This document shows, one piece after another, positions 1-64,000 of a DNA stretch of 64,000 nucleotides; the stretch's first letter is position 1; each line of letters opens with the position of its first letter. Position numbers and translations under genes: made by a program. Source of the stretch: an uncultured Pseudomonadota bacterium (GTDB lineage Bacteria; Myxococcota_A; UBA796; GCA-2862545). A model generated the notes under the pieces. That model saw only the letters and a list, made by a program, of their open reading frames with translations. It did no database searches and was not told the origin of the DNA. The stretch is taken from the NCBI GenBank assembly GCA_913061235.1, contig CAJXTB010000006.1, positions 124,001 to 188,000 on the forward strand, in the 5' to 3' direction.

Positions 1-1
1 G

Positions 2-232
2 TTGAGGTACGTGGACTCTGCGACCGGAGATATCCACTATCTGCCCAGTAGCAGCGGCTTCCGAAAGTACGTCTATGTGGACCATAGCCGTCTTGAAGAG
101 CAGACAATGGTCGGCGTTAACGAGCTACCTGCCGGTGACTACGACGTGCGCTTGGAGTTCTACCAGGAGACTGGCTCCGGTCTGTACGCCTGGAGCTCAT
201 CGTACGGGCAGATTGTCCATACGGTCTGGTAG
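2..232 (+). CDS. C-terminal end of an unknown protein, cut by the window start
   Basis: An open frame runs from the window edge to a TAG at 230-232, giving about 76 residues. The real start lies upstream, so the TTG at position 2 should not be read as a start. The visible part is rich in Tyr, Ser and Val and reads like a beta-sandwich tail (motifs YVYVDHSR and LPAGDYDVRLEFY). The phrase LPAGDYDVRLEF is typical in style of extracellular domains, but I cannot assign a family. Its neighbours are envelope proteins, which fits a secreted protein. Function unknown. Confidence 0.55.
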   Translation: MRYVDSATGDIHYLPSSSGFRKYVYVDHSRLEEQTMVGVNELPAGDYDVRLEFYQETGSGLYAWSSSYGQIVHTVW

Positions 233-339
233 GACACTGGCGTGTGTGGTGCCGCGAAGGGAGTCACGAAGCCCCTCGAAGTGGCGTCCCGCGTGACAGG
301 GGCGATTCAGTTATCCACCTCGCTGGATGGGAGCTGTAG

Positions 340-1374
340 ATGCGGTGGTTGGCACTGGTTTTGACGGTGGGTTGCGGAACAAAGGGCTCGCCTGACGGTG
401 CGGTGCCCGAGTCAATGGCGGAGCCAGAGGTGGTGACGAATCCAGCAGCGGCGTTGCCACAGTGGACCACTCCAACAGTGACCTGGGCTCACGGTCAGGA
501 TGTCTCGGTGAGTGCATTGCTAACGCCAGCTCCTAGTCTACCGTGGGAAGACGGTGATTTGGAGGGTGCTATCGCTCATCCGCCGTTCGGAGATAGTCAG
601 CAGCTTGCTGGCCTAGTTGCGGACGACAAGCTGGTCTACAACGTCATTGAGGTGAATGCTGCTGGCGTTCATTTGGGTGGTGGAACGGATGTTGTTGCGG
701 TGGATGCCGGACCACCGCAGTCCACTATGCTTCCCGTATTGTCGGAAGAACTTCTTGAACGCTACGTTCGCGGGTCGATGGTGCGAGACGCAAGAGGCGA
801 GCGGGGCAACCTACCTGTTTTCGCAAGAGTGGCTCCCGATGCACCGTGGAACACGGTTCTCCACGCCTTCCACACGTCATCCCAGCGGATGTTCACACCG
901 TTCTGCCTTGTTGGTGATGTGCTCCCGGATGGGGCGACGGTCTCGACACTTTGCGTGTTGAACGGGCCGTCTCCCGCCTTGCGCTCGGGGCCGATTACCG
1001 GCGTTCACGTCACTGCAGACGGGTTTGTGGCACTCGGGGATGGTTCGGGACCGAGCGTACAGATGGCGTGTGCTGATGAGGGCTGTAGCGTCCCGACAGC
1101 GGACGCGGTCTCGGCCGTTGTGACGCCAGGTGAATTGGTGGGTGTGCTCGTCGGGCGTCCCGGTGCGACAGCGGCGGATGTGGTTCCGCTTCTCGATGCA
1201 ATTTCTGCCGTTGGCGGACAGCCTGCGTTGGTTTGGCAGCGTGCTCCGATGACTGGTGAGATTCCTACAGGTGTCATCCTCGGAAGCCCTAGCGGGGGCG
1301 GTTCCGGGTCGTTGGAACGGGACACTACGGAAGGACTTGGAGGCTTGGGTACCAGGCCTCCCAGCAGCGACTAG
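340..1374 (+). CDS. Putative lipoprotein with an ExbD-like C-terminal stretch
   Basis: The ATG at 340 follows GGGAG at normal spacing. The 344-aa product begins MRWLALVLTVGC, a short signal sequence ending in a lipobox-like LTVGC (Thr at -3 is unusual), so lipid attachment at Cys12 is likely; the lipoprotein at 17630 has the same LTVGC. The mature protein is acidic and rich in Ala, Val and Pro. Near residues 255-300, a PGATAADVVPLLDAISAVGG segment resembles the last helix and strand of ExbD/TolR periplasmic domains; this is a weak visual similarity only. The tail is Gly/Ser/Thr-rich and low in complexity. It ends 48 bp from the convergent thioredoxin gene. Function unknown. Confidence 0.7.
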   Translation: MRWLALVLTVGCGTKGSPDGAVPESMAEPEVVTNPAAALPQWTTPTVTWAHGQDVSVSALLTPAPSLPWEDGDLEGAIAHPPFGDSQQLAGLVADDKLVYNVIEVNAAGVHLGGGTDVVAVDAGPPQSTMLPVLSEELLERYVRGSMVRDARGERGNLPVFARVAPDAPWNTVLHAFHTSSQRMFTPFCLVGDVLPDGATVSTLCVLNGPSPALRSGPITGVHVTADGFVALGDGSGPSVQMACADEGCSVPTADAVSAVVTPGELVGVLVGRPGATAADVVPLLDAISAVGGQPALVWQRAPMTGEIPTGVILGSPSGGGSGSLERDTTEGLGGLGTRPPSSD

Positions 1375-1422
1375 TGGGCTCTACAGCGCTTTTCTAACAG
1401 CGAACTACAGGCGTCTTCGTCG

Positions 1423-1950
1423 TCACAACCCTCGCGTTGCCCACCACAGCTGGGGTCGGAACATCACGCCGGTGTGTGCGCTGACGACCTGACCTTCGGC
1501 GTCTAAAAACACCGTTGTCGGGTAGGTGCCTACGCCGTACTCGGTGAATACGTCGCGATCTCCCATTAGAATGGGGTAGGTGACTCCGGCATCGTCAATG
1601 AAGCGCTGCACCTTCGGTTGCGGTCCGTCGGCTACGATGCCGATGACGTGAAGTTCCGGATGGTTCGCCGCGAACCGGTTGAACGACGGCATCTCCACTT
1701 TGCACGGTCCGCACCATGTGGCCCAGAAGTTCAGCACCACGGGCTTGCCTCGCAGTTCCTCAAGGGTCACCACGTCCCCGTTGAGGTCTTGCAGCGTGAA
1801 TCCGGGAGCCGTGTCTGGCAGAGAAGGTGCCCGCAGGCGACCCAACACCATCATCAGTACCAAGACCGCGCCGAGCGGCAGCACCCAGCTCATCAGGATG
1901 CGTCGCCACAAGGGTGGCTTCTGCTTGGGCTCCGAGGTCTCGTTTGTCAT
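1423..1950 (-). CDS. TlpA/ResA-type membrane-anchored thioredoxin-fold protein
   Basis: A 175-aa protein with a basic cytoplasmic start, one membrane helix near residues 18-36 (SWVLPLGAVLVLMMVLG), then a periplasmic redoxin domain. The active site is FWATWCGPC with Cys80 and Cys83, and a cis-Pro candidate lies in VGTYPTT, as in TlpA, ResA and CcmG. Family members reduce disulfides outside the membrane, often for cytochrome c maturation or periplasmic quality control. No cytochrome genes are nearby, so the partner is unknown. It is codirectional with the lipoprotein gene at 2072 but 121 bp away, so cotranscription is possible and not proven. The fold call is strong; the specific role is inference. 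Confidence 0.88.
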   Translation of the reverse strand: MTNETSEPKQKPPLWRRILMSWVLPLGAVLVLMMVLGRLRAPSLPDTAPGFTLQDLNGDVVTLEELRGKPVVLNFWATWCGPCKVEMPSFNRFAANHPELHVIGIVADGPQPKVQRFIDDAGVTYPILMGDRDVFTEYGVGTYPTTVFLDAEGQVVSAHTGVMFRPQLWWATRGL

Positions 1951-2071
1951 GGCTGCGTTCCTGCGTGACCGTCAGATGCCCATGTGGACCCGTAGCGTCA
2001 AGGGGCCAGGCGCCAAGCCGCGTGATGCGGCATGGACAGCCCAACGCAGGAGTGGCCTACGACATCCACCA

Positions 2072-2614
2072 TCAGTCCATCGGCAAGCGCCCGCACCTGT
2101 TGCCGGCCGTGAGGTCGAGACCTGTCGGCGCTGTGCGTCGTTCCGTCTCCGAGATGGAGAACGCGATGCGTGCCCCTTTGTTGCTGTGTAGCGTCATTCC
2201 CTCGCGGACCAGCGGCGTGTCGCCTACCCCGGTGCCGCCGAGCTCCTGGCCACACTGCCAGGCTTGGTCCATCAGGACAGACAAGCTCCCGAGTGGCGGG
2301 CCGAGCGCCGTGGTCACCACCAAGTCTCCGCAAGCGCCGCGTTCTGCGTCGACCACCGCCGTGTGAACAATCTGGTCTTGGTCGCGAATGCGTACCTCCC
2401 ACAGCCCGTCCCCAGCGCCTGCTATCGACTCGTGTGGCATGAGCGATATCCCAGGTGAATTGGCGATCATGCAGGCCTGCGCTATCGAGAGAACGCGGCC
2501 AAGATCATCGGGTGACTGCGTGACAATGGGGCTCACCACGGTGTCCACGGCCGACTCGATAGGGGGCGAGGAACACGCTGACAGAGCGAGAAGAAGCGGA
2601 ACCGAGCGTGTCAT
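2072..2614 (-). CDS. Small lipoprotein of unknown function
   Basis: I choose the ATG at 2614 because it gives a textbook lipoprotein signal, MTRSVPLLLALSACSS, with the lipobox LSAC; the open frame continues upstream to 2701 without a signal-like start. The 180-aa product would be anchored through Cys14. The mature part has Cys pairs (AQACMIA, ERGACGDL, AWQCGQEL, GNRCGRL) that could form disulfides. A LWEVRIRDQDQIVHTAVVDAE stretch suggests a compact beta domain. No family recognised. It may be cotranscribed with the thioredoxin gene downstream, and its several cysteines would make it a plausible client; this is speculation. Confidence 0.7.
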   Translation of the reverse strand: MTRSVPLLLALSACSSPPIESAVDTVVSPIVTQSPDDLGRVLSIAQACMIANSPGISLMPHESIAGAGDGLWEVRIRDQDQIVHTAVVDAERGACGDLVVTTALGPPLGSLSVLMDQAWQCGQELGGTGVGDTPLVREGMTLHSNKGARIAFSISETERRTAPTGLDLTAGNRCGRLPMD

Positions 2615-2758
2615 GACAACCCCTACATGGTGTGGCCTCCGGAACGCCGCGTCGGCTTGGTCCTTACAGGGGACTCTGATTGCGGTGCGGCACTGCATCA
2701 TGGGTGAGCCGTCTCGCGTTCATTCGTAGATTCGTTCGACACGTTTTTGCGCAGGGCC

Positions 2759-3988
2759 ATGCTCGAACCGTTGTCTGCGCACCGCAATCGCTGGCACGCT
2801 CCTTGCTTTGGTGCAGACCTCTGGAGGTGCATCCTGCTGTTCGCCATCTTGTCAGTTTTGGCCTTGGCCCAATCGCCACAGTCGCACGCGGTTCAACCCA
2901 CTGTGGTGGCGTCGGAGGGCGCGCTCTTCATGAGTGGTCGACGTGTCTGCAGCTGTATGCTGGGGTCCGACTTGGTCGGTCGAAGTGTGTACGGCGACAC
3001 CGCTGCGGTCCTGCAGATTAACGCAGATACAGGCATCGATTATTGTGTTCATCCGTACGTAGATGACGACGTATGCCAACGAATTCGCCCGATATACGAT
3101 GGAGATCCTGGGCCTTCTCTTGGTGAGAGAGAAGCGGTGTTGTCGCCGAATACGTCGCTGAATGACCGGTTTGTGCTGTGGACTCTAGCGTTGGCACCGG
3201 AGTCGGTCTACCGACACAGCACCTCTGTGGACGTCATCAATCGCAGCCCGCTGGCCCAGGACTTTGTGGGCGCTAGTCATATAAATACAGACATTGCAGC
3301 TGGTTTTCCGGTCGCGTTCAACTCCGCTGAACTGCACGTTGCGAAGCAGGCTCCTGCGGACACCTGGCTGTTCCAGGTTGCCCCGAACGACGGGAGAATC
3401 TACTTTGAGGCAGTGGGGGCGTTTGGTCTGCAAGGCGGTTTCCCGGCGGCATCCTTCACCTTGGCTGCGGACTACACCGTGTCGGTTGCGGTCGAGACCG
3501 AGGTCTTTCTGTACGACCCGTGCAACGCCTCCTTCGCGTCGAGCCAGGTCGATGATGGGCGCTTCAATCCGGCCACTGGTGTGTTCTCACTTCGAATCAT
3601 CGACGAGGCTCTCGCACAGCGGCTGTCGGCCTGTTGGACAACCCTGCGCGCCTCCAGTCAAGGGTCGTACTACTCAACGAGCGACTCGACGTTCTTGATG
3701 GTCATCGACCAATCCCCCCAACGGGTCCTCTCGGACGTGTTGTCGACGACGACGACGGTGGCGCGACGGCTCGCCACTCCAACCGACCCACGACTGCATG
3801 GCCAGGGGGTCTTCATGGAGGACATTGCGGAGGTCGAATTCCTGCGCGAGGGCAAGAAGGTCGCCTACCTGCGGACCGCCGTCTTCCTCGACTGTGGCAC
3901 TAGCCGGACCACAACGCTCCAGTTCCGTGACGGGGCAGGGTGGTCTCGACTGTCGATGACGTCGGAGTTGGAGTTCTGTTCGCCTTGA
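2759..3988 (+). CDS. Secreted or membrane-tethered protein of unknown function
   Basis: The ATG at 2759 gives 409 aa; a TTG at 2747 is an in-frame alternative and neither has a clear ribosome binding site. Residues about 24-45 are hydrophobic (CILLFAILSVLALA) and end in AQSPQSHA, a likely signal peptide with a long N-region. Paired cysteines in the mature part (CSC, YCVHPYVDDDVC, DPCNASF, SACW, FLDCG, EFCSP) suggest an exported disulfide-bonded protein. Predicted content is mostly beta. The C-terminal third (EDIAEVEFLREGKKVAYL) looks like a compact beta domain. I do not recognise the family. It is separate from the repeat protein downstream (184-bp gap). Confidence 0.65.
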   Translation: MLEPLSAHRNRWHAPCFGADLWRCILLFAILSVLALAQSPQSHAVQPTVVASEGALFMSGRRVCSCMLGSDLVGRSVYGDTAAVLQINADTGIDYCVHPYVDDDVCQRIRPIYDGDPGPSLGEREAVLSPNTSLNDRFVLWTLALAPESVYRHSTSVDVINRSPLAQDFVGASHINTDIAAGFPVAFNSAELHVAKQAPADTWLFQVAPNDGRIYFEAVGAFGLQGGFPAASFTLAADYTVSVAVETEVFLYDPCNASFASSQVDDGRFNPATGVFSLRIIDEALAQRLSACWTTLRASSQGSYYSTSDSTFLMVIDQSPQRVLSDVLSTTTTVARRLATPTDPRLHGQGVFMEDIAEVEFLREGKKVAYLRTAVFLDCGTSRTTTLQFRDGAGWSRLSMTSELEFCSP

Positions 3989-4128
3989 GCGACGGCATGG
4001 ATGAGTTGGGTGGTGCAGCTTGGCCAGCGGGGATCCCAAGAATCGCGGGCCTTTGGCGTGCCACTGCTCCGACTTGAACCATCTCACCGAGGACGGCAAT
4101 GACCAGTCATCTTTGAAGTAGGTGTTTT

Positions 4129-4155
4129 TTGCCAGCAGGTGGTAGACTGCGGCAA
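4129..4155 (+). promoter_or_regulatory. Hairpin in the upstream region of the 971-aa repeat protein
   Basis: TTGCC (4129-4133) and GCAG (4135-4138) pair with CTGC (4147-4150) and GGCAA (4151-4155), with one bulged A and an 8-base loop. It ends 17 bases before the ATG at 4173, just upstream of a GGGGG that could be the ribosome binding site. A T-run lies before it, not after it, so it is not a plus-strand terminator. It may shape the leader of the downstream mRNA; no function is demonstrated. Confidence 0.3.
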
Positions 4156-4172
4156 CTGTTCGGGGGAACACC

Positions 4173-7088
4173 ATGTCGCGCCTTTCTCGCCTAGCGAGCG
4201 TAGTTGTCTTACTGCCCACTGTTGCTGTTGCTCAGCAAGCACCGCTCGATGACCATGTGCTGTTTGTGAGTCTCGGCGGAAGCTACACAACAGATGGCCT
4301 GCACATGCACGATGCGCTGCTCACCCTCGACCCAAACGCCGACTACGTGAACCTTCGCGGCAACACGGGTGCGGCGGCGGCGCTGCTGGCTGCCAACACC
4401 TACGACCAGATTTGGGTGTATGACCTGTCCTCCTCAAACGCCTCGGTGGACAGCCATACCGCGGACTTTGTGGCCATTGCTGAGTGGTTCCTCAATGAAT
4501 CGGGCGGCGAAGTCATCTGTGATGGTCGCTACCTCTCGTCCTTCTGGCGCGGTCAATGGCCCGGCGGGACAGAGTGGCGCCACGTCACCGACAACTACTA
4601 CACAAACCTGGCCGTTGAAGGCGGCGGCGTCATGCTCGCAACGGACCACAACTCCTTTGCGAATCACGGCATTAACGAGCTCAACGGGCTGTTGGGACTC
4701 GGCCCGTTCATTGGGAACTTCCCGACCCAAGCCTTCCCGGTCGACACCACCAACCCGCTGATGAACACCCCTCATCTCATCACATCGTTGCGCAACGACT
4801 CGTCCACGGGGCAGCCGCCGTTCGGTCTACAGCCCGGTGGCCTGATTCTCGACACCGTCGGTTTTCACTCCGGAGACCCGCAAAAGCCAGGTATCTCAAG
4901 TACGATTGACGGGTCTCTCAACCTCGCTGTGAGCATCGACTCTCCAGGAAACGGCGACCTGTACTGTCCACCAGATGACGCCATCACTCTCACAGCATCT
5001 TCCGAAGGTGTGACCGGGGACATCACCTACACGTGGTCGTCGAACGTGGACGGAGAGCTTGGCACCGGGGAAACGCTGGAACTTGGACCCTCCGAGCTCA
5101 CGCCGGGACCCCACGACATCCGTGTGATTGCCCAAGACAACCGCAATATCGACGATGCCGACATCACGATTCAAGTAGGCGGCGACAACTGCGATGATGA
5201 TGATGATGGCGTGATCAACGGCGAAGACCAGTGCGAAGGCTTCCCGGATGACCTCGACGAGGACGGTGACAACGTCCCAGACGACTGCGACGATTGCTTC
5301 GGCCTAGACAACGGCAGCGACGAAGACAGTGACGGCGTTTGCGACGACGCCGACCCGTGCTTCGGAGACAACGAGACCCTCGACCTGGACAACGACGGCA
5401 TCTGCGGCAGCGATGACCAGTGCGAAGGCGACGACGCCCAGCCAGACACCGATGGTGACGGCATCTGCGAAGACATCGACCAGTGCCTCGGTGACGATGC
5501 GCAGCCAGACACGGACGGCGACGGCATCTGCGAAGACCTTGACCAGTGTCTTGGTGATGATGCGTCCCAAGACAGCGACAGCGACGGTGTCTGTGACGAC
5601 CGCGACCAGTGCCTCGGTGACGACGCCCAGCCGGACACGGACGGCGACGGCATCTGCGAAGACATCGACGAGTGTACCGGTGACGACGCGTCCCCTGACA
5701 CCGATGGTGATGGCATCTGCGAAGACCTCGATGAGTGTACGGGCGACGACGCGTTCCCCGACACCGATGGTGACGGCATCTGCGAAGACATTGATGAGTG
5801 CGTTGGTGACGATTCCCAGCCAGACACCGATGACGACGGGATCTGCGAAGACCTCGACCAGTGCATCGGTGACGACGCCCAGCCCGACACCGACGACGAC
5901 GGCATCTGCGAAGACCTCGATGAATGCCTAGGCGACGACGCGTCCCCCGACACCGATGGTGACGGGATCTGCGAAGACATCGACCAGTGCATCGGTGACG
6001 ATGCGTCCCCGGACCTGGACGGCGATGGTATCTGCGAAGACATCGATCTGTGCCTAGGTGACGACGCCAGCGGCGACTCCGATGACGACGGTCACTGTGA
6101 TGACCTCGACTGCGGTGTGGACGACGACACGCGCTACCCAGGCGCCGAAGAGCTGTGTAATGGCATTGACGACGACTGCGACGAGGTCGTTCCCGACGCG
6201 GAGTTCGACAACGACGGTGACTTGGTCCTGATCTGCGGCGGCGACTGCGACGACGAAGCGGCCAGTGTGTACGAGGGTGCCCCCGAGCTGTGCGACGCTA
6301 TCGACAACGACTGCGACGACGAGATCGACGAGGACTTCGAAGACACCAACAACAACGGCATCCTCGACTGCGCCGAAGTGGACGAAGACGATGACGGTGT
6401 GTTCCCGTACGACGGCGACTGCGACAACAACGACCCCACCGTCTACGCCGGCGCCCTTGAGCTGTGCGACGGCCTCGACAACGACTGTGACGGCATCATC
6501 CCTGACGTTGAACGTGACGGCGATGGCGACGACATGTTCGAGTGCGAAGGCGACTGCGATGACACGGTGGACACGACCTACAACGGTGCCCCGGAGCTGT
6601 GCGACGACGTCGACAACGACTGCGACGGTGACGTGGACGAAGACTTCGAAGACACCAACAACGACGGTGTGGTCGACTGCCTAGAAGAAGACCAAGACGG
6701 CGACGGCGTCACTCCCGCCCAGGGCGACTGCGATGACCTTGAAGCCAACGCATCCCCCAATGCCGAAGAGGTCTGCGACGGCATCGACAACAACTGCGAC
6801 GGCCTTCTGCCCGAAGACGAGCAGGACTTCGACGGCGACGGCGTGATGGCGTGCGAAGGCGACTGTGACGACGACAACGCGGATGTCTACCCAGGCAACA
6901 CCGAAGTCAACGACGGCCTAGACAACGACTGTGACGACACCATGCTCGCTGATGAGAACTTCATTGCTGGCGGCTGCAACTGCGCCACAGGCGGGTCTTC
7001 TGCCCCCGCATGGCCACTACTACCGCTCTTGCTCACAGGCCTGATGGCTCGTCGCTCGCGCAGCCGGCTGCACGCGCCGCGTTCGTAG
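4173..7088 (+). CDS. Large surface protein: GATase-like N-domain, TSP3-type repeats, MopE-like repeats, MYXO-CTERM-like tail
   Basis: The 971-aa product has a Sec signal peptide (MSRLSRLASVVVLLPTVAVA, cleavage near AQQ). Residues about 25-250 contain DQIWVYDL, GEVICDG and GGGVMLATDHN, resembling the Rossmann-like fold of DUF4350/ThuA-like glutamine-amidotransferase relatives; this is a weak assignment. Residues about 255-335 look Ig/PKD-like (ITYTWSSNVDG). Then come 11 tandem 21-residue Asp/Cys units of thrombospondin type 3 style, followed by six MopE-like units (ELCDGLDNDCDG). The tail GGCNCATGG, a hydrophobic helix and MARRSRSR matches the MYXO-CTERM pattern for surface sorting. In such families the acidic loops bind calcium and cysteines pair. 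It is probably a rigid calcium-dependent stalk carrying the N-terminal domain at the cell surface. Confidence 0.85.
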   Translation: MSRLSRLASVVVLLPTVAVAQQAPLDDHVLFVSLGGSYTTDGLHMHDALLTLDPNADYVNLRGNTGAAAALLAANTYDQIWVYDLSSSNASVDSHTADFVAIAEWFLNESGGEVICDGRYLSSFWRGQWPGGTEWRHVTDNYYTNLAVEGGGVMLATDHNSFANHGINELNGLLGLGPFIGNFPTQAFPVDTTNPLMNTPHLITSLRNDSSTGQPPFGLQPGGLILDTVGFHSGDPQKPGISSTIDGSLNLAVSIDSPGNGDLYCPPDDAITLTASSEGVTGDITYTWSSNVDGELGTGETLELGPSELTPGPHDIRVIAQDNRNIDDADITIQVGGDNCDDDDDGVINGEDQCEGFPDDLDEDGDNVPDDCDDCFGLDNGSDEDSDGVCDDADPCFGDNETLDLDNDGICGSDDQCEGDDAQPDTDGDGICEDIDQCLGDDAQPDTDGDGICEDLDQCLGDDASQDSDSDGVCDDRDQCLGDDAQPDTDGDGICEDIDECTGDDASPDTDGDGICEDLDECTGDDAFPDTDGDGICEDIDECVGDDSQPDTDDDGICEDLDQCIGDDAQPDTDDDGICEDLDECLGDDASPDTDGDGICEDIDQCIGDDASPDLDGDGICEDIDLCLGDDASGDSDDDGHCDDLDCGVDDDTRYPGAEELCNGIDDDCDEVVPDAEFDNDGDLVLICGGDCDDEAASVYEGAPELCDAIDNDCDDEIDEDFEDTNNNGILDCAEVDEDDDGVFPYDGDCDNNDPTVYAGALELCDGLDNDCDGIIPDVERDGDGDDMFECEGDCDDTVDTTYNGAPELCDDVDNDCDGDVDEDFEDTNNDGVVDCLEEDQDGDGVTPAQGDCDDLEANASPNAEEVCDGIDNNCDGLLPEDEQDFDGDGVMACEGDCDDDNADVYPGNTEVNDGLDNDCDDTMLADENFIAGGCNCATGGSSAPAWPLLPLLLTGLMARRSRSRLHAPRS
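5427..6119 (+). repeat. Eleven tandem 63-bp units inside the 971-aa repeat protein
   Basis: Eleven consecutive 21-codon units begin GDDA or GDDS and contain a DTDGDGICED core with a Cys near each end. Units 1, 2 and 4-10 are very similar; units 3 and 11 are more divergent. The array is in frame, so unit gain or loss by recombination would change only stalk length. Confidence 0.9.
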
Positions 7089-7099
7089 GCAGCCTGCTA

Positions 7100-7126
7100 G
7101 CGGGCCGGTGTGACGGACCGGCTCGC
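7100..7126. terminator. Hairpin between convergent genes, possible bidirectional terminator
   Basis: GCGGGCCGGT (7100-7109) and ACCGGCTCGC (7117-7126) form a 10-bp stem with one G-U pair and a 7-base loop. It lies 12 bases after the stop at 7088 and before the convergent gene ending at 7194. No T-run follows on either strand, so it is at best a partial intrinsic terminator or a 3'-end stabiliser. Confidence 0.4.
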
Positions 7127-7193
7127 GACAACGCCTGAAGCGTGCTGATGGGACCACATCCCGCGAAATGGAGTGGCCCCCTGGACCAGTCCC

Positions 7194-7727
7194 TTACTGC
7201 TCGCTTCCGTCATGCATCCAGCGTGCATGCGTCGGGGCTTTCTTCGTCTCGGCCCATTCGTTGAGCATGTCCCACTTGACTGTATCGAGCTTCGCTTCCA
7301 GGTCCGCTCGCTTCATGTCGCAGGCGAGCTCAATGCGGTGTCCGTTGGGGTCGAAGAAGTAGATCGACTGGAACAGCGTGTGGTGGGTCGGGCCTAAAAC
7401 GTCGATTCCAGCGGCCTCCAAGCGTTCTTTGGCTGCAAGCAGCGCGTCCATTGACTCCACCTTGAGTGCCAAGTGCTGGACCCACTCGGGGGTGTTTTGG
7501 TCCCGGTCCATGGGCTCGCGCGTAGGCAGCTCAAAGAAGGCGAGAATGTTGTCGCCGCCCGCGTCCAAGAACACATGCATGTACGGGTCATCCGCTCCCG
7601 TGGACGGAACTTTGTCCTCAGCAATGGCCAGGACAAAGTCCATGTCCAAGTGTTTGCCGTACCATTCAACCGTCTCTTTGGCGTCGTGGCAGCGGTACGC
7701 GACGTGGTGAACACCTTGGGTAAGCAT
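7194..7727 (-). CDS. VOC-superfamily (glyoxalase/dioxygenase-like) metalloprotein
   Basis: A 177-aa soluble protein with two beta-alpha-beta-beta-beta modules of the vicinal oxygen chelate fold. Candidate metal ligands sit where the family places them: His8 (GVHHVAY), Glu66 (LAFFELP), His85 (WVQHLALKV) and Glu133 (GHRIELA). Residues 126-135 (DPNGHRIEL) match the usual VOC C-terminal motif. Members include glyoxalase I, extradiol dioxygenases and resistance proteins; substrate cannot be told here. The ATG at 7727 follows GGAGG. Beyond residue 140 is a polar tail ending in a Trp/His-rich stretch. It is divergent from the MopE-like gene at 7827. Confidence 0.88.
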   Translation of the reverse strand: MLTQGVHHVAYRCHDAKETVEWYGKHLDMDFVLAIAEDKVPSTGADDPYMHVFLDAGGDNILAFFELPTREPMDRDQNTPEWVQHLALKVESMDALLAAKERLEAAGIDVLGPTHHTLFQSIYFFDPNGHRIELACDMKRADLEAKLDTVKWDMLNEWAETKKAPTHARWMHDGSEQ

Positions 7728-7826
7728 GGAACCTCCGTGGACCGGCCCTTATCCTGCTGTGCCGTGGGTGCGGCACCGTGTGGTGTAGTCTGACCCCAAC
7801 AGTTCCGTGGTGATGTGGAGTCAGTG

Positions 7827-9188
7827 ATGTGGATGGTGCTCTGGTTTGTGACGGTCGCACTTGCTGTGGACGCGGACAATGATGGTTTCGACAGCCTGGA
7901 GTCGGGCGGCACCGACTGCAATGACGGCGACCCCACCGTGTTTCCAGGCGCTGTGGAGGTGTGCGAAGCCACTATCCAGACGGACCAAGACTGCGACGGT
8001 AATTGGAACACACGAGGCGGGGAGTATGCCACGTCCGAAGCCGCCCTGTTCCCTGGAATGTCGGCGTCTCGCGCTTACTATCTAGACGCGGACAACGATG
8101 GATTTGCAGATATCAACGCCACCGAACCCATCTACGTGTGTCGTATAGGAGTCGCAGAGGACTTCTACTCCACGAGCACGACGGACTGCAACGACTCTGA
8201 CGAGAGCATTAATCCCGCGGCATCAGAGCCGTGCAATAACATCGATGACAACTGCAATGGCGAGGTGGATGAGCCCACCCCGTTCGGCGATATTCCGCCA
8301 GGAACGACCCGAGTGTACTTGGACCAGGATGCCGATGGCTACGGCGCGTCCGACGGGGAGTATCTTGAAGCATGCCCGTCTTACATCGCTCAGCTTCAAG
8401 AGTCGGCAGGCGGAACGAGCGATTCGGCAGTGTGGATGTTTGGGAACTTCTATTCCCTGAACGACGACGACTGCTACGACGACGACGATGACATCTATCC
8501 TCGCCCCCGCGAGTACCGGGAAAAGCTAGACGGCCGTGACACTGACTGCGACGGAATGGTGTCCGTTCGTGAGCTGGACTGTGACCAGGATGGCGCCTGT
8601 CCAGTAGGCCCTGATGTCGACTGTATGGATCTACCGATTCCCCAAGCGACATGCGGAGATGTGCAGATTCGCCTGGTCTGCAATCCGCTGAACGGTGACT
8701 GGCTGGTCTCGATGGATGAGCTACCGGACCTCTACTCGGACGGTTGGCGCACTGGCCCAGAGGCCTGTGCTGCAGAAGCAGACGACTGCGATGACAACGA
8801 TGCTGGGCGTTCTTTCGCCGCGCTAGAGGTGTGCGACGGCTTTGACACGAGCTGTATCGGAACCCAGGGTCAGCCAGTAGACGGCAACGACGACGGCGTC
8901 TCAGACGCGCTCCAGGGCGGCATCCTCGGGTTCACCCAAGAGCAGTTGCTAGACACCGACGACGACGGCGAAATCGACGCCTGTGACAGCCTCGGTCCAG
9001 AGCGCTTGGTTGTCGGCTCAGGTCCTTCATACCCAGCGCCTGTTGATGACACGGACACCGACTCCACGCCGGTCGACTCTGGAACGGACGAGCCGAACGG
9101 CTGTAGCTGCAATGCCACACCCGTCTTGCCCTTGTGGAGCGCTGCTGGGGTTCTGCTGGTGGCATTTTTGGGACGCAGACGTCGGTGA
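7827..9188 (+). CDS. Secreted MopE-like Asp/Cys repeat protein with MYXO-CTERM-like tail
   Basis: The ATG at 7827 is preferred over the in-frame GTG at 7815 because GGAG at 7817-7820 lies at good spacing and the protein then starts with a signal peptide (MWMVLWFVTVALAVDAD). The 453-aa product carries MopE-type units: DADNDGFDSLESGGTDCNDG, EPCNNIDDNCNGEVDE, a DDDCYDDDDDIYPRP segment and LEVCDGFDTSC. These acidic/Cys motifs are widespread in Myxococcota surface proteins. The last 40 residues are a Thr/Asp linker, CSCNATP, a hydrophobic helix and GRRRR, a MYXO-CTERM-like sorting tail. A 6-bp inverted repeat GTGCCG/CGGCAC at 7759-7776 lies in the divergent upstream region and may be an operator. 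Specific function unknown. Confidence 0.82.
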   Translation: MWMVLWFVTVALAVDADNDGFDSLESGGTDCNDGDPTVFPGAVEVCEATIQTDQDCDGNWNTRGGEYATSEAALFPGMSASRAYYLDADNDGFADINATEPIYVCRIGVAEDFYSTSTTDCNDSDESINPAASEPCNNIDDNCNGEVDEPTPFGDIPPGTTRVYLDQDADGYGASDGEYLEACPSYIAQLQESAGGTSDSAVWMFGNFYSLNDDDCYDDDDDIYPRPREYREKLDGRDTDCDGMVSVRELDCDQDGACPVGPDVDCMDLPIPQATCGDVQIRLVCNPLNGDWLVSMDELPDLYSDGWRTGPEACAAEADDCDDNDAGRSFAALEVCDGFDTSCIGTQGQPVDGNDDGVSDALQGGILGFTQEQLLDTDDDGEIDACDSLGPERLVVGSGPSYPAPVDDTDTDSTPVDSGTDEPNGCSCNATPVLPLWSAAGVLLVAFLGRRRR

Positions 9189-9320
9189 TCAGGCCGTTTG
9201 TTAGCGTGCCGCTGCTGACGACCGCGGCGGGTGCTTTGGAACCGCAGCGGACCTTTACAGAGACCGTGTACGTCACGCGCCGCTGCACCCTGCTAGTGGG
9301 GCCCGCAAACTGGAGTCTCC

Positions 9321-10043
9321 ATGTCCGACCTCTCTGATCTACAAGCCAAGCTCGGCTACACGTTCACCAATCCGATGCTTGCCCTGAGCGCTCTGACCCA
9401 CAAATCTTGGGTGCAGGAAGGCGGCGTTGGCCCCGATCAGGAACGCCTTGAGTTCTTGGGAGACGCCTTTCTTGGGTACGCGGTGGCGAAGTACTTGTAC
9501 GAGTCCCGCGAGAACGACGGTCCGGGTTTGCTCACTCCCAAGCGCGCTGCCCAAGTTCAAGGCGCAACGCTGACACGAGTTGCAGAGAAATTGGGCTTGG
9601 GACCCATGCTTCGGCTCGGCGTCGGTGCGAAAGCGCAGTTGGCGCTCAACAAGAAGGTTCTGGAAGATTCCATGGAAGCGCTGATTGGAGCTGTCTTGGT
9701 CGACGGAACCGAGGCAGATGCTCAAGGCGTGATCGAACGTCTACTGCTTGTAGACATGGACCTGTCCGTTGAACCCAAGAGTTCAACCAGCGTGTACAAC
9801 GAACGTTGGTCCAAGCTTTTCCGCGAGGCACCTCCCAAGGCCAGCTACCGCTTTGACGGCCCTGAAGACTCGCGGACCTGGTGGGCGACGGTCATGATGC
9901 CCGGTGGACGCACGATGGAGAGTGAGGCGAGCCGCAGCAAGGCGGCTGCCCGCCTGAGCGCACACACTCTGGCGCTGAAGGAATGGCCAGCCGAAATCAG
10001 TCAGGAGCCGCCTTCGGTGACGGACCCTGTCGCACCAAAGTGA
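9321..10043 (+). CDS. rnc: Ribonuclease III
   Basis: A 240-aa protein, close to the usual 220-240. The N-terminal endonuclease domain has the family signature ERLEFLGDAFLG with Glu41, Glu44 and Asp48, and the second acidic pair Asp116 and Glu119 in LEDSMEALIGA; these match the magnesium-binding residues of E. coli RNase III. Residues about 160-222 form a double-stranded RNA-binding domain (ASYRF start, SRSKAAARLSAHTLAL end). It cleaves double-stranded RNA in rRNA processing and antisense regulation, in the cytoplasm. The ATG follows GGAG at good spacing. The usual neighbours (era, lepB) are absent. Its 3' end overlaps the convergent YHYH gene by 43 bp. Confidence 0.96.
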   Translation: MSDLSDLQAKLGYTFTNPMLALSALTHKSWVQEGGVGPDQERLEFLGDAFLGYAVAKYLYESRENDGPGLLTPKRAAQVQGATLTRVAEKLGLGPMLRLGVGAKAQLALNKKVLEDSMEALIGAVLVDGTEADAQGVIERLLLVDMDLSVEPKSSTSVYNERWSKLFREAPPKASYRFDGPEDSRTWWATVMMPGGRTMESEASRSKAAARLSAHTLALKEWPAEISQEPPSVTDPVAPK

Positions 10044-10951
10044 CAGGCTAGAATCTGGTTTTCACCGGGTTCTCCGACATGGTAGTGGTAGCCACGCACG
10101 GTATCTTCGTGGCCGCCACATGCGTCGAGGTCCGTCGGAGCTGCACCTGTGCCCGTATGGCGCGCGTACATCCCGAATCCATCTATCGCATAGCCAATAA
10201 GCGGCGAATGACCATCTGTCTGGGCGTGTTCTGCTGAGCATCCTGTCGCTGCGTGGTAGTGGTAGCCGACGTGCGGATTGACGTGGCCACCGCAGTCATC
10301 AAAGGCAGCGATGGTGTGGGCTGCGAGGATGGCGTGGGTGGGGGCAGGAGGTTCGTAGACCACGCCGCTGAGCGACACACCGACCTTGGCATCGCGGCCG
10401 ACTGGGGAGGACGTGGTCAGCTTGATGGGGGTCGTCGGGATTCGCACCGTGACCACTGGCGGTGAGTCAAAGTAGTCGAGGGAACACTCGACACAGTAGT
10501 TGTTGTACTCGTCGGCGACATCGGGTCGTGCGGCAGCTTCGCAGGCTTCTTTGGAGTCCGTGACGCGAACTTTCCCGGTGGCCTCCTCGTACAGCTGCCA
10601 GGCCGGGTCGTTGTAGAAGGTCGCAAGCTCAGTGACCCATTTTCCGGTGATGTCGTAGGTCTGCTGGTTCTCGATCCACAGCCCCACGCGGTCGGCGGGG
10701 TCGGTGATGGTCCTTGGGCAGAACGGGCCAATGTCGTGGTCTGGCGGCTTTCCAGCCACGGTGAACACGTAGCAGGTGGTGTCTGTCCGGTTGGACAGCC
10801 TGCACGGCTCGGTGGTGACATCACCAACGATAGCTCCAGCGGCGAAGAGGCTTGGGTCGGGGCCTCCTATGACCGTTACTGCGGTGTCGGTTGTCTTACG
10901 GTTGCACGCCAGAGCGCTGACCGCGACGAGCAGAATGAGTGAGTGTTTCAC
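10001..10951 (-). CDS. YHYH-domain lipoprotein
   Basis: The GTG at 10951 is chosen because AGGAG lies five bases upstream and the protein then begins MKHSLILLVAVSALAC, a lipoprotein signal with Cys16. The frame extends upstream to 11059 but without signal features. The 316-aa mature protein ends in a YHYH domain (Pfam YHYH type): VGYHYHAATGC and RGYHYHVGEPG, with CGGHVNPH and DACGGHEDT between them and GYAIDGFGMYAR. The His-rich motifs suggest metal binding; the biochemical role of the family is not known to me. The gene overlaps the end of rnc on the opposite strand by 43 bp and is separated from the ompA-type gene by that operon's terminator. Confidence 0.85.
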   Translation of the reverse strand: MKHSLILLVAVSALACNRKTTDTAVTVIGGPDPSLFAAGAIVGDVTTEPCRLSNRTDTTCYVFTVAGKPPDHDIGPFCPRTITDPADRVGLWIENQQTYDITGKWVTELATFYNDPAWQLYEEATGKVRVTDSKEACEAAARPDVADEYNNYCVECSLDYFDSPPVVTVRIPTTPIKLTTSSPVGRDAKVGVSLSGVVYEPPAPTHAILAAHTIAAFDDCGGHVNPHVGYHYHAATGCSAEHAQTDGHSPLIGYAIDGFGMYARHTGTGAAPTDLDACGGHEDTVRGYHYHVGEPGENQILACHFGATGSVTEGGS

Positions 10952-11057
10952 GGGGACTCCTGGGGTCAAGGGCGCCTCGCCGGCACTACAGTCGTTTAGG
11001 CGCACGGTCCTTGCGAAAGTGTGGAGTGACCTTGTTCTAGCCGGCTCGTCCTGCACC

Positions 11058-11096
11058 AAAAATGGGCCGTCTGCTTCAACAGAAACAGACGGCCCA
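11058..11096 (-). terminator. Intrinsic terminator of the Ig/TSP3-ompA operon
   Basis: On the minus strand a perfect 11-bp stem (TGGGCCGTCTG pairing with CAGACGGCCCA, plus-strand coordinates 11063-11073 and 11086-11096) with a 12-base loop is followed at once by TTTTT (11058-11062). It starts 17 bases after the stop codon at 11114. This is the clearest rho-independent terminator in the window. Confidence 0.88.
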
Positions 11097-11113
11097 GTCG
11101 ACTAAAGCGACCG

Positions 11114-12205
11114 CTATTCGGCGTGAATCTCTACGCGTCGGTTCTGCGCGCGCCCTTCAAGGGTCGCGTTGTCCGCCACCGGTCGCGTCTCTCCAAAGCC
11201 TTCGGAAATAACCAGTGCTTCGTCCACCCCGAAGGAGATGAGCACGCGGGCCACTTCATCGACCCGAGACTGAGAGATGCGCTGATTGGTGCTCGCGGCT
11301 CCCGCCGAGTCCGTATGCCCCTCAACGCGAACCTGGCTTAATCCAGGGTAATCATTGAGTATGCTGGCGAGTTCCTCAATGTGCGTGAGTGATTCTGGTT
11401 GGATTTCCCACGAACCGGACGCGAACAGAATCTTGTCAGCGATGGCCGCAATCTCCTCGTGGACCTCGGCCTCGATGGGGGGGGGCGTCTCGACGACGGG
11501 CGGTTCGATGACCACAGGCTCGACGACCTCGACGACCTCCGCGACCTCTACAGGCGCCGGCTCTAGGTCTGGCAGTGGGTCAAGACCGACGCAGTGGCCT
11601 TGTACGGAGAACCCTCCAGGGCATCCCTCTACGACATTGGATTCGGCCACCGAGCCCAGGCGCAGACTTGCACCCAGCGTGATGAGCGACTGCACTGACG
11701 GAAGGGGAGATGAGCCTTTATGGGACGTGATCAACGCTCGGTAGTCGCCGCGCAGGGAGATGCGCTTGCCAACATCCACCGAGACTCCGGGCCCAATGTG
11801 CGCTGCAAAGTCGACGTCGGTTCCAGTGAGGCTGTTGGGTGCCATCACTGTCAGGTTGCCAACGCCGGCAGTCAGGTGGATGTCGCGCCCTTGGCCGAGA
11901 AGATCTGCGGCGATGAATCGAGGACCAACGCGCATTCCAGCGATGGTTGCGGTCCCGCCCTCTACCGGCCATGCGCCGATCTCAAGCTCGCCTTCCATGT
12001 CGAACCACTTCGTCAGGGACAGTCCGGCTCGCCCGCCGATTGACACGGTGAGAGGCTGGTCGAGGTGCTTGCCGCTTGTTGGAGCGTACAGCTCGTGGTC
12101 CTTTCCGAGGATGAGGGTTCCGACGTAGCCACCCACGTTGGGTTCGGCCGCCATCGCTGGCATGGCGAGTAGTGCCATGGCAGCGGTGAGTAGCGTCCGC
12201 GACAT
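11114..12205 (-). CDS. OmpA-family outer membrane protein
   Basis: A 363-aa protein with a Sec signal peptide (MSRTLLTAAMALLAMPAMAA). Residues about 20-185 alternate hydrophobic and polar residues in strands (GGYVGTLILG, VSIGGRAGLSL, GVSVDVGKRISLRGDYRAL), as expected for an eight-strand barrel. Residues about 205-240 are a Pro/Glu/Val linker. Residues about 245-363 are an OmpA peptidoglycan-binding domain: ILFASGSWEI, VRVEGHTDSAG, NQRISQSRVDEVARVL, GRAQNRRVEI. The Asp and Arg used to bind diaminopimelate are in place. Its start codon overlaps the stop of the upstream 1675-aa gene (TGATG), so translation is coupled. It likely anchors the outer membrane to the wall and may work with the repeat protein. 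Confidence 0.93.
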   Translation of the reverse strand: MSRTLLTAAMALLAMPAMAAEPNVGGYVGTLILGKDHELYAPTSGKHLDQPLTVSIGGRAGLSLTKWFDMEGELEIGAWPVEGGTATIAGMRVGPRFIAADLLGQGRDIHLTAGVGNLTVMAPNSLTGTDVDFAAHIGPGVSVDVGKRISLRGDYRALITSHKGSSPLPSVQSLITLGASLRLGSVAESNVVEGCPGGFSVQGHCVGLDPLPDLEPAPVEVAEVVEVVEPVVIEPPVVETPPPIEAEVHEEIAAIADKILFASGSWEIQPESLTHIEELASILNDYPGLSQVRVEGHTDSAGAASTNQRISQSRVDEVARVLISFGVDEALVISEGFGETRPVADNATLEGRAQNRRVEIHAE

Positions 12206-15200
12206 CAGCTGTTCCTCCGGCGACGGATGGCCAACAGACCGAGGGTGATGAAGCCGAGCCCGAAGGGTGCGGTTCCGCCTGTGGTCGAGAAGGTACAGCC
12301 GCCCTGGTCATCGACAAAGCAGGGTGCCTTGCCCGGTGCGTCCGTTGAGATGCACTCATCGGTGTCGTCGCAGAAGCCGTCTAGGTCAACGTCTCCGAAG
12401 CGGTCGTTGCCTTCGCAGCGGTCTACGCTGTCGCAGCTGCCGTCTCCGTCACTGTCGTCGTTTGCATCGGCGGGACACATGTCGTCGCTGTTGCACACGC
12501 CGTCTCCGTCTACGTCATCAGGGCTGTCGAGTGGGCACCAGTCGCTGCCGTCGTCCACGCCGTCGCCGTCTGTGTCTGCGACGAGTGGGTCGGTACCCAG
12601 CGCTTCTTCTTCAATGCCGCTCAGGCCGTCACCGTCGAGGTCTTCGCTGTCGGTATCGGCGATGAGCGGGTCGGAGCCAACGCTGTCTTCAATGCCGTCC
12701 AAGCGTCCATCGCCGTCTGTGTCTGCGTTGAGGGGGTCGGTTCCGAGCTGGCGTTCTTCGCTGTCTGACAGGCCATCGCGGTCGGTGTCGTAGATGACAA
12801 CGTCTGTGGGACCGGTGCTCTCAATACCGTCTTCTAGGCCGTCACGGTCGGTGTCGCGGGACTGTGGGTCAGTGCCGAGCTCAAGCTCTTGTCCGTCTGA
12901 CAGGCCGTCTCCATCACTATCTGCAGTCAGTACTCCGGTGCCTGCAGCGATTTCTTGGGTGTCGGTCATGCCGTCACCATCGCTGTCTGCGAGCATGCCA
13001 TTCGAGCCGATGGCCATCTCGTCTCCGTCCAACAGGCCGTCTCCGTCGGAGTCGTCGGAGCTTGGGTCCCAGCCGAGTGCTGTCTCGAGGGCGTCTGACA
13101 GGCCGTCTCCGTCCGTGTCTACGCCGTCCTCATCGTCTGGTGGGAACATGGCGTCGGTCTCGGCGTAGAACTCCGCGCCGTCTCCCACGCTGCCGCCGTC
13201 GGTGTCAAAGCGCAGTGGGGCTGTAGTGCCTTCGTACTCGTTGCCGTCGGCCAGTCCATCCCGGTCGGTGTCCCACGCGGTGGGGTCGGTGATGGCGTCG
13301 AAGACTTCGGTGCCGTCGTTCAGCGCGTCGCCGTCGGTGTCTGCGACGAGTGGGTCGGTGCCTACCCAGCGGACCTCAGCGCCGTCGAGCAGGCCGTCTT
13401 CGTCGGTGTCTTGTACGGTGGCATCGGTGCCGATGAGCGCCTCAAGACCGTCTGACAGGCCGTCGCCATCTGTGTCGAAGGCCAGGGGTTCGGTTCCGGC
13501 GTCCACTTCGGCTCCGTCTGCGAGGCCGTCTCCGTCTGTGTCTACGGAGCGAGGGTTGGTTCCTAGGTCGAGTTCGTGTCCGTCCAACAGACCGTCACCG
13601 TCTGTGTCGGCCAGCTCTGGGTTCGTTCCGAGGTAGCGCTCTAGGATGTCGGAGATGCCGTCATCGTCTGTGTCTACGCCCGCTTCTGGGACATCGGATG
13701 CGTCGTTCGGGTCGGTGCCATTGGCAATCTCGAATGCGTCGCCAAAGCCATCTTCGTCGGTGTCGAAGGCGTCAGCCTCGGTCACTCCGCCGGCTACTTC
13801 CGTGGCATCGGGCAGGCCGTCGGCGTCTGAGTCGGTTGCGAGTGCGTTGAGGTCGAGGGTGACTTCGAAGCCGTCTGACAGGCCGTCTCCGTCTGTGTCA
13901 GCCACTGTGGGCCGGGTTCCGTGGGTCAGCTCATCGAAGTCTGAGATGCCGTCGCCGTCAGTGTCAGCCACGCCTGGGCGCGTCTCGTAGATGGCGATTT
14001 CTTCGAAGTCGGACAGACCGTCTCCGTCGGTGTCGGCGGACATGGGGTTGGTGCCGAGCTCCAGCTCTTGGGCGTCGGACAGACCGTCGCCGTCGGAGTC
14101 TGGGGCGTTCGGGTCGTAGCCTTCCGCCAGTTCATCAACGTCTGAGATGCCGTCGCCGTCGCTGTCATCGCTGAATGGGCTGGTGCCGTGGGTCTCAATC
14201 TCGTCGAAGTCTGAGATACCGTCACCGTCGGAGTCTTCGGAGTCGGGGTTGGTACCCAGCTCCAGCTCGTCTGCATCCGAGATGCCGTCACGGTCGGCAT
14301 CTACGAACACTACGATTTCATCGACGGTGGCGTCTGTTGCGGTGTTTCCAGCCGCGTCCGTCACCTCAACGAGCACGTCATAGGTGCCGTCGGCCAGCGT
14401 TCCTTCGGAAAGCGACAGAGTCCACACGCCGTCCGCGACAACGAAGGACTCGTCCTGGTTCATGGTGAAGGTCTGGCCGTCGATGGTCACTCGGAGTCCG
14501 TCTTCGCCAATGTCTGCGGGGTCGTAGGTTCCGGTGAGCGTTGGAGCGCCGGTGTCATCTTCGACAGCCGAGACGGTGGGGGCTTCTGGAGCGGTCTGGT
14601 CGACGACGATTTCATCGGAAGATTCGTCAGTAGCGACGTTGCCGACCGAGTCGGTGACGCTGACCTGCACGTCATAGATGCCCTCTTCAAACTCCGCGCC
14701 GGTCAGGTCTAGCTGCCACTCGTTGCCATCAGCGGACAGCTCGGGGTCCACTCCGAGAACGTACTCGCGGCCGTTGACGACCACGGACAAGCTTGCCGAG
14801 TCGGAGGCGTCGAACTGGCCGCCCACGCTGTCGGGGGAGGCATTGACCAAGATGTCGTCGATGGTCGGGGACATCGGTGCGGTCTGATCGATTTCGATTT
14901 CGCCGGTGGTCGCGTCTGTGACCACATTTCCGGCCGCGTCGGTGACGGTGACCTGCACATCATGCACGCCTTCTGGAAGCTCGACTTCGCTCAGATCAAC
15001 GGTCCACGTGTCTCCGAACAGGGTGAGAGCGTCATCAACGCCGTACACAAGAGTGACCCCTCCTTCGCCGCCAACGGTGACGCTGAACGACGCGAAGTCC
15101 TCGGAGTCGAGGGTACCGGAGATGACCGAGGGACTCTCGGAAGAGGCCACGGGTGCGACGGTTGGTGCTTCTGGAGCCACTCGGTCTACGGTCAGCTCGG

Positions 15201-17232
15201 CGTCAGTGAGGTCGCTTGTGCCGTTGCCAACGGCGTCTTCGAGTCTGGCGTCTACGTCATACGTGCCGCCGTCAATCGTTGGAATGACCAACGTCCAGTC
15301 GCCTTCGACTGCCGTGAGTGCGGCATCAATGCCGAGAGTGAAAGACGTGCCGTCTACGGTGACGGTGAGCACCGAGTCGGTCTCAGAGGCGTCGTACGTA
15401 CCGGTGATTTCCGGGCTGTCTGCATTGGTGGTGGCTGGGTTGACCGTGGGTGCGCTCGGGGCTGACAGGTCAATGCGAATCTCATTGGTGGTGTCGTCGG
15501 TCGCCACGTTTCCAGCGTCATCGATGACGGAGATGACGACATCATGCTCGCCGTCCGGCAGGTCCAAGCCTTCCATGTCGAGGAACCACTGGTCGCCGTC
15601 TACGGTCAGGCGGTCGTCGCTGTCGAGGTCGTAGGTCTCGCCGTTGATGGTCACCGACAGGCTAGCGGAGTTCTCGCTGTCCCAGGTTCCGGAGAGTTCT
15701 GTGGCGGCTTGATTGGTGTCGATAGCGTTGATGGTTGGGGCATCGGGAGCGGTGAGGTCAATCTCCAGCTCGTCGTCGCTGGTGTCGGTGACCACGTTTC
15801 CGGCCTGGTCGGTGACGCTGACTTCGACGTCGTAGAACCCCTCAATCTCTGGGGCGTCGACGTTGAGGCTCCAGCGACCGCCGTCTGCGGTCAGCTCGTT
15901 GTCTTCGCCAAGCACGTAGGTCGTGCCGTTCAGCGTGACGGAGAGTCCACCGCTGGCATCGGTCTCGTCGAAGGAGCCTTGCATGACCAGCGTCTCGCCG
16001 TTGGTGGCGAGCGGGTCGATTGTTGGGGCTTGCGGTGCGGTCATGTCAATGACGATTTCGTCGGAGGTGCCGTCAACAACGGATTCTCCGTCGGTGTCGG
16101 TGGCCTGTACAACGACGTCGTAGGTGCCCTCTTGTAGGATTACGCTGACGGCCGACAGGTCGAGGGACCACTCGCCGTCTGCCACCACGAGCGCATCGTC
16201 AACGCCTTCGGTGTAGGTCGTGCCACCAACGGTGACGGTGAGAAGCGCATGACCAACACCGCTGCGCACGGTGTCGTCGTAGGTTCCCGACAGGATTGGG
16301 GATGGGTTGTTGGCGTTGATAGCCGCAATGGACGTCGGAGACGCGGCTGCTGCAACCTGCTGGACCACTTCTTCGAGGTCCTCGAGCGAGCCCGCTGCGT
16401 AGAACCACACAATCTCGGCGGTCTCACCAGGGGCAATGTCGCCAATGGGTAGGTACAGCGCGTACGAACCGTCAGCCGTGTCAGAGATGACCGATTGTGT
16501 GGGTTGTAGTGTTGTTGCATTCGTGAAGGAGCAACACCGGGCAATGATGGTGTTGGTTCCTGGAGTGACCGAGTAGAACAGCACGCCTTCGTCGCCGGAG
16601 GTGATCTGAAGGGCCGGAGCGGGTGTCGTTGGGTCGGTGATGGCCTCAAAAGCACCATCGACAATGACGCCCTTGACCTTGGTCGGGCCATCGCTTGTGC
16701 CGACCCAGTCGTCTCGGGTACCGACCCACATGTGGGCGTTTGGAATCGTGCTGTCGGTGTTGTTTGTGACCGACGTAGTGATGCTCACGAAAGCATCGCT
16801 AGTACCTAGTGTGTAGGCTTGGGTCAGCTGAAGCGTGTGGCCACCGATTGTGACGTTACCCGTTGAGGTGACCGTGCCGTGTCCACCGTCGCTACCGTCT
16901 GGGATGTAGCCGCTGGAGTCAATGACTTGATCGCTAAGGACGGGGTTGACGCTGATGGCACTGTTCGTCCAGTGCGACCCACTCCCAGCGCCGAACTGTA
17001 CGTCTAGCGGGTAGTTGCTGTAGGTGAGCTTGTAGAACTGGCTGCGTGCTTGTGAGTAGTAGAACGGCTGCAACAGGTTGCCGAACTCGTTGATGGAGTC
17101 TTGGGATCCGTTGCCGAATCGTACGACCCCGTTCTCAAGGGTCTGGGCGAAGCCAAGCGACGGAACGACGAGCGCCGCTAGGGTGACGAACCGAACGCCG
17201 AAGACATGGCGGAGAAGACAGGGAGAGTTCAT
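12205..17232 (-). CDS. Giant surface protein with seven Ig-like repeats, a long TSP3 array and a MYXO-CTERM-like tail
   Basis: The ATG at 17232 is chosen over the longer frame because it gives a signal peptide (MNSPCLLRHVFGVRFVTLAA to PSLGFA) behind a purine-rich GAGCGAG. The 1675-aa product has an N-terminal beta domain (about 30-300), then seven bacterial Ig-like repeats of about 95 residues (pattern GTYD, TVTVDG, GTYDV, VTDAAGN, DEIVID, TAPxAP). Next is a long array of EF-hand-like TSP3 units (DTDGDGLSD followed by GTDP). The tail GGCTFSTTGG, a hydrophobic helix and AIRRRRNS fits a Gly-Cys sorting signal. Such proteins act as long calcium-stabilised adhesins or S-layer-like fibres. It is the first gene of a two-gene operon with the OmpA porin, and the only gene here with such long Ig and TSP3 arrays together. 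Confidence 0.9.
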   Translation of the reverse strand: MNSPCLLRHVFGVRFVTLAALVVPSLGFAQTLENGVVRFGNGSQDSINEFGNLLQPFYYSQARSQFYKLTYSNYPLDVQFGAGSGSHWTNSAISVNPVLSDQVIDSSGYIPDGSDGGHGTVTSTGNVTIGGHTLQLTQAYTLGTSDAFVSITTSVTNNTDSTIPNAHMWVGTRDDWVGTSDGPTKVKGVIVDGAFEAITDPTTPAPALQITSGDEGVLFYSVTPGTNTIIARCCSFTNATTLQPTQSVISDTADGSYALYLPIGDIAPGETAEIVWFYAAGSLEDLEEVVQQVAAAASPTSIAAINANNPSPILSGTYDDTVRSGVGHALLTVTVGGTTYTEGVDDALVVADGEWSLDLSAVSVILQEGTYDVVVQATDTDGESVVDGTSDEIVIDMTAPQAPTIDPLATNGETLVMQGSFDETDASGGLSVTLNGTTYVLGEDNELTADGGRWSLNVDAPEIEGFYDVEVSVTDQAGNVVTDTSDDELEIDLTAPDAPTINAIDTNQAATELSGTWDSENSASLSVTINGETYDLDSDDRLTVDGDQWFLDMEGLDLPDGEHDVVISVIDDAGNVATDDTTNEIRIDLSAPSAPTVNPATTNADSPEITGTYDASETDSVLTVTVDGTSFTLGIDAALTAVEGDWTLVIPTIDGGTYDVDARLEDAVGNGTSDLTDAELTVDRVAPEAPTVAPVASSESPSVISGTLDSEDFASFSVTVGGEGGVTLVYGVDDALTLFGDTWTVDLSEVELPEGVHDVQVTVTDAAGNVVTDATTGEIEIDQTAPMSPTIDDILVNASPDSVGGQFDASDSASLSVVVNGREYVLGVDPELSADGNEWQLDLTGAEFEEGIYDVQVSVTDSVGNVATDESSDEIVVDQTAPEAPTVSAVEDDTGAPTLTGTYDPADIGEDGLRVTIDGQTFTMNQDESFVVADGVWTLSLSEGTLADGTYDVLVEVTDAAGNTATDATVDEIVVFVDADRDGISDADELELGTNPDSEDSDGDGISDFDEIETHGTSPFSDDSDGDGISDVDELAEGYDPNAPDSDGDGLSDAQELELGTNPMSADTDGDGLSDFEEIAIYETRPGVADTDGDGISDFDELTHGTRPTVADTDGDGLSDGFEVTLDLNALATDSDADGLPDATEVAGGVTEADAFDTDEDGFGDAFEIANGTDPNDASDVPEAGVDTDDDGISDILERYLGTNPELADTDGDGLLDGHELDLGTNPRSVDTDGDGLADGAEVDAGTEPLAFDTDGDGLSDGLEALIGTDATVQDTDEDGLLDGAEVRWVGTDPLVADTDGDALNDGTEVFDAITDPTAWDTDRDGLADGNEYEGTTAPLRFDTDGGSVGDGAEFYAETDAMFPPDDEDGVDTDGDGLSDALETALGWDPSSDDSDGDGLLDGDEMAIGSNGMLADSDGDGMTDTQEIAAGTGVLTADSDGDGLSDGQELELGTDPQSRDTDRDGLEDGIESTGPTDVVIYDTDRDGLSDSEERQLGTDPLNADTDGDGRLDGIEDSVGSDPLIADTDSEDLDGDGLSGIEEEALGTDPLVADTDGDGVDDGSDWCPLDSPDDVDGDGVCNSDDMCPADANDDSDGDGSCDSVDRCEGNDRFGDVDLDGFCDDTDECISTDAPGKAPCFVDDQGGCTFSTTGGTAPFGLGFITLGLLAIRRRRNS

Positions 17233-17629
17233 TTGGACTCGCTCGATGGTGGGGGGAGGCCCATTTATCGATCCCGATTCCGCAGGCTTAAGCGGAAATT
17301 TTCTCCTAAAGACTTCTGAAACACCACCTGCAATGCACTGAACAGGGCGTATGGTTGTGGCTGCGAATCCGTTGGCTGGCATCAACCCGCCTACTCACTG
17401 CGTTGGAATGGACTGATTGTGCGTCGCTGAAACGCTCAGCATTCTGGCTCGCAGCCCGCGATGGATGGGGCTGGCGTTCCTGTGATCTTCGATTCCTCCA
17501 ACAGACGGATTTCCGCGTGATCGGTCCCGAGAGCGGCAGTACCGTTGGACCTTGAACAGGCGGTTAGATGACGCACCATTGAACAATGTGGTGGGTGCCG
17601 CGTATTGGCACCCTGACCGAGGTTTCTCC
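17233..17629. other. 397-bp divergent intergenic region
   Basis: It separates the leftward 1675-aa gene from the rightward lipoprotein gene and must hold both promoters. Visible items are a dyad TTCCGC/GCGGAA (17278-17283 and 17292-17297) in the leftward leader, an imperfect dyad around CATTGAACAATG (17577-17588), and a perfect hairpin at 17593-17613. No confident -35/-10 pair was found and no convincing gene. Confidence 0.5.
17593..17613 (+). promoter_or_regulatory. Perfect 7-bp hairpin just upstream of the lipoprotein RBS
   Basis: GGGTGCC (17593-17599) and GGCACCC (17607-17613) flank a 7-base loop. The hairpin ends five bases before the GAGG (17619-17622) that serves the ATG at 17630. It could be a protein-binding dyad or a leader hairpin that affects translation. 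No family match. Confidence 0.35.
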
Positions 17630-18385
17630 ATGCGGCTCTTGATAGTGGTCTTGTTGACAGTAGGCTGTGCCACACGGCCCCCAGTCCCGCCCGCTTCAGG
17701 GGCGACGACTGGCGTTCAAGGTCGTGATGTGGATGCGGTGCCACCCCGTCTCCTGACGCCTGACGGAGCGTTTGACTGCGCGGCCAACGCGGCCCAATCG
17801 TATGTGTGTGACGGCGACGAAGGCTGCATTCAGGTGTACGGTGACGGGTGTCGAATGGCGGTCAATCGCTGTGAACAGGTCGTGCCGGTCACTGTCGATT
17901 ACCCGCATTTGTCGGCGCGTACGGGGTCATCCCGCTGGCCGCAGGGGGAGTCACTGACGTTTCGAGGCGGAGACCCGTGTGCATCGGTAGACCCCGAGTG
18001 TGCCTACGGGTCGGCCCAAGGAGTCTGTGAGCCGGTCACGCTCATTGAAGAGTGCCCCGAGACTGCTGAGCAGGCCGCGGCCCTTGATGTCTCGTGCATG
18101 CACCCGGCGCAGGAAGCGTTGGTCTGCCAGTACCCCGGCATTCGCTACGAGTGTGGCACTCCATGGCGTCCGATGGGTGGAGCGCGGCAGCCTGAAGGCA
18201 CCTATGACCGGCCCAGTGGGTGGTTGGCGACGCCTGACTACGACTTTCAGGGGTGTCCGGCGACCCCGCGTGCGCGTGAGGCCGCGTGTGAGCCCCCCGC
18301 GAACGGACAGTGTGTGATCTACGACACCCGCTACTCCTGTCCTAATGGCGTGTGGGAGTCTGAGCGCTTGCCGCCAAGGCCGTAG
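17630..18385 (+). CDS. Cysteine-rich lipoprotein of unknown function
   Basis: The ATG at 17630 follows GAGG and yields MRLLIVVLLTVGCATRPP, a lipoprotein signal with Cys13. The 251-aa mature protein is very rich in cysteine (FDCAANAAQSYVC, EGCIQVYGDGC, NRCEQVV, DPCASVDPEC, SCMHP, VCQYPGIRYEC, ACEPPANGQC, YSCPNG), a sign of an oxidised, disulfide-knitted exported protein. Pro-rich stretches follow the lipid site. No catalytic motif is seen. It sits alone, convergent with the glucosidase operon (40-bp gap). I do not recognise a family. Confidence 0.75.
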   Translation: MRLLIVVLLTVGCATRPPVPPASGATTGVQGRDVDAVPPRLLTPDGAFDCAANAAQSYVCDGDEGCIQVYGDGCRMAVNRCEQVVPVTVDYPHLSARTGSSRWPQGESLTFRGGDPCASVDPECAYGSAQGVCEPVTLIEECPETAEQAAALDVSCMHPAQEALVCQYPGIRYECGTPWRPMGGARQPEGTYDRPSGWLATPDYDFQGCPATPRAREAACEPPANGQCVIYDTRYSCPNGVWESERLPPRP

Positions 18386-18425
18386 ATCCGTGCTGTATGA
18401 GGGTTTGCCTGTGGCGTCTGTGCTG

Positions 18426-19976
18426 CTAGACCCGAACAACGCGTCCTTCGTTCGGTGCTAGTGGCTCGCGAACGTCCGTTACCGCCGCTGTGGACCACAA
18501 CACCTGGGTACCGGCTTCGCCTGGAACGAGCACTGAGCGGTCCACGGTATTCACCAGCACGCGAACCCGCTCGCTTGCGACGACTCGCTGCCACGACAGC
18601 ACGTCTGCATGGTCTGTGTCAGGCCAGATTGTGGCACCGCTGCGCAGGGCTTCGTTGTTGCGTCGTAAGGCCAGCAGGGCCCGGTAGGTGTGGACAATGG
18701 ACAGGGGGTTGGCGGTCGCTTCTGCGTGTCGCCATGGCGTGTCAGGATTGAGCGGTAACCAAGGAATCCCCGTGGTAAAGGCGCCTTCGGAGGTCCACTG
18801 CATTGGCGTTCGGGCGCCGTCGCGTCCCTTGAAGACCGGCCAGAAGCGAATGCCCGGTGGGTCCACAATGTCTGCTCGCTTGAGGCGTCCCTCCACCATT
18901 CCGAGCTCCTCGCCGTAGTACAGAAACGGGGTTCCTGGCAGCGTCAGAGCAATGACCGCTGCGGCCTTGGCGCGTTCATCACCGCCGCCCCAGCGCGTCG
19001 GATGCCGCTGAAAGTCGTGGTTCGACAGTACCCATGTGGGCCAGCCATCCTTGGGGAGAGCGTTGAGCTGGCTGCGAATCGCTGTGGCCAGCTTCTTGGC
19101 GGTCCACCGGCTGTGCAGCAGGGCAAAGTGAAACGCCATGTGCAGCTGGTCGTCGCCTACAAAGTCTGCGGCGCGGTCGTAGCGGAATTTCTCGTCGAGG
19201 GTCTCGCCAATGAGGACGGCGCCGAATTCGTCGGCTACGGCGCGCATTCTACCCAACACTTCGGGTAGGTCCGACTGGTCGCGGTCGTGAATATGGTGTT
19301 GACCCACGTAGCCATAGGCCAGCGCACCCGGGTGCCAGCGACGCGGATTGCTCGGTAGGTCGGGGTGCTTCAGGTAGCTGTTGAAGACGTCTAAGCGAAA
19401 GCCGTCCACGCCTCGCTCGAACCAAAAGCGCAGTACGTCTAGGACCGCGTCAACAACGTCGGGATTGCGCCAGTTCAGGTCGGGCTGGGCGGGTAAGAAG
19501 GAGTGAAGGTAGTAGCTGCCGGTGGCCGGGTCTTGCGTCCATGCGGTGCCGCCGAAGGTGCTCTTCCAGTTGTTGGGTACGGTGTCCCGCCAGATGTACC
19601 AGTCGCGCTTGGCGTTCGTCTTGTCCGCTCGCGAGGCGGTGAACCAAGCGTGCTGGTCAGAGGTGTGATTGAACACGCCGTCTAGGACGACCTTGAGGCC
19701 GCGGGCGTGGCAGTCATGGATGAGCTGGTCCATGTCGGCCAGGCTGCCAAAGATCGGGTCGACGTCGCAGTAGTCGGCCACGTCGTAGCCAAAGTCCGCC
19801 TGTGGGCTTGGGTGTACCGGGGACAGCCACACCGCGCTCACCCCGAGCTGTTCCACCCAGTCCAAGCGAGACCGAAGGCCAGGAAGGTCGCCAATGCCGT
19901 TGCCCGTGCTGTCTTGGAAGGAGCGGGGGTAGATTTGATAGACCGCCCCGGTCCTCCACCATGCGGCGTCACTCAC
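18426..19976 (-). CDS. GH13 alpha-glucosidase (oligo-1,6-glucosidase/trehalulose-hydrolase type)
   Basis: The GTG at 19976 is chosen: it overlaps the stop of the upstream lipoprotein gene (GTGAGTGA), and the protein then starts MSDAAWWRTGAVYQIYPRSF, the normal start for this group, with no signal peptide. The 516-aa enzyme has all four GH13 regions: DGVFNHTS (region I), GVDGFRLDVFNSY with nucleophile Asp196 (II), IGETLDE with acid/base Glu258 (III), and LSNHD with Asp321 (IV). It should hydrolyse alpha-glucosidic bonds of small oligosaccharides in the cytoplasm. Exact specificity (isomaltose, maltose, sucrose) cannot be told. No sugar transporter is adjacent; instead it is the third gene after a START-like protein and a lipoprotein, an unusual context. 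Confidence 0.92.
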   Translation of the reverse strand: MSDAAWWRTGAVYQIYPRSFQDSTGNGIGDLPGLRSRLDWVEQLGVSAVWLSPVHPSPQADFGYDVADYCDVDPIFGSLADMDQLIHDCHARGLKVVLDGVFNHTSDQHAWFTASRADKTNAKRDWYIWRDTVPNNWKSTFGGTAWTQDPATGSYYLHSFLPAQPDLNWRNPDVVDAVLDVLRFWFERGVDGFRLDVFNSYLKHPDLPSNPRRWHPGALAYGYVGQHHIHDRDQSDLPEVLGRMRAVADEFGAVLIGETLDEKFRYDRAADFVGDDQLHMAFHFALLHSRWTAKKLATAIRSQLNALPKDGWPTWVLSNHDFQRHPTRWGGGDERAKAAAVIALTLPGTPFLYYGEELGMVEGRLKRADIVDPPGIRFWPVFKGRDGARTPMQWTSEGAFTTGIPWLPLNPDTPWRHAEATANPLSIVHTYRALLALRRNNEALRSGATIWPDTDHADVLSWQRVVASERVRVLVNTVDRSVLVPGEAGTQVLWSTAAVTDVREPLAPNEGRVVRV

Positions 19977-20910
19977 TGCTGTTGCGCTCCTCAAGCCACT
20001 CTTCGAGCTCGACAGAGCTGTCGAACATGGAGTTGGCGGTGAGATTGAGGCCCAAGTCCTCTGGCACCCCATCCCCAAACACGGCCCAGGTGGCCTGCAG
20101 GCGGAAGACCTGGGTGCCGTCGCTGCTGGGGACGAAGGTGTTGAGGTAGTACTGGTCGAAGACTTCGAGAAGGTTGGAGCTGACTTCCGGTGGGTAGATC
20201 TGCCAGTTCCGGTGGTTCATGGCCCACTGTCCGTCTGGCAACTGCACCCACTGGTACTGGTTGTACGACTCGCCTTGGCTGTTGAAGCCTAGGCCGAAGC
20301 GGGAGTCTTGCTGCTCGTCGGCTTCTGCGCTTAAGCAGGTTCGCTCGGCAAATTCTTCGCCGTCGCACAGCCGCCATGTCCGTCCCCACTCGGCAAAGGT
20401 GTCGGGAAACACCTCGTCTTGCGGCATGGCGGTCAACGCCGAGACGTAGTCGTCCATGGCCTGCTCACCGACGGTTCCTGCAGCCGCCCCAAGCATTCCC
20501 TCCGCTTCGCGGGTCTCTTTCAGCTCTGGATGCGCCCAAGCGGCCGAGGCGTCAATCCCGTCCACGGTGGCTTGGTCAAGGACGACGGACAGCTGAAATC
20601 CACGGTCTTGTTCGGGGTCAAACCCGACTTCAAACCAGGTCTGGAGGTTGACGAGCCCGTCCGATAGCCGCTCCTCATCACCGTGCTCGCTGAACAAGAA
20701 CGCTGCCACCGAGTCGAGGTCCTCAGGTGCCGGCGGCGGAGGACGACAACCCACCACACTCGCGGCCAGAGCAATGAAGCCTCCCGTAGTCACCCAAGAC
20801 CGTCGCCCAAACGCTGGCGCCGCAAGGCGTCCGCTCTGACCTCTGACCTCTGACCTCTGACCTCCCGCATCACCGAGAACCCAACTAGGAAAGACGGGTT
20901 CCAGGGTCAC
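19969..20910 (-). CDS. Predicted Tat-type lipoprotein with a phase-variation-type repeat near its start
   Basis: The GTG at 20910 overlaps the previous stop (GTGA), so it is translationally coupled. The N-region of about 38 residues ends in GRRSWVTTGGF, a twin-arginine motif, followed by ALAASVVGC, a lipobox with the lipid Cys near residue 55. A tandem 7-bp repeat encodes part of this N-region. The 313-aa mature part is acidic and Trp/Tyr-rich (TFAEWGRTWRLCDGEEFAERTC, PDGQWAMNHRNWQIYPPEV, LQATWAVFGDG). I see no known family. It precedes the GH13 gene with an 8-base overlap. If the repeat shifts frame, both the lipoprotein and coupled translation of the glucosidase would suffer. Confidence 0.75.
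   Translation of the reverse strand: MTLEPVFPSWVLGDAGGQRSEVRGQSGRLAAPAFGRRSWVTTGGFIALAASVVGCRPPPPAPEDLDSVAAFLFSEHGDEERLSDGLVNLQTWFEVGFDPEQDRGFQLSVVLDQATVDGIDASAAWAHPELKETREAEGMLGAAAGTVGEQAMDDYVSALTAMPQDEVFPDTFAEWGRTWRLCDGEEFAERTCLSAEADEQQDSRFGLGFNSQGESYNQYQWVQLPDGQWAMNHRNWQIYPPEVSSNLLEVFDQYYLNTFVPSSDGTQVFRLQATWAVFGDGVPEDLGLNLTANSMFDSSVELEEWLEERNSSE
20834..20864 (-). repeat. Four tandem 7-bp units (CTCTGAC on the plus strand) inside a coding region
   Basis: CTCTGAC is repeated exactly four times (20834-20861) and followed by CTC. On the coding strand this reads GAGGTCAGAGGTCAGAG and so on, giving GQRSEVRGQ in the protein. Seven is not a multiple of three, so gain or loss of one unit shifts the frame. 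In one of the two alternative frames a TGA appears at 20790-20792. Confidence 0.92.
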
Positions 20911-21629
20911 ATGCGACTCGCACAGTAGGCCGTTCCTTGTGCGTACGTCTCCATGGCCTCGAACGTGTCCTCAATGCCGGCTGACGCGAACATGGACGCG
21001 GCGCCTGAAGGCACGCGCCCGCCGGGGTCTACCCACGTGTGGTACTCGACGAGGGTGTGCGTGTCGTCCAAGGCAACCAGGAACCAGGCACCGCGGGAAA
21101 AGCCAATGGCGACCAAGCCATCGGTGGCGGTCTGGGCGGCTGTGGTCAGCGTGGTGTTCGCGAAGTCCGTTGGACTCGCCCAGGCCAGCTCGCGCATCAC
21201 GCCGCCGGAGGCCTCGTGAATAGCGGTGTTGTAGGTGTTTTGGGTAATCCACCATCGGTCGGTGATGAGCGGAACGGAGGCCGTCATCAACACCTTGCGG
21301 TGGTCGGCGCAGGGCGAGCCCTCAATGACCTCAATGTAGTCGACAGGCAGCATGTCTACGTGCTGGGTCTCGCTGTTGATGCCGGCCCACAGCTGGTCAA
21401 TGCCGACGTCCAGAACGCCGATGCCGTAGCCAACCTTGTTCGAGCTGCCTTCCACGCGGAACAGACCGGTGACGACCTTGCCTTGGGCGGCCTTGCGGTA
21501 GTCGTCGCTCGAGAACGTAGGCAGCGGGCCTTCAATGCGGTGACTGCGGAACGACTCGGTCTGTGCAACGCGCTCGAGCAGCGTGTCGGCGTCGTATGCC
21601 AGTGCGGTGGCGGCGATAAAGAGCAGCAT
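20907..21629 (-). CDS. Secreted START/SRPBCC-like protein
   Basis: The ATG at 21629 follows GGGAGG. The 240-aa protein has a short signal peptide (MLLFIAATALAYD). The rest resembles START-type lipid-binding domains in layout: early helix, VLMTASVPLITDRWWITQ, then GAWFLVALDDTHTLVEYHTWVDPGGRVPSG, whose DPGGRVPS turn before the last helix is typical of that fold. This is a pattern judgement. Such domains bind a hydrophobic ligand in a deep pocket. The gene is first of three overlapping genes (START-like, Tat lipoprotein, GH13), so it should share their transcript. Confidence 0.68.
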   Translation of the reverse strand: MLLFIAATALAYDADTLLERVAQTESFRSHRIEGPLPTFSSDDYRKAAQGKVVTGLFRVEGSSNKVGYGIGVLDVGIDQLWAGINSETQHVDMLPVDYIEVIEGSPCADHRKVLMTASVPLITDRWWITQNTYNTAIHEASGGVMRELAWASPTDFANTTLTTAAQTATDGLVAIGFSRGAWFLVALDDTHTLVEYHTWVDPGGRVPSGAASMFASAGIEDTFEAMETYAQGTAYCASRM

Positions 21630-21693
21630 GGTACCTCCCGAGAGGGGCAGTGTAGCGGGGCTGAATCGTGCCCCGGTTCATTTCTTGTAGTCG

Positions 21694-24027
21694 CTAGCGC
21701 AGCACAGGAACCGTCAGGTCCACGCGTTCGTCCCCAACCGTCTGCACAACGTCCCACCGGCCCCAATCACTGGGCATCTGTGCGGCAGGGCGAAGCTCCA
21801 GCACGTGTACGTCATCCACGAACAGCTGGCTGTTTCCGCGTTCTGGTGGAGCGAGGCGCAGACTTGGGCGAAGTCGGTTGACCCCGGCGACGAGCCACTC
21901 GGGGTCTACGTCCACCACAATCTCGGTCCAGGTACCCCCCACATCGAGCGGAATGTCTTCGTCGAAGAGCTCGGTGGTGACGGGGTCGATTGCCAGGGAC
22001 CCTCGCTCGTACTCGAAGCCTTGCAGCCGAAGACTGGGTGTGCCCGGACCGGTGAGCTTGGCGCGCAACCACACCGCGTAGCGTGCCTGTGGGTCTATGG
22101 GCTCGCCGTCTTGCCACAGCCGGTGCGGGATGATGGTGTACTGGCCCTCGGAGCGTGTGGTGACGGTGCTGTCATTGAACACGTCGCGCTCTAAGTGCAG
22201 GACGTTGTTGCCCTGTGGAGCGCTGGCTTTCGCGTCAATTCGCTCCCACTCGCTGTCTACAAGCCAGTGGGCGCCTGTTGCTGAGACGCCGTCAGCAACC
22301 ACGTCTTCGAAGTGTCCCCACCCAAACAAGTCCCGTCCAATCCAGATGTTCGGGTCGGTGGTGTTGAGGGTGGGTTGGACCAAGACATCGGCGGGCAGGC
22401 GGGTGAGGCGGTCGGGCCGAACGGTCAGGTCCAGCGTGTCTGCCGTTGGGGTGTCTCTGCCGAGAACTGCGGTGTGACCGTCAATCGTGACGGTGGCTGG
22501 ACGCGCTTCGCTCTGGGACGTCTCAATGAGGACTTCGCCCCCCGAGAACCGCGCTTCAGCCTGGGCTTGGCTGGTCTCGTGGATGAGGTTGAGCGTACGC
22601 TGGGCAGCACTGTCGGCAACGAAGACGGGACGGTAGTCGACCAACTCTAGCGGTAGGAAGCTGGCGTGTAGCAGGGAATCCCCGTCCCACACCGTGCGCA
22701 GCATGGCTGTGGCTTGGGTCAGCGGGTTGTTCTGCTCGAAGATGAGATTGCCCAAGCTGTGCACAATCAAGGCATCTCCGGCCCACTCCGCGCCATGTAG
22801 GACGTGGGGATGGTGTCCAATGACCAAGTCTGCGCCGGCCGCCGCACTGCTCTCGGTGACATCTCGCACCGTCACCGAAGGAGCGGTCGCCAGCTCGTAG
22901 CCCCCGTGAATCATGACCACTACAACGTCAACTTGTTCGTTCAGTAGTGAGATATCGTCAGTGGCATCACGGGTCCACGCGGCGGCACCCCCGTGTCCGC
23001 GCCGAGCGACCCAGTCTTGGACCTCTGGATAGACGTCGGTCAGTGATGCGTAGGCCTCCGCGACTTCAGCGTCAGACATCTCGGCTTCGGCTTCGGCGAA
23101 CAGGCGCCATGCTGTTCCGATTCGGCGGTCTGCGACGGGAACCTGTAGGTCGTCGCCGTCGAAGCTCCACGACCGCTCGTCGTACTGAAACGCGAGCTCT
23201 GGGTCGAGGGGTTGGGGGACAGGGTCGGATTGGGTGGGGTAGGCGTCGTTGACGAAAGACCCGGACAGCGTGGTGTAGGCCAGAACGCCGACGGTCACGT
23301 CGCCCACCTGTAGGATGACCGGCTCGTTTACATCTTGGTCTGTTTCTCGGCCACCAACCGCGGCAATGTCGACATCACGCAGGGTGTCACGCGTGTTGGA
23401 CAGTCCTTCATCGAGCCAGTCGCGGCTGTGGTTGTTCGCCAGTCCGACCACATCCACGCCCATTGCAGTGAGCGCGGTTGTTGCCCGAGATGGCGTGTTG
23501 ATGACGTAGCGCTTTCCTGGGTAGGCGCCGCTCGCTGCAAGGTCGGAGAGTACGGTCTCTAGGTTGACAATGCCGATGTCTGACGCTGCGAAGAGCGGAG
23601 CTAAGTTGGCGACGACTTCAGCGGCTCCGGCGGCTTGGTCGGTCTGTAGCAGGCCCCCAGGCTCTTCGTAGCGACGGCCCAGCATGACGTCCCCGCCGGC
23701 ATGAAGTGCCCAGCGTGAGTCGTCCCACAGACGGATGGTGCGGGTGCTTCGCTGGTCATCGCGGCCCACGATGAACGGCTCGCTCAGGTAGCCGTCTGCC
23801 GAGACCACGCCGCTGATGGGCCCTTGCAGGTTGCGCAGACGCACACTTCCGTCGTCCGCTATCCATGAGTCGCGCCCGGCGAGCACCTGTGCACCGTCGA
23901 TTGGCAGGCCGCGCTCGTCCACAATGTCGAGCGTGACCGTTAGGTCGGGGCTTGGTGCACAGCCGATGAGAGCGAGTAGGACGAACATGACCGCGAGTGT
24001 AGCTGACTCGTCGCACCATCGCCGCAC
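21694..24027 (-). CDS. CapA-family lipoprotein with an N-terminal regulatory-like and a C-terminal beta-sandwich domain
   Basis: The GTG at 24027 is preferred because it gives a basic N-region ahead of FVLLALIGCAP, a lipobox; the ATG at 23988 would leave no charge. The 777-aa protein has a carboxypeptidase-regulatory-like Ig domain (about 28-95: VDERGLPIDGAQVLAG), then a CapA/PgsA metallophosphatase-like domain (about 105-490) with GGDVMLGRR, VNLETVLS, GLANNHSRD, VMIHGGYE, IGHHPHVLHG and HSLGNLIFEQ. These His/Asp motifs are the family's metal site. CapA proteins take part in poly-gamma-glutamate or capsule export and anchoring. Residues about 560-777 look like a carbohydrate-binding beta-sandwich. 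No capB/capC partner is present, so the substrate is uncertain. It lies six bases after the upstream gene's stop. Confidence 0.87.
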   Translation of the reverse strand: MRRWCDESATLAVMFVLLALIGCAPSPDLTVTLDIVDERGLPIDGAQVLAGRDSWIADDGSVRLRNLQGPISGVVSADGYLSEPFIVGRDDQRSTRTIRLWDDSRWALHAGGDVMLGRRYEEPGGLLQTDQAAGAAEVVANLAPLFAASDIGIVNLETVLSDLAASGAYPGKRYVINTPSRATTALTAMGVDVVGLANNHSRDWLDEGLSNTRDTLRDVDIAAVGGRETDQDVNEPVILQVGDVTVGVLAYTTLSGSFVNDAYPTQSDPVPQPLDPELAFQYDERSWSFDGDDLQVPVADRRIGTAWRLFAEAEAEMSDAEVAEAYASLTDVYPEVQDWVARRGHGGAAAWTRDATDDISLLNEQVDVVVVMIHGGYELATAPSVTVRDVTESSAAAGADLVIGHHPHVLHGAEWAGDALIVHSLGNLIFEQNNPLTQATAMLRTVWDGDSLLHASFLPLELVDYRPVFVADSAAQRTLNLIHETSQAQAEARFSGGEVLIETSQSEARPATVTIDGHTAVLGRDTPTADTLDLTVRPDRLTRLPADVLVQPTLNTTDPNIWIGRDLFGWGHFEDVVADGVSATGAHWLVDSEWERIDAKASAPQGNNVLHLERDVFNDSTVTTRSEGQYTIIPHRLWQDGEPIDPQARYAVWLRAKLTGPGTPSLRLQGFEYERGSLAIDPVTTELFDEDIPLDVGGTWTEIVVDVDPEWLVAGVNRLRPSLRLAPPERGNSQLFVDDVHVLELRPAAQMPSDWGRWDVVQTVGDERVDLTVPVLR

Positions 24028-24033
24028 CCAGCG

Positions 24034-24858
24034 CTAGCGTTTGCGGCAGTAGACCGGCAGAGAGAAGCAGCCATTGCTGCTGAACGGCACCACGGTTCCG
24101 CTGGAGAGTCGCCAGTACTTGTGCATCCAGGTGGGGCCGTTGCACGAGTTGTCGTCTGCAGCATCTGTTCCGGTGTACCAGAGTGAGCCGCCATAGCTGA
24201 CGTTTGCAGAAGGATTGTCGGCGTTTACCATGTACGGGTCGCGATTATAGAAGCGCAGTCCGCGGTTCCAGTAGGTGCACACCGCCGGAAGGGGGGTGCG
24301 GCTGTTGTAGACGAACCCGTATTCGTACTCAAGACCCGGATATCCTTCGACCTGGCAGTCGTTGGCCTCCGCCAGATCGCCCAGGTCACCACACTCAAAC
24401 CAGGGCTTTGCCGTCTCCACGACCATCTGCGCGTGTGTGTGCAGCAGGTCTGCGTTGCCGCCTGTGGTGAGGGTAGCAATGTCGCCAGGAGACAATCCCT
24501 CGAGCGTCGCCGCTTTGGGTGAGGTGCCGATGCGCTGGCGTGGCAGCATGTCTGGCGCGCCATCGATAGCAAAGCTGACCCAAAGCTCTTGGGCCAGAAC
24601 TGTGCTGTCCAGCGTATCTGCGCCGCCAAGGCTCACGCTAAGGTAGCCGTCTTCAATGCGAATACCGGACAGTTCCTCCGAGAACGTGGCGTCTACAGGG
24701 TCAATCGGGCTGGCGCTGCTCCACAAGGACACCCGGAGGCCGTACGTGCCATTCAGCGGGCCACCGGCGGCGTCTAGGATCCGTGCCTGCACTGGAAGCT
24801 CGACAGGGGCCGCAAGAGCGACCGACGGAAGTGCGGCGATGAGAAGTGCGCGAAGCAT
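24034..24858 (-). CDS. Secreted protein of unknown function, Cys-containing C-terminal domain
   Basis: The ATG at 24858 gives a signal peptide (MLRALLIAALPSVALA) and has AGGA upstream; the frame opens earlier at 24891. The 274-aa product has two parts. Residues about 18-120 resemble the N-terminal domain seen in many secreted proteins that begin PVELPVQARILDAAGGPLNG and continue GLRVSLW with SEEL and YLSVSLG, a beta-rich domain often preceding tail-fibre-like or peptidase modules. Residues about 150-274 hold four or more cysteines (ECGDLGDL, DCQVEGYPG, VCTYWNRG, SCNGPTWMHKYW, GCFSLPVYC). The gene lies six bases before the CapA-like gene and probably shares its transcript. Function unknown. 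Confidence 0.7.
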   Translation of the reverse strand: MLRALLIAALPSVALAAPVELPVQARILDAAGGPLNGTYGLRVSLWSSASPIDPVDATFSEELSGIRIEDGYLSVSLGGADTLDSTVLAQELWVSFAIDGAPDMLPRQRIGTSPKAATLEGLSPGDIATLTTGGNADLLHTHAQMVVETAKPWFECGDLGDLAEANDCQVEGYPGLEYEYGFVYNSRTPLPAVCTYWNRGLRFYNRDPYMVNADNPSANVSYGGSLWYTGTDAADDNSCNGPTWMHKYWRLSSGTVVPFSSNGCFSLPVYCRKR

Positions 24859-24991
24859 GGAATCGTCCTGGGTGAGGCCCGACGCTAGCATGAACGCAGC
24901 CTCGTTTCATCGGTCATCCAGGTGGGCTCGAACGCTTCGTGCTTGCGCTACGGGTCTGCATCAGCCATAAACGCGCTCCAGAAGGGAACCT

Positions 24992-26953
24992 ATGCGCACC
25001 TTGCTTGTCACCGCACTGGCGTTCGCGTCTACGGCCAACGCCCAAGAACAGGGCTTTGACGCCCATGGTTTTGTACCAGGGCCCGTCGAAGCGACCGTTC
25101 GCGACCCCATCACTTGGGTTCGCCCCGGTGTGTTCTTCCCAGGAGACGCGTACGTTGCCGTGATTGGCGAGTACGTTCGCCGGCCGTTGGTTGCGGTGAC
25201 CACGTCGGAATCTGGTGGAGACCTGTCCGAGCGTGCGTTGATCCGCGACCTCGCCGTGGCCAATATCGTGGGGGGTGTGGCCTTCCATGAGCGCCTTCGG
25301 TTGGACGTCGCCGTGCCGGTCTACGCGGTGTCTGCGAATGATGGCGGCGTCATGGGACCCGCACCCGGAGACGTACGAAGCACCCTGACTGGCGTGTTCT
25401 TCCGCCCAGATGAGACGGTTGGTGGCGGTGGTGCCGGACTGGGCGCTTCCATCTGGCTAGACGCTCCCACGGGAATGCCAGAACGCTACCTAGGACGCGA
25501 AGGAATTGGAGGGGGTGGACGGCTGAGCTTCACCGCTGAGAGTCCTGTCGTGACCATGAATACCTTTGTGGGCATGCAGTTCGACCCGAGCATCGACGTG
25601 GCCAATGTCACCGGCTCCGACACCTTCCTCGGTGGCCTCGGGTTCGCCTTTGCCCTGTCCGACACCGTCGGCTTGGGTGTTGAAGCGCACGGTGCATTCT
25701 CGCTGTCGCAGAACACCATCAAGGGCTCCGCGTCTCCAGCAGAAGCGTTGATGGCGCTGAAGGTTATTGGCGACGGAGGCCGCCCGGTCTACACCATTGG
25801 CGTTGGACGGGCGATTACCCGAGGTATTGGCGCACCAGATCTGCGGGCCTTTGTCGGCATTGCCGTCGGCCGAAAGAAAGGTCTTCGCGAAGCGGACACG
25901 GACATTGTCAGCAGTGTGCTCGTGGCGGATGAATGCCCCGTCGAGCCCGAGACGCGCAATGGCTACCAAGATGAAGACGGCTGTCCGGACCAGCTGGGAA
26001 CCGTGCGTCCCATGGTCACCTTTGAGGGCCAGCCACGACTTGGCTCAGTGCTCACCATCGTGGGTCTAGATGAGGCGTACGAGAGCCCGCTTCGCTCGGA
26101 GATGACGCCACTGACTGTACTTCCGGGGACTGAGCTGTCTGCCTCGGCCATCAGCGACGGCTGTCTGACGGGCGAGTTTGGCTTGACCGTAGCGGAAGGC
26201 GACAACGCGCTGACCGTCGATCTACAGCGGGTCCTGGATGCACGTGTCACCGTGCAGGTCGAGGACTTGGATGGCAACCATATTGAAGGGGCTGAGGTTG
26301 CGTGGCTGTCGGACACGCCGCTGTGTGTGCCGGGTGACGCGCAGACCGTTGGGTCGAGTGGTCGCGTGCAGACCGCCGTTGGCGCAGGTGAGCACAACCT
26401 CGTTGTGGACGCCGAAGGCTACGAGATGATCTACGAGTCCTTTGTCTTTGAATCGGGGCAGGACCGGGATCTGGCGGTGGTGTTGACCCCCATCGTGGTC
26501 GAAGAACCCGAGCCGCAGAATGCCCTTGTGGTGGTGGAACGTCGTCGCATTGTCATTCTGGAGAAGGTGCTGTTTGAGACCGCGAAAGCCGTCATTCGGC
26601 CCGAGTCGTTTGAGCTGCTCGACCAGGTGTCGCAGATCATCGTCGAGAACCCCCAGGTGGGTCGTGTTGAAGTCGGTGGGCACACCGATTCGCGCGGGTC
26701 GGACCGCTACAACTTGGAGCTGTCCCAGCGCCGCTCGGATGCGGTTCGGGCGTTCCTCATTCGCCGAGGCGTGACCGAAGACCGCTTGATTGCGGTAGGA
26801 AATGGCGAAGAACGCCCCATTGCAGACAACGAGACAGAAGAGGGACGCGAGGCCAATCGTCGCGTTGAGTTCAACCTCATTGATGTCCCCGAAGATGACC
26901 AGCCCACGGACGCTGAGCCCACCCCTGACGCACCCGTCCAGGAGACCCCCTGA
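24992..26953 (+). CDS. OmpA-family porin with a large N-terminal beta-barrel-like domain
   Basis: A 653-aa protein with a clear signal peptide (MRTLLVTALAFASTANAQEQ). Residues about 25-300 alternate like an outer membrane barrel (GVAFHERLRLDVAVPVYAV, LGGLGFAFALSDTVGLGVEAHGAF). A TSP3-like signature follows (DECPVEPE, NGYQDEDGCPD). Residues about 335-500 are Ig/carboxypeptidase-regulatory-like (VEDLDGNHIEGAEVAW, VDAEGYE). Residues about 515-635 are the OmpA peptidoglycan-binding domain: VLFETAKAVIRPES, GGHTDSRGSD, LSQRRSDAVRAFL, GREANRRVEF. The ATG follows GAAGGGA. Its stop overlaps the start of the 940-aa gene (TGATG). The pair mirrors the one at 11-17 kb. Confidence 0.93.
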   Translation: MRTLLVTALAFASTANAQEQGFDAHGFVPGPVEATVRDPITWVRPGVFFPGDAYVAVIGEYVRRPLVAVTTSESGGDLSERALIRDLAVANIVGGVAFHERLRLDVAVPVYAVSANDGGVMGPAPGDVRSTLTGVFFRPDETVGGGGAGLGASIWLDAPTGMPERYLGREGIGGGGRLSFTAESPVVTMNTFVGMQFDPSIDVANVTGSDTFLGGLGFAFALSDTVGLGVEAHGAFSLSQNTIKGSASPAEALMALKVIGDGGRPVYTIGVGRAITRGIGAPDLRAFVGIAVGRKKGLREADTDIVSSVLVADECPVEPETRNGYQDEDGCPDQLGTVRPMVTFEGQPRLGSVLTIVGLDEAYESPLRSEMTPLTVLPGTELSASAISDGCLTGEFGLTVAEGDNALTVDLQRVLDARVTVQVEDLDGNHIEGAEVAWLSDTPLCVPGDAQTVGSSGRVQTAVGAGEHNLVVDAEGYEMIYESFVFESGQDRDLAVVLTPIVVEEPEPQNALVVVERRRIVILEKVLFETAKAVIRPESFELLDQVSQIIVENPQVGRVEVGGHTDSRGSDRYNLELSQRRSDAVRAFLIRRGVTEDRLIAVGNGEERPIADNETEEGREANRRVEFNLIDVPEDDQPTDAEPTPDAPVQETP

Positions 26954-29775
26954 TGCGTATCCTCTGCTTGTTGTCCTTGATGGGCTTCTCCAACGCATTC
27001 GCCGAAGGCACCAGCGAGCTGGGCGAGACCCAGCGCATGAGCCCATCTACGGCGTTGTCCGTGGACATTCTGTTTACCGGTGAGACCATCACCTGGTCCG
27101 GTCAGCACCCCATCCAGATCTGGGGACCGGGAAGCAATCCGAACACGGATGCACCGCTGGCAACGCTCAATTCCGGCGGCACGCTCTCAACCGGTGGCAC
27201 GGGCGTCGGCACCTACCAAGTGCGTCTGACGGGCAGCCAACAACAAGGAAATATTGGCTACGAGACTGACTGGGACCTCGCTGTTCCGCAGGCCACTGGC
27301 GGACGGGTCTGGAGCCGCGCTTGGCAGCTAGATGCCAACAGCTTCAGCGAAGCGAACGAGTTCAACGGCAGCTTCTACGCGCGCGTGGACGGCGGCGGCA
27401 ATGAGCTCGAGGCTGTTGTGGAGTTCCGCGCCGAGGGACTCGCCGGATTCATCTGGTTTGTCGCGGCAAATGACTTCGGTATCCGCAACCAAGACGGTCG
27501 GTCCTACGACTGGCCGAGTACCACGAATCCCGGCGTCAACGTCACCACCCAGCATCCGATCTACCTGCTTCCTCCGGAAGATGCGTCCTACATCACCGCC
27601 GACCCCCTGGTCACGGCAGACGACTTCTTCGTAGATGCGGAATGTGATGGCGTGTCCCCGGGCATCATCAGCGGCGAGTTTCGCTTCAACACCGACCTCA
27701 ACAAGACCTGGCACATCACCTGTGACCTCAACAATGACGGCGCCTTCGACATCACCACAGATGACGACGTCCATCTGCTCATCAGCAGCCAGACCGACGC
27801 TCGGGTCCTGTCCGACCCCAATGAACAAGACCGTCGCGTTCGCTGGGATGGCCTGAACAACGCTGGTGAGCCTGTTCCTCCGGGCTCCTACGAGTGCCAA
27901 GTTCTAGTGACTGTGGGTGAGTTCCACTACGTCGCGAGCGATGTAGAGACGGCCTACCCAGGGATTCGCTTGTTCCAGCTGGACGAGTTCGGCGGTCGCA
28001 CCGGCCTGCCCATGTTCTGGAACGATGGCGAGGTCGAATACCGCAACGCCCCTATGGGCAATGCTCTCGACTTCGACCCAGAGAACCCGGTTCTTCCCCT
28101 CAACTTCAGCGGTCCTGAAGGCATAGATAGCGGCAATGACTCAGACGCTTTTGACCCGAACGTCAACGCGCGCTCTTGGGGCTCTTTCCGCGAAGCGAGC
28201 AAGGGAAACACCAGCTACCTGGACACCTACACCTTCGTAGATTCGGCGGTCTCACTGAACTTCGACGTCGTCGTCCTCGACCCCCTGCTGGACTCGGACC
28301 TCGACACGCTGTCTGACCTAGACGAAGAGTGCTTCCACGGAACCAACCCCAACGTTCAAGACACGGATGACGACGGCCTGCGGGATGATGTCGAAGTGCG
28401 CGACCTGCCAACCGACCCACTCGTAGACGACACAGACGGTGACGGCATCGCAGACGGCGAAGAAGTAGGCGACCCGAGCAATCCGACCAACACCGATGAC
28501 GACGCCCTCATCGACGCCCTAGACCCAGACGACGACGGCGACGGCATCCCCACCGTGGATGAGACCGGCCAAGGCGACACCGACGATGACGAGCTGCCCA
28601 ACTACCTAGACCCCGATGATGACGGCGACGGCATTCCGACCGAAGACGAGTCTGGCGACACCGACAACGACGACATCGACAACTACCTAGACGCAGACGA
28701 CGACGGTGACGGCCTGAACACCGAGTTCGAGACCGAGTTCGGAGACACAGACGGCGACGACCTGCCCGACTACCTAGACGATGACGACGACAACGACGGT
28801 ATCCCCACAGTCGACGAAGACTTGAACGGCAACGGCGACTACTTCGACGACAACAGCGACGGCGACAGCCTGCCCGACTACCGCGACCCAGATGACGATG
28901 ACGACGGCATTCCGACAGCGGTCGAAGGCACAGGCGACCCCGATGGCGACGACATCCCAGCCTACCTAGACGACGACAGCGATGGCGACAGCATTCTGGA
29001 CGTCGTTGAAGGGACCGGAGACACGGACGGCGACAACATTCCCGACTTCCTAGACGCAGACGACGACGGCGACGGCATCCCGACCGCTGAGGAAGCCCCT
29101 CGTGGCAACACCGATGGCGACAACGAACCCGACTACCTAGACGAAGACGACGACGGCGACGGCATTCCCACTCTTGTGGAAGGCGACGGCAACCCAGATG
29201 GGGACGACCTGCCGAACTACCTAGACGAAGACAGCGACGGTGATGGCCTGAGCGACAGCTTTGAGACCGCCGTGGACACCGACGGCGACAACACCGGCGA
29301 CTACTTGGACACCGACAGCGATGACGACGGCGTAGGGGACGAGACCGAAGGCCGCACCGACACCGACGGCGACCTGATTCCCGACTTCCGCGACACCGAT
29401 GACGACGGCGACAGCGTTCCAACCGCGGACGAGCCCGGAGACACCGACGAAGACGGCACCGACGACTACCTAGACACCGACGATGATGACGACGGCATTC
29501 CGACCCTCGAAGAGGCGGCGTGGACGGACAGCGATGTCGACGGTGACGACGTGCCCAACTGGCGTGACCTCGACAGCGATGGCGACGCGCTGTCCGACGA
29601 AGAGGAAGGCACCGTAGACACGGACGACGACGGTGTTCCCGACTACTTGGACCCCGACGGCGCGTACGGCACCTACTACAAGGGCGGCTGTACACTGGAC
29701 CACACCCGGGGCCTGTCCTTCGGCTGGTTGGCGCTTCTCTTGCCGCTCGTCGTTCGGCGTCGGAGGACCCAATAA
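26953..29775 (+). CDS. Large surface protein with a TSP3-type Asp-rich array and Gly-Cys sorting tail
   Basis: A 940-aa protein with a signal peptide (MRILCLLSLMGFSNAFA). Residues about 20-440 form a beta-rich domain that I cannot name (QIWGPGSNPNTD, FYARVDGGGNELEAVVEFRA). Residues about 445-900 are a long array of about 26-residue Asp-rich units with core DDDGDGIPTxxE and DGDDLPDYLD, a TSP3-like calcium-binding stalk. The tail GGCTLDHTRG, a hydrophobic helix and VRRRRTQ resembles MYXO-CTERM. The start codon overlaps the upstream ompA stop, and its own stop overlaps the start of the next gene (TAATG), so four genes from 24992 on are probably one operon. Likely role: extracellular fibre tied to the OmpA porin. 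Confidence 0.87.
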   Translation: MRILCLLSLMGFSNAFAEGTSELGETQRMSPSTALSVDILFTGETITWSGQHPIQIWGPGSNPNTDAPLATLNSGGTLSTGGTGVGTYQVRLTGSQQQGNIGYETDWDLAVPQATGGRVWSRAWQLDANSFSEANEFNGSFYARVDGGGNELEAVVEFRAEGLAGFIWFVAANDFGIRNQDGRSYDWPSTTNPGVNVTTQHPIYLLPPEDASYITADPLVTADDFFVDAECDGVSPGIISGEFRFNTDLNKTWHITCDLNNDGAFDITTDDDVHLLISSQTDARVLSDPNEQDRRVRWDGLNNAGEPVPPGSYECQVLVTVGEFHYVASDVETAYPGIRLFQLDEFGGRTGLPMFWNDGEVEYRNAPMGNALDFDPENPVLPLNFSGPEGIDSGNDSDAFDPNVNARSWGSFREASKGNTSYLDTYTFVDSAVSLNFDVVVLDPLLDSDLDTLSDLDEECFHGTNPNVQDTDDDGLRDDVEVRDLPTDPLVDDTDGDGIADGEEVGDPSNPTNTDDDALIDALDPDDDGDGIPTVDETGQGDTDDDELPNYLDPDDDGDGIPTEDESGDTDNDDIDNYLDADDDGDGLNTEFETEFGDTDGDDLPDYLDDDDDNDGIPTVDEDLNGNGDYFDDNSDGDSLPDYRDPDDDDDGIPTAVEGTGDPDGDDIPAYLDDDSDGDSILDVVEGTGDTDGDNIPDFLDADDDGDGIPTAEEAPRGNTDGDNEPDYLDEDDDGDGIPTLVEGDGNPDGDDLPNYLDEDSDGDGLSDSFETAVDTDGDNTGDYLDTDSDDDGVGDETEGRTDTDGDLIPDFRDTDDDGDSVPTADEPGDTDEDGTDDYLDTDDDDDGIPTLEEAAWTDSDVDGDDVPNWRDLDSDGDALSDEEEGTVDTDDDGVPDYLDPDGAYGTYYKGGCTLDHTRGLSFGWLALLLPLVVRRRRTQ

Positions 29776-30299
29776 TGATTGCTGCACTCTTGCTACTGCT
29801 CGCGCCAGCGCTTGCCGCAGACGGTCCAGAGGTCACACGTGACATTGGTCGTGCTGGCGAAGTTGTGGTGTTGTGGCCGCGCATCTCGCCCATTACCGAA
29901 GACCCGCAGATACTCCAGATTGCCGCAGAAGCTCAGTCGGTGTTGTCGCAGCTGGCCCAGAGCTTGGACCAAGAGCCCAATGTTCGGCCAATGCCCGAGC
30001 GGGTCTGCCCACGCGAGAAGAACGGATGCCGGGTGCCCACGCTGTCTGCTCTCATTGCGCATCAAGACGGTGGATGTGCGGTCATTGGGCTGGTCAGTGC
30101 CGCTGGTGAGGCCCCTACCGAGGTCATTGGTTGGGTGGGTCACGTTCAGGTGCGCGAGCGCTCTGTGGCGTTTCGTGAGGCGCCAGAGAGCATTGTGCGA
30201 ATCGCGGATTTTGCCCCGTGTGACAGCGTGTTGGCGGCTCTGCCAGAGCGGTCTGACGTGCTCACCGATGCCTTACGAGCCGCCCTGGTTGCACCCTAG
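29775..30299 (+). CDS. Small secreted protein of unknown function
   Basis: The 174-aa product starts MIAALLLLLAPALAADGP, a signal peptide. The ATG overlaps the stop of the 940-aa gene (TAATG), a translational-coupling signal. The mature part has cysteines in RVCPREKNGCRVP, GGCAVIG and FAPCDSV, suggesting disulfides. Mixed alpha/beta content, no motif of a known family. Its position in the OmpA-stalk operon suggests a role in assembly or as a bound periplasmic partner. Confidence 0.7.
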   Translation: MIAALLLLLAPALAADGPEVTRDIGRAGEVVVLWPRISPITEDPQILQIAAEAQSVLSQLAQSLDQEPNVRPMPERVCPREKNGCRVPTLSALIAHQDGGCAVIGLVSAAGEAPTEVIGWVGHVQVRERSVAFREAPESIVRIADFAPCDSVLAALPERSDVLTDALRAALVAP

Positions 30300-30311
30300 A
30301 GTGGCCGTCTC

Positions 30312-31250
30312 ATGCTGATTCTTCTTGCGGCGATTGCGGCCGCGGTGCCGCGCTCGCCGTGTGCTGACCATGTCGCGCCGACCCTCGACCTCACCGGCGA
30401 CCTTCGCGGTGCGGACCTGGCCTGCGCAGACCTGCGTCACCTCGACCTTCGTGGTGTGGACCTGACGGGCGCCGAGCTTACCGGGGCTTGGCTTCACGGA
30501 ACGGACCTTCGCGGCGCGACTCTGATTGACGCGCAGCTGTACTTTGCCCATCTCGAAGGCGCAGATCTACGCGAGGCCGACCTCACCGATGCCTACCTAC
30601 GGCGTGCCGTTCTGCGCGAAGCGAACCTGTCGGACGCGGTGCTCGACCGTACCGACCTGTGCTGGGTAGACCTGACCAATGCGGCCTACATCACCACCGC
30701 TCAGACCGACCGCACAGTGTACTGCCGAAGCACGCTGCGACCGGATGAACTGTTTCGGCCAGACGATGAGTATGGGTGGCACTTCAAGCCGTTCTTCCGT
30801 GAGCCGCGTGTGAACATGGTGACGGTGAACTCGCTCGATCGACTAGGTCTCACCCAGTATGTCGACCTGCGTTCAGCCAATTACACCGGAGATGTGAGGC
30901 TGTTCGACGACCTCGGCACCTCGGTAGGTGTCGGTGTGCTCGGTGCCGAGTTCGTCCCGCGATTCCTAGATGCCAGTCACCGACACACGCTGTCGGCTGT
31001 GGGATTGACGCTAGGTCTCGGCTTTGGAAGCGGCCAGGTGGACGAGCAGAGCTTCACCTTTGTCTCAACGAGCGTTGGACCCTTCGTGCAGCCGGTCTCG
31101 TTCCTACAGCTTGAGGCGGGGGTTGCGGTCGGCGCTACCCTCAATGATACCTTCGCAAGCAAGGTGGATGTCTCCGCCTACTATGGCGTGCGCGTCAACA
31201 TTCGCCCGCTCGTGGCTATCCTCGACGACTTGGCCGAAGCGGTCTTTTAG
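30312..31250 (+). CDS. Secreted pentapeptide-repeat protein with a C-terminal barrel-like domain
   Basis: The 312-aa protein has a short signal-like start (MLILLAAIAAAVPRSPC). Residues about 25-122 contain about 20 A(D/N)LXX pentapeptides (LRGADLACADLRHLDLRGVD), which fold as a right-handed quadrilateral beta-helix. Residues about 165-312 are strand-like with glycine and aromatic belts (VGVGVLGAEFVPRF, SAVGLTLGLGFGSGQ, VGPFVQPVSFLQLEAGVAVGATL, YYGVRVNIRPLVAI), compatible with a short outer-membrane barrel. Fusion of the two is unusual. It follows the 174-aa gene by 12 bases in the OmpA-stalk operon. DNA-mimic roles are known for some pentapeptide proteins, but a periplasmic/surface location makes that unlikely here. 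Confidence 0.8.
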   Translation: MLILLAAIAAAVPRSPCADHVAPTLDLTGDLRGADLACADLRHLDLRGVDLTGAELTGAWLHGTDLRGATLIDAQLYFAHLEGADLREADLTDAYLRRAVLREANLSDAVLDRTDLCWVDLTNAAYITTAQTDRTVYCRSTLRPDELFRPDDEYGWHFKPFFREPRVNMVTVNSLDRLGLTQYVDLRSANYTGDVRLFDDLGTSVGVGVLGAEFVPRFLDASHRHTLSAVGLTLGLGFGSGQVDEQSFTFVSTSVGPFVQPVSFLQLEAGVAVGATLNDTFASKVDVSAYYGVRVNIRPLVAILDDLAEAVF

Positions 31251-31256
31251 GCCAGC

Positions 31257-33935
<2,679 letters not shown>

Positions 33936-34010
33936 GTCTGATCGTGGTCCCTGAACGCCGGAGTGTCAACTACTCTGGTAGAACAGTCCGGTTTGCGAAA
34001 GTACAACGAG

Positions 34011-34088
34011 AGAGGTCAAGGGCCGAGCGCTCGGGGGACACATTCGGATCCATTCCTGGGGAGAAACTGCTCCCGGTCCTTGACCTCT
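34011..34088. ncRNA. Candidate structured RNA or leader with an 11-bp closing stem
   Basis: AGAGGTCAAGG (34011-34021) pairs perfectly with CCTTGACCTCT (34078-34088). Inside are a 12-bp palindrome CCGAGCGCTCGG (34023-34034) and a hairpin GGGAG/CTCCC (34059-34063 and 34070-34074, six-base loop). This layout is a closed junction with two arms. It resembles no riboswitch family I know. As the stems are DNA palindromes, it could equally be an operator cluster; strand is not determined. Confidence 0.4.
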
Positions 34089-34108
34089 AGTCGTTGCAAC
34101 CAGTGGCT

Positions 34109-34178
34109 GCTTACACGAACAATGTAAGCGACTGATAAGTAAGTGGCCATCCCCCATCCGGGTGAGGGGCTTCTTACA
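34109..34178 (+). promoter_or_regulatory. Mutually exclusive hairpins ahead of the LuxR-type gene
   Basis: GCTTACA (34109-34115) pairs with TGTAAGC (34123-34129) over a 7-base loop. The same TGTAAG (34123-34128) can instead pair with CTTACA at 34173-34178. A further GTAAG (34139-34143) also pairs with CTTAC at 34173-34177, enclosing a strong CCCC/GGGG hairpin (34151-34169). This is the layout of an attenuator-like switch, though no T-run follows. Confidence 0.35.
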
Positions 34179-34257
34179 TCCTGGACGGGTCGTGAGTGTC
34201 TGTCTGGAATGTCAGAAGACTACCACCAGCGGACGTGGTTTTCGTCGGCGCGTTTGG

Positions 34258-34273
34258 TGGCGCGAATCTTGCT
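34258..34273 (+). promoter_or_regulatory. Sigma-54-like -24/-12 promoter match
   Basis: TGGCGCGAATCTTGCT matches TGGCACRNNNNTTGCW at all conserved bases except A to G at position 5, with exact 10-bp spacing between GG and GC. A start near 34284 would leave about 12 bases before the ATG at 34296, which just includes GGAGG. Roughly one such match per window is expected by chance, so its location is the main argument. Confidence 0.35.
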
Positions 34274-34295
34274 TTTAGGGATGTGGAGGTCTTCC

Positions 34296-35129
34296 ATGTC
34301 GTTGCCCAATCCAGATGTTCGTCGTGTTCTGGAACGTCTTGAGTCGCAGGTCGAATCTTTGTGCGTACACGAGGTGGTCTTGGCCAGCGGTCGCCCAGCG
34401 TTGGGGCGGTGCTGGGTGGGGGACACCGTTCACGGAGTCGATGTCGGGACTCCGGTTTCGGCCTATGTCTCAGAGCCGGATGAGTCCGTCATTTTGGCCT
34501 TCAATAGCTTTGTTCGCTCTGACGGTCAGTCCGATCAGTGGTTCACATTCTTGAGTGGTCGCGGCCGAGTTGTGGCGCTTGTGACTTGCGAATCGTCTGA
34601 CCTAGGTCAGCTTCGACAGGTCCGACGTGTGCTGTGCGAAGACCTGACCGACCCCCTGTTTGACCAAGCCGTCTATGCGACGGATTTTTTTGTGATTCTC
34701 GACGCATCGGGTCGGCCGCAGTCGGCATCGGCGGATGCTCCTCGCCAGTGGCAGCAGTCGGTGGGGCTCGACCGGCTTGAGCAAGCGGCGCGTTGGCTCG
34801 CGAATGGCGATCGAATTCGTACGCTGGTACCCGGATACTTGGTGGAGATGCGTAGGCTCGTTGGGGGGTCAGATGAGGCCATCTTGGCGTGTTTTTCGCC
34901 TGTTGGTGTCGCGCCTCGACCGGAGCTGGCGGCGTTGTCTCCAACACAAGGCCGAGTGGTGCGCTTTGCCGCTGCGGGTGCAACCACACCAGAGATTGCG
35001 CGTGCAATGCGGCGGTCAGCCGGCACGGTTCGAACCCATCTGCGCGAGGCGTATAGGCGGTTGGACGTCGCCTCTCGTCTGGAGCTAATGGCGTCGTCAG
35101 AGGAGCTGACTGGCTGGGGCGCGCGGTGA
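34296..35129 (+). CDS. LuxR-type transcription regulator
   Basis: The ATG at 34296 is chosen over upstream starts because GGAGG (34285-34289) sits six bases ahead. The 277-aa protein has a C-terminal LuxR/GerE helix-turn-helix (about 220-277: LSPTQGRVVRFAAAGATTPEIARAM, then AGTVRTHLREAYRRLDVASR). The N-terminal 210 residues have no receiver motif; a PAS-like segment (DFFVILDASGRPQSASADA) may sense a ligand or partner. The stop overlaps the start of the next gene (GTGA), so it is coupled to the GAF/AAA+ regulator. Likely a DNA-binding regulator of this cassette or of the divergent surface lipoprotein. Confidence 0.85.
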   Translation: MSLPNPDVRRVLERLESQVESLCVHEVVLASGRPALGRCWVGDTVHGVDVGTPVSAYVSEPDESVILAFNSFVRSDGQSDQWFTFLSGRGRVVALVTCESSDLGQLRQVRRVLCEDLTDPLFDQAVYATDFFVILDASGRPQSASADAPRQWQQSVGLDRLEQAARWLANGDRIRTLVPGYLVEMRRLVGGSDEAILACFSPVGVAPRPELAALSPTQGRVVRFAAAGATTPEIARAMRRSAGTVRTHLREAYRRLDVASRLELMASSEELTGWGAR

Positions 35130-36661
35130 GCGGGCCTCGTCCTCTAAGTGTTCTGGCCTTCCCGACCGATCACCAGGCTACTAACGAGCCCCACGAGGTG
35201 CCTTTGACTGTTGAGCGTTGGAAGCTGGAGCGGAGCGTCTATCTTCGCCTGTTGGACATGTGCGCTGGCCACGGCAACGAGTCGGTGTTTGAAGACGTTC
35301 TGCGTTTGTTGTTGAAGATCACCGGTGCTCAGCGTGGTTTTGTGCAGAGTGTACCGCTTGAAGGCGAACCAACGGTGGTCGCGGTCGCCATGGCACAAGA
35401 CGGCGTGAGCAACATCTTGAAGACCATCTCCACCGGCATTGTCGGTGAGACTCTGAGACGGGGAGATGTGGTTCGGACCACCTCTGCCATGATCGATCCT
35501 CGGTTCTTAAAGAACGCTAGCGTGCGCCGGAGTGGGATTCAGGCTGTGGTGTGCGCGCCCATTCCCCCGCGGTTGGGCGTTGTGTATCTACAGGGTGCAA
35601 AGGCCATTGATGATGAAGCGGTGGACATATTGGAGAGGGTTGCGGTTGCTTTTGCTCCGTTGATCGCGCGTCAGGTGGTCGGTGCCCCCAAGTCCGACCC
35701 TACCGTACGGTGGCGCGAGAACCTGGCAGCAGAGCTCGTGGTGGGTCGTTCAGAGGCCATGGCGTCCGTACTTCGCCAGATCGCGTTGTTCGCGCCCCAG
35801 CCATTTACAGTGTTGTTCACGGGACCGACTGGCTGCGGAAAGACCCTATTTGCCAGAGTTCTTCACGACAGCAGCTTGGTCGCTGACGGCCCCTTCGTCG
35901 CGTTGAACTGCGCGACACTGCCCGCAGAACTTGCCGAGAGCGAGCTGTTCGGCGTTGAGGCTGGGGCGCACAGCACGGCCCTAAAACCGACACAGGGCAA
36001 GGTTGGGGCTGCGGCGGGCGGAACCCTGTTCTTGGATGAGATTGGCGAGCTGCATCCAACGGTCCAGGCAAAGCTGCTGACGCTCACCCAGTCTGGCGTG
36101 TACCATGCACTCGGGTCGACGCAAGAGCGGCGTTCGACCGCCCGGATCGTAGCGGCTACGAACATGGATCTGGAAAAAGCGGTGGGTGAGGGCACGTTCC
36201 GAGCGGATCTGCTTCATCGCTTGTCCGGCTTCACCATCGATATTCCTGGACTCGCCGAGCGCCGAGCGGATGTGCCGTTGCTAGCCGATACATTGCTAGC
36301 CAGGGTGTGCGAGGAGATGGGGGTTGCGCCTCTACAGATGGCGTCGGCGGCGTCGTTTGCGCTGGCGTCTCAGGACTGGCCCGGCAACATTCGCCAGCTG
36401 GACAATGCGGTGCGCCGAGCCGCGGTATTTGCGGCGAGCGAAGGTGTGGAGATGGTGCGTTGGCACCATTTCTTGGACGACAGGCTCGATGTGCAGACGT
36501 CCAACCTGTCGTATGGCAACGCAACACGTGCGTTTCAGCGGGAGTTGTTGCGGGAAGCCTTGGAGATGGCGGACGGAAACGTCGCGGACGCGAGTCAGCG
36601 CTTGGGTCTCGCGAAGTCGCACGTATATGCCCTGTTGAAGGAGCATGGACTTCGCGATTAG
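35126..36661 (+). CDS. GAF-AAA+-Fis regulator resembling sigma-54 activators but with a degenerate GAFTGA loop
   Basis: The GTG start overlaps the luxR stop. The 511-aa protein has a GAF-like sensor (about 30-185), an AAA+ domain (about 203-440) with Walker A GPTGCGKT (233-240) and Walker B GGTLFLDEIGEL (about 298-309), then FRADLLHRLSGF and DWPGNIRQLDN, and a Fis-type helix-turn-helix (about 470-511: ALEMADGNVADASQRLGLAKSHVYALLKEHG). In place of GAFTGA, the loop that touches sigma-54, it has GAHSTA (280-285). Known bacterial enhancer-binding proteins lacking this motif often do not activate sigma-54 and can act on sigma-70 promoters or as repressors. Which applies here is not known. Confidence 0.9.
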   Translation: MSGPRPLSVLAFPTDHQATNEPHEVPLTVERWKLERSVYLRLLDMCAGHGNESVFEDVLRLLLKITGAQRGFVQSVPLEGEPTVVAVAMAQDGVSNILKTISTGIVGETLRRGDVVRTTSAMIDPRFLKNASVRRSGIQAVVCAPIPPRLGVVYLQGAKAIDDEAVDILERVAVAFAPLIARQVVGAPKSDPTVRWRENLAAELVVGRSEAMASVLRQIALFAPQPFTVLFTGPTGCGKTLFARVLHDSSLVADGPFVALNCATLPAELAESELFGVEAGAHSTALKPTQGKVGAAAGGTLFLDEIGELHPTVQAKLLTLTQSGVYHALGSTQERRSTARIVAATNMDLEKAVGEGTFRADLLHRLSGFTIDIPGLAERRADVPLLADTLLARVCEEMGVAPLQMASAASFALASQDWPGNIRQLDNAVRRAAVFAASEGVEMVRWHHFLDDRLDVQTSNLSYGNATRAFQRELLREALEMADGNVADASQRLGLAKSHVYALLKEHGLRD

Positions 36662-36723
36662 CTCCAAATACGACTGGTAGACTCGACCGTCTTGTGAATT
36701 GGGCAGTGGAGGAGTATGATTCC

Positions 36724-36804
36724 ATGTTGATTGGCGCGCCCCCCAGAACGGAGGCGGCCCGGTCGTCTTTCCCACACCCCATAGTTGTCACCCAGAATGC
36801 ATGA
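36724..36804 (+). CDS. Possible 26-codon leader ORF overlapping the kinase start
   Basis: ATG at 36724 opens 26 codons (MLIGAPPRTEAARSSFPHP onward) to TGA at 36802-36804, overlapping the kinase ATG at 36797 by eight bases. A GGAGGAG lies 36708-36714, 11 bases upstream, a little far. The kinase gene has no good site of its own, so this small frame might couple its translation. It may equally be chance. Confidence 0.22.
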   Translation: MLIGAPPRTEAARSSFPHPIVVTQNA

Positions 36805-39800
36805 GCTTCCGCCGAACACGCCTGGACCACGAGGTCCGTACCGAGTCGGTGCATTGCTTGGCACAGGGGCTCTCGCTCATGTGTATGAGGGAGTGAACAC
36901 GGTCACCGGGGACTTGGTTGCCATCAAGGTACCTAAGGCGGATGTCCCCTTTGGTGCGTACCATTTACGAGCTGAGTATCGGGCGCGCATCGGGGTTCAT
37001 CACGCGAATCTAGTATCGGTTCGTGAGCTGTTGGATGGACCCGAAGGGCCGTGGCTCATTCTGGGACGGGCCGACGGCGTGCCTCTGTGTGACTGCATTC
37101 ACTCGGGGTTGTCAGACGCCTTCATTTCCAAGGTCGGCGAGGAGGTACTCGCTGGAGTTCGCGCGCTGTACAATTTGGGCAGATGGCACGGTGATATTAA
37201 GCCAGCGAATATTATTGTGGGGCCAGATGGGTCCGCACAATTGGTCGATTTCGACTTGTCTTGGTCAATAATGGACGACTGGGATGGTGCGGTTGAGTGG
37301 GGTGTCGGAACGCCTGACTACGCGGCTCCAGAAGTCGTGCTCGGTGCGCGCCCGAATGTTGCGAGCGACCTGTTTAGTCTCGGCTTGGTTCTGTGCGAAG
37401 CGGTCCTTGCTGGGGCTCCCTTTGGCTCTCCGCTCGAGCGTCCCTTGGACGGTCTGGGGCGCTTGATTGTGGACTTGCCAGACCACACAGAACCGGCGCT
37501 TGTCGCGCAAATCCGGCAACTATTGGGACCTGTCGATGAGCGGATGCAGGCGCTTGGGACCGCTGTGCGGCCGGCGCAAGACTTCTTCGGTCGTGAGGAG
37601 GAGCTTGAGCGTCTTGCGGGGGTACTGGAGTCGCGCTCCATGACGCACGTCGTTGTCAACGGCCCTGCTGGAGTGGGGAAGACGCGCTTGGTCAATGAGT
37701 TCCTGCGTTCGGTGATTGAGACGCGACCGGGCGTGGTGTGGAGAAGCCGCTGTCACCCGTCGGCACGCGTGCCGTTTGCGGGTGTCGATGGGTGGGTCGA
37801 AGGCCTTGGCCGGCACTTGGCGCAGCATCCGGACCTGCTGCAAGACAAGACCATGGCGCGCGCCGTCGGTAAGCTGCGCGCTGTGTTTGGACCGCTCTTG
37901 CCGGACGTTCTGTCTGTGGCGTCAAGCGCGGACCAGGTTGTACAGGCAGCGGCACAGTCCCTTGGGATTGCCGTGTCACTCGTCTCCCAACACCTGCCGG
38001 TGTACCTGTGGTTAGACGATGCCCACTGGATGGCGGGCGAGGCTGAGGTCTTCGTTGAGACGCTTGTGCGGCTTCGTCCCGACAATGTGGTGATGGTGGT
38101 CACTACCCGACAGCTAGACGTCGACGCAGACGTTGAGATTACGCTGCAGGACTTGAGTGAGGATGCTGCACGGCAGTGGAGTGAGTCGGTCGGCCGAGAG
38201 CTGACCCTAAACGGCAGAGCCAACCCCATGTTGTTGGGCATGGCGCTGGAGTCGAGTCAGTCGTCCTTTGATGCGTCGGCCGTGGTGCGTGCTCGGGTGC
38301 TGAACGTCGCCCAGCAGGCCCATGATGTGCTGGTCCTCGCCGCTGTCGCCACTACGCCTCTTGGCCGATCGGTGCTCGATGCGTGTGGCATCAGTGACCG
38401 TGAGGTCGAGCATGCCCTCGGTAGCGGCCTGTTGGTGGTCGGGCGAATGGATGGAGAGCCGGCGGTGGAGCTGGTTCATGACCTGGTACGGGTCACAGTG
38501 ACCACTGTCTTGCAGACCCGCGAAGTCGAGCAGGGATTGTTGGACGTGCTCTTGCGGACGGCTCCTGACCGGCCGGCGCGTGTGGCTCACCACATGGCCA
38601 ACCTCCATCACGACGACACGGCGGTCTGGGCCCTGCGTGCTGCTGAACAAGCGCGCGTGTCGTTTGCTTGGGAGCAGGCCAGTCGCTGGTTTGACGTGGC
38701 GGTCGCCCACGGTCATCCACCCAATGATGTGGACTGGCTTCGCGCCGAGCTGCTGGGCCAGAGTGGTCGGGTAGCAGACGCCCTTGTGGCGTGGACAGCG
38801 GTGGCAGAGACGTCGACGTCGAAGAAGCAGCGGGTGTTGGCCTTGGGCCATGGCGCAGCGCTGGCCTATGGAACCGGCGACATGGCCAAGGGGCACTCCC
38901 TAGCGGGGCCTGCGGTTCGAGCGCTGGGAATGCAGCTGCGGCCGACCATGGTGGGGGCCTTTGGGCAGGCGGCTTGGTGGACGGTGCGACGGCTGCTGTG
39001 GTCGGCGACGGGCGGCAAGCATCAGCCGGATGATGCCGAGGCTCCTCTGCGCTTGCGGTTGGCCTGGACTATCGCCGGTGCCATGTGCTCGGTGGATGGC
39101 ATCCGAGGAATCGGATGGCTCACCCGTCAACGCTACGAGGCTGAACGCTATGGGGATGCCGTTGACCTTGCCCGAGGTCGTGCTGTCGCGCTCATTCTCG
39201 ACGCGTCGCCGGGGTTGGCGGCGGATGAGTTCGACCGGCGTCTGGACCAGATGCAGGTCTGGCGCGGCCAGTCGACGTCTGCGCTGGAGCGTGCCACCTA
39301 TGACATGGGCAGCGGGTATGGGGCCTTTGCGTCGGGTGAGACCGCGCATGCTCATCGTCTACTAAGTGGGTCACAGATGGACTTTGCGTCGTCGTCCTAC
39401 AGTGGGTGGGAGAGCCGACTTGTCGATAAGCAGCTGGCATGGACTGCGCAGTACCAAGGCGAGTTCGACCGGATGTCTTCCCTCGGAGATGCCGTCGCCA
39501 CACGCTGCGAGCGGGTTGGCAATGTCGTGCCAGAGCTGCAGATGCGCCTTGTTACGCAGGCGTATTATTCGCTGGTGATCGACGATGTTGAGGCTGCTGA
39601 CCGTGAAATCACCGAGATTCAGCTGCGTTCTGGGGACAGCGAGGCGAGCGGTGTCCGGTATTTCGCCCATCACGCTCGCGCATTGGAACGGTTGTACGTA
39701 GGAGACTCTGCTGGTGTGCCGGGGGTTGTTCGCCAGATGATGGGAACGAGTTTCCGCCTGGAGACACTGCTTCAGGCGCGGATTGCCTCAACCATGACGC

Positions 39801-40171
39801 TGGCTCTTGCTGCGGCACAACAGCCGGATCCCAAAGGGCTAAAACGACTGCAGACTCTGACTCGAAAGCTTGCGAAAGAACGGTCTCGTTGGCCGCTCGC
39901 GTGTGCGAGTGGACTCGCGGGTTGTGTGGCCTGGATGCAGGAGGATGCGGCGGAGAGCGAGCGCGCTTACCGCGAGGCTGTGTCTCAGTTCGAGGCGATT
40001 GGAATGGGTGCTCTTGCGGATTCCTGTCGCGCACATTTGGGTACCTTGTTGGGTTCGCAACTCCCACTGCTGCCTCTGACCCAGCGTGGGGTAGTCGACC
40101 CCGTCCGTTTCCTGAGAATGACCATGCCCGGTCCCGCGAGTCACGCTGAATTCCAGGGGAATCCAGCATGA
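36797..40171 (+). CDS. Ser/Thr protein kinase fused to an AAA ATPase and TPR-like region
   Basis: The ATG at 36797 gives 1124 aa; a TTG at 36785 is an alternative and neither has a clear ribosome binding site. Residues about 15-255 are a Hanks-type kinase: glycine loop LGTGALAHVYEG, Lys44 in VAIKV, Glu60, and HGDIKPANI (131-139) with catalytic Asp133. The motif is HGD, not HRD, and the metal-binding motif is DFD (151-153), not DFG. Residues about 280-530 are an AAA_16-type ATPase (FFGREEELERL, GPAGVGKT, WLDDAHWM). The rest is helical and TPR-like (pairs of AWALRAAEQAR, ALVAWTAVAE). Such chimeras occur in Myxococcota and actinobacteria. Its substrate is unknown; the preceding regulator or LuxR protein is a reasonable candidate. 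Confidence 0.88.
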   Translation: MHELPPNTPGPRGPYRVGALLGTGALAHVYEGVNTVTGDLVAIKVPKADVPFGAYHLRAEYRARIGVHHANLVSVRELLDGPEGPWLILGRADGVPLCDCIHSGLSDAFISKVGEEVLAGVRALYNLGRWHGDIKPANIIVGPDGSAQLVDFDLSWSIMDDWDGAVEWGVGTPDYAAPEVVLGARPNVASDLFSLGLVLCEAVLAGAPFGSPLERPLDGLGRLIVDLPDHTEPALVAQIRQLLGPVDERMQALGTAVRPAQDFFGREEELERLAGVLESRSMTHVVVNGPAGVGKTRLVNEFLRSVIETRPGVVWRSRCHPSARVPFAGVDGWVEGLGRHLAQHPDLLQDKTMARAVGKLRAVFGPLLPDVLSVASSADQVVQAAAQSLGIAVSLVSQHLPVYLWLDDAHWMAGEAEVFVETLVRLRPDNVVMVVTTRQLDVDADVEITLQDLSEDAARQWSESVGRELTLNGRANPMLLGMALESSQSSFDASAVVRARVLNVAQQAHDVLVLAAVATTPLGRSVLDACGISDREVEHALGSGLLVVGRMDGEPAVELVHDLVRVTVTTVLQTREVEQGLLDVLLRTAPDRPARVAHHMANLHHDDTAVWALRAAEQARVSFAWEQASRWFDVAVAHGHPPNDVDWLRAELLGQSGRVADALVAWTAVAETSTSKKQRVLALGHGAALAYGTGDMAKGHSLAGPAVRALGMQLRPTMVGAFGQAAWWTVRRLLWSATGGKHQPDDAEAPLRLRLAWTIAGAMCSVDGIRGIGWLTRQRYEAERYGDAVDLARGRAVALILDASPGLAADEFDRRLDQMQVWRGQSTSALERATYDMGSGYGAFASGETAHAHRLLSGSQMDFASSSYSGWESRLVDKQLAWTAQYQGEFDRMSSLGDAVATRCERVGNVVPELQMRLVTQAYYSLVIDDVEAADREITEIQLRSGDSEASGVRYFAHHARALERLYVGDSAGVPGVVRQMMGTSFRLETLLQARIASTMTLALAAAQQPDPKGLKRLQTLTRKLAKERSRWPLACASGLAGCVAWMQEDAAESERAYREAVSQFEAIGMGALADSCRAHLGTLLGSQLPLLPLTQRGVVDPVRFLRMTMPGPASHAEFQGNPA

Positions 40172-40193
40172 CCGACGCGACGGCGCTGGTGGT

Positions 40194-43100
40194 CTACGTG
40201 CGCCAGGTGAGGCCAAACTGGACGTGTGTCTTGTCCTGAAGGCCCTCGGACAGGCGATTCCATTGGATAGTGGGGCCTGAATCGATGGTGAGTGACCCGA
40301 GGCCGGCGGCGACGCCATGACGCACGCCAGCGTGCAAGACCAGCTTTCCTCGACGCGTGTCGATTTCCTGTTCGAGCCCCACTCCGAGAGAGAGTCGCGG
40401 GGCTGCCCAGCGAGCGTCGATGCCTTGGATGGCGCTTGCCCACTGGCCGTTCAATCGGAGCCTCATGGTCCATGGGTCAGTCGGGAGTTTCCAGTCGATG
40501 CTACCCAACACACGATGTGGACGAAGACTGTTGGTGAGTCCTTGAATCTCCTCAATATCCGGGTCTTGAAGGGCGCCATCTACCGCCGTGCGAGCACTCA
40601 CCAGCCAGCTGACCTTGGCATGCCAGCGCCGGCTCTGTTCCTTCTCCAGCCACAGTGAGCCGGAGGGGCCCCGACTGCTGAGCAGGCGGCCAGACCCGGT
40701 GACAGCGAGACCGTCCATCGACGTTGCCCAGGTGGTGTTGTCATCGAGCTGCCCGCTGGTGCCAAGCCAGAAGTCCTCCAAGAGTTGGAGGCTCACCGTG
40801 CCCGCCACTCGTCGCTGAATGGGCAGGGTAGAGACGTCCCCTGGGAGCGCGCTCAAGTCGGGCACGGTCTGTTCGGCCACGAGAGCCCCCTTGACCTTCC
40901 CCCGTGGCAAGGAACCCCGCAGAGCGAGACGACCTGTCGGAGCTGTCGTACCGCTTCCTGCCACTCCTGCGGTTCCGTCGAGATGCCACAGGTCTGCGAG
41001 CTGAAGCCGGGCAAAGACCTCGGCGCGGCCAATCCAGTTGCGTGTGTCGTCTTCGAGTCGGATGTGTCCAAGTCGTACCTGTCCACCGAGCTCCCAACGC
41101 GAATGGATGATGTGTAGGTCGCTCGTTGCGATGGCCGCGTGTCGAAGAGTCCTTCCGACGCGTAGGCTCGACCCATCCACGCGGTTGGTCAGGACCAGCG
41201 AGGGAGACGTGAACCACTGCCACACACCGCTCACGTCGCGCCGGTCGAGACGCTTGGCATCGGTATCGATGTTCTGAATAGCGGCGTCAGCGGTGAATCG
41301 GTGCTTGGCAGTCGGCTGATACGTCAGGCGCGTGCCGCCGTGTTGTGCGTTCGTCGGGCCCCAGGAGTTGTGGTGCATACGTGCGAGCAACCAGAGTCTG
41401 TCGCGGACAATGGAGCCGCTGGCCGCTCCGTGTGCTTCGTACTGTCCACCTGTTCCGCCGGCACCGCCGAAGTCGAGTGCGATGGCGTTGGAGCCAGAGG
41501 GGCCGTTGGGTGCGGGCGACGGCGCGGTACGCAGCTCCGGCTGTACGGATGATGGGCGGTCCTGGTTCACGTTGAGCGAGAAGGTGCCCGTCACCGGGTC
41601 GGTGATGGTGATGCCGTCCAGCAGGTAGGTGTTCTCGGATGTCGCACCCCCGGCGATGTTCGGGTTGCCCCCGCCACCCACGACTCCGACGGCCATGCCC
41701 ACGGCAGAGTCGTAGCTTCGGCCTGCCGGAATCTGGTTGAGGAAGTCTCGGGTCAACACCTGACCGCGAGTGGTGCTCGACGTGTCCACGCTTGGGTTCT
41801 GGTACTCAACCCGTCGCACGTCGTCTACGGTGACAGAGGCCGGTTTGTTCGTGCCTTGCTCGGGCACGTCCACGTCTGCCAGGGCGTGGCGTCCGTCGCC
41901 ATCCGGGCGGGATTCAACCGCGACTAGGCTCGTCCATGGGCTCAAGATGCCGTACTCAAGCGCCAAAGCGGTTGCTTTTAGACGAGGGTCGGTGCCCGTC
42001 GCCCAGCCGTCATGCAGTAGCGCTTCGAGGTTGCGTCGTGCCCAGGCCGCTTGCAGTCCGCGTCCTCGGTCGACTTGGGTGGGGGTGACCCGGCGCGCCC
42101 ATCGCTGGCCGTTGAGGCGACAGGAGACCTCTACCCACGTGGGTGTGTCTCGGTGTTGAGCGGCAATGACCACCGGAATGCCGGCAACCAGGGGGCCCGG
42201 TTCGGTTGGCCAGGCTTGAACACCGGTGCTCCACTCCACTCGGACGTCGGTGCATTTGGCATTGTCCACCGCGGTCAGGAGGCGGTCAGTGACGCTATCT
42301 GAGGTGTCTCCGGGCAGGTAGTAGGAGCTGGTTCCGTTGGCGGCGACGGCCAGGCGGTCGAGCAGCGCACGGTTGGGCGACGCGTTCACACCCAAGATTG
42401 CCAGGTCTGCGCGCTGACCCGCACTCGCCAGGGCGGTGAGTGAGCCGTCTTCGTCGGTGACGAGGCCGTCTGTGATGAGCACCATGACCCGACGCATGGC
42501 GCCGTCATGTGGGAGTGCTGTGGCGGCGCTGAGCGCGCTAGGTAGCAGCGTTCCGCCGCTCGGGCCCTCCTGGGCGAGGCGCTGGCGAACGAGCTCGACG
42601 CCGCGAGCGCCGGATGCTGGGGGCAGGCTCCGAATCGACTGGCCAAAGGTCAGCAGGCCGATTGTGTCTTCGGGGCCCACGTTGGCGAGCAGGTTGTTGG
42701 CAACGCCCATTGCGCGTCGCCAGGGGGTGCCGCTCATGGAGCCGCTGGTGTCGAGAACCAAGACCCACTCGACTGCGCCAGAGTCACCGCGCGTGGGGGC
42801 TGGGCCTTCCATCACAAGCAGGCTGTGGTCTCCGCTGGTGATGGCGGCGGCTTGGGTGTCACCTGTGTTGTTCTCCCAGCGAAGAATCATGTCGCCGGAT
42901 GCGTGGCGGTCCTGCCAGTGCACACCGGCATGACTGTCCTGCGTTGTGACGTTGACGCCTGTGTGGGTTGGACTGTGGAGTGAGGCAATGTCGAAGCCGG
43001 CTTCGATGTCTGCGTCGACACGCACCGGGTACGGTTGCCGGACGGTGAACTCGTTGTGCGTGCCGAACCCCGTTGCGAAGCGCGGCGCCACATTGGTGGG

Positions 43101-43520
43101 AACCACAAGCTCGAACTGTCCGCCCGTTCGGGTCACTGGCCACAAGACTCGCAGCTGTACCTCGATGTCTTGGCCGGCAGGTACATTGGCCAGCTCTTGC
43201 TGGAAGACCCCACCGGCGACCTGAGTGGTGAGGCCCGCGATTTGGCCGTCGAGTGCGGCGACCTCGAACTCTTGCCGTGCTTGTCTAGACTCGCGAAGCG
43301 CTGAATGAATGATGGTATCGCCGATGACCATTGTCATGTCATCGACCACGCCTTCGTGAGGCAGGGCAAACATGAACTGGGCGCGCTGACCCGCCTCAAC
43401 GGGACCGGTGAACCTCTGGGTGACAATCGCCTCTGCGACGGGTCCCCGCACGGCAATATCCCAGCGCACTTCTTCCATTGGCAGGCCCGCAAGAGCCGCC
43501 GCAACCAGGACAATCCACAT
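40194..43520 (-). CDS. VIT-VWA protein fused to a TonB-dependent-receptor plug and beta-barrel-like region
   Basis: The ATG at 43520 follows GGAGG. The 1108-aa protein has a short signal-like start (MWIVLVAAALAGLP). Residues about 15-150 are a VIT domain (VTQRFTGPVEAGQRAQFMFALPHEG). Residues about 235-410 are a VWA domain with the MIDAS motif DTSGSMSG and later ITDGLVTD. After a linker, about 570-640 contain a TonB plug (TRDFLNQIPAGRSYDSAVGM, SENTYLLDGITITDP, TGTFSLNVNQ) of Oar type. The remaining 460 residues alternate strand and turn like a shortened outer-membrane barrel and end in FGLTWRT. VIT-VWA pairs normally bind metal or protein ligands; TonB receptors import substrates. The combination is unusual. 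It ends 22 bp from the convergent kinase gene. Confidence 0.87.
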   Translation of the reverse strand: MWIVLVAAALAGLPMEEVRWDIAVRGPVAEAIVTQRFTGPVEAGQRAQFMFALPHEGVVDDMTMVIGDTIIHSALRESRQARQEFEVAALDGQIAGLTTQVAGGVFQQELANVPAGQDIEVQLRVLWPVTRTGGQFELVVPTNVAPRFATGFGTHNEFTVRQPYPVRVDADIEAGFDIASLHSPTHTGVNVTTQDSHAGVHWQDRHASGDMILRWENNTGDTQAAAITSGDHSLLVMEGPAPTRGDSGAVEWVLVLDTSGSMSGTPWRRAMGVANNLLANVGPEDTIGLLTFGQSIRSLPPASGARGVELVRQRLAQEGPSGGTLLPSALSAATALPHDGAMRRVMVLITDGLVTDEDGSLTALASAGQRADLAILGVNASPNRALLDRLAVAANGTSSYYLPGDTSDSVTDRLLTAVDNAKCTDVRVEWSTGVQAWPTEPGPLVAGIPVVIAAQHRDTPTWVEVSCRLNGQRWARRVTPTQVDRGRGLQAAWARRNLEALLHDGWATGTDPRLKATALALEYGILSPWTSLVAVESRPDGDGRHALADVDVPEQGTNKPASVTVDDVRRVEYQNPSVDTSSTTRGQVLTRDFLNQIPAGRSYDSAVGMAVGVVGGGGNPNIAGGATSENTYLLDGITITDPVTGTFSLNVNQDRPSSVQPELRTAPSPAPNGPSGSNAIALDFGGAGGTGGQYEAHGAASGSIVRDRLWLLARMHHNSWGPTNAQHGGTRLTYQPTAKHRFTADAAIQNIDTDAKRLDRRDVSGVWQWFTSPSLVLTNRVDGSSLRVGRTLRHAAIATSDLHIIHSRWELGGQVRLGHIRLEDDTRNWIGRAEVFARLQLADLWHLDGTAGVAGSGTTAPTGRLALRGSLPRGKVKGALVAEQTVPDLSALPGDVSTLPIQRRVAGTVSLQLLEDFWLGTSGQLDDNTTWATSMDGLAVTGSGRLLSSRGPSGSLWLEKEQSRRWHAKVSWLVSARTAVDGALQDPDIEEIQGLTNSLRPHRVLGSIDWKLPTDPWTMRLRLNGQWASAIQGIDARWAAPRLSLGVGLEQEIDTRRGKLVLHAGVRHGVAAGLGSLTIDSGPTIQWNRLSEGLQDKTHVQFGLTWRT

Positions 43521-43578
43521 CCTCTACCTCCACCCATATCGGTGCCAGGTGAGCGCACATGTAAACGTCCGGCGCTGT

Positions 43579-44193
43579 CTAGGCGTCTGCGGGCTTGGCC
43601 ACAATCAACCGGTAGCTGCGGTTGCGATTGGCTTTCATCTTGGTGTTTTCGATGACCTGTACACCAGCTTCCGACAGGGTCTTTAGGAAGTCTGCCTCAT
43701 AGGTCACGTTGCCGAAATCAATGGTCGTGACCGTCTTCAGCATGGGCTTGACCTTCTCCATGATTGGCGACGGACGCTCTTGGAAGGTCTGAGTGAAGAA
43801 GACCTTTCCACCCGGCTTGAGCTGAGTGAGCACGTGCTGCAGAGCCTTTGTTGGGTCCGGCAGGAGCATGAAGCTGGCGGCAAAGTAGGCGGCGTCGAAG
43901 TGGGCGCTTTCGTAGTCGTACACGCTCTGAAGTTCGACCTGCACAGCCTCTGCGAGGCCCACATCATGCAGGCGTTCACGGGCTCGCTTGACGTAGTCAG
44001 CGTCAATGTCGATCCCAACCACGTCAATGTCGTCGCGCAGGACCTGCGCGGCATTGTTGGCCAGTGCGCCACCCGTTCCAATGCCAATGTCGAGCAGGCG
44101 GTCGCCCGGTTCTAGGCGATTGAGGACCTCTTCGTACCAGGTGGTGGTCACGGGCAGCATTGCTTGGTCGTAGATCCAGGCGCGTAGTCCCAT
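43579..44193 (-). CDS. Class I SAM-dependent methyltransferase
   Basis: The ATG at 44193 is chosen: GAGGAGG lies eight bases upstream, and the protein then starts MGLRAWIYDQAMLPVTTTWY. The 204-aa Rossmann-type enzyme has motif I LLDIGIGTGGAL (about 30-41), an acidic residue near VVGIDIDADYVKRARERL, motif LPDPTKALQHVLTQLKPGG, and FFTQTFQ. The length and layout fit ubiquinone/menaquinone-type or small-molecule methyltransferases. The substrate cannot be told. It lies 58 bases downstream in genomic order of the VIT-VWA gene start, on the same strand, so it would be transcribed before it. Confidence 0.87.
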   Translation of the reverse strand: MGLRAWIYDQAMLPVTTTWYEEVLNRLEPGDRLLDIGIGTGGALANNAAQVLRDDIDVVGIDIDADYVKRARERLHDVGLAEAVQVELQSVYDYESAHFDAAYFAASFMLLPDPTKALQHVLTQLKPGGKVFFTQTFQERPSPIMEKVKPMLKTVTTIDFGNVTYEADFLKTLSEAGVQVIENTKMKANRNRSYRLIVAKPADA

Positions 44194-44319
44194 GTCGTCG
44201 TCCTCCTCAAAGGGGGGTCTGCTATCCGAGCGACCGCCTTCGGTCACGTCGTGTCTCGCTGCCGAAGAGAACTCGGGGGTGGGCGTCATGCGCATATCCC
44301 TGACAGTTGGAGGATAGAA

Positions 44320-46266
44320 ATGCGTGGTAGCCCGATCCTGTTGATAGCCGCTCTTTCCGGTTGTGCGGCTCACTCGGGCCTTGTTCGTGATGGCAACCAA
44401 GCCGCTCGCTACGGCTCATGGGACTCTGCGGTGTCCTCTTACGAGCAAGCCGTTCGCATGGCTCCAGACAACGAACGCCTTGCTGCCAAGCTGGACTCCG
44501 CCCGAACCGCACAGGAGATCGACCGAGCACGGCGGCTGTCGGCGGCTGCGACGGATCTGGCCTCTGCGATTGACCGGCAAGACTGGGGCGCTGCGGAAGG
44601 CGCCATGTCCCGCGCTCGAGATGCCGACGCAGTGGTCGCGAGCGAGATGGGCATGGAGGCCTACCAGTTCCTAGGCCCGGCAGCGATGAAGCACCTGCGC
44701 GCGGGTGAGCTCGAGCCGGCGTACGGACTGTCACGTGTGGCAGTGGTTGTTCATCCCGAAGCGGGCGCCTACCGTCTGCTGGGCGACGTCACCACAGCCC
44801 TTCATGCCCGCGTTGATTCACTTGCGGAGCGAGGCGACTGGGCATCTGCACTCTCGTGGGTTGACTGGATGGACGCACGCACAATCGCCTTCGACGCCAG
44901 TGCGCGTCGAAGTGAACTCAAGCACGACTGGGCGGGGTTCATTGCGGGCCAGGCGAAGACCGCAGAGTCCATTGGCAACCTTGGGTCTGCCGCGGTCCGT
45001 TACCACGAGGCCTTCGGTGTAGACGGCGACCGCACCTGGCTTGCCGAGCGGGACCGCGCGGTGAGAAGCGTTGAGACAAGCCTGCGCTACGACGTGCGGT
45101 GGCCCGCAGAGAGGGGAGCGATGGATGTGGCGGTGCAGCAGGCGGCTCAGAGTGCACTGGCGACCGACGGACGTCTGGCACTCATGTCTAGCGGCTCAGC
45201 GATTGCGTCGGTCGGCATTGATGTGCAGCCACATGGCTGCGCCAACACGTCGGTCACGACGACGGAGTCGGTGCGCGTCTTGGTGGGAACCCGTCAGGTG
45301 ACGAACCCCGAATACGCGCCAGCTATGCGGTCCCTGCGCGATGCTGAGCGCAAGCGGTCTGAGCTGGTTCGTGCCGGTACGACTGCGCAAGATGCGCTGG
45401 AGTTGGCGACAGCAAGCGTCCGAACACTGCTGGAGTACACGCTTCCCACTGTACGCGGAGCGGCGGAACGTGCCGAAGATGACGTGGCCTGGGCACGTCG
45501 GCGCGTTGCTGAGGCGGAAGACGCGCTGGCCTCTGCCGAAGCCACGTGCACTGACCCGACGGTGGTCGACCCGGAAGTCGAGCGTCTGCGCGTGGACCTG
45601 ACCACTGCACAGCGCCGATTCTCCGAGAGCGAGCAACAGGCCAGCGGACCGCGTCGGGCGCTACAGACAGCACAAGACCAGCTTCACACTGCACAAGCGG
45701 CGGTGGACCAACAGCGCCGCAGTGTGGCGAAGGCTCGCGCCGACATTGAAGAAGGTGTTCGCGCTGTCAGTCAGCAGACCGCCCGCGTGGACCGTACGCC
45801 GTTGACCGTCACACAAGACGTCTACGAGCCGTTCGCCTACCCGGTTGAGGAGTGGACTCGTACGTGTTCATGGACGGCGTCGGTACAGCACCGTGAGGGC
45901 AGCCAGGACCTGCGTCCGTCGTGGACTGAGACCCGTGTGACCACCGACAAGCGCCATGAGGCCTACCCGCATGCCGGTGTGGGCGCAGATCCGTTGAACT
46001 TTCCGGCAAGGGACGACCGTATGCAAGCGGCGGCCGAGACTTCCCTCGGCCGTGCAATCGCTACGCATCTGACGGATTCTGCCCATGATTACTACACATC
46101 GCTGTGGGACGGCGCCTTGGAGCTGTCGCCAGATCATCCGGCAGCGGCGCTGGATGCTTGGCTCGCAGTGCTGCGGCTTGACCCGACTGTTGCCGATGAC
46201 ACCGGGCTTGCTGCGCTGCGCAGTCGGGCTGGGGTGTCGGATACCTCGTGGATGCGCAGGCGTTAG
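44320..46266 (+). CDS. TPR and coiled-coil lipoprotein of unknown function
   Basis: The ATG at 44320 follows GGAGG at six bases, and the protein begins MRGSPILLIAALSGCAAH with lipobox LSGC. The 648-aa protein has TPR-like helices in its first third (NQAARYGSWDSAVSSYEQAV, AMSRARDADAVVASEMGMEAYQ), and a long Ala/Arg/Glu coiled coil (about 345-515). The C-terminal part (about 520-648) has TRTCSWTASVQH and ends with a TPR-like HPAAALDAWLAVLRL. In a mean position at 310-335 a LMSSGSAIASVGIDVQPHGCAN region occurs. The membrane-anchored helical build suggests a scaffold of an envelope complex. No family recognised. It is divergent from the methyltransferase gene. Confidence 0.8.
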   Translation: MRGSPILLIAALSGCAAHSGLVRDGNQAARYGSWDSAVSSYEQAVRMAPDNERLAAKLDSARTAQEIDRARRLSAAATDLASAIDRQDWGAAEGAMSRARDADAVVASEMGMEAYQFLGPAAMKHLRAGELEPAYGLSRVAVVVHPEAGAYRLLGDVTTALHARVDSLAERGDWASALSWVDWMDARTIAFDASARRSELKHDWAGFIAGQAKTAESIGNLGSAAVRYHEAFGVDGDRTWLAERDRAVRSVETSLRYDVRWPAERGAMDVAVQQAAQSALATDGRLALMSSGSAIASVGIDVQPHGCANTSVTTTESVRVLVGTRQVTNPEYAPAMRSLRDAERKRSELVRAGTTAQDALELATASVRTLLEYTLPTVRGAAERAEDDVAWARRRVAEAEDALASAEATCTDPTVVDPEVERLRVDLTTAQRRFSESEQQASGPRRALQTAQDQLHTAQAAVDQQRRSVAKARADIEEGVRAVSQQTARVDRTPLTVTQDVYEPFAYPVEEWTRTCSWTASVQHREGSQDLRPSWTETRVTTDKRHEAYPHAGVGADPLNFPARDDRMQAAAETSLGRAIATHLTDSAHDYYTSLWDGALELSPDHPAAALDAWLAVLRLDPTVADDTGLAALRSRAGVSDTSWMRRR

Positions 46267-46316
46267 GTCGGAGCGTGTAGCGCTTGATAGGCGGCGCTCA
46301 ACCTGTGAGAGCCGTC

Positions 46317-47081
46317 ATGTCTAGCCCAACATCCGAGTTCTTTCGCGGTGCGCGCACTCTGCTACGCTCGATTGCGTATCTATTTCGGAACGCCAGCTTA
46401 ATACCGTGGATGCTGGCGCCGGCCGTACTGACCATCACCGTCATCAGTGTGGCTGTGGGCGTAACAGCGATGTTCGGCCCGCGGTTGCTCGTCATGCTCG
46501 TCCCGGCACCCGCCGACCCCAGCTGGATGCTTTGGTGGCGTCTGGGCCTGGGCTTGCTGACCGGGCTGCTGATAGTCCTGGCTGTTGCAGCGGGTTGGGT
46601 GTTCGGCAACATGGCCAGTGCACCGCTGTACGACGTCATTGCCGGTAAGGTCGAACGCGAACAATTCGGGTTGACACCGGAGAAAGAGACCTGGGCTGAG
46701 GCCTTCGCCAACGCCGCGCCGAGTATCCGACACAGTATCGCCGGATTTGGCCTGTACGTGGCCGTCATGGTTCCGCTGTTCTCGCTGAACCTGGTCCCCG
46801 GAATTGGCTCGGTCCTCTACACGGTCGCCAGTTTTGTAGCGACGGTATTCTTCGTCAGCCGAGAGCTGATGGATGTGCCCTTGTCTCGTCGACAATTGAG
46901 CTTTCGCGAGAAGCTGGGCTACCTGAAGGAGAACCGGGCGTACATCAGCGGCCACAGTGCTGTTGTGGCGGTCTTCCTGTTCATCCCGTTTGCGAACCTG
47001 TTCGTGACGCCCCTAGCAGTGCTCGGGGCGACACTCATCTTCTGCGACATTGAACGGTCGCGCGGCTCTGAAGACCTCTAG
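46317..47081 (+). CDS. EI24/CysZ-like integral membrane protein
   Basis: The 254-aa protein has about four to five membrane helices: near 22-50 (IPWMLAPAVLTITVISVAVG), 70-95 (LGLGLLTGLLIVLAVAAGWVF), 145-175 (GFGLYVAVMVPLFSL and IGSVLYTVASFVATVFFVSR), and 215-245 (VVAVFLFIPFANLFVTPLAVLGATLIF). The motifs NMASAPLYDVIAGKVE, REKLGYLKENRAYISG and PFANLFVTPLAVLGATL are typical of the EI24/CysZ family, which includes the E. coli sulfate transporter CysZ and proteins of unknown role. It follows the TPR lipoprotein by 50 bases. Its stop lies in the palindrome CTAG shared with the convergent gene. Confidence 0.86.
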   Translation: MSSPTSEFFRGARTLLRSIAYLFRNASLIPWMLAPAVLTITVISVAVGVTAMFGPRLLVMLVPAPADPSWMLWWRLGLGLLTGLLIVLAVAAGWVFGNMASAPLYDVIAGKVEREQFGLTPEKETWAEAFANAAPSIRHSIAGFGLYVAVMVPLFSLNLVPGIGSVLYTVASFVATVFFVSRELMDVPLSRRQLSFREKLGYLKENRAYISGHSAVVAVFLFIPFANLFVTPLAVLGATLIFCDIERSRGSEDL

Positions 47082-48706
47082 TAGACGATGACCACGAGTC
47101 CGTCGTTGCCGAAGGTACCGATCTGAGCCTCGCCAGCGCTTCCGCCGTACTGCTCTTCGGTGGTGCCCGGTGGCGTTCGGGTGCCACCGGCGCTGGTGGA
47201 GAGCACACTGTCGGTCACCAGAGTCCCGTGTGCGAAACCACCGCCGCCGCCGCCGCTGGAGCCGCCGTAGTTGTTGGTGGTGCCAGAGCCACCGCCCCAG
47301 TATCCACCGCCGCCCGCAGCCCCAGAGTAGTTCGAGGGCACAATGGAGCCGCCGTAGAGGGCTCCGCCATTGTTCGACGAGCTGTTGTAGGTGTAGCCAC
47401 CGGCCCCGCGACTTCCGGCTCCGCTGAGCGTACCTGGGTGCCCCCCGTTGAACGAGGAGTTTCCTGCCCCCTGAAGACCTGAGGAACCACCGCCGTTGCC
47501 GCCGGAGCCGTACCCGGTCCCGCCGCCGCCACCGCCCGCTACAAGCAGTGCATCGCCCTGACTGAAGGCGTTGGAGAACACACCAGAGAGGCCGCCTCCG
47601 GTTCCTGGCTGGTAGTTGTTGTTGGCGGTGCCTACGGCGCCGCCGCCGCCATACGTTGTCGACTTGTCCAGGCGTTTACCGCCTTCACCGACGATGACTC
47701 GCAGAGTGGACATGCCCGTGACGTCAACGATGCCCGTTGCGAATCCGCCCGCTCCGCCAGATTGACTGCCTGCTGAGTTGCCGGTGAACCCGCCACCGGC
47801 GCCCCCCCATACGAATACTTCAACCGAGGTAATTCCGTTCGGCACTGTGAAGAACTGGTCAGTGCCCGTGTACAGGAACGTCTCATTGGTTCCACCAGGC
47901 GCTTCGACGTGTTCATTGCGGGCGACGAGTCTGCCTTCTTCCAACACGGCACCGTGGCCAATCACCGCACCACTGCGGATAGTGACGTTGTCGTTGATGG
48001 TGACACCGAATTCAACAGTCACGTCACGGGCGATACGCACGTTCTCGCCAATGCTGACGCCGTCACCAATGACGCTACGCTTGCGAATTCGTGCGGTCGC
48101 CGCAATCGCCGCATTCGTGCCAATGGTCACGTCGGGGCCAATGATGCCCGCGATGTTGCTCAGCTCAGCTGAACTCGCAGCGTCAGCAATCGAAGCGCCG
48201 CGAGCGATCACAGTTCCTGTTTGTACAATCGTGTGGTCGCCAATGGACACCAACGAGCCAACAACGGCTCCATTGAACAGAACAACGTCGTCGCCAATGT
48301 CGCTCGCGTACCCAATCTGAACATCGTCGGCGGCGTCAAAGCGCGCACCGATGGTCGAAGAGCGTCCCAAGAGAACATCTGCGCCAATCTGACTGTCCGG
48401 CCCAATACTGGAACTACGCCCGATAATGGTGCTGGCGCCTATGGTGGAAGCTCCGACCGCTGCCGAGCGACCCGCAATGGTGCTGCGCGGAGCGACAACC
48501 ACGTCTTGGCCGAGAGTGATGTCTGGACCCAGGTTCACAAGCGCGCCAACATGCGCGCCGCTGCCGACGACCAGACCCGTGGTGGTTGTGGCATCTGTGG
48601 ACACACAGGCGGTGTTCGCGTCGAAAAACGAATCAACGCAGCCGTCGTTGTTGGAGTCTGCCGCGGCGGCAGTACTGCCCAAAAGAGCCAGCAAGGATAC
48701 AATCAT
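47078..48706 (-). CDS. Secreted protein: left-handed beta-helix hexapeptide repeats fused to a glycine-rich domain
   Basis: The ATG at 48706 follows GGGGAGAG and gives a signal peptide (MIVSLLALLGSTAAAADS). A short Asp/Cys segment (NNDGCVDSFFDANTAC) precedes about 230 residues of hexapeptide repeats of the LpxA/bactofilin-unrelated left-handed helix type ([IV]GxxxxIGxx: TIGASTIIGRSSSIGPDSQI, VTIGTNAAIAATARIRKRSVI). No acyltransferase catalytic His is obvious. From about 275 to the end is a phage-fibre-like glycine-rich domain (FFTVPNGITSVEVFVWGGAG, VTGMSTLRVIVGEGGK, ending GLVVIVY). In the family such domains form rigid glycine-rich bundles. The likely role is a surface fibre or adhesin. Fusion of the two is unusual; no function can be stated. 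Confidence 0.82.
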   Translation of the reverse strand: MIVSLLALLGSTAAAADSNNDGCVDSFFDANTACVSTDATTTTGLVVGSGAHVGALVNLGPDITLGQDVVVAPRSTIAGRSAAVGASTIGASTIIGRSSSIGPDSQIGADVLLGRSSTIGARFDAADDVQIGYASDIGDDVVLFNGAVVGSLVSIGDHTIVQTGTVIARGASIADAASSAELSNIAGIIGPDVTIGTNAAIAATARIRKRSVIGDGVSIGENVRIARDVTVEFGVTINDNVTIRSGAVIGHGAVLEEGRLVARNEHVEAPGGTNETFLYTGTDQFFTVPNGITSVEVFVWGGAGGGFTGNSAGSQSGGAGGFATGIVDVTGMSTLRVIVGEGGKRLDKSTTYGGGGAVGTANNNYQPGTGGGLSGVFSNAFSQGDALLVAGGGGGGTGYGSGGNGGGSSGLQGAGNSSFNGGHPGTLSGAGSRGAGGYTYNSSSNNGGALYGGSIVPSNYSGAAGGGGYWGGGSGTTNNYGGSSGGGGGGFAHGTLVTDSVLSTSAGGTRTPPGTTEEQYGGSAGEAQIGTFGNDGLVVIVY

Positions 48707-48816
48707 GGTTCTCTCCCCAGAGCCTCTTGCTACCATAATTGGGAGACAAACTGAACTACATTGCTCTCGCTGGAGAGCTGGGGGAACACCCGCTGTACCA
48801 AGGGCAGACCGCTGAT

Positions 48817-48876
48817 AGCTGGCCTGCCAGCTGCCCAAGTCCTCCGTCACGCCATACGCGCACCGATGGACTTGGG
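48817..48876 (-). terminator. Tandem inverted repeats after the bPH2 gene, possible terminator
   Basis: GCCCAAGTCC (48833-48842) and GGACTTGGGC (48868-48877) form a 10-bp stem with a 25-base loop, eight bases after the bPH2 stop. Next to it is the 16-bp near-palindrome AGCTGGC-CT-GCCAGCT (48817-48832). No T-run follows, so it is only a candidate terminator or processing site. Confidence 0.38.
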
Positions 48877-48884
48877 CCGGGTGG

Positions 48885-51305
48885 CTACTTTTCGATCTGT
48901 CCGTAGTGTTCGCGTACGGTGGCGTAGACCTCTTGGTAGTCGGGCACGTTGGCTACAACCAAGTCAGGCATGCTGCTGCCTGCCGTCAGGATGGTGACGC
49001 GACCGTTTCCGAACGCCTTGCCGAGTGCACCCTGGTTCTGCTGGATGGAGTCGATGCGGTTGTACAGCACCGACACGCTGGACTTGAACAGGATGCCGCT
49101 GCGGACGACCACGCGGTCCGTCTCGACCTCGTAGCGGCGCATCTTGACCTGCCAGATGATGAGCGGAATGAGCATCCACAGCGGCGGGAAGAAGATGCCC
49201 ACAATGGCGAGCGTGACCACTTCGTTGGCGAACGCGGGGTGAGAGGTACTGATGACGTCGTCACCTTGCTCGTGCACGCCGTCGATCTGGTTGGGCTCGA
49301 TGAGACCCAGCATCAGAGCATCCAGCGCGTCAACCTTGGCATCAATGCCTTCGATGTACAGACCTTGCAGACTGTATGGCATCTTGAGGCCGCCAGCCCC
49401 GGCGTTCTGCTGGTTCTGTTGCTGGACAATGCGCTCGCCGGCCACGTAGACCTTGAAGGTGCCTTGGTCGGTGAGGGGAATGCGTGTGGACTCCACCTTC
49501 TTGATGTTGTCGTAGCGAACGTGAATGCGCTGCTTGAAGAAGATGCCTGTCTGCGCTTCCATATGTTCGGCATGGAAGGTGAGGCTCTGGCGTCCGGTGC
49601 GGACCGATGCGGCAACAGCTGCGGGAATCGGGAGCAGTAGTAGAATGGGGATGAGCAGCAGGAATAGCCACTTGACCGCGATGGCTAGGACGAGGCAAGC
49701 GAAGGCCAGCATGGCCAAGAAGGCCAAGCCGAAGACGTTCTGAATGAGCCACAACTTGGGGCCGAACGACTGCTTGAGCTGACCTTGCACGGGGTCGTCT
49801 GATGGGATGCCGCACTGACGAAGCAAGGCTGGCAAGTCCAGCTCTTCTTCGATGATGTTGCTTAGGACGAGCGGCTGTGGTGAGCCGATGGACCAGATCT
49901 GAACGGTCACCGTCTTGAACAGTGTGTCCAGCGGATTGCGGTTGATCTGCACGCCAGTGACCTTGTCGTAGGCGTATTCTTGGTGCTTGGCTCCCAAGAA
50001 GGCGTACGTGCTGGCCATGGAGTCGGTGCCAATGGTGAACGTGGTCTTGCTGACCTTGATGGCCATGGCCACGGCGGCAATGAGGAACCCTGGACCGGTC
50101 CAGATGATGCCTAGCAGCGGAACCATTGTGCGCATCATGTTCATGCGGACGGTCGTGGTCCACGCTTCGTCCGGGTCCACCAACGTACGGCTCTGTGGTG
50201 GCTTGGCTCCAGGTTTTCCGATGACGCCGGAATCGGGCTCTCCCTCGGTCTCAGCCTTCTTGGCTTGTTCGGCCTTCTTGGATTCCTTCTTGATGCGGGA
50301 CGCCTTTCCAGCCGAGGCAACAAGTGTGGCGATGGCCTCTTGCAGTGCCGGTCCGTTCGACAGGCGACGGAAGTAGATCTCGCTGCCGCTTCCTTGGCAG
50401 CTGACCTTCACATCGTACAACCCAAGCACTTGGTCGACGACTGTGCGGTTGACGGCGGCATCCGCGATGTTCTCGTAGGGAATGAACGCGTTGTCGCGGG
50501 TCAGGAACCCTTCGGTGTAGGTGACGGCGTCGTTGTGTACGGTGTAGGTTCGACGGGTAATGTCGAGGTAGGTGACGACAATTCCTGCGATGGCCGAGAG
50601 GACGACCACTGCACCAAAGGCCATGGCAGCCACGGCCGCTAGCGAGCCAAGAATACCCGACTGGCTGCCTAGGCCGGCCACTCCGCTGCCCACGAAGAAC
50701 AGCAAGAAGATGCTGCTGGCGATGGCACCAATGATGCGCTGGCCAACAACTGTCATGGCACCGAGCGGGCCCGGTGATTCCATGTGCAGTTCTTCGGTGC
50801 GGCTGAGCGAGTAGCCATTCTGGCGCATGAGCTCTTGCACTTCTTCGTAGACGGCTTCCGGCTCAAGGATGGAGCGGAAGGTAATCTCGGAGGCGGCGCT
50901 ACCGGCGGATTCCACACGGACGTCACCGACCTTGAAGAACTTGTAGCGAAGCCACGGCAACCGCAGACGAACGTGCGTGATGTTGCGGATGTCCAGCTCG
51001 GTTCGGCCGTCCGACAGCATGCCGCCACGGTGTGCGACCAAGTGGTCAGAGTGGATTTCGTAGCGCTCTTTCCGGTAGGCGACGAAGGCGTTGTACGTGG
51101 TGGGTGCCACGATGACGAGCCACGGTGCGGCGGCAAAGATGATCAGAAACCAGGCGCCCGACGCAATCGAGCCAACTGCGATGACCACCGACAGCACGGC
51201 GCAAAAAATTAGCGTTCCGATAATCGGAGGAAGGATGAACGTTGTCTTGACGGGCTTGAATTCGCGGCTTTCCACTGTGACACACTCCACAATTGCGCGC
51301 TGCAT
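48885..51305 (-). CDS. Membrane protein with five bPH2 (YdbS/YdbT-like) units
   Basis: The 806-aa protein begins MQRAIVECVTVESREFKP with a GGGGT upstream of the ATG at 51305. Several hydrophobic helix pairs separate soluble units: near 25-68, 188-245, 390-415, 515-560 and 690-715. Each unit has the bacterial PH2 pattern (Y-x-[IV], then a strand ending in a V/I-D-x-I-x-x-[VI] element): RYEIHSDHLVAHRGG, YTVHNDAVTYTEGFLTRD, FTIGTDSMASTYAFLG, LTFHAEHMEAQTGIFF, and YEVETDRVVVRSGILF. Known members have two or three such units; five is long. Family function is poorly known, with proposed links to membrane stress. No partner gene can be named. Confidence 0.82.
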   Translation of the reverse strand: MQRAIVECVTVESREFKPVKTTFILPPIIGTLIFCAVLSVVIAVGSIASGAWFLIIFAAAPWLVIVAPTTYNAFVAYRKERYEIHSDHLVAHRGGMLSDGRTELDIRNITHVRLRLPWLRYKFFKVGDVRVESAGSAASEITFRSILEPEAVYEEVQELMRQNGYSLSRTEELHMESPGPLGAMTVVGQRIIGAIASSIFLLFFVGSGVAGLGSQSGILGSLAAVAAMAFGAVVVLSAIAGIVVTYLDITRRTYTVHNDAVTYTEGFLTRDNAFIPYENIADAAVNRTVVDQVLGLYDVKVSCQGSGSEIYFRRLSNGPALQEAIATLVASAGKASRIKKESKKAEQAKKAETEGEPDSGVIGKPGAKPPQSRTLVDPDEAWTTTVRMNMMRTMVPLLGIIWTGPGFLIAAVAMAIKVSKTTFTIGTDSMASTYAFLGAKHQEYAYDKVTGVQINRNPLDTLFKTVTVQIWSIGSPQPLVLSNIIEEELDLPALLRQCGIPSDDPVQGQLKQSFGPKLWLIQNVFGLAFLAMLAFACLVLAIAVKWLFLLLIPILLLLPIPAAVAASVRTGRQSLTFHAEHMEAQTGIFFKQRIHVRYDNIKKVESTRIPLTDQGTFKVYVAGERIVQQQNQQNAGAGGLKMPYSLQGLYIEGIDAKVDALDALMLGLIEPNQIDGVHEQGDDVISTSHPAFANEVVTLAIVGIFFPPLWMLIPLIIWQVKMRRYEVETDRVVVRSGILFKSSVSVLYNRIDSIQQNQGALGKAFGNGRVTILTAGSSMPDLVVANVPDYQEVYATVREHYGQIEK

Positions 51306-51323
51306 ACCCCGTTTGAGTGCGGT

Positions 51324-52046
51324 CTAGCGAGGAATTAGGAGCGGAATTGCGGCCATGCAGAGAATGACCCATACCAGTTTGCGAAAGTACCTTTCGTCGA
51401 CGCGGTGGTGGAGCCTCTCACCCCACATCAAGCCGAGTCCGACGGCTGGAAGCATCCAGGCGGACCGCGTCAGAGTGTCGGTGGTCACCTGGTGGCGGAA
51501 CACGAAGATACCGATCATGACGGTATTGAGCAGCATCCAGATGGCGTTGAGCGTGGTGCGGAGCTGGTTCTTGGTGAACGACTCACGTCCGATACTCCAC
51601 ACCAGTAAGGGACCGCCTGTCGCGAACAACCCGTGGATAATGCCGGCGCCGAAGATTCCGAGCGTGGACTGCCACGGGGGTGGTGGGGGACCGGCGACCC
51701 TGCGAAACAGTTCGCGTAGGCCGAGAGCTAGGATGAGCCCGCCGAGCAGCGGGCGGAATGCTGAGACGTCCCGGCCAGTCAACAGCATGGCTGCGACCAT
51801 TCCCAGCAGCATGATGGGCAGGACGCGGCGAAGTAGAAAGCCCCACTGCACTTGGTGGTGGTTGCGCATGACAGTCCAGACGGACTGTACCAAGAGTGCT
51901 GGCACGATTAATGGTATAAGCTCCGCAATCGGCCATCGCAGCGCGCCAAGTGTCACACACACCAGCATGGCGCCAAACCCAGCGGTGGTCTGTACGGTGA
52001 CGCCGCACATCACAATGGCTGCGAGCAGGAATAGATCAGGAGTCAA
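51324..52046 (-). CDS. TauE/SafE-family membrane permease
   Basis: The TTG at 52046 is the likely start, with GGGGAGAG upstream, giving 240 aa. It has about seven to eight hydrophobic helices, first in LFLLAAIVMCGVTVQTTAGFGA with the family motif TTAGFGAMLV, and a repeat near 130-145 (IFGAGIIHGLFATGGPLLVW), whose GLFATGGP matches the TauE/SafE signature. Members export or import sulfonates, sulfite or other anions. Specific substrate unknown. The tail ends WVILCMAAIPLLIPR. It is 18 bases from the bPH2 gene on the same strand, so they may be cotranscribed. Confidence 0.88.
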   Translation of the reverse strand: MTPDLFLLAAIVMCGVTVQTTAGFGAMLVCVTLGALRWPIAELIPLIVPALLVQSVWTVMRNHHQVQWGFLLRRVLPIMLLGMVAAMLLTGRDVSAFRPLLGGLILALGLRELFRRVAGPPPPPWQSTLGIFGAGIIHGLFATGGPLLVWSIGRESFTKNQLRTTLNAIWMLLNTVMIGIFVFRHQVTTDTLTRSAWMLPAVGLGLMWGERLHHRVDERYFRKLVWVILCMAAIPLLIPR

Positions 52047-52088
52047 TCGACTCTCCCCGGTGCCTATTTTGAGGCCGGGCGCTGCTAT

Positions 52089-52301
52089 CTATGCAGGAAG
52101 TGTTGCGCCAACCTTCCGTCGTTTTGGCACACGAATCCAGGCCATTGACGTGCCGCCTGCAACGAATGTTGCTCGAACGGGGTGGTCACAGATGTTCTCA
52201 GGCATGTCGGAAGCTACCTCGGATGTGCTGCGCCAGCCTTCGGCCGTCTCCGCCATGTCGGCGAGCTGCTTTGGGCAGGAGTTGGCTAGATAAAACTCCA
52301 C
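52089..52301 (-). pseudogene. Degraded third copy of the CxxC-domain membrane protein
   Basis: The GTG at 52301 begins MEFYLANSCPKQLADMAETAEGW, matching the first 20 residues of the two full copies (MAFFITTPCPKQLSDMQETSDGW), but then diverges into unrelated residues with no CxxC pair and no membrane segment. The 70-aa frame has the same TGAC-GTG junction (TGAC then start) as the next copy. This looks like a truncated or recombined remnant, or a distinct small protein using an inherited start. Confidence 0.6.
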
Positions 52302-52446
52302 GTCACCCTCCTGTTGTGGCGTCGTCGCTCGCGAGGTCATTGGCCGTCGCACGCGCCTGCTCGGCGCGTCGTGCCATTCGTTGGGCGCGCTTGGCGAGGC
52401 GGTCGGCGCGGGCCGCTTCGGGGGATTGTTGTGGCCCCCACGGCTG
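52302..52446. repeat. 145-bp direct repeat, copy A (end of the second CxxC gene)
   Basis: Aligned by eye with 52909-53053 at a constant 607-bp offset, with about seven mismatches (about 95% identity). It covers the C-terminal coding region SPEAARADRLAKRAQ to the stop and the next start's binding site, so each junction is preserved. Confidence 0.85.
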
Positions 52447-52908
52447 CGCGGGCACGTAGGAAACGTAGCCAAATGTGCCAGAAACCGGGCCGGTGATGTT
52501 CACCTCTTCGGGCGGGCGGCCGTCGGATGCGCCCTGTGCATCATCGCCAGCGCTCTGTGGCTCGGTCGTGTCGGTTGGTGTGTCCTCACCGTGGGTGGTC
52601 TCGCCGGACCCATCGCATTGTTCGGTGGTGTCTTCTTCGGGAATGGGCGGAATGACGACAGTGCTGTCGGCCTGCGCGACGCCCCCAAGTCTGGCTGCTA
52701 CCGCTCCAACAAGGAGCATTCGGCCGGCGGTGTTGGTGCGCGCTCGTCCGCAGACACCCCCCTTGTTGAGGTGTTGCATGACGTCCGCTGCGGTCGCGTC
52801 TGTCAGGTCGACCACAGTCTCCCGACAGCTTCCGCAGTACCAGCCATCGGAGGTCTCCTGCATGTCGGACAGCTGCTTGGGGCAGGGTGTTGTGATGAAA
52901 AATGCCAT
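52303..52908 (-). CDS. CxxC-domain membrane protein, second tandem copy
   Basis: The ATG at 52908 lies one base after the previous copy's stop (TGACATG), and the AGGAGG that serves it is inside that copy's last codons. The 201-aa protein has an N-terminal domain with CPKQLSDM, WYCGSCRETVVDLTDAT and GGVCGRARTN, matching a pattern known from Bacteroidetes (CxxxW..M, C..C..VVDFT, CGR) that probably binds metal through four Cys. A membrane helix follows (about 62-80: AGRMLLVGAVAARLGGVAQA), then an acidic Thr/Asp-rich stretch (PPIPEEDTTEQCDG) and the conserved basic tail ARADRLAKRAQRMARRAEQA. The likely layout is cytoplasmic sensor, one helix and a periplasmic acidic domain. Function unknown. Confidence 0.75.
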   Translation of the reverse strand: MAFFITTPCPKQLSDMQETSDGWYCGSCRETVVDLTDATAADVMQHLNKGGVCGRARTNTAGRMLLVGAVAARLGGVAQADSTVVIPPIPEEDTTEQCDGSGETTHGEDTPTDTTEPQSAGDDAQGASDGRPPEEVNITGPVSGTFGYVSYVPAQPWGPQQSPEAARADRLAKRAQRMARRAEQARATANDLASDDATTGG

Positions 52909-53053
52909 GTCACCCTCCTGTTGTGGGGTCGTCGCTCGCGAGGTCATTGGCCGTCGCACGCGCCTGCTCGGCGCGTCGTGCTTTACGTTGGGCGCGCTTG
53001 GCGAGGCGGTCGGCGCGGGCTGCTTCGGGCGATTGCTGTGGCCCCCACGGCTG
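52909..53053. repeat. 145-bp direct repeat, copy B (end of the first CxxC gene)
   Basis: The partner of 52302-52446. Near identity here, against clear divergence in the rest of the two genes, suggests recent duplication or gene conversion at this tail and junction. Confidence 0.85.
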
Positions 53054-53512
53054 GGATGACCGCGGACTGGCGACAACCGCTCCCATAGTGATCCACTCCA
53101 CTTCGTTCACATCCGAGGCGCGCCCTGTGACGACGCCATGTGGGTCTCCGCCGTCACTGGCAGGCTTCGATGCGTCCTCCCCATCGCTCTCGCTGTCTCC
53201 GGTCGTTGAAGAGCCGTCACACAGCTCCGTGGTGTCTTCCTCTGGAATCGGCGGCACAGGAATGTCGCTGTCCGCGTGTGCAAGTCCGCTGATGCTGATG
53301 GCAGCAGCGCCGGCCAGAAGAAGTCGACCCGCTGCATTGGTCCGAGCGCGTCCGCACAGAGGGCCCAGAGCCAGTTTCGTCGCGACCTGCTCGTCGGTAG
53401 CGTTTGTGAGGTCTACGACCGTCGTGTTGCAGCTCCCACAGTGCCAGCCGCCGTCTGTTTGTTCCATGTCCGACAGTGTCATCGGGCAGGATGTCATGGT
53501 GAAAAGTCCCAT
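52910..53512 (-). CDS. CxxC-domain membrane protein, first tandem copy
   Basis: The ATG at 53512 follows AGGAGG, giving MGLFTMTSCPMTLSDMEQTDG. The 200-aa protein has the same layout as the next copy: SCPMTLSDM, WHCGSCNTTVVDLTNAT, GPLCGRARTN, a helix (GRLLLAGAAAISISGLAHA), then PPIPEEDTTELCDGSS and the tail ARADRLAKRAQRKARRAEQA. The N-terminal parts differ between copies while the tail and junction are nearly identical. It is first in a three-gene tandem, followed by the PLP-decarboxylase gene upstream in genomic order. Function unknown. Confidence 0.75.
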   Translation of the reverse strand: MGLFTMTSCPMTLSDMEQTDGGWHCGSCNTTVVDLTNATDEQVATKLALGPLCGRARTNAAGRLLLAGAAAISISGLAHADSDIPVPPIPEEDTTELCDGSSTTGDSESDGEDASKPASDGGDPHGVVTGRASDVNEVEWITMGAVVASPRSSQPWGPQQSPEAARADRLAKRAQRKARRAEQARATANDLASDDPTTGG

Positions 53513-53581
53513 CTCAGCCTCCTGCCTAAAACAGTGGCCGGCTTGGACGGTGACGTAAACCCTCAGGCCCACTCCACCTCA

Positions 53582-54805
53582 TTATCGTGAGGCGATGTCC
53601 TCACAGAGCGTGTCGATGTGGGCGTCTGTGACGTGTGGCATCACAATGATCTTGGCCCAGGTAGCGGTGTCGTCGTGGCGGTCGGGAACGAGCATGTGTT
53701 TGTCCATGACGCGGTTCGGCAGGTCCTCAATACGCACAGCTACGATGTTCATGTCGGCGCGACGGTAGGTGCGCACGCCGAGCTGCGTGAGGGCCGAGTG
53801 CAAGTGGGTCGTCCGGTCGCAGAGCTGTTGGCAGAGGGCTCTTCCACCGTCGGACCCGTGCGCCATCAAGATCATCCACACGGCCACGGCATTGGAGCCA
53901 GAGCGGCTACCGATGAGGGTGCAGTCCGCGCCTGGAACGTAGGTGGCACCGGGCGTCGTTGCGTACTGGATTCGGCCGGCTCGGATGAGGTGAATGCCGG
54001 TTCCGTACGGTGCCTGGAGCATCTTGTGGCCGTCTAGCGTGAAGGAGTCGATGCGTGGGTCTGCGAAGGACAGGCGGTTGTCCGGGGCTGTGAAGGGGAA
54101 CAGAAAGCCGCCGAATGCGCCGTCGACGTGAACGCGAAGAGTGAGCCCGGCTTCGAGCAGCACCGGTAGTACAACCTCGGGGTCATCGACGGAGCCGAAC
54201 ATGGTGGTGCCCAGGTTCAACACCACGAGCACGGCCTTCACACCATCGGCTACGAGCTGTGCTGCGGCAGCGTGGACGGCCTGTGGGTCAATGGCGCGGT
54301 CCCACTCGCCAACGGGAAGGGAGACCAGGCGTAGACCGAGCACATCGGCTGCTTTGTCGATGGAGTAGTGGGTGTCTTCCGAGCACAAGATGGCCATCTT
54401 GCTGACATCCACGCCGTGACCGTCACGCAGCTCGTTGCGGTGGGTCCACATGGCTTGCAGGTTAGATTCGGTTCCGCCTGAGGCCACGTAGCCGTCCCAG
54501 CCTTCCGGCTCGGCGTTCAAGATTTCCTCGGCGCAGATTCGCAGCAGGTCCCGCTCCAGCTCATGGGTGCCGCCAAAGGCGTGCTCGCTGGCCCCGGTGG
54601 TGTGACAGCCGATGTGGTTGGGGTTGCTCTGCAGGACCGTGAGCCAGGCGTGGCTCATCATGGTGGGTTCGGGGGGAAACACGCGCGAGTCGAGCACAGA
54701 GGCGGGGAATCCGAGCATGGTGTCCGCGTCGAAGCTCGTATTTCCTGCGAGTGCGCTGCGGACCCTCGCTTGAATTTCGTCTAGCGGAATGGCTGGCCAG
54801 TGCAT
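53582..54805 (-). CDS. Group II PLP-dependent decarboxylase (glutamate/aspartate/histidine decarboxylase family)
   Basis: The ATG at 54805 is chosen because it starts MHWPAIPLDEIQARV; upstream residues are Arg-rich and unlike the family, though no good ribosome binding site is visible. The 407-aa enzyme has GATSE-like ASGGTESN (about 108-115), a ring-stacking His in EDTHYSIDKAADVLGL (about 143-158), Asp228 in HVDGAFGGF, and the PLP lysine Lys261 in TLDGHKML. This resembles archaeal MfnA and bacterial L-2,4-diaminobutyrate/histidine decarboxylases. The exact substrate cannot be told. The next upstream gene is a lipoprotein on the same strand 147 bp away. Confidence 0.92.
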   Translation of the reverse strand: MHWPAIPLDEIQARVRSALAGNTSFDADTMLGFPASVLDSRVFPPEPTMMSHAWLTVLQSNPNHIGCHTTGASEHAFGGTHELERDLLRICAEEILNAEPEGWDGYVASGGTESNLQAMWTHRNELRDGHGVDVSKMAILCSEDTHYSIDKAADVLGLRLVSLPVGEWDRAIDPQAVHAAAAQLVADGVKAVLVVLNLGTTMFGSVDDPEVVLPVLLEAGLTLRVHVDGAFGGFLFPFTAPDNRLSFADPRIDSFTLDGHKMLQAPYGTGIHLIRAGRIQYATTPGATYVPGADCTLIGSRSGSNAVAVWMILMAHGSDGGRALCQQLCDRTTHLHSALTQLGVRTYRRADMNIVAVRIEDLPNRVMDKHMLVPDRHDDTATWAKIIVMPHVTDAHIDTLCEDIASR

Positions 54806-54952
54806 GTTGGGGACCCCGTCTTTGGCGCCCGCTATCCCACTTCGATTCCGTAGTCTTAGGTCGCGTCTGTCACGCGGGTCCACCTGGTTTCGCTGACGGG
54901 GTGCCATCTACAAGGCGTGTTCGATTTTGGCTCGACGACCTTCTGCCCTGTC

Positions 54953-55348
54953 CTAGCGGGGGCACCTGGGCAGGTAGTCGAGGCCGTTCCAGGTCAGGAC
55001 TTCGGTGGATGCATCCCAGGTCGCGCTGATGTCGTCGCGCTCGAAGGTGAGGGTGTTTCCGTCACATTCGTAGGGGAAGGTCTCGGAAACGTCGGTGTAG
55101 TACCACATGACGGCGTCGACCTCGAAGAAGAGGGGAGCGTGGCACAGTGCGATGGGATGCGGCCATCGATTGGACAAGCCACAGTCTTGACGTTCGTCCG
55201 AAAAGAACTCGGCTGGCGCGTCGAAAAAGCAGCCGTCCTGGGCCGACCATCCCAGCTCCTCTGGCGTACAGTCATCCGGTCGAGGGGATGAACGGGCACC
55301 CCCACAGGCGGTGGTGAACAGGACGGACATGACCAGCATTCGAGACAT
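54953..55348 (-). CDS. Lipoprotein paralogue B (Cys-rich)
   Basis: The 131-aa protein starts MSRMLVMSVLFTTACGG with a lipobox-like site. The mature part matches its neighbour at 55364 along its length: DDCTPEELGWSAQDGCFFDAP, DCGLSNRW, YECDGNTLTFERDDISATWDA and NGLDYLPRCP. Conserved cysteines (about six) would be disulfide-bonded. It is probably a small exported domain with beta-sandwich content; no family recognised. Start is uncertain as no good ribosome binding site is seen. It lies 15 bases after its paralogue's stop, so the pair forms one transcription unit. Confidence 0.72.
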   Translation of the reverse strand: MSRMLVMSVLFTTACGGARSSPRPDDCTPEELGWSAQDGCFFDAPAEFFSDERQDCGLSNRWPHPIALCHAPLFFEVDAVMWYYTDVSETFPYECDGNTLTFERDDISATWDASTEVLTWNGLDYLPRCPR

Positions 55349-55363
55349 GAGCGTTCCAGCGGT

Positions 55364-55759
55364 TCAGGGTGATGATTCGGGGCACATGGGTAGATATTCG
55401 ACGCCGTTCCAGACCAGAACTTCGGCTGTGGCATCCCACGTCACACGGATGTCCTCGCGCTCGAAGGTGAGCGTATTGCCGTCACATTCATAGGGGACCG
55501 ATTGGCCGTAGTCCACCTCCAGCCAGGCCACCGTGTCCGGGCCAAAATGGCGTGTGGTGTGGCAGAACCACTCACTGGTCTCTGTGAATGGAAGGCCGCA
55601 GGTTTGCGGGTCTTTGGAGACGAAATCGGCTGATCCGTTGAAAAAGCAGCCGTCGTCTAGCGTCCATGCAAGTTCTTGTGGTGTGCAGACATCCGGTCGT
55701 GGGATTGCGGGGCCACAGGCAGCGAACAGAAGAGCGGACAGCGCTGTAGACCGAGTCAT
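55364..55759 (-). CDS. Lipoprotein paralogue A (Cys-rich)
   Basis: The ATG at 55759 gives MTRSTALSALLFAACGP, a lipoprotein signal; the frame opens at 55855 but without a signal. The 131-aa protein shares DVCTPQELAWTLDDGCFFNGS, TCGLPFTETSEWFCH, YECDGNTLTFEREDIRVTWDA and NGVEYLPMCP with its neighbour, showing tandem duplication. Function unknown. Divergent from nadE, 85 bp apart. Confidence 0.75.
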   Translation of the reverse strand: MTRSTALSALLFAACGPAIPRPDVCTPQELAWTLDDGCFFNGSADFVSKDPQTCGLPFTETSEWFCHTTRHFGPDTVAWLEVDYGQSVPYECDGNTLTFEREDIRVTWDATAEVLVWNGVEYLPMCPESSP

Positions 55760-55844
55760 TGGGGGCCTCAACTTGGATGCACTACCGTAGTCTCCGCAAG
55801 GCTCCGTCGTCCAGTTGGTTAGACCCCTCGCCTCGGAGGTCTTC

Positions 55845-57902
55845 GTGCTCGACAACCCTCACTACGCTCATGTCGGTGTTGCTTCCATCAACCAAACCGT
55901 TGGGGATTGGTCAGGAAACGCCTCGCGTATCCGTGCCGTCATTGCCGATGCTCGCGCTCGCGGTGTTCGGTTGCTCACCCTGCCAGAGCTGTGCATTCCT
56001 GGGTACTCCCTGGGCGACCGCTTGGTCATGCGCGGAACTCTGCAGCGTAGCTGGAAGATGCTGGAGTCGTTGCGTGACGCCACAGGCGGAATGGTGGTGT
56101 GCGTTGGCCTGCCGGTTCGCCATGATGGGGTTCTGTACAACGCGGTCGCCGTGCTGGCGGACACCAAGATTGTTGGCTTGGTCTGCAAAGAATACCTCGC
56201 CACCGGTGATGTTCAGTACGAGAACCGCTGGTACCAAGGGTGGAACTTCGGTCGCGTGGAGAGCTTCACAACGCCCGATGGTGGCGAGGTTCCCATAGGC
56301 ACCCTGGTCTTTGACGCTGCTGGTATCGGTGCCTTCGCGGTGGAAGTGTGTGAAGACGGCTGGAAGGGCCTGCGTCCGGGCAGTCGCTATGCGTTGGCTG
56401 GGGCGACCGTCATCGTCAATCCAAGCGCGAGCTGGTTCACCATTGGAAAGCACCGTGTTCGCCGGGACATGGTGCGTCAGATCAGCCGCGAAGACCACGT
56501 GGTCTACCTGTACAGCAGCCTGCTTGGCTGCGACGCGACACGGCTCATCTTCGACGGAAGCGTGTTCATTGCGGACAACGGAGATGTCGCCCAAGAAGGC
56601 CGACGGTTCCTGTTCGACCAGGACCATGAGCTCATCGACCGTGTCGTGGACATTGAGTCACTGATGCACGCCCGGGTAGAAGAGGGCTCTTGGCGCCAAC
56701 AAGTAGATGGCCTGCATCGCGGTGATTTTGGGCCACAACCCACTGTTATTCGCTTGGACGGGGACTTCAGCACCGACCGAACGCCCCCCGCACCGTCGCC
56801 CTACTGGCTCGCTGGCACTGTTGCCGAGCCGGTCGACGCGTCACTGCTGTGGCTCCATCCGGCGGGGCTCATTGCACAGCAGCCGACCGCTGTTGACCTG
56901 CCCTACCTGGAGCTGGAGCTGGCGCTGTCGTTGGGCTTGGCGGAGTACCGGCGCAAGACGGGGATTCCAAAGTTTACACTCGCGTTGTCGGGTGGTCGAG
57001 ACTCGTCCATGGTGGCGCTGTTGGTCGCGCGAGGCGTGCGCTACAGCCACGTTGACGCAACCGCAGAGGACGTCCACAAGCGGGTTGGAGACATCTTCAC
57101 CACGGCGTACATGGCCACTGAGCTGTCCGGCAGCGCTACGCGCAATGCAGCCAAGGGGCTCGCCGCCGAGCTGGGTGCGAAGCATCTGGAAGTGGGCATC
57201 CAGCGCGCGTTCGACCTGCATGTGACGCTGAACGAAGAGCTGACAGGTACGGCCTTGTCCTGGGACGAACCAAGCCACGACATCACGCTTCAGAACGTAC
57301 AAGCGCGGCTTCGCGGCTCGCTTATCTGGATGGTCGCCAATCAAGAAAACGGCCTGTTGCTGTCAACGTCCAATAAGTCCGAAGCGGCGGTTGGCTACGC
57401 AACAATGGACGGCGATACATCTGGTGGACTCTCGCCTATCGCAGATGTGCCCAAGTCCATGGTCACGGCTTACCTGATGTGGGCCGCGCGTTTTCATGGC
57501 CTCAAGAGCATTGAATCGGTGGTCGCGACGCCGGCAATGGCTGAGCTACGCCCCACAGAACACGCCCAGACAGATGAAGGCGACCTGATGCCCTTCGCGG
57601 TGTTGGACCAGCTGATGTTCCTGTTCGTGCAGAAGGGGCAGGGGCCTGTGGAGATGTTCCGCACGCTGTGGCCGAGCCTGTCCGAGCGCTATTCGGGCTG
57701 CCCGACTGCCTTCTCTGCCCACATCCACAAGTTCGTTCGTCTGTTGTGCCGGGCGCAGTGGAAGCGCGAGCGCTTTGCCATCACCTTCCGGGTGACGGCG
57801 TTCGACCTAGACCCCAAGACTGGCTTTCGCTTTCCGCCGGTACAAGCTCCGTTCACAGAAGAGCTCGCTGAGCTTGATGAGTACGTAGCGAACCTGTCCT
57901 AG
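55845..57902 (+). CDS. nadE: Glutamine-dependent NAD+ synthetase
   Basis: The GTG at 55845 is chosen: GGAGG (55835-55839) sits five bases upstream and the protein then begins VLDNPHYAHVGVASINQTVGDW; the frame opens at a TTG at 55815. The 685-aa enzyme has a nitrilase-type glutaminase with the triad Glu48 (LPELCIPGY), Lys115 (CKEYLATGD) and Cys169 (EVCEDGW), then a synthetase domain with LSGGRDSS and STSNKSEAAVGYATMDGD. It makes NAD+ from nicotinic-acid adenine dinucleotide using glutamine ammonia, in the cytoplasm. Length is close to the usual 640-680. Confidence 0.96.
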   Translation: MLDNPHYAHVGVASINQTVGDWSGNASRIRAVIADARARGVRLLTLPELCIPGYSLGDRLVMRGTLQRSWKMLESLRDATGGMVVCVGLPVRHDGVLYNAVAVLADTKIVGLVCKEYLATGDVQYENRWYQGWNFGRVESFTTPDGGEVPIGTLVFDAAGIGAFAVEVCEDGWKGLRPGSRYALAGATVIVNPSASWFTIGKHRVRRDMVRQISREDHVVYLYSSLLGCDATRLIFDGSVFIADNGDVAQEGRRFLFDQDHELIDRVVDIESLMHARVEEGSWRQQVDGLHRGDFGPQPTVIRLDGDFSTDRTPPAPSPYWLAGTVAEPVDASLLWLHPAGLIAQQPTAVDLPYLELELALSLGLAEYRRKTGIPKFTLALSGGRDSSMVALLVARGVRYSHVDATAEDVHKRVGDIFTTAYMATELSGSATRNAAKGLAAELGAKHLEVGIQRAFDLHVTLNEELTGTALSWDEPSHDITLQNVQARLRGSLIWMVANQENGLLLSTSNKSEAAVGYATMDGDTSGGLSPIADVPKSMVTAYLMWAARFHGLKSIESVVATPAMAELRPTEHAQTDEGDLMPFAVLDQLMFLFVQKGQGPVEMFRTLWPSLSERYSGCPTAFSAHIHKFVRLLCRAQWKRERFAITFRVTAFDLDPKTGFRFPPVQAPFTEELAELDEYVANLS

Positions 57903-57959
57903 TCGCCCAGCGCCACGACAGCAGCAGCTTCCGGTAGTCTCGGCAACCTAGGAGTCTGT

Positions 57960-58775
57960 ATGCGCCCCGTCGTCGCCCTGTTGTTGTTTGCTGCTTGTCG
58001 CACACCAAGTCCGGCTTCGGCTCCAGCTCCTGTTCCGGCGCCAGAGCCAGAGTTCGTCATTGAGCCCGGGTTCGAGCCGCGTCCAGAGCCACAGCCTGTT
58101 GCCGGGTCATTGGAAGGACTGCCCTGCCCGGATGAGTTGGTCCTACCTGATGAAGTAGACCCTGTGCCTACTACGCTCATCGCCCATACATGTGCCAACG
58201 AAGGCCGACTCGAGCCGGCACGTCTCCTCATTGAGCGCGCCTACCCCTTGGCTTCTGCTGACCCGACCACCAACTACGTGATGGCCCGCATTCTGTTGGC
58301 CAGTCGTCAGGAGGACGGCAATGCGTGTGAGCGGGAAGCCTACATGGACGGCATTCTCAATATGTTGGTCATTGCGTCGGCAGATCCTGCGTTGCGCGCC
58401 GCCCTCACGTCACAAGACCTGTTCGCAGAAGCCCGGTCCGCGCTTCGCTACCGCATTGCAACGGGTGCGGAGCTGGCGTCCATCACTGAACAACAAATGC
58501 TCGGCCTGCGCTTTTATAGCCGTGGCAACGGGGCATACGGCAGCCAACACAAGCTGTTCCTAGGCCCGAATGGCGTGGCCATGTACTCGGACCTCACCTT
58601 TGACGACGAGGGCATGGTGACGTGGCAGGAGCGTACAGGAACCTACGTAATCACCGACGGCAAGCTTGTCCTCGATGGAACCAAGACCTTCACAATGGGC
58701 GCCGATGGTGTCCTGACAGACGGCGAAGACATGTTCAAAGACTGGCTGGATGTGCCCAGTGAGTGCGAAGCGTAG
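57960..58775 (+). CDS. Lipoprotein with a Pro/Glu-rich linker, unknown function
   Basis: The ATG follows AGGAG. The 271-aa product begins MRPVVALLLFAACRTPSPAS, a lipoprotein-type signal, and then has a long Pro/Glu linker (PAPEPEFVIEPGFEPRPEP). The mature part has a TPR-like helical region (AHTCANEGRLEPARLLIERAYPLAS) and a C-terminal beta region that may be a lipocalin-like or META-like module (GLRFYSRGNGAYGSQHKLFLGPNG, TYVITDGKLVLDGTKTFTM). It lies 57 bases after nadE. No family recognised. Confidence 0.72.
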   Translation: MRPVVALLLFAACRTPSPASAPAPVPAPEPEFVIEPGFEPRPEPQPVAGSLEGLPCPDELVLPDEVDPVPTTLIAHTCANEGRLEPARLLIERAYPLASADPTTNYVMARILLASRQEDGNACEREAYMDGILNMLVIASADPALRAALTSQDLFAEARSALRYRIATGAELASITEQQMLGLRFYSRGNGAYGSQHKLFLGPNGVAMYSDLTFDDEGMVTWQERTGTYVITDGKLVLDGTKTFTMGADGVLTDGEDMFKDWLDVPSECEA

Positions 58776-58808
58776 GACGCCAGCCTGTAGTGGCTGCCGA
58801 GTGGCCCC

Positions 58809-59723
58809 TCACTCTGGCCTGCGAACATCCATGCGTTCAGGCTCCAGCCCAATCCGTCGCTGTCCGCGCCGAACTTCAACAATCCCGGCTGCGCCTTCAA
58901 CGCCGGCCTTGGTGAGCTGTCCACGAGCCCGATAGATTGCGACGTTCAGACCGTTGGTGTCTGTTCCGAGCATCTTCAGCAATCGGTCGCGGTCAATCCA
59001 GCCTTGCTCGGATGGCGGCAGAGCGGCGTCTTCAATGCGTGCTCGGGCGAGGGTGAGCAGGGTGTACCCGTGCTCGCGGGGTTCCAGAGCGGTCTCATTG
59101 CCGCGATGTACAACGGTGAGCTGTACGTGCTCTTCGTCCAGGCTGACGTCGAAGCTCAGCGTGACCGAGTCAATGTGTGGGCCGCTGTCGAGTGCGGCGG
59201 TGCCCACGTGGGCGTCGGGTACGTAGACCTTCCAGGTCGCATCGCCGACTTGCACGCTCTCGCCGTCAATGACGGGTCTTGCGGCGTCATCGCCGATCTC
59301 CATGACCCAGATTCCGGCGCGGTCCGGGTAGGCCACCACCTCTGGCGACACGGCGTCTGGCAGGGCAAGCATCTGGTTGCGCGCGGTCATGCTGCGCCCG
59401 GAACCTGCGTGTACGGCGTAGGCGCCGGGGGCTTCTGCGTCGAACATCTCCCACGGGTCGTCCGCCTGGCCGAAGCTGATGGTGGTTCCCTTGACGAGCG
59501 TCTTGGTGTCTCCTGGCGACATGCGTTCACCGTCGACAAAGGTGCCATTTCGGCTGCCCAGGTCGCGAAGCTCCCAGTGGTTGCCGGTCCACAGCAAGGT
59601 CGCGTGTTCCCCAGATACGTGAGCTTCGTCGAGACGAAGGGTGCAGCTGGGTGCGCGTCCCACAAGGAGGCGAGCGGGCACCGGTTGCATTCTGCCGGTA
59701 CGAGGGTGTCGGAGTATAGCCAT
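58809..59723 (-). CDS. FHA-domain protein with a C-terminal winged-helix-like domain
   Basis: The ATG at 59723 starts MAILRHPRTGRMQPVPARL. The 304-aa protein has an FHA domain (about 18-95) with GR22-23, SGEH37-40 and LGSRNGTFV, the conserved phosphothreonine-binding set. The middle part is beta-rich. The C-terminal part (about 225-304) has RARIEDAALPPSEQGWIDRDRLLKMLG, NVAIYRARGQLTKAGVE and VRRGQRRIGLE, similar to winged-helix domains seen with FHA in Myxococcota. It likely reads kinase phosphorylation, and the Ser/Thr kinase at 36797 is a possible distant partner. No ribosome binding site is evident for this start; an ATG at 59693 is an alternative. Confidence 0.85.
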   Translation of the reverse strand: MAILRHPRTGRMQPVPARLLVGRAPSCTLRLDEAHVSGEHATLLWTGNHWELRDLGSRNGTFVDGERMSPGDTKTLVKGTTISFGQADDPWEMFDAEAPGAYAVHAGSGRSMTARNQMLALPDAVSPEVVAYPDRAGIWVMEIGDDAARPVIDGESVQVGDATWKVYVPDAHVGTAALDSGPHIDSVTLSFDVSLDEEHVQLTVVHRGNETALEPREHGYTLLTLARARIEDAALPPSEQGWIDRDRLLKMLGTDTNGLNVAIYRARGQLTKAGVEGAAGIVEVRRGQRRIGLEPERMDVRRPE

Positions 59724-60486
59724 GACCGCAGTGTACCGAAGAGGATTCGATGCCCACACCCATGTGGGCGAACCCGTCTTTGACGACGACCGCATGTCCG
59801 CTCTGCAACGGGCACACCATCGAGGTGTGAGTGGATTGGCGATGGCTACGGGTGACCCGGATCGGCTGCCACGGTTGCGCGAGATTGCCGCGCAGCTGGG
59901 TGTGGTGTTGTCTGTGGGTTTGCACCCATGGTGGGTTCGCGCGGATTCCAGGGTCGAAGATGTGGTGAGAATGCTGGAGACCAATGCCCCGGTGGCCGTG
60001 GGCGAAGTGGGCTTGGACCGCCTCCATCCGCATTGGGAGCAGCAGGGACGCATTTTTTCCGCGCAGCTCGACTGGGCACACAGGCATCACCGGCCGGTAG
60101 TGGTGCACGCGGTCCGTTCGGTTGACGAGGTGCTAGCGGAGTTTGGGCGACGTCCCGGACTGCGAATGATGATTCACGGCTTCACCGGCTCCGTCCAGCA
60201 GGCGCGAAGGGCGACCGACCTGGGCATTCACCTGTCCATAGGACCGGCTGCCATGCGCGCTGCCGGCCGCACGGCAGACGTCATTCGCGCGATTCCTGTG
60301 GCGCTCTTGCTGCTAGAGACCGATGCACCGCACCACCCATTAGTTGCTGGTGAACGTGGAGAACCGGCGGATCTGATTGCAGTAGCGGAGGCGGTCGCAC
60401 AGCTTCGTGACGTGGACCCCGTGGCGTTGCTTGCGAAGACCGGTGACACTGCGCGTCGCTTCTTTGGCGTGGAGGACGACCGATGA
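59722..60486 (+). CDS. TatD-family metal-dependent hydrolase
   Basis: The ATG at 59722 follows GGAG at seven bases. The 254-aa protein has the family metal site: His12 and His14 (DAHTHVG), Glu95 (VGEVGLD), His129 (VVVHAV), His152 (IHGFTGS) and Asp201 (LLLETDAPHH). These are the ligands of the TIM-barrel amidohydrolase-fold TatD DNases. Family members are 3'-5' exo/endonucleases linked to DNA repair; others have unknown roles. Its start overlaps the FHA gene's start on the other strand (CATG), and its stop overlaps the acyl-CoA dehydrogenase start (ATGA). Confidence 0.92.
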   Translation: MTAVYRRGFDAHTHVGEPVFDDDRMSALQRAHHRGVSGLAMATGDPDRLPRLREIAAQLGVVLSVGLHPWWVRADSRVEDVVRMLETNAPVAVGEVGLDRLHPHWEQQGRIFSAQLDWAHRHHRPVVVHAVRSVDEVLAEFGRRPGLRMMIHGFTGSVQQARRATDLGIHLSIGPAAMRAAGRTADVIRAIPVALLLLETDAPHHPLVAGERGEPADLIAVAEAVAQLRDVDPVALLAKTGDTARRFFGVEDDR

Positions 60487-62099
60487 CGACCCCCGAACAG
60501 GCCCGCGAAGGCTTTGATGCGTGGCGTGCGCGCTTGGCAACGAACGCATGGGACGACCACGCTGATTCCCTGTTGGCGCTGTACGGTCGCACCCACGAAC
60601 GGCCGACGGTTCATGCCTTCGGCGCCGAGTCGTCCACGACGGTTGATGCGCTCGTTCGCGAGAACAACCGGGACGAGAACCTCCCGGTGCTCAATCGCTT
60701 TGATGGCCTTGGCCACCGCACCGAAGGCATCGACTTTCACCCCAGCTACCATGAGCTTGGGCGTGTGCTGTATCGGACCGGCATCATGTCTCGCTACGCC
60801 GAGCCTGGGCAGCAGTTTGCTACCTTGGCCCTGATGTATCTGTACGCCCAGAATGGCGAAGGCGGTCATGCGTGTCCCCTCGCATGCACGGCGGGGATGA
60901 TTCGCATTCTTCAGCAAGCCGGTGGGCACGAAGCGTGGCTCGAGCGACTGCTCGACCCAAACTACGACACCCACTTTCACGCCAGTCAGTTCCTGACCGA
61001 GGTTCAAGGCGGCTCAGACGTCGGCGCCAACGCCGTTGTTGCTCGAGAGGACCATGACGGCTGGCGCTTGTACGGCGAGAAGTGGTTCTGCTCGGTCATT
61101 GATGCCCACCTGTTCTTGGTCACCGCGCGTCCCGAAGGGGAGGGTGCCGGAACCCGTGGGGTCAAGGCGTTTGTTGTGCCTCGAATGGTGGACGGCAGCG
61201 TCAACGCCTTCAACGTGCGTCGGTTGAAGTACAAGCTCGGCACGCGCTCGATGGCAAGTGCGGAGGTCGACTTTGTGGGTGCCAAAGCGGTGCTTGTTGC
61301 CGACTTCAAGGACGTCGTCCAAGTGGTCCTCAACACGTCTCGTCTGTACAACGCTGTGGCGTCGGTCGGTATGCTTCAGCGCGCCTACCGCGAAGCCTAC
61401 GCTTACGCGCACACCCGCATGGCCTTCGGTCAGCCCATCGTCGCATTTCCAACGGTGGCCCGGATCATCGCGCGGCTGCGGGTGGAGTCCGTCGCCAACC
61501 GCTCGACCACCTTCCTTCTGGCGGACATGGCCGACCGAATCGCGTTGGGTGACGCCAGTGACTCCGAAGCCCGGGCGTACCGGTTGCTCGTCAACCTCAA
61601 CAAGTTCTGGACCAGCGTTCAGGGCACTCGAGGTATCCAAGACGCTATCGAAGTGTTGGGCGGCAATGGTGCGATTGAGTCGTTCAGCGTCCTTCCACGA
61701 CTGCTTCGCGACAGCATTGTCTGTGAAGCCTGGGAGGGCGGTCACAATGTCCTGTGTGCCCAGGCATTCAAGGACAGCGCGCGCTTTGGAATCCACCGTG
61801 ACTTGCGTGCATTCTTGGTGGCCCGAGGTGCCGAAGGACCGCTATTTGACGCTGCCTTTGACCGGTGGGAGGCGCTGCTCACTGCCTCACCAACCCAGGG
61901 GGCGCTGCACGCACGCACACTCGCCGAGGAGCTGCGCATTCCGGTCCAGAGCGCGGCGATGCAGTGGGAGGCGTCGCAGACCGGTGGATTGGCGGGGCTG
62001 CAGGTCATCATCGACGACTTTGAGCGCACGAATAGTCGCGGGTACGACGCGCTTGCGGACGAAGGGCTCGGAGACCGCCTTGCCCAGCTTGTGGAGTAG
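60483..62099 (+). CDS. Acyl-CoA dehydrogenase of the AidB-like subgroup
   Basis: The ATG overlaps the tatD stop (ATGA), so the two are coupled. The 538-aa length matches AidB (541). Similarity in layout is seen in FHPSYHELG, GHACPLACTAGMIRIL, FLTEVQGGSDVGANAV, GWRLYGEKWFCSV, RRLKYKLGTRSMASAEVDF, RMAFGQPIVAFP, IEVLGGNGAIESFSVLPRL and CEAWEGGHNVLCAQAF. AidB binds FAD and DNA and is induced by alkylation damage, but many AidB-like proteins are ordinary FAD-dependent dehydrogenases. Which holds here cannot be decided from sequence. Genomic coupling to TatD (a DNase family) is suggestive only. Confidence 0.9.
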   Translation: MTTPEQAREGFDAWRARLATNAWDDHADSLLALYGRTHERPTVHAFGAESSTTVDALVRENNRDENLPVLNRFDGLGHRTEGIDFHPSYHELGRVLYRTGIMSRYAEPGQQFATLALMYLYAQNGEGGHACPLACTAGMIRILQQAGGHEAWLERLLDPNYDTHFHASQFLTEVQGGSDVGANAVVAREDHDGWRLYGEKWFCSVIDAHLFLVTARPEGEGAGTRGVKAFVVPRMVDGSVNAFNVRRLKYKLGTRSMASAEVDFVGAKAVLVADFKDVVQVVLNTSRLYNAVASVGMLQRAYREAYAYAHTRMAFGQPIVAFPTVARIIARLRVESVANRSTTFLLADMADRIALGDASDSEARAYRLLVNLNKFWTSVQGTRGIQDAIEVLGGNGAIESFSVLPRLLRDSIVCEAWEGGHNVLCAQAFKDSARFGIHRDLRAFLVARGAEGPLFDAAFDRWEALLTASPTQGALHARTLAEELRIPVQSAAMQWEASQTGGLAGLQVIIDDFERTNSRGYDALADEGLGDRLAQLVE

Positions 62100-62105
62100 G
62101 GCGGC

Positions 62106-63363
62106 TTAAGGTGGCTCTAACGCCGCTAATTCCTCAATCACTGGTGCCAGCGCTGGAGCCCGCTTCTGCACCCAGTCAGCCACACTTTGCCCATCTTCGT
62201 ATGTCTCGGTTGCCGACACGCCAGCCTTGTGAAGCCCGCGAACGACGGCTTCACTGCCACCAATTGCGGCAAGAACTAGAGCGTTGATGCCGGACTTGAA
62301 GCTGCGCACGCCAATCAGTGCCTGGCGGAATGTATCGCCGCCTTCGTTCCATAAGAGCTCACACAGCTCACCCTCTTTCTGCACAAGCCGGCTGACGTAG
62401 TTGTTTCCACTCATGATTTCGTAGCATTGTTCAAGTGGGAATCCGGCTTTGACTAGTGCAAGCACGCTGCGCGTGCGGGGTGTCGGTCAGCATTGCGTAG
62501 GTGAGCAGGTCAATGTGCTCTTTGCCGTTGACGTGAATCGTCTCAGTGACGTCCGGGCCTGCCTCGCACAGCATCTGTACGACTTCATCGGGACACCCCC
62601 ACTTGCTGGACACGGCGAACAACAGGGGTGAGGCGCCGTCTGACCCCAAGCGAATCGTTGCGTCAGCGCCGTGGTCGAGCAGGACGCGGAGCGTTGCGGG
62701 TACGAATTCGCGGGCGATGTTGGCGCTGCCGTCGTCGTACTCTTGGTCGCGCTTAAAAGCGGAGCGCATCGCTAGCATCAGTGCGATGGTGGGGGTTTGC
62801 TCGTCGTAGATGCTGTTTGGGTCGGCACCAGCCTGCAGGAGGGCTTCCACGACATCGGTTGCCGGACGGTCAATGGCGACATGCAACGGGCTCGGCTGTC
62901 TGTGTCCCTCCGGATTTGCGCCGTGAGCAATCAAGAGGCGGACAATCGCGGCCGCGCGCGCACCGCCGGAGTTGATAGAGGCTGCCCAGCCCAGCGGACT
63001 CTGACCCTCGATAGGTTTGTCAACGTCTGCACCGCCTTCCACCAGTGCCTCGATGGCCGAGATGTCGTCGCTGCGGCCGAAGAATATCGCCTCTTGCAGC
63101 GCGCTCGAGACCGGCTCGGCACCCTTGTCCAACAGATACGCAACACCGCCGCCGAACTCCTCACGGGCCACCCAGACCACAAGGCGCCTGTTGCAGCACA
63201 CGTAGTGGTCGACCGGCTTTTCTAGTGCGTCCACGGCTTTGCGGAAGGCTGGAAGGTCTTGTTTGTTGAGCGCATCAATGACGGAGTCTGGGGTTTCGAG
63301 CAAGAGTTCTCCCGAGGACATGAGGACGGATGTAGTGCCGCCGAGTTTGAAGGGGGGCATCAT
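62106..63363 (-). pseudogene. Ankyrin-repeat protein, apparent frameshift near 62465-62485
   Basis: The gene reads from ATG 63363 (MMPPFKLGG; another ATG at 63321 is possible) through repeats such as SPLGWAASINSGGARAAAIV, RLLIAHGANPEG, SPLHVAIDRPATDVVEALLQ and VLLDHGADATIRLGSDG. Near LLTYAMLTDTPHAQ the frame runs to a stop (ending SQSRIPT), while the next reading frame continues as LALVKAGFPLEQCYEIM to the end at 62106, with another repeat (GINALVLAAIGGSEAVVRGL). One extra base near CACGCGCAGCGTGC would restore the join. It is either a real frameshift, so a pseudogene, or an assembly error. Full length would be about 418 aa. Ankyrin proteins are protein-binding; partner unknown. Confidence 0.72.
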
Positions 63364-63555
63364 GGCACGATGGCTATCTGCTGTAGACGCAGCAGTCGTC
63401 TAGGAGGGGCACCGACAGCGGGTCGCGTTGTCTGGAGGTACCGTCAAGAGGTCGGCTTACGGCAAGCGACCCTGACACGCCTATAGCTCCCGGCTTTCGC
63501 AGGCGGCCGTATCGAGGTATGTCAGCGTTCATTCGATTGATTGGGTGGGTTTTTA

Positions 63556-64000
63556 ATGGTTCGTCGCCTGTTTTTTGCCTCTGCTGTCGGCCTGGTGCCG
63601 CTCGTCGCCAGTGCCCAAGAAGAGCTGGCGCTCGCATTCCCAGACGCGTCTGTCACCGAGTACTACGCGACTGCTACGGGTACCGATTCGTACAACATCA
63701 CCCCGCTGGTCGACATCGCGGTGACCTCGCTTTGCTACTACGACCGTAACGGCGACGGCATGACCCAAGACCATCAGGTGGCCCTGTACGACGGTACAAC
63801 CGGCGAACAGATGGCTCTGACGCTGGTGACCAATGCCTCCCCGCTGTTCGACAACTTCCGCTGTGAACCCATCGAGCCGGTCGTCTTCCTCGCCGGTCAG
63901 CCCTACCAAATGGGTGGCTACACGCTCGTAGATAGCGTTCTGGACTGGGCCTACGCTGTGCAAGACCTGGGGGTCTCGCCCTCCATCACGTACGACGGCT
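63556..64000 (+). CDS. Secreted protein with a DUF4082-like N-terminal domain, cut by the window end
   Basis: The ATG at 63556, with GGGTGGG upstream, opens a frame that stays open to the window edge, giving 148 residues. It starts MVRRLFFASAVGLVPLVASAQEEL, a signal peptide. The mature part (about 40-130) has YNITPLVDIAVTSLCYYDRN, GDGMTQDHQVALYDGTTG, LVTNASPL and VVFLAGQPYQMGGYTL, which follow the layout of DUF4082-like beta-sandwich domains (core DQVALYDGTTG and AGQPYQ). Such domains are often found in secreted enzymes and adhesins. Its C-terminus is not visible. Weak family call. Confidence 0.68.
   Translation, partial: MVRRLFFASAVGLVPLVASAQEELALAFPDASVTEYYATATGTDSYNITPLVDIAVTSLCYYDRNGDGMTQDHQVALYDGTTGEQMALTLVTNASPLFDNFRCEPIEPVVFLAGQPYQMGGYTLVDSVLDWAYAVQDLGVSPSITYDG

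Follow-up and report, generated by a model that had tools for sequence, protein, structure and literature searches.

The window, that is, the whole 64,000-nucleotide stretch of DNA that we analyzed, carries at positions 40194–43520 a gene whose product joins a VIT-VWA module, otherwise familiar from blood-plasma proteins, to parts derived from an Oar-like TonB-dependent outer-membrane transporter (TBDT). The initial annotation placed a chimera of these parts at 40194–43520, and the coordinates hold as a single 1108-residue frame; the gene, however, lies on the minus strand and runs from 43520 to 40194, the plus strand over this interval being full of stops. Its features, all on the minus strand, are as follows.

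40194–43520, minus strand: VIT-VWA-TBDT fusion gene, 1108 aa, with ATG at 43520 and stop at 40194–40196; homologous along its length to the relatives L034, L035, and L007.
43527–43531, minus strand: likely Shine-Dalgarno sequence GGAGG, 6 bases before the ATG, read from the sequence.
43485–43520, minus strand: probable Sec signal peptide MWIVLVAAALAG, residues 1–12, without a lipobox cysteine; predicted from the sequence, with comparable short signals in relatives.
43149–43475, minus strand: VIT domain, residues 16–124 (Pfam PF08487, 70.8 bits; model match to ITIH1).
42336–42764, minus strand: VWA domain, residues 253–395 (Pfam PF00092, 39.6 bits; VIA Z of ∼22 to solved VWA domains).
42729–42752, minus strand: MIDAS motif DTSGSMSG, residues 257–264; D-x-S-x-S, T324, and D351 are invariant in four fusions.
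41793–41900, minus strand: linker, residues 541–576, at the site expected for the TonB box from comparison with relatives, reading DDVRRVEYQN; pLDDT mostly <50.
41559–41789, minus strand: first half of an Oar-like plug, residues 578–654, identical at 66 of 77 positions to the own-genome TBDT G000:C19.
41481–41558, minus strand: degenerate second plug half, residues 655–680, in which the relatives' IEQIEVLLGG...GGIVNLVT is replaced by RPSSVQPELRTAPSPAPNGPSG; pLDDT 24–30 over residues 651–670.
40197–41480, minus strand: TBDT-derived β-barrel region, residues 681–1108, with ∼19 predicted strands and trimmed loops, from profile comparison and AF2/Foldseek.

The VIT-VWA, linker/plug, and barrel parts of the gene all show a GC distribution over codon positions like that of coding DNA, and full-length homologs rule out chance or a frame artefact as the source of the fusion. 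A PHROGs search returned no match.

The N-terminal half is a VIT domain followed by a VWA domain with an intact MIDAS, as the initial annotation had proposed. Pfam places both well above their cut-offs (VIT, 70.8 bits against 26.5; VWA, 39.6 bits against 23.8), and in the alignment DTSGS (D257), T324, and D351 are intact and invariant in all four fusions. Where a VWA domain has a MIDAS, this site uses Mg2+ to bind an acidic residue of the partner. AF2 modeled the VIT-VWA region confidently from a 38-row alignment (most blocks 80–96), and the top Foldseek match of the model is ITIH1 (6fpy), with an E-value of 4.7e-33 and a VIA Z of 24, although the VIA rows fall mostly on the VWA domain and thus barely test the remaining parts. 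The protein shares the VIT domain, the VWA domain, the MIDAS, and the region that follows them with bacterial VIT-VWA proteins (TIGR03788, “marine proteobacterial sortase target”) and with animal ITIH heavy chains. Unlike them, it ends in a TBDT tail, and it scores 252.3 with TIGR03788, below the cut-off of 551.65. Bacterial VIT-VWA proteins were common in the genomes that we searched, and in the literature we found no functional study of any of them.

Pfam assigned no plug or barrel family to the window protein at E≤0.1, and PF07715 stayed below its cut-off. A profile of 19 stand-alone Oar-like TBDTs nevertheless aligned by hhalign with residues 570–1107 (99.9%, E = 2.5e-35), the last 178 columns alone reaching 96.2% and E = 2.6e-9. 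A TBDT barrel of the Oar subclass has 22 strands; AF2, again with 38 rows, predicted about 19 consecutive strands over residues 681–1107, a rough count because the barrel model is only moderate (pTM 0.52) and is weak at 792–893, 920–950, and 977–998; the plug gave no confident model. By Foldseek, the modeled barrel matches the TBDTs Cir and BtuB in the PDB. The TonB box of the window copy, judged by eye from the alignment, is unrecognizable: DDVRRVEYQN stands at a site that reads EEVVVTAARK in L034 and DMVIEVVGK in the own-genome TBDT, with EEVVVTA, DDVIEVVAK, and EVIEAVG among the relatives. The window protein also lacks the CarboxypepD_reg N-terminal extension and carries VIT-VWA at that place, while the stand-alone paralog L036 carries PF13620.

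The missing Pfam assignments are put into perspective by the relatives. L034 passes the cut-offs for Plug (27.0 against 23.9), OMP_b-brl_4 (31.6 against 30), and TonB_dep_Rec_b-barrel (28.2 against 27), so that PF25183 and PF00593 are both passed, whereas in L035 and L007 the plug falls below the Pfam threshold. Along the series L034, L035, L007, and window copy, the second plug half disappears stepwise. L034/L091, with a full plug and a TonB-box-like EEVVVTA, is the better-preserved relative. Among the fusions, sequence comparison shows the strongest decay in the window copy, which has lost its second plug half and about 220–260 residues of its plug-barrel part and has trimmed loops and an unrecognizable TonB-box motif; because it fails both the Pfam plug and the TonB box tests, it is better named a TBDT-derived fusion than a TBDT. 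The domain scan suggested with the initial annotation therefore found VIT and VWA in the window protein but missed its plug and barrel, an outcome that formally counts against the chimera and that we overrule because L034 passes the plug and barrel cut-offs. The Oar-like nature of the plug was borne out by the alignment of the plug half with Oar-like TBDTs, and the short barrel-like region proved to be a shortened TBDT-type barrel by profile comparison, interval lengths, and AF2, the structure prediction having supplied barrel strands but no confident plug.

Using a model built from four fusions, we found the same fusion in three further genomes of the window's family (G014, where it is cut by a contig end, G019, and G020), making four of 21 family genomes together with the window's own genome, G000. 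With this model, a sample of 379 genomes from the phylum yielded no complete fusion outside these four, and no fusion was found in 398 genomes of Caulobacter's phylum. In most relatives, VIT-VWA proteins and Oar-like TBDTs also occur as separate, stand-alone proteins. Stand-alone TBDTs span 714–733 residues between the plug motif and the C-terminus, as against 469, 509, and 498 in the three complete fusions, and interval lengths agree among the relatives (35/35/35, 39/38/39, 41/41, 48/48), the window copy being shorter still in most intervals. The four fusions form one group in the VIT-VWA tree (support 88/86), and the three in the barrel tree group together (99/99). The shared barrel deletions and the VIT-VWA tree therefore indicate, at the level of sequence, one origin of the fusion within the window's family. 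The placement of the window copy itself is uncertain because it forms a very long branch in both trees, and a quick tree of 104 rows separated it from the remaining fusions and placed it next to a different long branch. A fifth candidate, G018:C111, is cut by a contig end and lies outside the fusion clade of the VIT-VWA tree; it was not counted.

Fusions of a comparable kind recur in another phylum. In a sample of 396 Acidobacteriota genomes, several VIT-VWA matches continue into a plug. L199 (1651 aa) joins VIT-VWA to a complete Oar barrel (567 bits); L191 carries a complete plug (41.6 bits; cut-off 23.9) and the start of a barrel, where the contig ends; and L192 has a plug (26.9 bits; same cut-off) without a barrel. 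With a plug model built in this analysis, L208, L194, and L198 resemble L192, as does L193, which is cut by a contig end. Six further VIT-VWA proteins (L195, L203, L217, L218, L231, and L239) score 46.9–66.3 with TonB_C, above the cut-off of 24.6. These Acidobacteriota proteins have the same N-terminal module as the window's family, joined to Plug, TonB_C, or a full Oar barrel, but differ in that several lack a barrel and in that they are scattered over several parts of the VIT-VWA tree away from the window's family, and are therefore probably separate fusions. Their counts are not frequencies, because most of the proteins were picked for a high score or for extending past VIT-VWA. The search for the same fusion elsewhere, which the initial annotation had named as the support to look for, thus yielded three relatives with the same domain order in the family and independent ones in Acidobacteriota. 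As side observations, the six TonB_C-containing proteins end in or contain this domain, and so look like TonB-like proteins with a VIT-VWA head, while L194:6497-9391 comprises VIT-VWA, a plug-like stretch, and a tail that by eye resembles helical repeats, without a barrel.

In most fusions, the plug follows that of the TBDT resident in the same genome. In a 31-row comparison, the plug half of the window copy shares 83% with the stand-alone TBDT of its own genome versus at most 71% with those of other genomes, and the own-genome TBDT is the best plug match for the fusions of G000 (0.83), G019 (0.82), and G014 (0.72), three of the four family genomes; for G020 it ranks only fifth. The plug-half tree splits the fusions to their own-genome TBDTs, pairing fusion and TBDT in G000 (99/99) and in G014 (97/81), and monophyly of the fusions was rejected (p-AU 0.013). 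We considered recent gene conversion of the window plug half and rejected it, since, where residues are identical, the fraction of matching codons is 0.53 for the own TBDT and 0.48–0.59 for others; given these similar values, any conversion must be old. Synonymous codons are near saturation between the two genes, which implies either an old conversion held by selection or similar selection on both. In BtuB, the ∼50 residues downstream of the TonB box are the force-labile part of the plug (PMC11658791), and by analogy we infer that the plug half kept in the window copy corresponds to this force-labile half.

Among the Acidobacteriota plug fusions, the own TBDT is the best match in G550, G400, G509, and G452, but not in G518 or G558; the result for G452 says little because this genome as a whole lies far from the others. 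In G550, where the fusion gene is cut by a contig end, the fused plug is identical to that of the own TBDT at 82 of 82 residues, with 84% codon identity. An assembly chimera was rejected as the cause: the DNA identity is 90% over 387 bases, and since the copies differ at 13 synonymous codons within the 82 identical residues, they look like real separate copies. The tracking of a resident plug makes the partner of a fusion testable, and in the window's genome this partner would be TBDT G000:C19.

We found no paper describing a fusion of VIT-VWA to TonB-system parts, and sequence comparison presents the fusion as a variant of the TBDT/Oar kind. When 34,893 TBDTs were classified with Pfam 31, their N-terminal parts fell into five architectures, a small set made up of CarboxypepD_reg, STN, and AMIN, with VIT/VWA not among them (PMC6434023). 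The fusions share with the Oar subclass (M. xanthus Oar, PF13620-PF07715-barrel) the plug motif, the barrel family (OMP_b-brl_4 in relatives), and an extra domain before the TonB box, but have VIT-VWA in place of CarboxypepD_reg and a shortened barrel, and the window copy has half a plug and an unrecognizable TonB box. As in the STN-signaling transducers FecA and FpvA, a periplasmic module would precede the plug; VIT-VWA is, however, unrelated to STN, and no sigma/anti-sigma pair was recognized among the scanned flanking genes of the window. With regard to the 12-strand translocator of type V autotransporters, the window barrel appears to be of TBDT descent, with ∼19 strands predicted in a moderate model.

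The best reading of these data, to which we give about an even chance, is that the window protein is a periplasmic VIT-VWA receptor or adaptor on a TBDT-derived outer-membrane barrel, with both its membrane insertion and its binding of a partner being predictions. All that precedes the plug in TBDTs is periplasmic, and the N-terminal extension of Oar has been treated so (PMC6434023); since VIT-VWA precedes the plug, it should be periplasmic as well. In such a protein, a VIT-VWA module of the inter-α-trypsin heavy-chain type would have taken the place of the CarboxypepD_reg extension in an Oar-type TBDT. Sec would export the protein, its C-terminal part would form an outer-membrane β-barrel, and VIT-VWA, on the periplasmic face, would most likely bind a protein partner through its Mg2+-dependent MIDAS, by analogy with VWA domains generally. 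The barrel would first have been a channel, as it may still be in L034/L091 with their intact plug and TonB-box-like motif, and would in the window copy be reduced to an outer-membrane anchor or a passive pore. The near-identity of the first plug half to that of the resident stand-alone TBDT would be maintained, presumably since one and the same partner has to accommodate both.

Several alternatives compete with this receptor or adaptor. The protein could be an active TonB-driven export or import channel in which periplasmic VIT-VWA selects cargo or gates the plug, comparable to Oar with PopC. Oar does secrete PopC and requires its plug and TonB box for this (PMC6434023); L034/L091 keeps EEVVVTA with a Pfam-level plug and barrel, L199 has its complete Oar barrel behind VIT-VWA, VIT-VWA is also fused to TonB_C, and in the window's own genome 15 frames, including the C19 paralog, exceed the Plug cut-off and TonB_C occurs at seven places. 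Against these points, the window copy has neither a recognizable TonB box nor a second plug half and has lost much of its plug-barrel part, and no cargo gene adjoining a fusion was recognized in any genome; we regard an active channel as unlikely. From their sequences, the L034-like proteins look able to pass cargo and the window copy does not; likewise gating of a TonB channel, suggested in the initial annotation, is possible for L034/L091 but unlikely for the window copy because of these losses. The N-terminal module need not matter for transport, since Oar without its extension still secretes PopC, and the protein uptake also suggested found no direct support, the closer precedent being Oar-dependent protein export (PMC6434023). 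Quite unlikely, in our estimate, is a plug mimic acting in trans, whose copied plug half docks into the barrel of the resident TBDT or onto its TonB partner and brings VIT-VWA there. The closest match to the own-genome TBDT in three of four family genomes and in G550, G400, G509, and G452, the plug of G550 that is identical despite its synonymous differences, and the plugs without barrels of L192, L208, L198, and L194 would fit such docking, but gene conversion could by itself produce this pattern with no docking involved, in G518 and G558 the fused plug does not follow the own TBDTs, and the window protein retains its own barrel.

The order of signal peptide, N-terminal VWA domain, and C-terminal barrel is also that of type V secretion, and a VWA adhesin, CglB, reportedly serves gliding in M. 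xanthus, which would favor the adhesion or predation role first proposed for the locus, with VWA displayed at the surface by an autotransporter-like barrel. This role was not supported: a periplasmic VIT-VWA should meet periplasmic proteins rather than prey, which speaks against a surface adhesin, the barrel is of TBDT descent, in which pre-plug parts are periplasmic (PMC6434023), and we saw neither a translocation helix nor a 12-strand unit. We judge a surface adhesin highly improbable. It is also very unlikely that plug, TonB_C, and barrel are merely sticky modules shuffled without a common function and that the window gene is decaying. Its long branch, the progressive loss of plug and TonB box, and the patchy distribution (4 of 21 genomes) would agree with decay, but the 1108-residue frame is open and coding-like throughout with an intact MIDAS, one plug half is kept at 83% despite near-saturated synonymous sites, and the fusions recur with three different parts of one system.

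Such repeated fusion of VIT-VWA, which has joined the TBDT plug, the TBDT barrel, and the TonB C-terminal domain at separate places of its tree, counts as classical evidence that these parts are functionally linked, and it shows where a function of bacterial VIT-VWA proteins could be sought. A broader proposal, which we consider unlikely, is that VIT-VWA proteins serve the TonB system as dedicated partners in the periplasm. Equipped in several lineages with a TBDT of their own, with the copied plug of one particular resident TBDT, or with TonB_C, they would use plug mimicry in trans to couple metal-dependent protein binding to the TonB-driven passage of large cargo, be it export or import. If true, VIT-VWA would represent an undescribed kind of TonB accessory.

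No gene was found to be shared between the neighborhoods of the fusions, and the β-propeller-type gene beside stand-alone relatives (G029, G034, and G045) was not found near them. In three genomes belonging to the same order, related genes adjoin stand-alone VIT-VWA genes (L172:11277-12860, L173:6814-8415, and L174:8883-12698); one of these neighbors is a Reg_prop β-propeller by Pfam, and they may represent a VIT-VWA partner. Around the fusion gene, the window encodes on the plus strand a 1128-residue Ser/Thr kinase fused to an AAA_16/STAND-like ATPase (36785–40171), convergent with it, and a 671-residue protein (44251–46266) with partial similarity to TraC, the accessory lipoprotein of myxobacterial outer-membrane exchange (NF040658, E = 2.8e-15, 56 bits against a cut-off of 500). 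On the minus strand follow a 590-residue protein (47078–48850) with the unusual combination of left-handed β-helix hexapeptide repeats and an ALK/LTK-type glycine-rich domain, and an 806-residue protein (48885–51305) with four bacterial PH (bPH_2) stretches.
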